Source: a virus
Length of the DNA stretch: 26,327 bases
Virus record (IMG/VR): IMGVR_UViG_3300028361_000109
Span: 1 to 26,327 of that record
Reading direction: 5' to 3' (one strand)
Below the pieces are notes generated by a model. That model ran no database searches and was not told the DNA's origin. It saw only the letters and a program-made list of their open reading frames with translations. Numbering within the stretch: the first letter of the stretch is position 1; every line of letters starts with the position of its first letter. Both the position numbers and the translations under genes were made by a program. Of this stretch, positions 1-26,327 are shown one piece after another.

Positions 1-208
1 CTTGGCCTGCCTCGCCCTTGGATTTCCCTACAAGGCATTCGTGTTTCACCGCAGCAACTTCCGCAGACACGCGCGCCATGATTGCAGAAAAGCCCGCCGC
101 GTCCGTAGTTTGGACATGGGACGCGGCGGAAGGGCCACGGCGCGGGGTGCCATCCGCGCCGTGATTCACCGCACGGGAGGGTGCGAGGATTTGTTGCGCC
201 TGTGTCAT
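1..208 (-). CDS. Truncated phage gene, possibly ERF-like recombination protein N-terminus
   Basis: Reading leftward from ATG at 208, the frame stays open for 69 codons and runs off the window edge. The start overlaps the stop of the preceding gene as ATGA (205-208), which indicates translational coupling in the leftward control operon. The N-terminal 40 residues are rich in Ala, Gly, Pro and Ser and look disordered. The next stretch (IMARVSAEVAAVKHE) faintly resembles the start of ERF-type single-strand annealing proteins, a family often encoded beside phage regulators. Too little is present to decide, so the ERF idea is a guess. The gene itself is supported by the open frame and the coupling. 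Confidence 0.5.
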   Translation of the reverse strand, partial: MTQAQQILAPSRAVNHGADGTPRRGPSAASHVQTTDAAGFSAIMARVSAEVAAVKHECLVGKSKGEAGQ

Positions 209-414
209 TCCGTCGCCTCCAACGCGGCCAAGCCGTCTGGCGTTATGGTCCAGTCGTCGTACAGGCCAGCAAACCCGCTAGATGCCCGGCGGATATATCC
301 CATGCGCTCAAGGTAGGCCAACACGTTGCCGTGTTCGGTTATGTCAGCGCCTAGCCGCCATTCACCATCGCTCATACGGGCCAGCGCCGTGCGGCGTTGT
401 GGTGTCATGGTCAT
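205..414 (-). CDS. Small winged-helix-like protein
   Basis: This encodes 69 residues beginning MTMTPQRR. The start at 414 is preferred because it overlaps the upstream HTH gene's stop as ATGA; an in-frame ATG at 429 would add five residues. The order is a helix, then LERMGYIRR, then a turn and a final helix after ITPDGLAALE. This resembles the small winged-helix proteins in phages in which a hydrophobic helix reads out a 'transcript' or 'LxxMGYI' pattern and the protein ends in TPxGxxAL. It probably binds DNA or modulates the neighbouring regulator. Function is inferred only from fold resemblance and position in the control operon. I do not recognise a named family. Confidence 0.6.
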   Translation of the reverse strand: MTMTPQRRTALARMSDGEWRLGADITEHGNVLAYLERMGYIRRASSGFAGLYDDWTITPDGLAALEATE

Positions 415-614
415 TCCGGCCACCCACACGCTGGCACCGCTCCACTGGTTATCTCTGCAATGCGCAGGCGATACACCATGCGCGGCGTGTGCTTTTCATT
501 TAGCCACTGGTGAAGGTGGCTGCGATTAACGGGGATTGTCTCAGCAAGCCACTTCACTTTGCGGCCCTCGCGCTTGATCCAATCCCGTAGAAGTTCTGGT
601 GCGTTTTTTTCCAT
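411..614 (-). CDS. Cro/CI-like helix-turn-helix regulator
   Basis: This 67-residue protein carries an XRE-type helix-turn-helix at about residues 8-55: WIKREGRKVKWLAETI forms the first helices and VNRSHLHQWLNEKHTP the recognition-helix region. It lacks the C-terminal peptidase/dimerisation domain of long CI repressors, so a Cro-like or short-repressor role is likely. It is the first gene of a leftward operon and is transcribed away from the early genes at 729 onward. A 17-bp palindrome lies only 2 nt upstream of its ATG, which suggests autoregulation. No Shine-Dalgarno sequence is visible before the ATG, so the mRNA may be leaderless. Whether it favours lytic or lysogenic growth cannot be told from the sequence. 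Confidence 0.75.
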   Translation of the reverse strand: MEKNAPELLRDWIKREGRKVKWLAETIPVNRSHLHQWLNEKHTPRMVYRLRIAEITSGAVPACGWPE

Positions 615-616
615 GT

Positions 617-633
617 TTTGACGTTACATCAAA
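617..633. promoter_or_regulatory. Operator-like 17-bp palindrome
   Basis: TTTGACGTTACATCAAA is a near-perfect inverted repeat: apart from the central base, only one pair mismatches. It lies 2 nt upstream of the leftward HTH gene's ATG and about 30 bp left of the -35 box of the rightward early promoter. Size, symmetry and position fit the operator of an XRE-type dimer. Only one clear copy is visible. Confidence 0.5.
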
Positions 634-662
634 CTAATCGTACCCGCAAGCAATCTTTTGTG

Positions 663-691
663 TTGCGTTTGCGTTTGGTTGGACGTATGTT
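663..691 (+). promoter_or_regulatory. Sigma70-like rightward early promoter
   Basis: A -35 box TTGCGT (663-668) and -10 box TATGTT (686-691) are separated by exactly 17 bp, in the divergent gap between the leftward HTH gene and the first rightward gene. Transcription would start near 698, about 30 nt before the ATG at 729. It would drive the chain of small genes up to about 3684. Confidence 0.5.
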
Positions 692-728
692 GATTGCACA
701 GCCACAACGGCAAATGAGGGAAGATATA

Positions 729-878
729 ATGACACGCACAGTTTATGCACTTAGCAATGATAAAGCACAGATTTGCCACAAGCGGGCTGTGTTTTACAAC
801 GACCCCGAAACGGCTGGCGACGTTGTGGCAATGTGGAAAGCGCAAGGCTTTCTGGTACGCATCGAAAATGAAACATAA
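729..878 (+). CDS. Small hypothetical protein, first early gene
   Basis: This is a 49-residue protein starting MTRTVYALSN. The ATG at 729 is chosen over an in-frame ATG at 618 because GAGGGA lies at ribosome-binding distance just before it, and because the promoter (663-691) lies downstream of the 618 codon. The protein is compact and mixed alpha/beta by eye, with a hydrophobic end (GFLVRIEN). No family is recognised. As the first gene after the early promoter it is expected to be expressed immediately on infection or induction. Confidence 0.65.
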   Translation: MTRTVYALSNDKAQICHKRAVFYNDPETAGDVVAMWKAQGFLVRIENET

Positions 879-890
879 AGGACCAACACA

Positions 891-1238
891 ATGACAATCA
901 TCAAAACAATCACCGCCCTGACAGTATCAGCCACAATGGCGGGTTGCGCTGCATCGCCGGAAAGCATCGCGCCTGCATATGTCAGCCCCACGGCATACAG
1001 CGGGCAATCATGCGGCCAGCTTAACGCCAGCGCCGCGCAACTCAACGCACGACTGGCAACGGCCACCGGACAACAGGCAAAGCAGGCGAGCAATGACGCT
1101 GCCATGACTGCCGTCGCATTGGTATTGTTCTGGCCCGCCGCATTCTGGATCGGCGGAAACGACCAAGGGCCTGCCATTGCACAGATGCGCGGCGAAGCGC
1201 AGGCGATCCAGTCCGCAGCCGTAGCGCGCGGGTGCTGA
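891..1238 (+). CDS. Putative membrane lipoprotein with one transmembrane segment
   Basis: This 115-residue protein has an N-terminal lipoprotein signal peptide ending in the lipobox MAGC, with the lipidated residue at Cys19. A Gln/Ala-rich helical stretch follows (about 41-70), then a hydrophobic segment AMTAVALVLFWPAAFWIGG (about 71-89), then a second short helix and a C-terminal Cys. AAAGGA precedes the ATG at proper distance. The ASNDAA-hydrophobic-GG layout is familiar from small lipoproteins of proteobacterial phages and prophages of unknown role. Because it is envelope-anchored and early-expressed, superinfection exclusion is a reasonable hypothesis, but nothing in the sequence proves it. 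Confidence 0.8.
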   Translation: MTIIKTITALTVSATMAGCAASPESIAPAYVSPTAYSGQSCGQLNASAAQLNARLATATGQQAKQASNDAAMTAVALVLFWPAAFWIGGNDQGPAIAQMRGEAQAIQSAAVARGC

Positions 1239-1239
1239 T

Positions 1240-1422
1240 GTGACCGCAGCCACCCACCCCGCCGGATACATCACTTGCAGCGAGTGCAGCGGTACCGGAA
1301 ACCCGTCAACGCATTACGACTATGTGCGGGGCAACAACCACACGCAGTTCTGCGCGCGGTGCGATGGCGATGGCCGGGTCTACGTAGGACAACAGGCGGC
1401 ACTGGCCGCAATTTCAGAATAG
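1240..1422 (+). CDS. DnaJ-type zinc-finger small protein
   Basis: This 60-residue protein starts at GTG 1240, one base after the lipoprotein stop. It carries two CxxC knuckles, CSECSGTG (about 13-20) and CARCDGDG (about 38-45), matching the CxxCxGxG pattern of the DnaJ zinc-binding domain. The two knuckles could together bind one zinc. There is no J-domain or substrate-binding domain, so it is not a chaperone by itself and probably mediates a protein or nucleic-acid contact. The GTG start is inferred from spacing because no better codon is in frame. Confidence 0.7.
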   Translation: MTAATHPAGYITCSECSGTGNPSTHYDYVRGNNHTQFCARCDGDGRVYVGQQAALAAISE

Positions 1423-1433
1423 GGAGAGAAGAT

Positions 1434-1619
1434 ATGACAATCAGTTCAAACATGCACCGCGTTACAGGTATGGAAGCAGGATCGAACAACGGGACAACGT
1501 GGCTTAAGATCACAGCAAAGGCCGGTCACTACACTATTTTTATGCCGCTGCACGTTGCCGAAGCAACGGCGCTAGCTTTCAATGTCGCAAATGTTCTCAG
1601 CAAGGAGCCAGCACAATGA
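1434..1619 (+). CDS. Small hypothetical early protein
   Basis: This 61-residue protein starts MTISSNMHRV. The start is fixed by a strong Shine-Dalgarno (AGGGAG) 7-8 nt upstream; an upstream in-frame ATG at 1275 lies inside the previous gene and has no such signal. The protein looks beta-rich at first (TTWLKITAKAGHYTIFMPL) with a C-terminal helix (AEATALAFNVANVL). The family is unknown. Its stop overlaps the next ATG as ATGA, so translation of the membrane peptide that follows is coupled to it. Confidence 0.65.
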   Translation: MTISSNMHRVTGMEAGSNNGTTWLKITAKAGHYTIFMPLHVAEATALAFNVANVLSKEPAQ

Positions 1620-1708
1620 TCCGCAACCTACTCAAAGACGCCGCCGCGCTGATCTGCCTTTGCGTGATTATCTATGGGGCGATGCTTCTGCCGCTGGTGA
1701 TGTCATGA
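1616..1708 (+). CDS. 30-residue single-span membrane peptide
   Basis: This is a very short gene, coupled on both sides by ATGA overlaps (start at 1616, stop at 1708). After MIRNLLKDAA comes a hydrophobic helix (LICLCVIIYGAMLLPLVM) long enough to cross a membrane, with two positive charges in front of it that favour N-in topology. The double overlap and the in-frame hydrophobicity argue against chance. No family is recognised. Given the lipoprotein upstream, a role at the host membrane is plausible, but this is inference. Confidence 0.6.
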   Translation: MIRNLLKDAAALICLCVIIYGAMLLPLVMS

Positions 1709-1944
1709 GCGCGCCGGATACAGGCGGACACGCTTACCCCATGCCTGCGAAAGAGGGATACCACCAGCAAGAATACGGCATGTCCATGCGGGATTATTTC
1801 GCGGGGCAGGCAATCGGCCAGATAATCCAAACGTGCCTTCGTGACACACGTATCGACGGCGAATCAGCACCAGAAGCGTTTGCGCGCAAGGCATATGAAA
1901 TTGCCGACGCCATGCTTGCCGCACGCAAAAGCGGTGCCCCATGA
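1705..1944 (+). CDS. Hypothetical phage protein with MRDYFAGQA motif
   Basis: This 79-residue protein uses the ATG at 1705 that overlaps the previous stop; an in-frame upstream ATG at 1582 would lie inside two genes. The centre (GMSMRDYFAGQAIGQII) followed by a C-terminal helix with AYEIADAMLAARK is a pattern I recognise from widespread short hypothetical proteins of proteobacterial phages. The function of that group is not known to me. The next gene overlaps its stop by 4 nt. Confidence 0.7.
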   Translation: MSAPDTGGHAYPMPAKEGYHQQEYGMSMRDYFAGQAIGQIIQTCLRDTRIDGESAPEAFARKAYEIADAMLAARKSGAP

Positions 1945-2117
1945 TCCGCGCAATCTGGCGTATCCTACGCCGCCCGCAGCCACCCCGCCGCGCACTGCCG
2001 ACAAGCGATGATCTGCTGTCCGAAGCGTATCTGGAAAAGCTGGCACGCGCCGCCCGCGATGGGTGCTGCAATGGCAACTGCAATCAAGGGCGCGACTGCC
2101 CGAGGAGACGACGATGA
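1941..2117 (+). CDS. Cys-rich small protein with CNQGRDCP motif
   Basis: This 58-residue basic protein starts at ATG 1941 (ATGA overlap). The N-terminus is Arg/Pro-rich (RRPQPPRR), a helix follows (DDLLSEAYLEKLARAAR), and the end has four cysteines in GCCNGNCNQGRDCPRR. The CxxxCxQGRxCP tail recurs in many proteobacterial phage mini-proteins and probably binds a metal, but no biochemical role is known to me. It sits in the same coupled chain as its neighbours. Confidence 0.65.
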   Translation: MIRAIWRILRRPQPPRRALPTSDDLLSEAYLEKLARAARDGCCNGNCNQGRDCPRRRR

Positions 2118-2332
2118 ACCACCAAATTGACGGAAACGCCATCGCTGCCGATGCGCACTATGACCAGCCAGACCCCATGGGCCATGAGGGCGGCGAGACG
2201 TGCAACCGCGTCCACGAGCCAGATGAAGATGCGCCGCGCGGATACAGGCCCAAGCAGTGCAGTGGCGTGATGTATTTGGACTGCACATATGGCGACCACT
2301 ATTGCGACACCTGCGGCGAGATTGGAGACTGA
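2114..2332 (+). CDS. Acidic Cys-rich hypothetical protein
   Basis: This 72-residue protein starts MNHQIDGNAI. The ATG at 2114 overlaps the previous stop and has GAGGAG at ribosome-binding distance, which favours it over the in-frame ATG at 2063. The first half is acidic with His and Asp. The second half carries cysteines in QCSG, DCTYGDHYCDTCG, consistent with one zinc site. No named family is recognised. Confidence 0.65.
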   Translation: MNHQIDGNAIAADAHYDQPDPMGHEGGETCNRVHEPDEDAPRGYRPKQCSGVMYLDCTYGDHYCDTCGEIGD

Positions 2333-2333
2333 T

Positions 2334-2582
2334 ATGACACCGGAACAGATTGAACAGATGGACCCCGAAACACATGCTGACGGGTTCACGCCATTTTGGG
2401 GCTATGTTGTCTTATGGGAAAAATACAAAGACATGGCCGCGCACATCATCGCCCTAGAGGCGCGCGTGAAGGCTGCGGATGTGTTGGCATGTGAGGTGCA
2501 AATCCGCATCGAAGCCCATGAGGAATCCGCGCTCTTGCGCCCATATCTAGCCTACCGCGCCACAAAAGGAGAAGCCCCATGA
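2334..2582 (+). CDS. Small helical hypothetical protein
   Basis: This 82-residue protein starts MTPEQIEQMD at ATG 2334, right after the previous stop, with GGAG about 9 nt upstream. It contains an aromatic stretch (FTPFWGYVVLWEKYKDM) and then a long helix likely to form a coiled coil (IIALEARVKAADVLACEVQIRIE). The function is unknown. Its stop overlaps the next start as ATGA. Confidence 0.65.
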   Translation: MTPEQIEQMDPETHADGFTPFWGYVVLWEKYKDMAAHIIALEARVKAADVLACEVQIRIEAHEESALLRPYLAYRATKGEAP

Positions 2583-2974
2583 CTGACACCAGCACAGATG
2601 CGGTGGATGCCGCATGGGAGGAATATGAAGTCAGCGCAAAGCCATGCTGGAATGATGGCGAAACGGAATTTTACAGCATCGAGAGCATGATGGATGAGGC
2701 ACACAATCTCTACACCATCGCAAAGGCCCTCGCTGCTGAACGTGACGACCTGCGCGCCGCCCTCGCCACTGCACAGGCGCAGGTACAGACGGCGTGGGAT
2801 GCTCTGGATGAGTGCTGCGAAGAAATTGACGCATATATTCAGCATGAATATCCGCTCGATCATACAGTGCAAGAGCGTTGCAGGCAGCGTGACTACGCCG
2901 CCAATCCAGCGCGCATTGCCCTCGCCATGATCCAACCCACAGAACCACGCACCGATGCGGCAAAGGAGGAATAG
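2579..2974 (+). CDS. Acidic coiled-coil hypothetical protein
   Basis: This 131-residue, strongly acidic protein is the largest of the early string. Residues about 40-85 (EAHNLYTIAKALAAERDDLR, then TAQAQVQTAWDALDECCEE) form a heptad-like coiled coil. GGAG precedes the ATG, and the start overlaps the previous stop. The acidity and coiled coil would suit a partner-binding or DNA-mimic protein, but I see no specific family signature. Confidence 0.7.
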   Translation: MTDTSTDAVDAAWEEYEVSAKPCWNDGETEFYSIESMMDEAHNLYTIAKALAAERDDLRAALATAQAQVQTAWDALDECCEEIDAYIQHEYPLDHTVQERCRQRDYAANPARIALAMIQPTEPRTDAAKEE

Positions 2975-2978
2975 AACG

Positions 2979-3215
2979 ATGGTAGATAATGCTACAACTA
3001 TAAAGCGGCGGATTGAGGCCTGTGTGATACAGGCGCGCGCGAACGCTAAAAAATCCGGCGGCGATAATGCGACGGCAGCGACAGACCTGATGTGTGCGTT
3101 TGTGCTGCTTTCGCGCGAATCTGGTGCCGACCCCGAAAGGGTCAAGGACGCAATGTGGGATGATGTCAAAGCCTGCGTTGCTGATTTTTGGCCCAACAAG
3201 GATCTTGTCCAATGA
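2979..3215 (+). CDS. Small helical hypothetical protein
   Basis: This 78-residue protein starts MVDNATTIKR. The ATG at 2979 has an excellent Shine-Dalgarno (AAGGAGG) and is preferred over in-frame ATG 2955, which lies inside the preceding gene. It is predicted mostly helical by eye, with a positively charged N-terminal half (IKRRIEACVIQARANAKK) and an acidic C-terminal half. The function is unknown. The start of the next gene overlaps its stop. Confidence 0.65.
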   Translation: MVDNATTIKRRIEACVIQARANAKKSGGDNATAATDLMCAFVLLSRESGADPERVKDAMWDDVKACVADFWPNKDLVQ

Positions 3216-3499
3216 CCCCCGCACAGACAGACGTGGAGCGGGTGGCGCGGGCGATCTGCAAAAGACACATGCGGTCATTCAGCGGTGATGGGCACCCCTT
3301 TGACAGCCTCTCCAACCGAGCGCGCAAAGGATATTTTTCAAGCGCGGGCGCTGCGATTTGCGCGATGCAGCCCATCTTTGCCTATGCGCTCGACGCCCGC
3401 GCCGATGAAATTCAGCGCGACCACCTGCCAGTGTCTGCTGTGAACGAATTGCGCGACGCGGCAAAGTCTATCCGCGCTATTGGCATGGGGGTGAAGTGA
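3212..3499 (+). CDS. Hypothetical phage protein (VARAIxxxH type)
   Basis: This 95-residue protein starts at ATG 3212, overlapping the previous stop. It opens with the pattern VERVARAICKRHM, then a short loop with FDSLSNRARKGYFSSAGAAICAM. This resembles a common small phage protein group in which a conserved VARAI helix is followed by a helix ending in AAxxAI. No function is known to me for that group. The last helix (AVNELRDAAKSIRAIG) is amphipathic. Confidence 0.65.
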   Translation: MTPAQTDVERVARAICKRHMRSFSGDGHPFDSLSNRARKGYFSSAGAAICAMQPIFAYALDARADEIQRDHLPVSAVNELRDAAKSIRAIGMGVK

Positions 3500-3684
3500 T
3501 GGGGGCGGAAAATGAAAATACACTTGCAGCCGCAAAGCACATTGTCGGTGATCGTGATAATCACGGACAAAGCAAAAACGAATCGTGGAACTTATACCGC
3601 CCCAAAACGCCAAAAAAGCCCGCGCAACCAATGAAGGCGCGCGGGCAAGTTGGTTTGGTTATCCGTACAGGCAATGCAAGATAA
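3499..3684 (+). CDS. Doubtful small basic protein at end of early string
   Basis: This is a 61-residue frame starting at ATG 3499, overlapping the previous stop as TGATG. The sequence is polar and basic (YRPKTPKKPAQPMK) and looks disordered. A strong hairpin with an A-run (3612-3646) lies inside its second half and reads as a terminator for leftward transcription, so the frame may be partly accidental. It is kept because coupling and direction match the upstream genes. Confidence 0.35.
   Translation: MGAENENTLAAAKHIVGDRDNHGQSKNESWNLYRPKTPKKPAQPMKARGQVGLVIRTGNAR
3618..3646 (-). terminator. Rho-independent terminator for leftward transcription
   Basis: GCCCGCGC (3618-3625) pairs with GCGCGGGC (3639-3646) around a 13-nt loop. 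On the minus strand the stem is followed at once by TTTTTT (complement of the A-run at 3612-3617). It would end leftward transcripts coming through the gene at 3778-3984 and protect the rightward early operon from opposing transcription. The plus-strand side lacks a U-run, so it is directional. Confidence 0.65.
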
Positions 3685-3777
3685 AACCGAATAGTGAACA
3701 GAGCCTTTCTTTAGTTTAGGAATATGCGGCTGGTCCCCGCCGCCGGTATTGTGAACCGTCAAGTATTGCTTGTCAGT

Positions 3778-3984
3778 TCAAATATCATTGCCCTTCTCGC
3801 AGCGCACGGATGCAAACAGCACCACCGCCCCCAGATCGCCCGCCACGCTCACCAGAACGTCACGCACAGGCGCAAGCATTTCACGGCAGGCTTGGGGCGC
3901 ATGATACGGCCCGCGCACGTCACGGCGGCACTCAGCGTCTGTGGCGCTGGTCTGGATACATAGCGTTGCGATGAGGAGCCACAT
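3778..3984 (-). CDS. Small secreted Cys-containing protein
   Basis: This 68-residue protein has a short hydrophobic N-terminus (MWLLIATLCI) like a signal peptide. The rest carries three further cysteines in TDAECRR, PQACREM and SVRCEKG. AAGG lies about 9 nt before the ATG. Short exported proteins with this Cys spacing occur near lysis genes in alphaproteobacterial phages; I know no function. It ends about 130 nt before the leftward terminator at 3618-3646. It sits between two divergent units, so it may have its own promoter in the 3985-4101 gap. Confidence 0.6.
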   Translation of the reverse strand: MWLLIATLCIQTSATDAECRRDVRGPYHAPQACREMLAPVRDVLVSVAGDLGAVVLFASVRCEKGNDI

Positions 3985-4027
3985 GGAACTACCTTACAAA
4001 ATAATTGCGGAAATGCAAAACAAGGGG

Positions 4028-4057
4028 TTGCACGGTTAGGGCTTTATGCCCTATAAG
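4028..4057 (+). promoter_or_regulatory. Rightward promoter with embedded operator palindrome
   Basis: TTGCAC (4028-4033) and TATAAG (4052-4057) are spaced by 18 bp and read toward the small genes at 4102-4433. The spacer and the first bases of the -10 box form a perfect-armed palindrome, TAGGGC-TTTAT-GCCCTA (4037-4053). A protein bound there would block RNA polymerase, so this is a candidate repressor site, possibly for the HTH protein encoded just downstream. Confidence 0.55.
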
Positions 4058-4101
4058 TAATGCATAGGGGCAATGAAGCCCACCAGATAAGGGAAAACGA
4101 A

Positions 4102-4251
4102 ATGAACGTATTAGAAATCAATGACATCGCAGGCCGTTTCGACATCAGCATGGACGAGGCCGAGCGCATCGCCGCAACTGTAGATACCGAAGCCGAATTT
4201 GTTAACGTTTGGGAAAATAACGATTGGTGGACAGACGAGAAAAACTCTTGA
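4102..4251 (+). CDS. Small hypothetical protein coupled to HTH gene
   Basis: This 49-residue acidic protein starts MNVLEINDIA. The ATG at 4102 has AAGGG about 8 nt upstream and follows the promoter at 4028-4057; the in-frame ATG at 4060 would sit at the transcription start. The body looks like a small helical domain (DIAGRFDISMDEAERIAATV). The stop overlaps the TTG start of the HTH gene as TTGA, so the two are co-translated. It may act with that regulator, for example as a modulator. Confidence 0.6.
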   Translation: MNVLEINDIAGRFDISMDEAERIAATVDTEAEFVNVWENNDWWTDEKNS

Positions 4252-4433
4252 CACCCGAGCAATTCAAAGAGGCCCGCAACACGCTGGGCCTCTCCGCTGC
4301 CGCCCTTGCTGAAATCTGGAGCATGGGCGCAAATGGCGGGCGCACCATCCGGCGATGGGAAAGCGGTCAGGTTCCAGTGAATCCAATCGCCGCTTACTGC
4401 ATTGCAATGATGGTCACTGCGGCCCCACGATAA
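4248..4433 (+). CDS. Helix-turn-helix regulator (MTPxQFxxAR type)
   Basis: This 61-residue protein reads MTPEQFKEARNTLGLSAAAL, then a turn, then RTIRRWESGQVPVNP. This is the compact XRE-like layout in which RTIRRWE forms the recognition helix. The likely start is TTG at 4248, coupled to the previous stop; a second TTG lies at 4224. This small-HTH type is common in alphaproteobacterial phages. It probably represses its own promoter through the palindrome at 4037-4053 (inference). Its 3' end overlaps the 3' end of the o-spanin gene on the other strand by 20 nt. Confidence 0.75.
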   Translation: MTPEQFKEARNTLGLSAAALAEIWSMGANGGRTIRRWESGQVPVNPIAAYCIAMMVTAAPR

Positions 4434-4647
4434 TCGCCAGCGCCTCGATCTGCTCGTTGGCCTGCCGCAATCCCGCTAGATGCTCGGTCGCCAGTACCGC
4501 CAGATCACGGTATGTCCGCGCCTGCCGCTCACTCACCGGCACAGGGCGCAGCAATTCCGGCGGCACGTCAGGACGCACGGCGACATACTCAATAGTCGAG
4601 CCGCAAGCCGTCAAGAATAGCGCGCAGATTATCAGGCAATAACGCAT
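4414..4647 (-). CDS. Rz1-like outer-membrane spanin lipoprotein
   Basis: This 77-residue lipoprotein has the signal peptide MRYCLIICALFLTAC, with lipobox LTAC and the lipidated Cys15. The mature part is Pro-rich near the front (VRPDVPPELLRPVPV) and then helical, as in Rz1 o-spanins. It starts at 4647, with GGGGAG upstream, inside the end of the i-spanin gene in another frame (59 nt overlap), which is the typical Rz/Rz1 nesting. With the i-spanin it would fuse inner and outer membranes in the last step of lysis. An ATG at 4662 would add five residues and spoil the signal peptide. Confidence 0.8.
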   Translation of the reverse strand: MRYCLIICALFLTACGSTIEYVAVRPDVPPELLRPVPVSERQARTYRDLAVLATEHLAGLRQANEQIEALAIIVGPQ

Positions 4648-4912
4648 CGCTGCACTCCCCAAATTCGCCCGTCAGGATAGCCTCAACATCGGCGCGGGCC
4701 GCCGCCGCAATGCTGGCTTGTCTGTCTGCCGATGCCTTCGCCACGTCGCGGGCAATGGCGTTCTGTGTCGCAGTCATTGTCAGGGCCACATTGGAGCGCG
4801 TGAGACTGGCGTTTTCAGCATGTAGGCTACCCATTCGCCCCGATTGCCACCACAGCCCGCCTAGAGCCGCACACAGCGCCACCAGCGCCGCGATGAGGGC
4901 ATAGCGGGTCAC
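4589..4912 (-). CDS. Rz-like inner-membrane spanin
   Basis: This 107-residue protein has an N-terminal signal anchor (YALIAALVALCAALGGLWW) and then a long alpha-helical periplasmic segment (GSLHAENASLTRSNVALTM and ATQNAIARDVAKASADRQ) with coiled-coil character. That is the standard i-spanin layout. The chosen start is GTG 4912, which overlaps the stop of the upstream 32-residue membrane gene as GTGA; an ATG at 4960 lies inside that gene. It partners the nested o-spanin at 4414-4647. Confidence 0.75.
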   Translation of the reverse strand: MTRYALIAALVALCAALGGLWWQSGRMGSLHAENASLTRSNVALTMTATQNAIARDVAKASADRQASIAAAARADVEAILTGEFGECSDALLPDNLRAILDGLRLDY

Positions 4913-5007
4913 GTCAGCCACCAGACAATGCCAGCAACCACAGCCACCAGCAGGGCGCACCAGAACGCGGACACGATCACGCCAAACGTCCGGTCACTGA
5001 TCCTCAT
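4909..5007 (-). CDS. 32-residue membrane protein in lysis cassette
   Basis: This is a mini-gene filling the gap between endolysin and i-spanin. ATG 5007 overlaps the endolysin stop as ATGA, and its own stop overlaps the i-spanin GTG as GTGA. The peptide starts MRISDRTFGVIVSAFW and continues as one hydrophobic helix (CALLVAVVAGIVWW). The charged N-terminus suggests N-in topology. Position and topology would suit an accessory holin, antiholin or pinholin-like peptide. It could also be a conserved small membrane protein without a lysis role. Confidence 0.65.
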   Translation of the reverse strand: MRISDRTFGVIVSAFWCALLVAVVAGIVWWLT

Positions 5008-5537
5008 GATGTACCCCGCAGGCATAGCTGCACCTCATCGGCGCGACGATTTACCAATCCGCGCACCACACGATTGCCCGCGCGGGTCCACCAGCCTATT
5101 GCCTCGCACCCGCCAGCAATATCCCCAGCATTAAGCCGCCGCGTTGCTGTGCTTTTGCCGATGCCGTGGATGCCCGCGTTGTAGGCCAGCGACACATAGG
5201 CCGCGTCCCGCTCTGGCGTCAGGCGTAGCCCCTTCGTTTCGCGCGTGAAGTACTGATGCAGGCCGTCGCGGAATGTTACTAGTCCGCGCTCCAGCATTTC
5301 GGCACACTGTGCATCGGTGTAGGTATCGCCACGATTTACGCCGCGCGTCTCGCCGTAGCATACAGTCCAGACGGCAGGGCTTGCGATGGTGTCGAGGTAG
5401 GCAGTGTTTTTCTTGCCCTCCCATTTTGCCACGAGCGGCACCAGAACGCGCATTGTTGCGGCCTCGCTAGTGCTGGCAATTGGTGCCGTAGGCGTCACGG
5501 CACACACGACAATCGCGCAGATAATATCCCGGATCAT
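5004..5537 (-). CDS. GH24 lysozyme-type endolysin with signal/SAR N-terminus
   Basis: This 177-residue muramidase is expected to cleave the glycan backbone of peptidoglycan. The T4-lysozyme-type triad is visible as Glu40 (KWEG), Asp49 (AYLD) and Thr58 (VWTVCYGET). The start at 5537 overlaps the holin stop as ATGA; a longer frame reaching 5693 merely overlaps the holin gene. Residues 4-25 (DIICAIVVCAVTPTAPIAS) form a weakly hydrophobic, Ala/Ser/Thr-rich N-terminus, so export by Sec as a signal-anchor-release or cleaved form is likely. The Asp-Thr spacing is 9 instead of the usual 6 because of a short SPA insertion. Later cysteines (60, 78 and near the C-terminus) may matter for activation. Confidence 0.85.
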   Translation of the reverse strand: MIRDIICAIVVCAVTPTAPIASTSEAATMRVLVPLVAKWEGKKNTAYLDTIASPAVWTVCYGETRGVNRGDTYTDAQCAEMLERGLVTFRDGLHQYFTRETKGLRLTPERDAAYVSLAYNAGIHGIGKSTATRRLNAGDIAGGCEAIGWWTRAGNRVVRGLVNRRADEVQLCLRGTS

Positions 5538-5743
5538 CGCGCAATCCCCTGCGATACCACGCGCCCGACGATACCCGCCACGATCAGGCCCAGACCAATG
5601 AAAACCCACATATGTGGGTTTGTGTCGCGCTCGGTGGCAAGGTAGATTGCATCCGGCGCAAGAATAGCCACAATGCCCAGATAGTTTGCCCAAGACGAAT
5701 ACGCCCTTAGCAGGATTTTTTTTGCGTTAGGTACTAACTTCAT
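5534..5743 (-). CDS. Holin-like membrane protein
   Basis: This 69-residue protein has a basic amphipathic N-terminus (MKLVPNAKKILLRAY) and two hydrophobic segments, YLGIVAILAPDAIYLA (about 21-36) and MWVFIGLGLIVAGIVGRVV (about 45-63). Size, topology and position directly upstream of the endolysin fit a phage holin. The VPNAKxxLxRAYSxWA start is familiar from alphaproteobacterial phage holins. GAGGTGA precedes the ATG at good distance. A diverged copy of its first 19 codons lies at 6405-6461 beyond the HNH gene, so this gene may be a replacement or second holin. Confidence 0.75.
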   Translation of the reverse strand: MKLVPNAKKILLRAYSSWANYLGIVAILAPDAIYLATERDTNPHMWVFIGLGLIVAGIVGRVVSQGIAR

Positions 5744-5889
5744 TTTCTCACCTCAAGAAAAGCGAAATACCGCATAAAGCTGCGCTAAATCTTGTATATA
5801 CTGCGGGAATGTTGTATTTTTTTCGTAAGGCACGGCGGCTTTGAAACGCCATGCCTCACTAACCAAGCGGATCGAGAAAGGATCACGTA
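5744..5889. other. Non-coding stretch between holin and HNH gene
   Basis: This is 146 AT-rich bases. They hold the holin ribosome-binding site at the left edge and the HNH ribosome-binding site (AAAGGA) at the right. A TATACT (5797-5802) facing the HNH gene could be a -10 box, but no matching -35 is convincing. I find no remaining 3' half of the disrupted holin copy here. It is probably part of the mobile HNH cassette. Confidence 0.4.
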
Positions 5890-6405
5890 ATGGCTGTAGC
5901 CTCAATAGATAAAATTCAAGTTGTTGGCAACGTTGCTTACATCCCATTAACTCAAGGGAAGAAGGCAATAATCGACCTAGATGACGTTCCGATTGTAAGC
6001 GGATTCTCATGGTGGATAAACGCCCACAAGAAAAGCACCTACGCAATAAGAAGTGTCAGAATTTCACCAAATGTATGGTCAACGATTTATATGCATAGGC
6101 TTATTATGAACGCGCCAGATAACCTTCAGGTAGACCACATATCTGGTGACGGCCTCGACAACCGCAGATCCAACATGCGGCTTGTTACGATAGCCCAAAA
6201 TAGGCGCAACCAGAGAATTAACAGCAGGAATTCAAGCGGGTTTAAGGGTGTCAGTTTTCATGCGCAATCGGGGAAGTGGCGCGCCACGATAGGGCATTTG
6301 GGTACCATGCGGCATATCGGTCTTTTTGAGTGCCCAGTTGATGCACACATTGCCTATTGCAAAGAGTCAAAGCGGCTGCACGGGGAATATGGAAGGCGGT
6401 GGTAA
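5890..6405 (+). CDS. HNH homing endonuclease with AP2 DNA-binding domain
   Basis: This 171-residue protein has an HNH_3-type nuclease core: MHRLIM (His69), then VDHISGDGLDNRRSNMRLV (Asp82, His83, Asn91, Asn95). An AP2-like DNA-binding domain follows from about residue 116 (SGFKGVSFHAQSGKWRATI through HGEYG). AAAGGA lies before the ATG. It is the only plus-strand gene between the lysis cassette and the tail genes and is visibly richer in A+T than its neighbours, both signs of insertion. Its stop codon ends at 6405, exactly where similarity to a holin gene on the other strand begins, so it looks like a free-standing homing gene that landed in a holin. Confidence 0.9.
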   Translation: MAVASIDKIQVVGNVAYIPLTQGKKAIIDLDDVPIVSGFSWWINAHKKSTYAIRSVRISPNVWSTIYMHRLIMNAPDNLQVDHISGDGLDNRRSNMRLVTIAQNRRNQRINSRNSSGFKGVSFHAQSGKWRATIGHLGTMRHIGLFECPVDAHIAYCKESKRLHGEYGRRW

Positions 6406-6461
6406 GCCCACATGGAGTAGGATCTCATGGCAACGGCTCTGGCGTTAGGTACAAGTTGCAT
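6405..6461 (-). pseudogene. 5' remnant of a disrupted holin gene
   Basis: ATG 6461 is preceded by AAAGGG and lies 3 nt after the stop of the 138-residue gene upstream. It opens MQLVPNARAVAMRSYSMWA. Over these 19 codons 11 residues match the intact holin's MKLVPNAKKILLRAYSSWA, including LVPNA and the YSxWA end. The similarity stops at base 6405, the last base of the HNH stop codon; the frame then runs antisense through the HNH 3' end to a stop at 6354. The two copies share an exact 11-bp word, GCGTTAGGTAC (5724-5734 and 6442-6452). The nucleotide divergence suggests a paralogue or allele, not a fresh duplication. Confidence 0.75.
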
Positions 6462-6464
6462 AGG

Positions 6465-6881
6465 TTACCCTTTCAAAAATGTCTGTGATAATTTAACCGG
6501 CCCCATCTGCATTCGCCCGATGTGCCACGTCCACTTTGCGGACCAGTGAAAACCCACCGGATCACTCAGGCAGTCAGCAGCCCATGCGATAGACCACATA
6601 CCTACATCGCCCGCACGGGTGTACTGAAATGGCCCGCCACGCTCCGTACAGGATTGCCCGCCGTTGTGTGTTTCTGTCAGCGGGCGCACCGTCTCTGAGT
6701 ACGACAGCCACGGGCGCGCAATGCCAGCGCGGTCCATCGGGAATGAGCGGTACATCGTGACGTGATCGCCGCGTATCTCCACGGCCTGCGGGTTGTAGGC
6801 AATCCGGGAAAGCGGTGCCGTCTGGAATACCACTACGGCAACCGTTGCCCAGCCGATCCAAAGCAAATAGCGCCCGCTCAT
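6465..6881 (-). CDS. Membrane-anchored phage protein of unknown function
   Basis: This 138-residue protein has an N-terminal hydrophobic segment (YLLWIGWATVAVVVFQ) and an extracytoplasmic-looking domain containing IRGDHVTMYRSFPMDRAGIA, SYSETVRPLTETHNGGQSC and WAADCLSDPVGF. Two cysteines probably form a disulfide. I recognise the ETVRPLTxxHNGGQxC pattern from prophages of alpha- and gammaproteobacteria, without a known function. The start at 6881 overlaps the preceding stop as ATGA; a longer frame to 7073 lies over that gene. In the ancestral layout it was followed by the holin now reduced to a remnant, so it belongs to the pre-lysis end of the late operon. Confidence 0.7.
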   Translation of the reverse strand: MSGRYLLWIGWATVAVVVFQTAPLSRIAYNPQAVEIRGDHVTMYRSFPMDRAGIARPWLSYSETVRPLTETHNGGQSCTERGGPFQYTRAGDVGMWSIAWAADCLSDPVGFHWSAKWTWHIGRMQMGPVKLSQTFLKG

Positions 6882-7183
6882 TTCGTCGGCCCGATGTAAA
6901 AACCTGCCAGCCATTCTGCGAAATTGGAGCCATACACATAAAGCCCCCAGAATATGCCAAGGGGAGCGGCCAGCCACTTCATTGCGCCGTTCGTCAGCCA
7001 CAGCGTCATACGCACCGACCGCACAATTTTGCGGATGAGTTGATCCACCTCTCGATCCTCTGGCGTTAAGCATTGAGATTCCAGTTCAGATAGTCGCCTT
7101 TCATAGCGCGATAATGTTTCATCGTCATAATGTGCCAATCTTTCGGGCCTTCCTGTTCGCCGTACTACTTTCGGGCATTGCAT
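6878..7183 (-). CDS. Hypothetical protein with C-terminal membrane segment
   Basis: This 101-residue protein has a charged helical N-terminal part (DDETLSRYERRLSELESQ and REVDQLIRKIVRSVRM) that may form a coiled coil, then a hydrophobic C-terminus (WLAAPLGIFWGLYVYGSNF). GAAGG lies about 12 nt before the ATG. A small inverted repeat (GGCCGTCCGGCC) sits between this and the start. It is coupled to the next membrane gene by an ATGA overlap, so the two may act together at the membrane. Confidence 0.65.
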   Translation of the reverse strand: MQCPKVVRRTGRPERLAHYDDETLSRYERRLSELESQCLTPEDREVDQLIRKIVRSVRMTLWLTNGAMKWLAAPLGIFWGLYVYGSNFAEWLAGFYIGPTK

Positions 7184-7207
7184 GGCCGGACGGCCTTCTA
7201 TTTCAGG

Positions 7208-7480
7208 CTATAAACCTTTAACTTTCCGCAGCGTCTTTTCCGCGTTTTCTATTTCGCGTTGCCATTCTGCCGCGCAGTGATCCGGTTGCCAGAAAAACAG
7301 CGCGTTGATAATTCGCCGCGCCCGCATCCATCCGCCGCTTGTTTCGATATGCGCCCGCGCGCTGGTGGTTTGGAATGTTGAGCCGCCGGGGAGCGAGCCG
7401 TTGATCGCGCGACTAAGCAACCCGACTGCCATCTCTGCTACACGATAGGCAACGTAGAGCGGGCGAGGTAGGCGTATCAT
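7208..7480 (-). CDS. Hypothetical late phage protein (FWQPDHC type)
   Basis: This 90-residue protein starts MIRLPRPLYVAYR and ends with helices around NALFFWQPDHCAAEWQREIE. The FWxxDHC..E signature is familiar from small late proteins next to tail-fibre genes in Rhodobacterales phages and prophages, with no known function. The N-terminal half contains a weak hydrophobic helix (AYRVAEMAVGLLSRAI). The start overlaps the stop of the BppU-like gene as ATGA. Confidence 0.65.
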   Translation of the reverse strand: MIRLPRPLYVAYRVAEMAVGLLSRAINGSLPGGSTFQTTSARAHIETSGGWMRARRIINALFFWQPDHCAAEWQREIENAEKTLRKVKGL

Positions 7481-7800
7481 GTTAAGTCCTCTATAATGTC
7501 GATCCGCTCATAAGAGTTGTTCGGGAACGTCTCAACAGCGCCGTTCAAGAATGACACCTCAACTTCGCACCAATATGGACCAGATGTATCAGTATCATCA
7601 GACACCCAATCATAGCGCACAAGCCCGTTTGCGGCATCAATGATCGACGCCGGTGCATCAACTTTTGCTACCGATGAGCCAAGCCGCGACATATGAAACC
7701 TAGCAGACGCATCTGATATATCGACGGCATTGCCCTGCCCGTCCTCGCATTTCATTAGTATGGAAGGGGACGTATCCCCGCGCTTAATATCAAATGCCAT
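7477..7800 (-). CDS. BppU-like baseplate/fibre N-terminal domain protein
   Basis: This 107-residue protein starts MAFDIKRGDTSPSILMKCED, contains SARFHMSRLGS and DAANGLVRYDWVSDDTDTSG, and ends with GAVETFPNNSYERIDIIEDL. This matches the beta-sandwich domain at the N-terminus of lactococcal-phage upper baseplate proteins (BppU), also found as stand-alone proteins in proteobacterial phages. It probably links receptor-binding structures to the tail. Its start shares one base with the stop of the repeat-protein gene (TAATG), so the two are likely made together. Confidence 0.75.
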   Translation of the reverse strand: MAFDIKRGDTSPSILMKCEDGQGNAVDISDASARFHMSRLGSSVAKVDAPASIIDAANGLVRYDWVSDDTDTSGPYWCEVEVSFLNGAVETFPNNSYERIDIIEDLT

Positions 7801-8963
7801 TATGCTACCTCATTATTAGAGCGCAGTATTTGCAGCGCGTTACTTTGTGGGGTGATGATTGTGAGGGCGTTGCCGCCTGACAGGATAGAAACCGCTCTGC
7901 GTGATGCCGGGACCGCGAATATAGGAGCATGGCCTTGCAGCGCCACGGCACCTGCGCCGAAGGGTATGACAACGCCCGCAGATGTTGATGGGTTTACGCC
8001 TTGCAGTGATACACTGCCGACACCCGCCGCAGGAGACGCGCCCGCAGATGCAATCGGCGCACGTCCCTGAACGGTAGCCGCGCCAGTACCCACGTTCGAG
8101 ACAACCGGAGATGTTGCCGCAACCTGCTCACCCTGCAAATCCACATCGCCGCTGCCGGGTTGCACATCAGCGCCAGCCGCAATAGCAGGCTCTGCACCCT
8201 GCACAGTTGCTGATCCTGCGCCGATCTGCGCGAGTGCGGCAGCCGTTGCCGCAATACCCTCCCCTGTGACGGAGACTTCTCCCGGCCCCAAGTCCGCCGC
8301 GCTCGATCCCCCTGCAATCGGCGGCAACCCTGAAACTGCCACGCTGCCCGCGCCGAGCGTTATAATGACACTGATGGACGGCGATGGCGCGTGGCCCTGT
8401 GCCGTTACCGCACCCGCGCCCGGCTCTACAGACACGCCACCATCAACTACAGCAGCGGGCCGCCGTCCTTGCAAATTGACTGCACCAGTGCCGATTGCCG
8501 CGTTGATATTTGCGGAGACAGTTGGAGTCATCCCTTGCAGGCTTGTGCCGCCCACGCCTAGATCAGCCTGACCGATGGCGGTGGCGAGTGGCGCATCCCC
8601 ATCAAGCGTGACCGAACCATTGCCGATGTTTGCCGACGCTTTGCCTGCAATCGTTGGCGCTTGACCTTGCAGGCTTGTGCCGCCCACGCCGATGGCTACA
8701 TTCACGCCCGCCGATGGCGAAGGCGCTGCACCTTGCAGATTTACCGTGCCAAGACCTACGGCAGCCGTAGAACTGCCTGATACAGTCAGAGCCTCGCCCT
8801 GCAAACTGACGGAGCCAGTGCCTGCGCTCGAAAGGGCCGCCGCAGATGCGGAAACCTGATGCCCCGTAAGAGACGCAGATCCCGCGCCGAGATCAACCGA
8901 AGCGGCTACCGACCTTGTTAGGCTGGCGAGAGGCGTAGAACCTAGCGGAGCAAAGCCGGGCAT
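7800..8963 (-). CDS. Tail protein made of fifteen 22-residue repeats
   Basis: This 387-residue protein has a 25-residue leader, then fifteen tandem repeats and a 30-residue C-terminal cap (ILSGGNALTIITPQSNALQI). The repeat consensus is GxGxVxLQGxxPxxxAxxxxxx. Fourteen repeats are exactly 22 residues and one (the seventh) is 24. Each unit would give two or three short beta-strands, suiting a beta-solenoid or trimeric fibrous shaft. It is very rich in Gly, Ala, Ser and Val, with no Cys and almost no aromatic residues. Its position between the fibre genes and a BppU-like gene suggests a tail-fibre shaft or virion decoration. No named family is recognised, and repeat number may vary among relatives. 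Confidence 0.75.
   Translation of the reverse strand: MPGFAPLGSTPLASLTRSVAASVDLGAGSASLTGHQVSASAAALSSAGTGSVSLQGEALTVSGSSTAAVGLGTVNLQGAAPSPSAGVNVAIGVGGTSLQGQAPTIAGKASANIGNGSVTLDGDAPLATAIGQADLGVGGTSLQGMTPTVSANINAAIGTGAVNLQGRRPAAVVDGGVSVEPGAGAVTAQGHAPSPSISVIITLGAGSVAVSGLPPIAGGSSAADLGPGEVSVTGEGIAATAAALAQIGAGSATVQGAEPAIAAGADVQPGSGDVDLQGEQVAATSPVVSNVGTGAATVQGRAPIASAGASPAAGVGSVSLQGVNPSTSAGVVIPFGAGAVALQGHAPIFAVPASRRAVSILSGGNALTIITPQSNALQILRSNNEVA
8533..8690 (-). repeat. 66-nt-periodic coding repeat with exact 26-bp copies
   Basis: An identical 26-bp word occurs at 8533-8558 and 8665-8690, 132 bp apart, which is two 66-nt repeat units. Both copies encode GVGGTSLQG. This shows that repeats 4 and 6 of the 22-residue array share recent ancestry at the DNA level, while the other units have diverged. 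Confidence 0.7.
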
Positions 8964-9554
8964 TTAGACAGTCTTTCCTTGCGGCCAGTGCTTATCATCG
9001 GTGAAGTCGGCAGGGATGCCATCGGGAAAGTCACCAGTTGCGTCTTTCATGTTCCAGCTTGTCGCCATAACTTGCTCAACGTACTGAACCGCTTGACTTG
9101 TTAAAGAAATCATCTGGGCCGCTGTCAGCATGTAGTTCATATCGGCTGCATCACGCAGCAGATGGATCGGGTCATTGTTGCCTACCGCTTCCGCCTCTTT
9201 CGCAAACTGACGTTTGGTCTGGTAGACAGTCATATCGAAAGGACGCCCTTGCAGCGGGATAGGGTCTTTGACCCCTGCCACAGTGAACGCATTGCCCGCC
9301 TCAATCCTGCGCAGGCGCTCGGCATTGACCAGTGCATCGGTCGGCTTTTTTGCCGTCACGTTCCAGCCGTAGACCCACGATCCGTCCGGCTGCTGTGTGG
9401 GCAGGTCAGCCAATGTCACGGCATCGCTCACGTCAATCGCTGGACGCGCTGCAACGGTAGGCTCGACCAACTCAGGCGATAGCACCTTGAGCGCCGCCTG
9501 CGCCTCAGCCGTGCTGCGGAATTTCTGCTGGGTTTTTGGGTGATAATATCTCAT
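8964..9554 (-). CDS. DUF4376-like tail-fibre-associated protein
   Basis: This 196-residue protein has a short N-terminal module that reads the first lines of a fibre-associated protein (MRYYHPKTQQKFRS), a middle part with QQPDGSWVYGWNV, and a C-terminal helical region with RLRRIEAGNAFTVAGV, then FDMTVYQTKRQFAKEAEAVG. The RxxxIEAG...GV..F layout matches DUF4376, which occurs in tail-fibre or fibre-assembly proteins. It probably helps assemble or attach the fibre encoded next to it. It is coupled to the preceding gene by ATGA and is directly followed by the repeat protein (TAAATG). Confidence 0.7.
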   Translation of the reverse strand: MRYYHPKTQQKFRSTAEAQAALKVLSPELVEPTVAARPAIDVSDAVTLADLPTQQPDGSWVYGWNVTAKKPTDALVNAERLRRIEAGNAFTVAGVKDPIPLQGRPFDMTVYQTKRQFAKEAEAVGNNDPIHLLRDAADMNYMLTAAQMISLTSQAVQYVEQVMATSWNMKDATGDFPDGIPADFTDDKHWPQGKTV

Positions 9555-9931
9555 GTTACCTCGATTGCGTAGGTTACGCCGTCCACGAAAAGGGAAGTTG
9601 CAGCAGGGCCGAAGAAGTACTGATCAAACCCGCCATCTGTACCAAAAAACGTCAAAGTGTAATCAGTGCCATCAACAGTTACCGTTGACGCGCTCGATGA
9701 TCCGTTCTCGATCAACAAGGTATGGACGCTGAAGTCGCCAAAGAAATAAACGGCTTCAGCGGTTCCACCATCCACGGCAAAATCACCGGATGCGCTTCCG
9801 AAAGGGCTTATACTAAAAGCTGCGCCAGCCGATGCAGAATACCAGCCGATAACGGACCCACCGTTATTTCCAGCCGTTATGGAAAACCCCCCCGCAACAG
9901 GCGGAATATAATGGCTCATAGGCATCAACAT
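9551..9931 (-). CDS. Small Gly/Ser-rich tail protein
   Basis: This 126-residue, beta-rich protein is full of Gly, Ser and Phe (GGFSITAGNNGGSVIGWYS and VDGTDYTLTFFGTDGG). It has no charged helices, signal peptide or cysteines. It looks like a small virion surface or fibre component. The start shares a base with the previous stop (TAATG); MSHYIPP five residues in is an alternative start. The function is unknown beyond its context among fibre genes. Confidence 0.65.
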   Translation of the reverse strand: MLMPMSHYIPPVAGGFSITAGNNGGSVIGWYSASAGAAFSISPFGSASGDFAVDGGTAEAVYFFGDFSVHTLLIENGSSSASTVTVDGTDYTLTFFGTDGGFDQYFFGPAATSLFVDGVTYAIEVT

Positions 9932-10602
9932 TATTGCAACGCCTCCACGGTCAGGCTTGTAAAGCTGCCAATCTTTTTGACGTGGAACAGGTAGTCATTG
10001 CCGCTGGTCGTCTCGTAGGCGTCGCCGTTCACGATGGTAAATCCGCTTGTTGTGATCGTGCCAGCCGATGCGCCGTTAGTCACTTGAACAATAATTGTGC
10101 AGCTTGACGATGTGGACGGCGGTGCAAGGGTAAACGCGCCATTGGCCGTTAGGGTCTTGAAGTTCTCCTTGCCAGCCGCGTCAACTTCCAGCGTGACGGT
10201 GCTGCTGGACACTGTACCAAGCGCCTGCACATCGCTGTCGAAGCCTGCCGTGAGTGTGTCTGTGGTGTCCGACTTCAGAATGGCAGCATCGGCAGGCTCT
10301 TTTGCATCAATCAGCGCCTTGCTAATCCCGCAACCAACAATCGCATCGCCTGACAGGTTAATCGCCGCGTCGGAGTTGCTGCTTTCGGTCACGTTGCGAG
10401 TAAGGGTTGTGCCGCCGCCGGCAATGGTTCCTGTGCCGACCTCCCACGCCGATCCGTCCCGAACAAAGTATTCAACCACATCTGTATTGACCGCCCCCGC
10501 AGCGGCGAAAGTCTGGAAACTATCCTCCGCCGCGCCGAGCGTCATTATTCCTGTGCCAGTGGTTGCCGTGGCGACAAGAACGCGGTTGAATACTTTTGCC
10601 AT
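9931..10602 (-). CDS. Tail fibre / tail-spike-like protein
   Basis: This 223-residue protein has an N-terminal part (FNRVLVATATTGTGIMTLGA through YFVRDGSAWEVGTGTI, GGTTLTRNVTESSN) that matches the short attachment domain seen at the start of many phage fibre and spike proteins. The C-terminal half is beta-rich (FTLAPPSTSSSCTIIVQV). GGAG lies about 10 nt before the ATG. At 223 residues it is short for a complete fibre, so the receptor-binding part may be supplied by the downstream genes. It probably sits at the tail tip. Confidence 0.75.
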   Translation of the reverse strand: MAKVFNRVLVATATTGTGIMTLGAAEDSFQTFAAAGAVNTDVVEYFVRDGSAWEVGTGTIAGGGTTLTRNVTESSNSDAAINLSGDAIVGCGISKALIDAKEPADAAILKSDTTDTLTAGFDSDVQALGTVSSSTVTLEVDAAGKENFKTLTANGAFTLAPPSTSSSCTIIVQVTNGASAGTITTSGFTIVNGDAYETTSGNDYLFHVKKIGSFTSLTVEALQ

Positions 10603-10618
10603 TTGTCAGGCTCCGATC

Positions 10619-11074
10619 TTAGGACGTTGCCGCAGTGACGGTAAAGACGCCGCTGGCGTTGATAGAAACGACAAAATCAGCGTTGGTGGATGAAACGGAC
10701 GTCGCAGTGTCAAGGGCCGCGTAGGCAATTACCGCATCGGTGCTTGCCAGCGTTCCGTTGCCGTCAGCATCGCGCACGATAACTGCGTACTTGGCCGTGA
10801 TCGTCGAGGATGTCCAAGTTTGATCGTTGGCATCCAGTGTGACAACGTTCGATGCAAGCGCAAGGGATGCTGTGAGCAATTTGCCGCTCGCAGTGTATCC
10901 TGTGCCTGTTGCCTCATTAGCAGACACGTCAGCCCATGTGTCATGCGTGTTCTGGTTTGGGGTGTAGCTGTCAGTGACCAGCACCATGCGCAGAGCATCC
11001 GTGTCCAGATCAATCGACCCGTTGAGTGTCCCAAGCAGGGCGTTTGAATATACGATAAAGTTTCCGGCAGCCAT
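10619..11074 (-). CDS. Phage structural protein, beta-rich
   Basis: This 151-residue protein starts MAAGNFIVYSNALLGTLNGS, with IDLDTDALRMVLVTDSYTPN and a central WTSSTITAKYAVIVRDADG. The IDLDTDxxRMVLVTDSYTP signature is a recognisable marker of a widespread family of small virion proteins of unknown exact location. AGGAGG precedes the ATG at ideal distance, so expression should be strong. It lies between the tail-tip genes and the fibre genes. Confidence 0.75.
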   Translation of the reverse strand: MAAGNFIVYSNALLGTLNGSIDLDTDALRMVLVTDSYTPNQNTHDTWADVSANEATGTGYTASGKLLTASLALASNVVTLDANDQTWTSSTITAKYAVIVRDADGNGTLASTDAVIAYAALDTATSVSSTNADFVVSINASGVFTVTAATS

Positions 11075-11121
11075 GATAGCCTCCTAGTTTCAGTTGCCTT
11101 GCCAAAGGGCTGTTGGGCGGG

Positions 11122-11505
11122 TTATTCCGGCGGCGTCGGCCATTCCGGTTTTCGTGGGGTTTCGGTGGTTTTTGGCAGGTCGAGCAGCGCCCGACGATAT
11201 GCACGAAAACCAGCCTTTTGCTTTTGGGTCATTTCACCCCACCGCATCGGGTTCATACGATCCACATGGATACGTAGCAGGCGGTCGCGCTCTTTGCGTA
11301 GTGCGCGCATGTCGTCATCGTGGGTGCGCTCCACAGGCTCCACACGTCCATCAGTTACGCAATGACCAACCACCCGCGTGTAATCGCCTTCAAGGTACGC
11401 ATCGCCATCCGCAATACGTTCCTTCGCGCGCTCGATTGTGCGCTTTGACCCGTCAATCAATCGCTTGATCTGGCCCGTTGCGGGATTGTAAATAACTAGG
11501 CTCAT
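11122..11505 (-). CDS. Tail-fibre assembly chaperone-like protein
   Basis: This 127-residue protein has a C-terminal region RALRKERDRLLRIHVDRMNP, then QKAGFRAYRRALLDLPKTTE and a PEWPTPP end. This is the RxERDxLLxxxDxxxxxAYRxALRDLP..WP..P pattern of the phage tail-assembly chaperone family (Phage_tail_APC type). It should help fold or attach fibres without necessarily entering the virion. It overlaps the large tail-tip gene by ATGA and precedes the structural and fibre genes. Confidence 0.8.
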   Translation of the reverse strand: MSLVIYNPATGQIKRLIDGSKRTIERAKERIADGDAYLEGDYTRVVGHCVTDGRVEPVERTHDDDMRALRKERDRLLRIHVDRMNPMRWGEMTQKQKAGFRAYRRALLDLPKTTETPRKPEWPTPPE

Positions 11506-14087
11506 CGTTTGTAAACCAATGCCTTCACATTGCCCTCGGTGATTGTGAAATTGGAAACATTTGAGCTTTCCGCTCTTATCTCTACGTCGTAGTCACCTGC
11601 CGTTTTTGTGACCATGCCAGACAACGCAACAACACTATCATCTGTAGTTGCGCCCGATGCGACCGGGGCATTATCAATGTATAGTCGCACAGTAACCGAC
11701 CCCGATGTTGTGAAGTCGATATTGGCAAAGCAGCTTGCATCAATCGTCAGCGCCTCACCCGTCGCTCCGGTTGACAGTTCCGGCACGGTCACTGTGGCAG
11801 TTGCTATGCTTTCCAGAGTGCTGTTCGCCGCGAGTGTTGTTGTGCCGAATGTAGTGATTGCTTTATCGGTAAAGCTGTCCTGCGCAACATCGCCAGTCCT
11901 GATACTGGCAGCGACAACGAAATTGGCCAGAAACGAAAGGCCTGCGCCGCCCGAACATTCAAACACAGGCTTGCAAAACGCCGCGCCTGATGGCGGTGTA
12001 TCGGTGCGCTGCCAGACCTTCCACCACCCGATACCTGCTGCGGGCGGAAGGTTTGTGGTTTCCTGATCGTCAGTTTCATCGTCAGGCGCTGTGAGTTGAA
12101 CGCCTGCTTCGTTGTACCACCGCAAAGCACCTCGAACAAAACCACCGTTGCCGGGTGTTGGGCCATAGGTGGACCCGTCGCCAGCGGCGTGCCTGAACGA
12201 AAATGTCACATCGGAACCCGACTCAACAGGGATAAGCCCCCTCCACACAAGCCGACTGGTTCTGCTCACGGATGAACTGTACGCCACCCCTCCAAGATCA
12301 AGCTGTACCACGTTAAGCGCGGGCGCATACTTCAGCGCGTCCTCGTCAGCAGCAGCATTACGCTGCTGCACCGAGAAAACTGCGGCATCGCCAGCGCCTG
12401 ATCCGTCATATTCTTCTTTTATCCAATTCAGAAAACCAAGATCAAACTTTCCGTTCCACACTACATCGGAGTCAAAGTTATCATTAACAAAATCATCCGG
12501 GCGGGTTAGGCCATTAATGGCCGTGGGTGCTGGCACGTCCTGACCTGATGTCCATGCCACGTCCCCCGCTTCGCGCTCTCGAACTGTCACAAACTGATTG
12601 AGCGTATCGGGCCGATCCTCAACCGCAATAACCTCAAAAATCTTTGACGCATATCCGTTGGTTTCACTTGTCCATGACAATGTATCCAGCGGCTCCATCA
12701 GTGCGAAGGATGGCGGCAGCGCCATCCGGTGAACCCTGAATCGCCGCTGGTCTTTGATGTAGGCATTAAGAAGCTGCTGCGCTTGGCTTTTGTTGCTAAC
12801 CGAAGGCAAGCCCACGTCAATCGTCATCCGCCGGTCCCCGTCCTCTACTTCCCACTCCGCGTTTAAGATCGCATCGGCGCTCCTGCCTTCCCAAACATCG
12901 TTGGGTTCGACATACGTCCCTGTGATGGCGTTGTAGGTACCAGCGAGGCCGGGAAAAGGCTCATAGGATGACGGCTCTGTAATCATAAAGTCATCATCTG
13001 TCAGGCTCATCACAGGCGTTGCAGGAGCGCCTACGCGCACGCGAAACACACCGCCAAACTCTGAGATTTGCGCAAAACTCGCGCGGTTCATCTCCTCAAT
13101 GACCTCAAAAGGCTCCATGATCCCCGTGTTGATTTCAAAGCCAGCGCGATACTGCGGACGATCACCAATCAGCACGTCGCACTCGTTCATTGCTGCGAAC
13201 CAGTTGTCGAGCGGCAAATCCTCCGCCTCTACTTCCCCGCCGTAAATGTCACCTGTAGGCAGGGTTATGCCGCGCATGATGTTGTAATTGATAACCTGCG
13301 GATTTGCGCTGAACTCCCAAGTGCTCGGATCGCCCCACCTGTGCGCGCCAGAACCACCTACAGTCGTATCTTTGCGCGGGTCATATAGCTTGATGCCCTC
13401 GGCCTCAAAACGGACGGACGGCAAACCCGTAAATATCTCACGATCAAGAGGGAACTCGAGCACAGCGTATGACGTGCCGCGCAGAACGTGGTCTGTCGTC
13501 CATGGTCGATCAGGGTGCGCGCTGTAGCTTTCTACCAGCTTGAACTGTGCAGTTGTCTGCGTTCCGTCATAGAACCAAAGCCACCCGCGTGGGTTTCCGG
13601 CATTATCAAAACCAAGATCAGCAAAATCCAGACGCGACGTATCGTCTGTTCCGGCTGTGAGGGCGGTATACTGGCCATCGATGATGACCCGACCTGTCAG
13701 CCCTTTGATGGGGATGTTTGAGATCTCCAAAACATAGGTCAGGATGCGGTTCTCTTCCCCACGCGAGTACGCCGGAGAAACCGCGTGTCCTTCCGCTGCG
13801 TAGAGGCCCACAATAAACTTTTGCGGTGTTGTGTCGCCAGTTGTGGTTTGCTCTGTCTGGATGCCCTGCTGCTTGATCGCAGAAGGCTTCTTGGCGAAAA
13901 GCTGTCCGACAAGTGAAACCAATGCCCCGACGATGAGGCGTGTTGCAAAGGTCGCCACGGTCGTTGCCAATCCAACGGTCGCACCTGCACCAGCAAGAAA
14001 AGAGAAAATTGCGCCCGAAATAGGGTCAGCCAAAACCATTGACGGAACTGCAACAAGACAAAGCAAAATGGCAGCGAATAATTTCAT
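11502..14087 (-). CDS. Tail tip / host-specificity protein
   Basis: This 861-residue protein is the largest in the window, positioned where GTA gp15 or lambda J would be, right after the NlpC/P60-type peptidase. The N-terminus is hydrophobic (residues 1-20 resemble a signal peptide ending SMVLADP, then a Gly/Ala-rich membrane-like helix ATVATFATRLIVGALVSLV). A central tail-hub region follows (QKFIVGLYAAEGHAVSP, NYNIMRGITLPTG, then YIKDQRRFRVHRMALPPS), with C-terminal beta-sandwich modules (DNFDSDVVWNGKFDLGF; SVTVRLYIDNAPV). It most likely forms the tip that contacts the receptor. AAAGGG lies upstream and the start overlaps the previous stop, supporting the full-length N-terminus. Confidence 0.85.
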   Translation of the reverse strand: MKLFAAILLCLVAVPSMVLADPISGAIFSFLAGAGATVGLATTVATFATRLIVGALVSLVGQLFAKKPSAIKQQGIQTEQTTTGDTTPQKFIVGLYAAEGHAVSPAYSRGEENRILTYVLEISNIPIKGLTGRVIIDGQYTALTAGTDDTSRLDFADLGFDNAGNPRGWLWFYDGTQTTAQFKLVESYSAHPDRPWTTDHVLRGTSYAVLEFPLDREIFTGLPSVRFEAEGIKLYDPRKDTTVGGSGAHRWGDPSTWEFSANPQVINYNIMRGITLPTGDIYGGEVEAEDLPLDNWFAAMNECDVLIGDRPQYRAGFEINTGIMEPFEVIEEMNRASFAQISEFGGVFRVRVGAPATPVMSLTDDDFMITEPSSYEPFPGLAGTYNAITGTYVEPNDVWEGRSADAILNAEWEVEDGDRRMTIDVGLPSVSNKSQAQQLLNAYIKDQRRFRVHRMALPPSFALMEPLDTLSWTSETNGYASKIFEVIAVEDRPDTLNQFVTVREREAGDVAWTSGQDVPAPTAINGLTRPDDFVNDNFDSDVVWNGKFDLGFLNWIKEEYDGSGAGDAAVFSVQQRNAAADEDALKYAPALNVVQLDLGGVAYSSSVSRTSRLVWRGLIPVESGSDVTFSFRHAAGDGSTYGPTPGNGGFVRGALRWYNEAGVQLTAPDDETDDQETTNLPPAAGIGWWKVWQRTDTPPSGAAFCKPVFECSGGAGLSFLANFVVAASIRTGDVAQDSFTDKAITTFGTTTLAANSTLESIATATVTVPELSTGATGEALTIDASCFANIDFTTSGSVTVRLYIDNAPVASGATTDDSVVALSGMVTKTAGDYDVEIRAESSNVSNFTITEGNVKALVYKR

Positions 14088-14467
14088 ATCTTAAAAGCCC
14101 TTTCCGCGCGCAGCCGAGAAACATGACCCAGCCCGTCAGGCCGCAGCACGAACACACGATCAGAGGCCACAATCCCAAGCGCGCGCGCCTCAACAACGGC
14201 AAGATCCCCTGTCTGAGCCATTGCTGGAGAAACCTCTGGAAAAAGAGACGAAACGTAATCAACGTGACTGCCAAAACCAGACTTTGCCATGAGGCGATCA
14301 AGCCCCTTCATGCTGCGGTACTGACCTCGCCATTGCTGGCCGTGGTCAACGCCGGTCAAAGCATTCACCCATCCGGCAACATACATTCCGCAATCATGCG
14401 CGCCGGGTCGAAACCGCAAGGCGCGCACCTGCTCAAGATATTCGTTTAGTATTTCAACCCGCGTCAT
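14084..14467 (-). CDS. Tail-tip NlpC/P60-like peptidase (DUF6950 type)
   Basis: This 127-residue protein has a likely nucleophile Cys26 in PGAHDCGMYVAGWVNALTG and a likely catalytic His115 in DGLGHVSRL, preceded by a GDLAVV strand. This is the compact NlpC/P60-fold layout found in phage tail tips and in GTA gp14. It is thought to cut peptide cross-links in the cell wall during DNA entry. ATGA overlaps on both sides couple it to the minor tail gene upstream and the tail-tip gene downstream. Confidence 0.85.
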   Translation of the reverse strand: MTRVEILNEYLEQVRALRFRPGAHDCGMYVAGWVNALTGVDHGQQWRGQYRSMKGLDRLMAKSGFGSHVDYVSSLFPEVSPAMAQTGDLAVVEARALGIVASDRVFVLRPDGLGHVSRLRAERAFKI

Positions 14468-15132
14468 CGTCCGTTATCAATCTCTCTTCTGGGGGAAGCT
14501 ACAGCCGCAGTAGCGGGCGGCGCGGATCGCGCATTCTTGACGCCCCAGAACACGCCAACAACACCAGATATTGAGGCGTATTCTCGCCCTCTGTCGTCCG
14601 CGTTTATTCTGCGCTGCGCTTCGTCAGACTTATTCACGGTTAATGTGCGTGTAAGCGCGCGTGATGCGGATGCCACTGTGACCGACACGCTTTCGGTTCC
14701 ACCTTCTGCCGCAGTGGGGACCGGCATTTCATCAACCCAGCCTTTCAAAACACGGATGGGATCGCCGATAGGCACGCCCTTCTGCGGATCGAAAAACACC
14801 CGATGCACCTCGATAGGTGCAAGGCGCGCGTCATAGCCGTGGATGAGCTGCGACACCTCCGGCGGGATGCGTGACAGGCTCACCTGCTGCATTCTCACCT
14901 GTAGGCCGACCTCGCCAACGATAGGCGATATGCCCAGCAACGTACCCGCGCCTGTATAAGTTCTGGTGCCGCCGCTTATCGTAAAGCTGTGCACATCCAG
15001 CCCGTTCCAAAACCCCACATTCTCAATCAGGCCCGTAGCCCGGTTGCGCGCGGCTATCCACACAAGATGCCGCACCTGCACGCCAGATGTTGACGCCAGA
15101 TGCGCCTCAACTTCAGTTCCGTAATCGCGCAT
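14464..15132 (-). CDS. Minor tail / hub protein (GTA gp13 position)
   Basis: This 222-residue protein follows the order tape measure, gp12-like, gp13-like, peptidase, tip. Features include VRHLVWIAARNRATG, FWNGLDVHSFTI, IPPEVSQLIHGYDARLAPIE and LKGWVDEMPVPTA, then SRALTRTLTVNKSDEAQRR. These recur in alphaproteobacterial phage minor tail proteins and resemble hub-type beta domains. GAGGT lies upstream of the ATG. It probably joins the tail tube to the tip. The assignment rests mostly on gene order. Confidence 0.7.
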   Translation of the reverse strand: MRDYGTEVEAHLASTSGVQVRHLVWIAARNRATGLIENVGFWNGLDVHSFTISGGTRTYTGAGTLLGISPIVGEVGLQVRMQQVSLSRIPPEVSQLIHGYDARLAPIEVHRVFFDPQKGVPIGDPIRVLKGWVDEMPVPTAAEGGTESVSVTVASASRALTRTLTVNKSDEAQRRINADDRGREYASISGVVGVFWGVKNARSAPPATAAVASPRREIDNGR

Positions 15133-15135
15133 GAT

Positions 15136-15747
15136 CTACCTCAACGTTTGGACAAATGAGAATTGTTTGCCGCTCGATATGGCTGGCCCATGCGAACCAA
15201 AATCAGGGTTTGGCAACAACACCGCCTTCATAACAGGCTTGTTGAATGTCACTGTCGCACTGGTCGTCGCCCCCGAAGGCACAAAAGGGCTGACCTCTAA
15301 AGTGCTGCCGGAAATCGTCACGATCCGGTGCAGGCTGTAGCGCGTGGGGTTGCTGCCATATGTGAAACTCAGCAGATCACCTGGGGCCAGCGTCGGCCCT
15401 CCTGATATAGTCATCAATCTTCGATCTGATGGGTTCAAACTGGTGATGGTTGCCGTTCCTGTCCCGCCGCTTGCAGGGTTTGGCTTGCTTGGGTCATAGA
15501 CGAGGAAGCTGGAACCGGCACGGTCAAGTGCAGACAACAGCGCATCCAACGCTGCGGATGTGGCCCTGACGTTCGTAGGAGGCACGGAGAACGAACCGCG
15601 CCAAACCGCGTCACCTAACGATGCGGAGTTTTGCGACCCGCCTGCCGTTCGGTCTATTTGCCGTGGGTTGTTGATATAGAATTCAGACATTGAAACATTG
15701 AACTGGTCCTGAAATGCAGCAAGCGGGATCGGATATGTGAGCGGCAT
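15136..15747 (-). CDS. Distal tail-type protein (GTA gp12 position)
   Basis: This 203-residue protein is the first gene after the tape measure. The region ASLGDAVWRGSFSVPPTN and LDALLSALDRAGSSFLVYDP, then APGDLLSFTYGS, reads as beta-sandwich modules typical of distal tail or minor tail proteins that ring the tube end. The start overlaps the tape-measure stop as TGATG. The name is positional; the sequence alone would support only 'phage tail protein'. Confidence 0.7.
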   Translation of the reverse strand: MPLTYPIPLAAFQDQFNVSMSEFYINNPRQIDRTAGGSQNSASLGDAVWRGSFSVPPTNVRATSAALDALLSALDRAGSSFLVYDPSKPNPASGGTGTATITSLNPSDRRLMTISGGPTLAPGDLLSFTYGSNPTRYSLHRIVTISGSTLEVSPFVPSGATTSATVTFNKPVMKAVLLPNPDFGSHGPAISSGKQFSFVQTLR

Positions 15748-17840
15748 CAGCCAATCCTCCTTGGGTCTTTGGATATGCGGTCAACGCTTTTTGGGAGGGT
15801 ATTGCGGTCATACCCGCTGATTCCCTCAGAAGTGATCTGGACGGCGATGCCTTGGATTTCGCCGCGCTGTTGAACACTGAAGCCTTCGGGCGCGATGATC
15901 TGCAAAGTTGCGCCGCCGCCGACCCCTGTCTGCACCCCCAGCTTACCGTTCTTGCCGCGTGACAGTGGCATGATTGCTTCTGGCCCTGCCTCGCCCATCA
16001 ATCCTGTCTGGCTTCCCTTCATGGGGAACAGTGTAGGCCCATTGACGATTCCGCCATTGGCAAAAGCCGTGACCGCAGAACCGCCTGAGAACACGTTGCC
16101 TTTGGCGCTGCCGAAAAGACCACCGAATAAATTGCCAACAAATCCGCCCAAACCGCCGCCGCCGCCGCCAGATCCGCCCCAAAGGGCATCAAACGCGCTG
16201 TCCAGTAGCTTGTCGGCGATTGTGTTGAGTACATTTCCGACAACTTCGCCGAAACTCTTTGCGCCCGTTATCAATCCTTTGAATGCGTCCCGAAATGTAT
16301 CCTTCATTTCGTTGGCGGTTTCTTTGAGGCTCTCGACCTTGTCTTTTAGCCCGTCAACAGCGCCGCCCGCGCCACCGCCTGTTCCTGCACCGCCGTTACC
16401 TAAATTATTTAGTGATAACGCCAGCCTTTCCGCCTCGTCAGCCGCGTCACCTGTCTCGTCCTTAATCCCAGACATCCCGGCTTTTAGTTCGGCCAAAGCT
16501 GCGTTTGTAGCCGTTGCCCCTTTCATTGTGTCAGACGCATTTTTCAGGCTTGAAGATGCTGCAACAGAAAACTCGTCAGCAGCGGCGCGTATACCAGCCG
16601 CCGCCTTGCCGCCCATGCCCTTAAACATGGCGCCTATGTCGATGCCAATAGCTTCCAGTATCGGGCTGGCAAAAAGGAAGTCAGCGATCATATCACCAAA
16701 CTTATCGCTGATCGTGGCAAACCCGTTAAGGAATGCCGCAACCATTTTGTTGACTATGCCCTTTATCGAAAAGAGAAGAGCCAACGCAAGAATGTCCATG
16801 TCAGCAAAAACGGCAGATGCAACATTTCGCAGAAGCCCCAGAGCCTCGCCAAACCCGCCCGCCCCTTTGACTAAATCCCCAAACTTCGCAACCAAGAAGC
16901 CAGCGCCTACAATCAGCGCACCGAACCCGGTCTTTATGATGGCCGCGCGCAAAAGCACAAACGCGCCTGTGAGAAGAGATGTTGCGCCCAGAGATACGGC
17001 CATAGCAGCGACCAGCTTAATGCCAAGGAAAGCCACCAGTACGCCGACCGATGCCGCCAGCGTGTCGATGTTGCCGACAAGCCCGTCGATCATCGTTCGC
17101 AGTAGGCCACCTTCACGCAGGCTGTCCGTCATTACCTGAGCAAGCGCACCCATAGTCGGGACCAATGCAATCGCAAGCTGTTGTGCAGCATACTGACCTA
17201 TCAAGCCAAGCCGACCGATACGGTCATTCGCCTGCTCGATTGCAGCGCTGTCAACCTTGCTGACCGCCAGACCATAGTCCTCTGCGTCTTTGCGGGCCTG
17301 CCGGAAAGCTTCTCCGCCGCCAAGCACGGCCAGAACCATTTCACGGTTTCGAACGCCAAGTCCCTGCAACACGACAGACGCTTGCCCCGCATCAAGCCCC
17401 AGCTTCTGAATCTGATCAGCAATCAGCGCAATCTTTTGGTCTGCCTCAAGACCGGCAAGGTCGCCCGCCGATATTCCTAGCTTCTTTAGTGACTCCGCCG
17501 CGCCCTTGCTTCCCTTAGCAATCTCGCGGTCCATCGTCTGTACATCATTGGTCAGCGATGAAAGGCTTACACCGGCCTCGCCAGCGGCCAACTCAAGCGC
17601 ACGAAATCCACCGATAGAGGTCCCCAGCCGCCGTGATGCCTTTGCCGCCCTATCAATATCATTTGCGCCCTTGATCGCAAATGCCGATATGGCGGTGCCT
17701 AAAGCAAGGGCGACCGCAGAAGCAGCGACAAACTGGGCCTTCATAGCCTTGAGGGGCGATTGAACGCGCCGCGCGCCGCTTTCGAAATTGGCCGAATCCA
17801 AGCCCAAATTAACGCGGAGACTGCCGATCACACTGGACAT
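15747..17840 (-). CDS. Tape measure protein
   Basis: This 697-residue protein sets tail length. It starts with SSVIGSLRVNLGLDSANFES and a helical N-terminus. Several hydrophobic stretches follow (TLAASVGVLVAFLGIKLVAA; IIKTGFGALIVGAGFLVA), then a coiled coil (KDKVESLKETANEMKDTF) and a Gly-rich region. The end carries GLMGEAGPEAIMPLSRGKNG, a motif found at the C-terminus of many tape measures. By the usual rule of about 0.15 nm per residue the tail would be near 100 nm. AAGGAG precedes the ATG, just after the stop of the frameshifted chaperone. Confidence 0.9.
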   Translation of the reverse strand: MSSVIGSLRVNLGLDSANFESGARRVQSPLKAMKAQFVAASAVALALGTAISAFAIKGANDIDRAAKASRRLGTSIGGFRALELAAGEAGVSLSSLTNDVQTMDREIAKGSKGAAESLKKLGISAGDLAGLEADQKIALIADQIQKLGLDAGQASVVLQGLGVRNREMVLAVLGGGEAFRQARKDAEDYGLAVSKVDSAAIEQANDRIGRLGLIGQYAAQQLAIALVPTMGALAQVMTDSLREGGLLRTMIDGLVGNIDTLAASVGVLVAFLGIKLVAAMAVSLGATSLLTGAFVLLRAAIIKTGFGALIVGAGFLVAKFGDLVKGAGGFGEALGLLRNVASAVFADMDILALALLFSIKGIVNKMVAAFLNGFATISDKFGDMIADFLFASPILEAIGIDIGAMFKGMGGKAAAGIRAAADEFSVAASSSLKNASDTMKGATATNAALAELKAGMSGIKDETGDAADEAERLALSLNNLGNGGAGTGGGAGGAVDGLKDKVESLKETANEMKDTFRDAFKGLITGAKSFGEVVGNVLNTIADKLLDSAFDALWGGSGGGGGGLGGFVGNLFGGLFGSAKGNVFSGGSAVTAFANGGIVNGPTLFPMKGSQTGLMGEAGPEAIMPLSRGKNGKLGVQTGVGGGATLQIIAPEGFSVQQRGEIQGIAVQITSEGISGYDRNTLPKSVDRISKDPRRIG

Positions 17841-17842
17841 AT

Positions 17843-18154
17843 TTAGTGGCTCCTTGCCAGTGCGCGGTCGATCTTATCCCATGCAGTGATGCACTCGATA
17901 ATCTCGGCCCGCTTGTCTACTTTCGCGCCGACAAATTCTTTTAGTGTCGGTGGCTTTTCAAGTCGGCCCATCATTGATGTGTACCAAACCTCGGCGCGGC
18001 GCTCTTGCATACGCAGCGCCGCGCCTTCTAACTCCAGCGCAAACAGGCGCGGCGTAATATCCCAAAACCGCGCCGGATCGAAACCCGCCGCGATGTAGCT
18101 TTTCAGAAGGTCCGCAATATCTAAGCCGCTGCCTTCTTCGGGCGGCTCTTGACG
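17843..18154 (-). CDS. Tail assembly chaperone, frameshift extension (T part)
   Basis: This 103-codon frame is joined to the preceding gene by a -1 ribosomal frameshift at 18154-18160, giving a 209-residue fusion (17843-18471) analogous to lambda gpGT. The frame reads RQEPPEEGSGLDIADLL, then AAGFDPARFWDITPRLFALE and MGRLEKPPTLKEF, clearly coding and typical of second-half tail chaperones. It has no ATG until midway (RMQERRAE), no ribosome-binding site, and starts inside the upstream gene. It would bind the tape measure while the G-like part recruits tail tube subunits. The alternative, separate translation from a weak codon, seems less likely. Confidence 0.8.
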   Translation of the reverse strand, partial: RQEPPEEGSGLDIADLLKSYIAAGFDPARFWDITPRLFALELEGAALRMQERRAEVWYTSMMGRLEKPPTLKEFVGAKVDKRAEIIECITAWDKIDRALARSH

Positions 18155-18471
18155 TTTCCCGATAATGGCTTTGCGTCTGGGAAGCTGGCCTGCATCAACT
18201 GTGGCAGCGCCTCAGCATTTTCCGCGATAATGTCATCAGCAGTCCAGCGGTCCGCATCAGGGTGAAACCGCTGCAATGCGCCTAGAAACAAGTCCGTCAC
18301 GATGCTAAGATCAGGCACCCAAGCGTCTCCAGCGCCAGTCGGTGCCTCAAGTTGTCCGAGAACGTCCTGCCCATGCTTTGCTTGCAGATCCGCCAAAACG
18401 CTCATGCCGACAAACAGCGTATATTCATCGCCGTTCGCCTGCACCTTCATGCTGCCGCGAATATCGCTCAT
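18121..18471 (-). CDS. Tail assembly chaperone (G part)
   Basis: This 116-residue protein starts MSDIRGSMKVQANGDEYTLF and carries a small beta domain, then helices (SVLADLQAKHGQDVLGQLE and DLSIVTDLFLGALQRFHPD). This resembles GTA-type tail assembly chaperones. The last residues are basic (KSRPKKAAA), and the frame ends at 18121. Ribosomes that slip at codons 105-106 instead make the longer fusion. It sits between tail tube and tape measure, where siphophages place this pair, and overlaps the tube gene's stop as ATGA. Confidence 0.85.
   Translation of the reverse strand: MSDIRGSMKVQANGDEYTLFVGMSVLADLQAKHGQDVLGQLEAPTGAGDAWVPDLSIVTDLFLGALQRFHPDADRWTADDIIAENAEALPQLMQASFPDAKPLSGNVKSRPKKAAA
18124..18160 (-). 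promoter_or_regulatory. -1 programmed frameshift signal (GGGAAAC plus hairpin)
   Basis: On the minus strand, G-GGA-AAC (18160 to 18154) sits in the correct phase of the G-part frame for a X-XXY-YYZ slip to GGG-AAA. After a 6-nt spacer comes a hairpin: AGCCGC (18147-18142) pairs with GCGGCT (18129-18124), extended by CC/GG around a GAAGAA loop with a small bulge. The zero-frame stop follows immediately at 18121. Lambda uses the near-identical GGGAAAG in the same gene. Confidence 0.85.
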
Positions 18472-18938
18472 GCGATTGTCCGCTCGTCAGTGTCTTGGCG
18501 GTCGAGGATCTTGATTGCCAAAGTTGCCATAGACTTCTCGCCAACCGTTCCGGTCGGGATAAAGCTGTTCACATAGCCGCGATAAGTGCGCCGCGCTGCC
18601 GTGCCTGCCGGGTCTATGTTGAACTCGAACAGCACATCTTCCTTTTCGCCAGATGCTGTCAGGGCGGCCAGCGTTTCCAGAAGAATGTCGCCCGGATCTT
18701 CGGACCAGAGCTGCTTGTCCTGCGACCAATCAGCAACAGGCAGAAGGCCGGGGATAGTCTCCCGCGTGCGGCCCGGTGACTGCATGTGCGTCACGTCAAT
18801 ATCTTCGGGAACCTGATCTGGAAACGGCAGGTTTTCAAACCCAAAAATCTGCGTGAATGTTGTAGTCTCGGCCACAGTGCGACCGATCCAAAGTTCCCAA
18901 TCGTAGGCAACATTGCCCGCAAATGCTTTTTGTGCCAT
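18468..18938 (-). CDS. Major tail tube protein
   Basis: This 156-residue protein starts MAQKAFAGNVAYDWELW. The start at 18938 is preferred over ATG 18953 because GGAGG lies about 9 nt upstream and it overlaps the preceding stop (TAATG). The body is beta-rich with ENLPFPDQVPEDIDVTHM, SPGRTRETIPGLLP and FEFNIDPAGTAARRTY. The 'DVTHMQSPGRTRE' turn is typical of siphovirus tube proteins of the lambda gpV/GTA type. Its position before the chaperone and tape measure fits. It polymerises into the hollow tail. Confidence 0.85.
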   Translation of the reverse strand: MAQKAFAGNVAYDWELWIGRTVAETTTFTQIFGFENLPFPDQVPEDIDVTHMQSPGRTRETIPGLLPVADWSQDKQLWSEDPGDILLETLAALTASGEKEDVLFEFNIDPAGTAARRTYRGYVNSFIPTGTVGEKSMATLAIKILDRQDTDERTIA

Positions 18939-19321
18939 TAAATCGGCCTCCATGTGATGTTAAAGTCTAGCCCTGTCCGATATGGACGTTCGGCCTCGTT
19001 GGTGCCGCCCTCCCGCGTGTCGCGGCTGGACGTGTGGTTGATGAAAAGAAACCCGCCGCCGCGATAGGCGTGCAAAGCGGCGATTACAGCCTTGCCAGCG
19101 CCTTTTGCTGCCCCGTAGGTCATGCCGTAGCAATCGACCTGTACACGGCCCTCATATGGGCCTGTGCCGTTCATGTGCAGCCCTTCAAAGCCTGATGCCA
19201 ACGTCAGGACAATCGCAGGGAGTGGCGTGCCTTGCGGGTGCGTTCCCCATTCGACACGCTGGCCTACCTGTGCGGTGATAGCTGTGTTCGCGCGCATCAT
19301 GGCACGTAGTTCTTGCTCCAT
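18938..19321 (-). CDS. Tail completion protein (DUF3168 / gp17-like)
   Basis: This 127-residue protein has LRAMMRANTAITAQVGQRVEW, then THPQGTPLPAIVLTLAS and GRVQVDCYGMTYGAAKGAGK. This is the DUF3168 pattern (small alpha/beta protein that caps the tail at the head-tail joint, SPP1 gp17-like). It lies in the expected order between the HK97 gp10-like gene and the tube. It ends with its stop shared with the tube's start codon. Confidence 0.85.
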   Translation of the reverse strand: MEQELRAMMRANTAITAQVGQRVEWGTHPQGTPLPAIVLTLASGFEGLHMNGTGPYEGRVQVDCYGMTYGAAKGAGKAVIAALHAYRGGGFLFINHTSSRDTREGGTNEAERPYRTGLDFNITWRPI

Positions 19322-19324
19322 AGC

Positions 19325-19840
19325 CTAACCCCTAGCCGCGCGTGCCGCTTTTGCGTCTGCGCGAATGATTGATTTCTCCAACTCTGACCACAATTCGGAC
19401 TTGAGCCGCTCCAGCATTGCCATTTTATCCTGCTCCCACGCGGGGCGCATAAATGGCTGTGCTGCGATACCGGGGTTTTGTGTGCCTGCGTACTGCCCGC
19501 CGTTGATAAATGGCGATGTGCCGAACTCTGTGAAAATCGCCTGTGCCAATGGGCCAGCGCCGACAAATCCCTCAACCGACGCCTTGTCATTGCGGAACAT
19601 CTTGCGGTGTGCCTTCTTTTGGCTTCGGCTCAACACCGTGCCATACTTGATAGACGCCTTCAGGTCGAAGCCACCCGTAGACGCATCATCAGGAGCAAGT
19701 GATTTAGCAATTGCCGCCATCGGCTCCGCTGCTGTTTTCAGTGAACGGCGCAAAACGCCTTTGCCCGCCGATTTCGATAGCTTTTCAAGTTGGCGCTCCA
19801 ATTCCTTGAAGCCTTCGACCTTCATCGTGACGCTAGTCAT
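19325..19840 (-). CDS. HK97 gp10-like head-tail joining protein
   Basis: This 171-residue protein starts MTSVTMKVEGFKELERQLEK, with LRRSLKTAAEPMAAIAKSL and a central EFGTSPFINGGQYAGTQNPG ending in AQPFMRPAWE. The VxGxxELxxxLxxL start and QPFMRPAW motif define the HK97-gp10 family, which helps finish the head-tail interface. It overlaps the head-tail adaptor gene by 8 nt. Confidence 0.88.
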   Translation of the reverse strand: MTSVTMKVEGFKELERQLEKLSKSAGKGVLRRSLKTAAEPMAAIAKSLAPDDASTGGFDLKASIKYGTVLSRSQKKAHRKMFRNDKASVEGFVGAGPLAQAIFTEFGTSPFINGGQYAGTQNPGIAAQPFMRPAWEQDKMAMLERLKSELWSELEKSIIRADAKAARAARG

Positions 19841-20162
19841 CGACCCGCGCGCCTGCCGTTAATTCAAGGTAATCATTCCGGCCCATTTCCTTGATGCCGA
19901 AAATCTCAAACGTCTCGCCATTGTACTTGATCCGGTTCTTTGGTGTCAGGCCGCGCGTGAACTCAGACGAGCGCACCACAAAGCGGCTTGTCAGGCTTGC
20001 CGACACTTCGCCAGCACGCATCCGCTCCCCATCGCTAACGTCCGTTTTAGACGCATAGACCGCGCCGCCGTGTGCCGCCCATGTCTCCACCGATTGATAC
20101 CCATCATCCGTGACCGTGAAACGCTCAAACGATATGCGCCGGTCTAGCTTGCCTGCGGTCAT
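19833..20162 (-). CDS. Head-tail adaptor (stopper) protein
   Basis: This 109-residue protein starts MTAGKLDRRISFERFTV. The GxLDRRIxFER opening and a later beta region (YNGETFEIFGIKEMGRNDYL) are diagnostic of the phage head-tail adaptor family (SPP1 gp16-like). The ATG at 20162 overlaps the connector's stop as ATGA; an ATG at 20171 would add three residues. It closes the head pore after packaging and offers the docking surface for the tail. Confidence 0.88.
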   Translation of the reverse strand: MTAGKLDRRISFERFTVTDDGYQSVETWAAHGGAVYASKTDVSDGERMRAGEVSASLTSRFVVRSSEFTRGLTPKNRIKYNGETFEIFGIKEMGRNDYLELTAGARVDD

Positions 20163-20737
20163 CCGTACCACCCGACACGCTCAACACCCAAAAGCGCAGA
20201 AACCGCCATTGGCAATTCGCTATAGCTGCCCTCAACAACAGCCTCTCGGTGCTCGTACCAGTGCGCAATCGTTAAAAGAATCGCGTGGCGAAGGCTCGCA
20301 GGAACATCTGCCGCCGTGTCGCCATATCCGGCAACATATGTGATCTTAATCGCATCATTACGAATGTAGGCAGGTGGCCACACAAAATCCTTTTTCGGCT
20401 TTAAGCACACGAAGTCACCATCTAGGCGAACCTCAAAATCTGTCAGCGGTGCCGTCTGGATTTCGTTGCCTGCATCATAATACTCAACCGCAGTCAGGCT
20501 TTGGAACGGTCCAACATTCAGGCGCACCCATCCCGGCGATTGTGATACCCACTGCGACCAAGATTGTGTAATCATTGCGCGGCCAAGAACACCATCACCG
20601 TCAAAATGTGAAACTGCTGCGCCGATCATGGCCGAGATGCCTGCGTCCTCATCATCGTGATCCACGCGCAAGTGTGCCTTGGCCTCTGCAAGCGTCACAG
20701 GATCAACGAGCGGCGCAGCTGTGCGCTTCGTGGTCAC
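20159..20737 (-). CDS. Head-tail connector (gp6-like / phiE125 gp8 type)
   Basis: This 192-residue protein starts at GTG 20737 (GTGA overlap with the gene before). It reads PVTLAEAKAHLRVDHDDEDA at the front, LNVGPFQSLTAVEYYDAG centrally, and ends with a helical region (ADVPASLRHAILLTIAHWYE). The LAEAKxHLRVD opening with a C-terminal LRxAILxLxAHWYExRE helix identifies this connector family, which adds a ring below the portal. Confidence 0.88.
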   Translation of the reverse strand: MTTKRTAAPLVDPVTLAEAKAHLRVDHDDEDAGISAMIGAAVSHFDGDGVLGRAMITQSWSQWVSQSPGWVRLNVGPFQSLTAVEYYDAGNEIQTAPLTDFEVRLDGDFVCLKPKKDFVWPPAYIRNDAIKITYVAGYGDTAADVPASLRHAILLTIAHWYEHREAVVEGSYSELPMAVSALLGVERVGWYG

Positions 20738-20919
20738 TTTGTGGCCTTCTCGGCCTTGGAGCGTTTCACGGCCTTATCTGGTGCCTTTTCAGCACGCACG
20801 ACAATGGCCTGCTCGGCTTCAATCATGCGGATGGCCTCTGCATCATCAACCTCGATCACGTCGCCGCGATTTTGTGCGCCTGTGGCTGTGGCCCGCGCCT
20901 GTAGCAATTCAATTTTCAT
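20734..20919 (-). CDS. Small charged protein after the capsid gene
   Basis: This 61-residue protein starts MKIELLQARATATGAQNRGD, with VIEVDDAEAIRMIEAEQA and a Lys-rich end (KRSKAEKATK). Short proteins with this plan (strand, 'GDVIEVDDAEAxRMIEAGQA', basic tail) are common immediately downstream of phage capsid genes. They may act in head completion, but the role is unproven. GGAGG lies before the ATG. Confidence 0.75.
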   Translation of the reverse strand: MKIELLQARATATGAQNRGDVIEVDDAEAIRMIEAEQAIVVRAEKAPDKAVKRSKAEKATK

Positions 20920-20944
20920 GGTGTGTCCTCCATCGGTTTAGTGA

Positions 20945-20966
20945 GGCGGCAAGTTTCCCTGCCGCC
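20945..20966 (-). other. Strong hairpin just after the capsid gene
   Basis: GGCGGCA (20945-20951) pairs perfectly with TGCCGCC (20960-20966) around an 8-nt loop, beginning 13 nt after the capsid stop codon. No T-run follows on either strand, so it is not a full rho-independent terminator. It is better read as a transcript-stabilising or partial attenuating hairpin that would raise capsid mRNA relative to downstream genes. Confidence 0.5.
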
Positions 20967-20978
20967 CTTCAAAGCCGA

Positions 20979-22259
20979 TTAGGCTGTGATAAGGTGCTTG
21001 ACCGCTGCGGTGTCTGCGAGTTCGCCGTCGAAGCGGATGTAGCCAGCGACACCGAATCCGGGCCAGAAGTCCTTGTCCTGTAGTGCGCCGATCAGAGGTG
21101 AGCCGACTTTGCGCACGTAATACTTGCCGAAGTCACCGAACAGCATGACCTTTGCACCAGTCGCCAGCGATGCCATCGCTTGGTTGACGCGGTAGCTGTA
21201 GCCAAGCAACGAACCCGGCTGGCCTTGCTGGACGTTGCCCATCTGCCAGAGGTAGTTTCCGTCACCGTCTTTCAGCTTGCGGATCGCCGCCAGCGTCGAG
21301 TCGTTGAACATGAACTGAACCTTTGGCCCCATGCGGTACGCGGGATCGATGGAATGAACCAGATCAATGATCTCGTCTCCGGTAATCGCCGCCGTGCCTG
21401 TCGCGGTTTTGCCCAGCGTCGAAGCCGTTACAATGCCGTTTGGTGCCGACGAACCGCCGCCGGTAGTCAGTTGCAGGTTAGCAATCCGGCCCAGACGTTC
21501 GCCAAGCAGATCGCCAAGAACCTGCTCCATCGCCATGATGGAATCGTCAGCAAGCTCTTTCGAGACGCGCAGCCATTCGGTGTCATAGGCGAACGCCTCC
21601 AGCACCTTCTGACCGAACGTCACATCCTTGCCACCGTCATCCGTGAGCGTCACGCCCTGACCGCCGCTTGCTGCCGCTGTAACCGCCGTATCATTGACGG
21701 TTGGCATGGTGATCTGACCACCACCCGAAGTTGTGAGCACGGTTGCCACATCCTCGGAGTACATCGGACCCCAAGCCAACATTGACTTGACGAGGATATT
21801 CATCAACTCAGTTGGCACCGTGTAGCCACCAGCCGCGACCGCAGTCGTTTGCGCACGTTGCTCAACATTGGTGTACCCACGCGACAGAACCGAACGCGCC
21901 TCGCTATCCATAGCACCCATCTGGCCTTCTGCGCGCAGATAAGCATGGAAGGCGGTACGGTAGTCCATATCGCCGCCCTGACGGGCCTCGGCAGGCTCGT
22001 TGCCGGGGCGCTTGGATTCGCGCGCTTGGCGCTCTTCCATTTCGCGGGCTTCTTCAGCGCGCTTTTCAGCGGCCTCCAATTTACCCATACGCTCGGCGCG
22101 TGATTCAATGTCGCCAACCTCGGTCAGCGCCTTATCGACGGCAATCTCTGCCTCGGCACGCTGCTCTTTGGTGGACTTGTCGCTAATGCCGTCAAGCATT
22201 GAACGGGCCTCGGTCAGCGTCTTAGCTGCCTGCTCCCGCAGTTCTTTAATCGTAGCCAT
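20979..22259 (-). CDS. Major capsid protein (HK97 gp5 type)
   Basis: This 426-residue protein starts MATIKELREQAAKTLTEAR. The first ~95 residues are charged coiled coil (delta/scaffold domain, e.g. LEAAEKRAEEAREMEERQ), to be removed by the neighbouring protease probably near the GGDMDYRTAF region. The coat domain follows, with TTAVAAGGYTVPTELMNILV, VEQRAQ and FGDFGKYYVRKVGSP typical of HK97-fold capsids. The start at 22259 is chosen because GGAGG sits about 10 nt upstream; ATG 22274 overlaps that site. Confidence 0.92.
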   Translation of the reverse strand: MATIKELREQAAKTLTEARSMLDGISDKSTKEQRAEAEIAVDKALTEVGDIESRAERMGKLEAAEKRAEEAREMEERQARESKRPGNEPAEARQGGDMDYRTAFHAYLRAEGQMGAMDSEARSVLSRGYTNVEQRAQTTAVAAGGYTVPTELMNILVKSMLAWGPMYSEDVATVLTTSGGGQITMPTVNDTAVTAAASGGQGVTLTDDGGKDVTFGQKVLEAFAYDTEWLRVSKELADDSIMAMEQVLGDLLGERLGRIANLQLTTGGGSSAPNGIVTASTLGKTATGTAAITGDEIIDLVHSIDPAYRMGPKVQFMFNDSTLAAIRKLKDGDGNYLWQMGNVQQGQPGSLLGYSYRVNQAMASLATGAKVMLFGDFGKYYVRKVGSPLIGALQDKDFWPGFGVAGYIRFDGELADTAAVKHLITA

Positions 22260-22355
22260 TCTATAGGCCTCCATTTGAAGGATCTGGACGTCATCCGACG
22301 TTCAATCCGGCGCTTGCCCATGGCGCGGGATGTGGGCCAACAGCGAGAGCCGCCG

Positions 22356-22922
22356 TTATCTAATCAGCTTGCCCTTCATGCGAAGCCGAAAACTTTGTGC
22401 CGTTTCGCAGGGGCGCGATGCCTCCAAGCTGCGAAGGGCAATTTCTGTTGTTACGTAAGCGCCGCGCGGAACGATTGATACCTCTAGCAATTCGCCAACC
22501 TTTTCGATTGACCGCAACGGCGTGTCTCCGGTTTCGTCCCACGCCTGACGTCCACCTTCCATAGAGAATGAAAAGCTCATCTGGTCGATGTTTCCGGCGC
22601 TGATGTTTTCCATCAGGTCACGAGCGATTGTGGTGTTTGGCGGTGTGATCTCGACACGCAAGCCCCGTTCATCCTCGGAAATAACCAGCGTTCCCGCCTT
22701 CTTTCGCCCGATCACACGACCGTAATCATGGTTATCCAGCGCGTGAATATCATCACGCAACAGCGCTTCAGAAAAGGCTCCTTTGCGAATGACCTCTCGG
22801 AACATACCGCCAATATCCGTTTCAGTATCAAATACGGACGCATAGCCGACAAGGCGCTTAACTGCATCATCCGCGCGGGCTTCGACCTTCATTCCGGCGT
22901 GAACCCTAATTTCGCTATTCAT
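22356..22922 (-). CDS. Prohead protease (HK97 gp4 type)
   Basis: This 188-residue serine protease of the U35 type matures the capsid. It starts MNSEIRVHAG at 22922 and overlaps the portal's end by 8 nt; an ATG at 22985 would lie inside the portal gene. The likely catalytic residues are His65 (ALDNHDYGRVIG), Ser116 (DQMSFSFS) and Glu147 (GELLEVSIVPRGAY), in the usual order and spacing. FREVIRKGAFSEAL near the front is also characteristic. A 96-bp gap separates it from the capsid gene, holding the capsid ribosome-binding site. Confidence 0.9.
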   Translation of the reverse strand: MNSEIRVHAGMKVEARADDAVKRLVGYASVFDTETDIGGMFREVIRKGAFSEALLRDDIHALDNHDYGRVIGRKKAGTLVISEDERGLRVEITPPNTTIARDLMENISAGNIDQMSFSFSMEGGRQAWDETGDTPLRSIEKVGELLEVSIVPRGAYVTTEIALRSLEASRPCETAQSFRLRMKGKLIR

Positions 22923-24156
22923 CGTTTGCGCCCTCCGTTGTAGGCTGTGGCGGTGCCATTGCCGCCTTGTCTGCCGTATGCCCATCCAGCGGCACCGTAG
23001 CGCCCTGAATTAGAAGCTGATCGCCACCGGCCAGCGGCTCACGGTTATCCATTGCGCGCGCCTCGTTTGGCGTTAGCTGGCCTGTCTGAACTGCCGTGCT
23101 GTTGCCTTCCATGCGCGTCTTGTAGTCGCCGCGCAGCAATCCATCGACATTGAACTCTGCGAACCGCGACGAACCGCGCCCGAATAGCTTTAGGTTCATC
23201 TCCGCTTCAAGCTGCTCAACCCACCGCTTCAACGTGTGCTTGACGAGGTGCAAATCCTGCTGCTCGCTGTTGCTAAACGTGGCACGCGACAAGTCTTGCA
23301 GGAACGTAGGTGGCAATGAATAAATGCGCCCGATCTCAACAACTGCAAACTCTTGAGTTTCAACAAGCTGCATTTTCGCCGGGTCAGACGTGAGCGGCTC
23401 CAGCTTGTGGCCTAGCGGAATCGCCAGCACGTTAGCGCCCTTGCGCGCCGCCTCTTTGGTTGCTTCCGCAATGTCAGCCGATGCACGCTGCGCCGACTTC
23501 TCAGAACCGAACGGCCCCTGCAAGGTAAACGCTGGCAATCCGCCATTTTTGAACAGCTTTGATCCGTATTCGTTGGCGTTTACCGCCTTACCGATAGCCA
23601 CCGCGCATTGCCGCAATGGGCTGCGATGTGTCAACAGATCCGACTTGAGCATGAACGTGAGATCCAGCACATCGGCCTGATCGTATAGCTGCGTTTTGCC
23701 GCCTGCTTCGTGCTTGTATTGCTTGCGCCCGTTTGCCAGACGCTTCACCGTAGCATTTACCAGCGGAAAAAGGTTTATCGCGCGGCCCTGACTGTCGCGC
23801 TCAATATATGTGACAAACCGGCCTTCTGTGAAAACCGCGTTGAACATATCAAAGCGCCATTGAAACGACGAATAGTCATCGTTTACGTTTCCATGGAGCA
23901 TCTCAACAACGGGGTTTGCCCGCGTAGACTTCACCTTCTTTTTGACGCCTCGGCTGTCGCGGTCATAGACGTTGAGCGGAAGCCCCGCCATTGTACCCGA
24001 AAGGAAGTTTACAGCAGCCCATACCGCAGGCACGCCAAGGGCTTCCTCCATTGAAACCGTGGCGCTGCCGGTGATGCCGAAAATCTCCAGCATGTTGCGC
24101 GGGTCGGACTGCGTGAATGTCGCCTCCCGTTTTTCACGCTTTCCAAATCCGAACAT
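22915..24156 (-). CDS. Portal protein (HK97 gp3 type)
   Basis: This 413-residue protein forms the dodecameric ring for DNA passage. Family marks are VWAAVNFLSGTMAGLPLNVYD early, VEMLHGNVNDDYSSFQWRFDM, ALNLFPLVNATVKR-like strands, and late SLPPTFLQDLSRATFSNSEQQ and LFGRGSSRFAEFNVDGLLRG. It starts with a base shared with the terminase stop (TAATG) and overlaps the protease gene at its end. The length is normal for the HK97 family. Confidence 0.92.
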   Translation of the reverse strand: MFGFGKREKREATFTQSDPRNMLEIFGITGSATVSMEEALGVPAVWAAVNFLSGTMAGLPLNVYDRDSRGVKKKVKSTRANPVVEMLHGNVNDDYSSFQWRFDMFNAVFTEGRFVTYIERDSQGRAINLFPLVNATVKRLANGRKQYKHEAGGKTQLYDQADVLDLTFMLKSDLLTHRSPLRQCAVAIGKAVNANEYGSKLFKNGGLPAFTLQGPFGSEKSAQRASADIAEATKEAARKGANVLAIPLGHKLEPLTSDPAKMQLVETQEFAVVEIGRIYSLPPTFLQDLSRATFSNSEQQDLHLVKHTLKRWVEQLEAEMNLKLFGRGSSRFAEFNVDGLLRGDYKTRMEGNSTAVQTGQLTPNEARAMDNREPLAGGDQLLIQGATVPLDGHTADKAAMAPPQPTTEGANDE

Positions 24157-25943
24157 TAGCCAACCTCCAGTGCGAAATTCTCATCATCCCAAGGGGAAAA
24201 CGGAACATCGCCAATATCCCGCGCCGTAGCCGCACCGACTGCCATTGCAAGCGCAACCGCCATGTCTATGCGCGCCGTTGCCTTGTGTTTCGTGAACCGC
24301 CGAAGATCCGCAGGCGAGCGGTCAAATGTTGCCGACATAACCGCAGAACGCAGCGCGGGGTTTACATGCACGCGGATGCGCTTTTCCATGATGAGCGTTT
24401 CCAACTCGTCAACAGAACCCGGCATCCAGAGCGTTATTTCGCTTCCGTCAGGCGCTTCCCGTTTGCGCTTATTCCAACCTTGCGGATGGTCCAGCATCGG
24501 GAATGTTGCGCCCATATCGCCGCAAATCGCCTCGAAGTCAGCGATAAGGAAGTTGTCATAAGCCACAAAATCCAGATAAAAAGCGTCTGAATCGTCAATC
24601 AAATCCTGAGCCACATAGTCCAGCCGCGTCTTTTTGCCCGGCGTTGCGGTTATGAACCCAGCATCGGCCCATAAATTATAGGGCGCTCCGTCTTTTTCAG
24701 AACGCGCCTGCATCGTTTCGTCTGGCGTGTACCCATGAACAAACGCGGCAAACATCGGCTTGCCGTCCTCAGCAACGCCATCCTCGAACACTAGCGCCTT
24801 TGCGGTCAGGTCAGTCTTTGCCGAAAGGTCAAGGCCAGCATAGCACCGCTTGCTTGCGAACTGATCCAGATCCAGCGTGTGGTCCTCAACGCTTTCCCAC
24901 ATCTGCCGCGAAATCCACGCGCTCTCCGCATCGGTCCATTCGCAGAAGTGCAGCCGCCGGATGCCGTTTGCCTTCGCCGCAATGTCCTTCGCCTGCTTTA
25001 CCTGAATTGCGAGATATTCCTCGGTTATCGTCACGCCCAAAAGCGGGTTGGCCTTGATCCAGCATGACGGATCGTTGAATGCGTCATCATCATCGTCTAA
25101 CGAGCAAACATAGCTGAACGCCGTGTCGTCATCAACGTCCTGCGCTGCGACCGCGACCGCGTGCTTTCGCTCCTGCCAGCATATGCTTTTCCGGTCGCTG
25201 CCGCTGTTTGTAATCATAACTAGCAACGGTTGTTCGCGGAACTTAAATCCGCGCTCCAGCGTCTCGATCACGCCGCCGTCAGGGTGTTCGTGCACCTCGT
25301 CGCACAACGCAAAGTGTGGTCGCGGTCCTGAGCCTGTTTTCTTCGTCTCACGCGATACGGGCCGAAAGAAGCTGCCCGACTTCATATGCGCAAGGTTGTA
25401 TTCCCTGCCCGGACCGCCGCTGCGCCTAATTACTTTGTCCAGTGATGGCGCTTTGTCCACCATGCCGACCGCATCCCGAAACAAAATGCCTGCCTGCTCT
25501 TTGGTAGCACCCGCCGCGTATATCTGCGCGCCTGCCTCGTTGTCCGATACCATGCCGTAAAGGCCAATCGCTCCGACCATTGGAGACTTGCCGTTACCCT
25601 TGCCCTGCTCAATGTAAGCCCGACGGAATCGCCGCTTGCCCGTCTTGATCCACTTCCACCCAAACAGCGAGCCGCAAATGAATTTCTGCGAAGGCTCCAA
25701 CTCAAATGGCACGCCGTCAAACTGGCCTTCGCTCAACCGCAGAACCGTAGAGCAGAACCGATAGAACCGATCCGCCGCGTCTGTGTCGAACACCAGCCCG
25801 CGCTTGGTTGCCGTTGCCATGTCGTCTAGGTGCCGTTGCGCCGCATCCCGAACGTGTGGCCCTGCGATGATCTCGCCAGCCTCTACCGCCTTCGCGTAGG
25901 CTGTGCATGGGTCAGTTGAGGAACTCGTCGCTTGGGTCGGCAT
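24156..25943 (-). CDS. Terminase large subunit (HK97 type)
   Basis: This is the ATP-driven packaging motor and nuclease, 595 residues. The Walker A-type loop is EQGKGNGKSP (about 112-122), Walker B is HFALCDEVHEH (about 210-220), and the RNase H-like nuclease has CYAGLDLSAKTDLTA (Asp near 372) and a late ARIDMAVALAMA. The N-terminus DPCTAYAKAVEAGEIIAGP is conserved in the family, so the start must be near 25946. ATG 25943 is preferred because GGAGG lies 6 nt upstream of it (only 3 nt from ATG 25946). It overlaps the small subunit by about 32 nt. Confidence 0.93.
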   Translation of the reverse strand: MPTQATSSSTDPCTAYAKAVEAGEIIAGPHVRDAAQRHLDDMATATKRGLVFDTDAADRFYRFCSTVLRLSEGQFDGVPFELEPSQKFICGSLFGWKWIKTGKRRFRRAYIEQGKGNGKSPMVGAIGLYGMVSDNEAGAQIYAAGATKEQAGILFRDAVGMVDKAPSLDKVIRRSGGPGREYNLAHMKSGSFFRPVSRETKKTGSGPRPHFALCDEVHEHPDGGVIETLERGFKFREQPLLVMITNSGSDRKSICWQERKHAVAVAAQDVDDDTAFSYVCSLDDDDDAFNDPSCWIKANPLLGVTITEEYLAIQVKQAKDIAAKANGIRRLHFCEWTDAESAWISRQMWESVEDHTLDLDQFASKRCYAGLDLSAKTDLTAKALVFEDGVAEDGKPMFAAFVHGYTPDETMQARSEKDGAPYNLWADAGFITATPGKKTRLDYVAQDLIDDSDAFYLDFVAYDNFLIADFEAICGDMGATFPMLDHPQGWNKRKREAPDGSEITLWMPGSVDELETLIMEKRIRVHVNPALRSAVMSATFDRSPADLRRFTKHKATARIDMAVALAMAVGAATARDIGDVPFSPWDDENFALEVG

Positions 25944-26289
25944 CATCGTCCTCCGGTGCCTGCACCTTGCTGCGGTCTACAGGCGTGCCGCCCATTGAAC
26001 TCAGCAGCATCCGCATCTGGGCAAACACCGCGACCGGAGCATCGCCCTTGTTAATCTCAGACTGCAAGATAACAGCCAAGCCAACAACGCGCCGATCAGA
26101 CCGGCCAAGCCATGGAAAGTCTGCGTTGAACTCGTCCCATATTTCAATCTGATCCGCGTCAAAAGACTTCGGTGCAGAGCCAAGTGATTTGACTTTAGGT
26201 GTTGCCCTATCAGAAAAACGACCTGCATTCTTAGCTATCGCTCCGGTAACTTTCGCCACCTCCTGCGGTAGCCGTGGCCTGCCTGCCAT
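25912..26289 (-). CDS. Terminase small subunit (P27 family)
   Basis: This 125-residue protein starts MAGRPRLPQEVAKVTGA. The AGRPRLP opening, the FDADQIEIWDEFNADFPWLG middle, and RRVVGLAVILQSEINKG match the P27-type small terminase, which recognises phage DNA to begin packaging. The ATG at 26289 is favoured because GGAG lies 9 nt upstream; ATG 26304 has none. It is the first gene of the late block. Packaging sites (cos or pac), if nearby, would lie at or beyond the right edge. Confidence 0.88.
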   Translation of the reverse strand: MAGRPRLPQEVAKVTGAIAKNAGRFSDRATPKVKSLGSAPKSFDADQIEIWDEFNADFPWLGRSDRRVVGLAVILQSEINKGDAPVAVFAQMRMLLSSMGGTPVDRSKVQAPEDDDADPSDEFLN

Positions 26290-26327
26290 TTTTAGATGCT
26301 CCATTTTGTGGATGTGAAAAATTCAAC

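Follow-up and report, generated by a model that had tools for sequence, protein, structure and literature searches.

Why does a phage lysis operon carry the first 19 codons of one holin gene and the whole of another, with an endonuclease gene in antisense orientation between them? Phage lysis modules are often exchanged, and the trigger of an exchange is seldom visible. The operon considered here lies on the minus strand of a 26,327-base virus record, the whole of which was analysed and is referred to as the window; it comprises p90, p101, p138, a holin fragment, a complete holin gene, a lysozyme gene and, downstream of lysozyme, Rz/Rz1-like spanins, and it is interrupted between the holin fragment and the complete holin by a gene for an HNH-AP2 endonuclease that runs on the other strand. 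If the fragment is a broken recipient end, perhaps preserved beside the enzyme, the target site would be legible from the sequence with an uncertainty of a few bases, and a homing endonuclease would have imported a resistant version of an essential gene along with itself, leaving the recombination joint frozen. The features are as follows.

7208-7480, minus strand: p90, a gene of the lysis operon
6878-7183, minus strand: p101, a 101-residue gene of the left-hand module
6465-6881, minus strand: p138, a 138-residue gene of the left-hand module
6405-6461, minus strand: first 19 codons of a second DUF7940 holin gene, surviving as a 5' remnant, from tblastn and family scoring
6354-6461, minus strand: putative 35-codon frame (19 holin residues plus 16 from the antisense strand of the HNH gene) with an RBS-like site
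6405-6425, minus strand: codons 13-19 of the remnant, presumed to be the recipient side of the site targeted by the endonuclease
5890-6405, plus strand: HNH-AP2 endonuclease gene, 171 amino acids, antisense to the lysis operon
5751-5889, no strand assigned: leader of the HNH gene, separating the start of the endonuclease from the RBS of the intact holin
5534-5743, minus strand: complete holin gene (DUF7940/phrog_1356), 69 amino acids, from Pfam and PHROG profiles
5687-5707, minus strand: codons 13-19 of the intact holin, the target-equivalent stretch, altered (S14A, M17S)
5004-5537, minus strand: phage lysozyme, forming the right-hand module with the holin, similar to the L012/L016 group of loci from 5750 downward

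By profile match and by its place before lysozyme, the complete gene is a predicted holin of the DUF7940/phrog_1356 type (DUF7940, E=5e-10, 40.2 bits against a cut-off of 27; phrog_1356, 'holin', 2.1e-5); the lysozyme gene overlaps it by ATGA. A tblastn search of the record with the intact holin finds two places, the gene itself and 6399-6461, where residues 1-21 align with E=7.1e-4. The initial annotation had reported codons 1-19 of a second holin gene at 6405-6461, with a ribosome-binding site and 11/19 residues identical to the intact holin, and both claims are borne out: an RBS-like GAAAGGG stands upstream of the remnant ATG at 6461, and recomputed identity is 11/19 to the intact holin (10-12/19 to six relatives). 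Scored against seven family members, a set that includes the window's own holin, the remnant has a mean BLOSUM sum of 69.7, the same value as the intact holin; the runner-up among 30,400 stop-free 19-residue windows scores 23.6, and none of 200,000 residue shuffles reaches the remnant's score. Chance resemblance is rejected on the tblastn E-value, the shuffles and the score of the next window. Judged from its sequence, the remnant is the genuine 5' end of a second DUF7940 holin gene.

The 19 codons of the remnant stop at 6405, which is the final base of the TAA stop codon of the endonuclease gene (6403-6405). Past this point DNA identity over codons 20-30 is 6-11 of 33 bases in five comparisons with holins. 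Similarity had been described as ending exactly at the last base of the HNH stop; the end at 6405 holds, but the boundary is uncertain by up to ~6 bases because codons 20-21 retain 2-3 of 6 bases. The range first assigned to the locus, 5724-6461, contains the HNH gene, its leader and the remnant but takes in no more than the opening bases of the intact holin. At the left joint, inspection by eye alone showed no convincing microhomology. A query with the start of the remnant, MQLVPNARAVAM, against viral contigs returned the known group plus L068 and L069 only, and no relative beginning in this way; the proposed homologue continuing the remnant past codon 19 was likewise not seen in the viral contigs. 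Neither a close continuation nor a donor phage was found, and the scar is known from one genome.

None of the HNH-free relatives carries both holin starts: each has one clear start, on 11 of 11 distinct contigs (12 loci). An extra weak holin match in L029, on the opposite strand (28 amino acids, E=0.006), is taken as chance, and L013 has a weak HNH-like match (49 amino acids, 29%) well upstream of its holin. This distribution bears on the idea of an ancestral tandem holin/antiholin pair, one member of which was later truncated by the HNH gene and whose short product may still modulate lysis. Tandem DUF7940 genes are present in one genome, G262, and the remnant retains its RBS-like site and 35-codon frame, but with a single clear start in each of the 11 HNH-free contigs of the group we regard such a pair as very improbable.

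The DNA on the two sides of the endonuclease gene has different relatives. With blastn, the left part (7158-6496) matches L009 and, partly, L010, and the right part, from 5750 or 5746 to 5019 (5087 in L016), matches L012, L013, L016 and L018; 5751-6495 is unmatched in all eight loci compared. The mosaic joint of the lysis module is placed at the endonuclease because the left and right matches go to different relatives, and by these matches two lysis modules from different lineages meet there. Viral contigs sharing holin and lysozyme do so at 70-74% and 80-84% identity, respectively, and in L016 and L012, the ones inspected, a different gene lies upstream of the holin. On the left, L009 has p101 (79%) and p138 (75%), and no DUF7940 gene was found in its record.

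The locus that most nearly gives the uninterrupted order is L068, with a gene in the p101 position, p138 (52%), one holin (49%) and lysozyme (58%), HNH being absent between p138 and holin. An uninterrupted holin directly after p138 had been anticipated, and L068 provides the HNH-free order p138-holin-lysozyme; its p138-holin gap, however, is 114 bases against 3 bases in the window, and it is not a relative beginning with the remnant start. The C-terminus of p138 in the window (LSQTFLKG) is closer in look to that of L068 (LSRTFLNG) than to that of L009 (YQQTVLRS). The gap itself (L068:4667-4782) reads as a C-terminal piece of the L012-type gene upstream of holin (ending DIKTLL...), apparently another trace of module swapping. 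Neither p138 nor the holin protein matched anything among annotated phages, a search of genome contigs by p138 gave two weak, distant matches only, and alignment scans of viral contigs with p101 and p138 gave no additional complete p138-holin locus.

A mosaic lysis region could also arise if two phage lysis modules underwent ordinary recombination, out of register or illegitimate, HNH being passive cargo and the truncation point accidental. The same topology is found around a methyltransferase, without an endonuclease, at L066:4244-6852, a prophage of G262 (drawn from the phylum of a Burkholderia): holin and the first part of lysozyme are followed by a methyltransferase (PF13578) and then by intact holin and lysozyme, and the truncated copy is identical to the second at 303 of 356 bases (85%). 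Phage recombination alone can therefore produce such a layout, and the earlier proposal that a donor's holin was imported with the endonuclease stands only in part: the flanks are indeed of different lineages by blastn, but topology does not separate it from pure recombination. Two features of the window count against ordinary recombination. The break sits in roughly the 10/69 most conserved codons of the gene and abuts the HNH gene's end directly, and the stretch equivalent to the break is altered in the intact copy. We consider it a possible but rather doubtful account; homing is favoured here because of the position of the break and the altered site, not because of topology.

A plain insertion of the HNH gene into the holin gene, as of mobE into nrdA, followed by an independent replacement of the damaged part by another phage's holin-lysozyme, appears improbable. 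Homing endonuclease insertions that split genes are documented in PMC2988022, and similarity in the right module sets in 7 bases ahead of the holin ATG, as a second crossover could leave it; but the scheme requires two events and a holin-defective intermediate, and the interval 5744-5889 shows no 3' piece of a holin gene, tblastn giving one full holin and one 5' piece only.

The two features that favour homing concern the same part of the holin gene. Codons ~14-20 (YSxWA) are its most conserved DNA: among L069, L068, L016 and L012, the 21-base stretch starting at codon 14 is 87% identical, the highest value in the gene. The window's intact holin diverges most from its relatives around codons 11-20. 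Across 11 relatives 85 bases are invariant, and the window's holin differs at 8 of these. Five of the 8 fall among the 15 invariant bases of codons 13-19, against 3 among the other 70 (Fisher p=0.004, with three of the five changed bases in one codon and relatives that are not independent); the clustering is statistically weak when changes are counted per codon (p=0.11) or treated as a scan statistic (417 of 20,000 permutations). The only residues invariant in the relatives but changed in the window's holin are S14A and M17S. Codons 13-19 of the remnant are identical to those of nine relatives at 17-18 of 21 bases and to those of the window's intact holin at 12 of 21. The changes in the intact copy are suggestive of a donor allele altered at the target and resistant to cleavage. 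The YSxWA codons had been proposed as the target site; that they are the most conserved DNA of the gene and are altered in the intact copy agrees with this, the target itself being presumed.

The 171-residue protein matches Pfam HNH_3 (E=3.8e-8, 33.3 bits against a cut-off of 24.8), and its top PHROG is phrog_99, HNH endonuclease (8.7e-37). The AP2 match is below threshold (PF00847, E=0.014, 16.2 bits against a cut-off of 33.3), and the resemblance to plant AP2 factors is weak (E=0.027). The HNH motif is intact: D82, H83 and N104 are invariant in nine of nine aligned sequences, and the spacing of 21 between H83 and N104 is the same as that between H75 and N96 of I-HmuI (residues D74, H75 and N96 are named in a passage of PMC12724721). 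G+C content is 47% in the HNH gene and 45% in its leader, against 56% in the whole record. The AT-rich composition and the intact motif count for homing. An RBS-like AAGGA precedes the gene, and no promoter-like site was found in the leader 5751-5889; an antisense gene with no visible promoter counts against homing. According to PMC2988022, the usual cleavage site of a free-standing endonuclease is at least hundreds of bases away from its own gene, which also counts against homing.

A group I or II intron around the endonuclease was considered and rejected, no Rfam family reaching the gathering threshold in a scan of the window. All 134 phage records matching the HNH protein do so at <60% identity. 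A scan for flank repeats at 24 other HNH loci found the window's repeat, flush with the endonuclease end, not clearly matched elsewhere; L080, L089 and L091 were among loci with lower E-values, from linked weak pieces elsewhere, and the scan, which is not discriminating, supports nothing either way.

On balance, and with confidence a little better than even, we read the locus as the scar of one-sided intronless homing. We infer the cutting, its target, the donor, the order of events and the resistance as follows. The HNH-AP2 enzyme would recognize the most conserved DUF7940 holin DNA, at about codons 13-20, TCCTAYTCNATGTGGGCY. In a recipient phage with the order p101-p138-holin-lysozyme, the holin gene would be cut or nicked near codon 19. 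One broken end would be repaired by homology from a donor in which HNH adjoins the intact holin-lysozyme of a different lineage, so that endonuclease, holin and lysozyme would enter together; the other broken end, without donor homology, would undergo illegitimate joining to the HNH gene at its 3' end, and this joint would freeze codons 1-19 as a scar. The imported holin, altered at the target, is probably not cut and would restore lysis. PMC2988022 describes one-sided illegitimate repair in cases where homology is missing from one flank, as well as flank co-conversion and targets at critical codons; the title of PMC10448857 puts nuclease genes at boundaries of genetic exchange.

The T4-like free-standing HNH and GIY-YIG endonucleases (seg/mob) resemble the window in that the endonuclease gene adjoins the gene thought to be its target, and their intronless homing involves the flank co-conversion and critical-codon targets proposed here (PMC2988022); a recipient made resistant by acquiring the sequence of the donor allele is described in a section of PMC12724721. 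Unlike these systems, the window keeps the severed 5' end of a second allele against the endonuclease gene, its HNH gene runs antisense, and the site presumed to be cut coincides with the junction. The order of an HNH and then an AP2-like domain is shared with the phage endonucleases IPA-HNH of ICP1 and HNN-AP2 of Xanthomonas phages, the type being noted for ICP1-like phages in part of PMC10448857 and for Xanthomonas phages in part of PMC2248197. In fungal mitochondria (Allomyces atp6; Phlebia atp6 and cox2), PMC4019555 describes an endonuclease that separates a displaced gene end from another copy of that end. In those cases duplication affects the 3' end and yields a fused gene, whereas in the window it is a 5' end that has been displaced, and the second copy is whole and has a start of its own. 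In its workings the locus would correspond to a free-standing homing endonuclease locus; relative to the fungal insertions its layout is a mirror image, at the 5' end. For mobE in Aeh1 nrdA and mobA in T4 gene 60, PMC2988022 has the endonuclease inside the coding sequence with both parts still forming one enzyme, whereas in the window what follows downstream is an entire gene from a different lineage. Among the titles listed in literature searches, none reported that a homing endonuclease had inserted into a holin gene or a lysis cassette.

A more speculative extension, which we think unlikely though worth stating, is that the HNH gene and the target-altered holin travel as a single unit and act as a natural rescue homing drive. 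Such a unit would cut an essential lysis gene, land in the cut gene and supply a complete replacement that cannot be cut; it would spread among phages sharing YSMWANY-coding DNA and swap their lysis modules as it did so. The putative truncated 35-residue product could additionally tune lysis timing.

Several minor observations concern the surrounding genes. No Pfam or PHROG family matches p138, and p101 has no match in Pfam and a weak partial match only in PHROGs (phrog_17123); the two recur as a pair within otherwise differing lysis regions. Viral contigs L010, L071 and L072 end inside p101 or p138, possibly reflecting recurrence of the module in variable contexts. The HNH gene lies beside a holin gene in one of 11 phage records viewed, that of Pseudomonas phage UFJF_PfDIW6 (L079:1480-2255), where a 37.6%-identical HNH relative precedes the annotated holin and endolysin by ~48 bases. 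Contig IMGVR_UViG_3300031329_000009, which is 46 kb long, carries the same lysis cassette near both ends (L016 and L017), which suggests an unclosed circular or permuted genome.

Follow-up and report, generated by a model that had tools for sequence, protein, structure and literature searches.

Evidence for a probable lambda G/GT-like −1 frameshift in a viral tail assembly chaperone gene

The tail assembly chaperone gene on the viral DNA stretch analyzed here (IMG/VR record IMGVR_UViG_3300028361_000109; 26,327 nt, hereafter the window) is very probably decoded with a programmed −1 shift of the ribosome, as in phage lambda G/GT. This reading is favored because a slippery heptamer and its phase are conserved among relatives, because the extension encoded in the −1 frame (B) is under selection upstream of any start codon, and because the TAC families matched by the relatives as well as the gene order point the same way. 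The same evidence supports the lambda-like arrangement previously proposed from the letters of the window (the sequence-only reading).

In the proposed mechanism, most ribosomes would finish the zero-frame gene (A), yielding a protein of 116 aa, and a minority would shift by −1 at G GGA AAC and read on in the new frame, giving a 209-aa A-B fusion; a hairpin starting 6 nt downstream of the heptamer may help the slip. If the parallel with lambda G/GT holds, the tape measure protein would then be coated by A in many copies and A-B in a few, with the major tail protein being recruited through the B domain.

Gene order and reading frames at the locus

A module of phage structural genes lies on the minus strand of the window and encodes terminase, portal, protease, capsid, head-tail genes, major tail protein, A, the −1 frame and tape measure. 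The source is a siphophage or prophage, and among its named relatives the hosts are mostly Rhodobacteraceae (Paracoccus and related bacteria). Gene A, the putative lambda G-like chaperone, occupies 18121–18471 (minus strand, 116 codons), with an ATG at 18471 and a TAG at 18123–18121. It is preceded by a gene for a 161-aa major tail protein (18468–18953, minus strand; phrog_158 major tail protein, E 1e-5) and followed, after B, by a gene for a 697-aa tape measure protein (15747–17840, minus strand; phrog_8462 tail length tape measure protein, E 1e-40). The order is thus major tail protein-A-B-tape measure, with two overlapping frames between the flanking tail genes and the second of them in −1. 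The −1 frame is absent from the list of open reading frames, and was found to be open from 18211 to 17843, in agreement with the earlier claim that it adds 103 codons reaching 17843. The putative lambda T-like extension B itself comprises 103 codons after the slip and a TAA stop (17843–18157, minus strand), so that a slip at the heptamer would join 106 residues of A to 103 of B.

Two further features of the window were recorded. An HNH endonuclease (phrog_99, PF13392) is encoded at 5890–6405 on the opposite (plus) strand, adjoining the lysis genes, and is probably a homing endonuclease insertion. A 387-aa protein encoded at 7800–8963 (minus strand) contains about a dozen diverged repeats of the GxGxVxLQGxxP type and gave no Pfam or PHROG match; the repeats appear to be old, as there is no tandem repeat in the corresponding DNA.

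Slip site and downstream hairpin

The heptamer GGGAAAC is located at 18154–18160 on the minus strand and starts at the last base of a TCG codon, so that codons 104–106 read TCG GGA AAC. GGA is codon 105 and AAC codon 106, which is the −1 phase and the position that the sequence-only reading had assigned to the heptamer. The motif alone proves nothing, since GGGAAA[C/G] is about as frequent in the window as chance predicts (6 observed vs 5.7 expected); its weight comes from its phase, its location in the gene overlap and its conservation among relatives.

Relatives were gathered from phage records, genome contigs and viral contigs, giving 79 loci (window included) that were reduced to 43 non-redundant ones. 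In all of them (43/43) the B frame is −1 relative to A, and 38 of the 43 contain an in-phase GGGAAAC or GGGAAAG (once AAAAAAG) within the overlap, bearing out the expectation that the heptamer would be conserved. When any XXXAAAN or XXXTTTN heptamer was counted, 39/43 relatives were positive, compared to 4.7 expected from shuffling synonymous codons within each gene, and heptamers in phase outnumbered those out of phase by 42 to 4. The glycine codon at the slip site is GGA in all 39 cases (39/39), whereas GGA accounts for 46 of the 537 glycine codons elsewhere in A of the relatives. At none of the loci does the heptamer precede the opening of the B frame; in one relative (L013) the two coincide, with the frame opening exactly at the first heptamer base. 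The distance from the A stop to the B motif G[LF]DPARFW is likewise exactly 38 nt in nearly all relatives.

These comparisons bear on two other accounts of the overlap. The chance frequency of GGGAAA[C/G] in the window would fit a coincidental heptamer in a single gene that has decayed or been mis-sequenced; such an origin would have to account for a shared −1 overlap at 43 non-redundant loci in which the spacing of A stop and B motif hardly varies and B is under purifying selection (see below), and judging from the relatives it is already refuted, its probability being close to nil. Slippage of the RNA polymerase instead of the ribosome would also change the frame, though nothing specific speaks for it here. 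Transcriptional slippage needs longer homopolymers, and the runs at the site are only GGG and AAA; the phase-locked, two-codon form of the motif fits tandem tRNA slippage, and we regard a transcriptional origin as scarcely credible. A ribosomal frameshift at the heptamer remains the reading adopted here.

Not all relatives share the motif. In a few distant ones (L005, i.e. Rivra; L060/L061; L062–L071; L079/L080) the −1 overlap of A and B is present, and no XXXYYYZ heptamer was found in the overlap; a convincing start for B is missing there as well. As these relatives have the same architecture, B is probably produced by additional routes across the wider family, by means of either a different slip motif or a different start mode. 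A more distant copy of the A/B pair was also observed in a second prophage of the Paracoccus sulfuroxidans genome (L092), whose A carries an in-phase GGGAAAC 27 nt ahead of its stop.

Downstream of the heptamer, a 6-nt spacer (GTCAAG) leads into a probable stimulatory hairpin at 18124–18147 (minus strand), AGCCGCCC-GAAGAA-GG(CA)GCGGCT, in which AGCCGC CC pairs with GG(CA)GCGGCT. The stem ends directly at the 5' side of the zero-frame TAG (18123–18121), and both the spacer length and the end of the hairpin just before the stop were thus as previously described. In a single-sequence fold of 61 nt the window hairpin was not significant (z = −0.92), the segment downstream of the heptamer in the window gave a fold z of −1.9, and the segment following the heptamer in 36 relatives folded somewhat better than shuffles (mean z −0.92). 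An Rfam search of the window matched no family.

Among relatives with an inner GCCG/CGGC stem, the outer pair is A-T in 6, G-C in 15 (including L022, with the stem GGCCG/CGGCC, counted by hand) and C-G in 1, with 0 mismatches. All four independent changes between A-T and G-C were compensated (4/4; sign test p 0.125, which is the minimum possible for four pairs). The outer pair was scored by script rather than from the MAFFT alignment, in which the 3' arm was misplaced due to its variable distance. In several other relatives the stem is of another kind, in part extending past the A stop, or is missing altogether. Downstream RNA structure is often, though not always, a part of lambda G/GT-type frameshifts. 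Given the modest z across relatives and the compensated outer pair on the one hand, and the different stems of other relatives on the other, the hairpin is considered probable, and it is better backed by the relatives than by the window sequence alone.

Extension B and the families of both domains

The second half had been described as having no start codon of its own, and this was found to hold: the first ATG, GTG or TTG in the −1 frame is an ATG at 18010, at about residue 50 of the extension and deep inside the domain. In the predicted structure of B this residue falls in the middle of the longest helix (36–63). For the stretch that runs from the A stop to the first likely start codon, pairwise comparison of 19 relatives gave a pN/pS of 0.29 in the B frame vs 1.7–1.8 in the other two frames. 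The part of B that precedes any start codon is thus under purifying selection, and in the B frame only.

The main competing explanation is that A and B are separate proteins, B being translated from its own, perhaps non-ATG, start and coupled to translation of A as in gene transfer agents (GTAs), where g10.1 has a start at the g10 stop in 10/10 genomes of the same hosts and no in-phase heptamer was found in the nine g10 frames that were placed. A CTG is indeed present at 18106 in the window, and GenBank annotators have treated B in this manner: in the five deposited relatives examined (L001–L005, corresponding to Shpa, Pthi1, Psul1, Pben1 and Rivra) it is annotated as a separate hypothetical gene, with starts placed at CTG, at GTG or at a truncated or internal ATG. 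Against this, the window and its close relatives have no ATG, GTG or TTG near the A stop, save for an occasional TTG within a conserved Leu-Leu, and three relatives (L025, L031 and L033) contain no ATG, GTG, TTG or even CTG within the interval used for pN/pS. A CTG start was consequently ruled out as a general mechanism for B. The heptamer is moreover kept in phase, with a rare glycine codon, and separate initiation of B in these phages appears highly improbable. The annotated starts are themselves improbable, and the gene model of B in the deposited relatives examined is corrected accordingly.

The protein family matches of the relatives agree with a chaperone pair, while at the Pfam level those of the window's own A and B are weak or missing and count against it. 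In the window, A was assigned to the tail protein family phrog_2115 (E 6e-7) and B to phrog_19318 (E 4e-17), whose function is listed as unknown and for which a likely function is thereby gained. Window A did not match the PF11836 (Phage_TAC_11 / GTA-gp10) profile, which was matched by A of 21/38 relatives (best 1.3e-9). Window B gave an E-value of 0.077 against PF09550 (Phage_TAC_6, GTA gp10.1), its 13.9 bits being below the cut-off of 23.4 bits; this family was matched at E up to 0.1 by B of 18/39 relatives (best 2.5e-7), and the B proteins of the prophage copies L091 and L092 scored above the cut-off.

The structure model of A (pLDDT 88) is folded to about residue 97 and continues as an unstructured, low-confidence linker containing the slip site, so that the site would lie in a sensible linker between two predicted domains. 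The best viral fold match of the A model was a protein named tail assembly chaperone (E 4e-4), and searches of solved structures with the A and B models returned nothing significant.

Gene transfer agents and known frameshifts

The GTA loci in the host genomes (L081–L090) carry a homologous pair, g10/g10.1, with PF09550 E-values of 1e-17 to 1e-25. As in the phages, both protein families (PF11836/PF09550) are present in the same order in these Rhodobacterales GTAs, and B lies in the −1 frame in 8/9 loci with an upstream gene that could be located. Unlike in the phage pair, in every one of the ten genomes g10.1 has a start codon of its own that overlaps or abuts the g10 stop, mostly as ATGA or GTGA; in one case (L083) it begins slightly ahead of that stop. 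Across the nine loci for which the g10 frame was placed by script (L081 was unplaced), g10 yielded no in-phase heptamer. The pattern that the sequence-only reading had named as speaking against a frameshift, a well-started second half in homologues that lack the slippery site, does therefore exist in the distant GTAs; among the close phages the number of cases is 0.

The GTAs are a distant, domesticated branch with another mode of expressing the same two domains. We consider it reasonably likely that a single conserved pair of chaperone domains is expressed in two ways, the phages fusing them by a frameshift and the GTAs initiating each protein separately. If so, the domesticated tail gave up, or never had, an A-B fusion that free phages have kept under strong selection, and the contrast between phages and GTAs constitutes a natural test of the need for the fusion in tail assembly.

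In lambda, G (the short form) covers the tape measure and GT (the long form) brings in the tail tube protein, at a ratio of about 30:1 (PMC5009743). The present pair differs from lambda in that its heptamer ends in C where that of lambda ends in G, in that the hairpin sits between the slip site and the zero-frame stop, and in its Pfam families, TAC_11/TAC_6. The same heptamer has been reported in the tail chaperone genes of HCTV-1 (PMC5009743) and of Burkholderia phage KL1 (PMC3483164), and one study ascribes such a frameshift to most of a set of Rhodobacter capsulatus phages (PMC8601537). In the Caulobacter phages Colossus and phiCbK, the tail chaperone frameshifts use GGGAAAC and AAAAAAC, respectively (PMC3556154); these are alphaproteobacterial phages with the frameshift at the same gene position, and with the same heptamer in Colossus, but they belong to a different phage group. 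The Paracoccus phages Shpa, Pthi1, Psul1 and Pben1 carry a homologous A/B pair with an in-phase heptamer (AAAAAAG, GGGAAAC, GGGAAAG and GGGAAAG, respectively), although the pair is annotated as two separate genes. The literature searched contained no description of a frameshift for the present A/B family. Both the mechanism and the heptamer are already known in the tail-chaperone role, and the A/B family is a well-supported addition, contributing a well-conserved frameshift family, mostly of the GGGAAAC type, in alphaproteobacterial phages.
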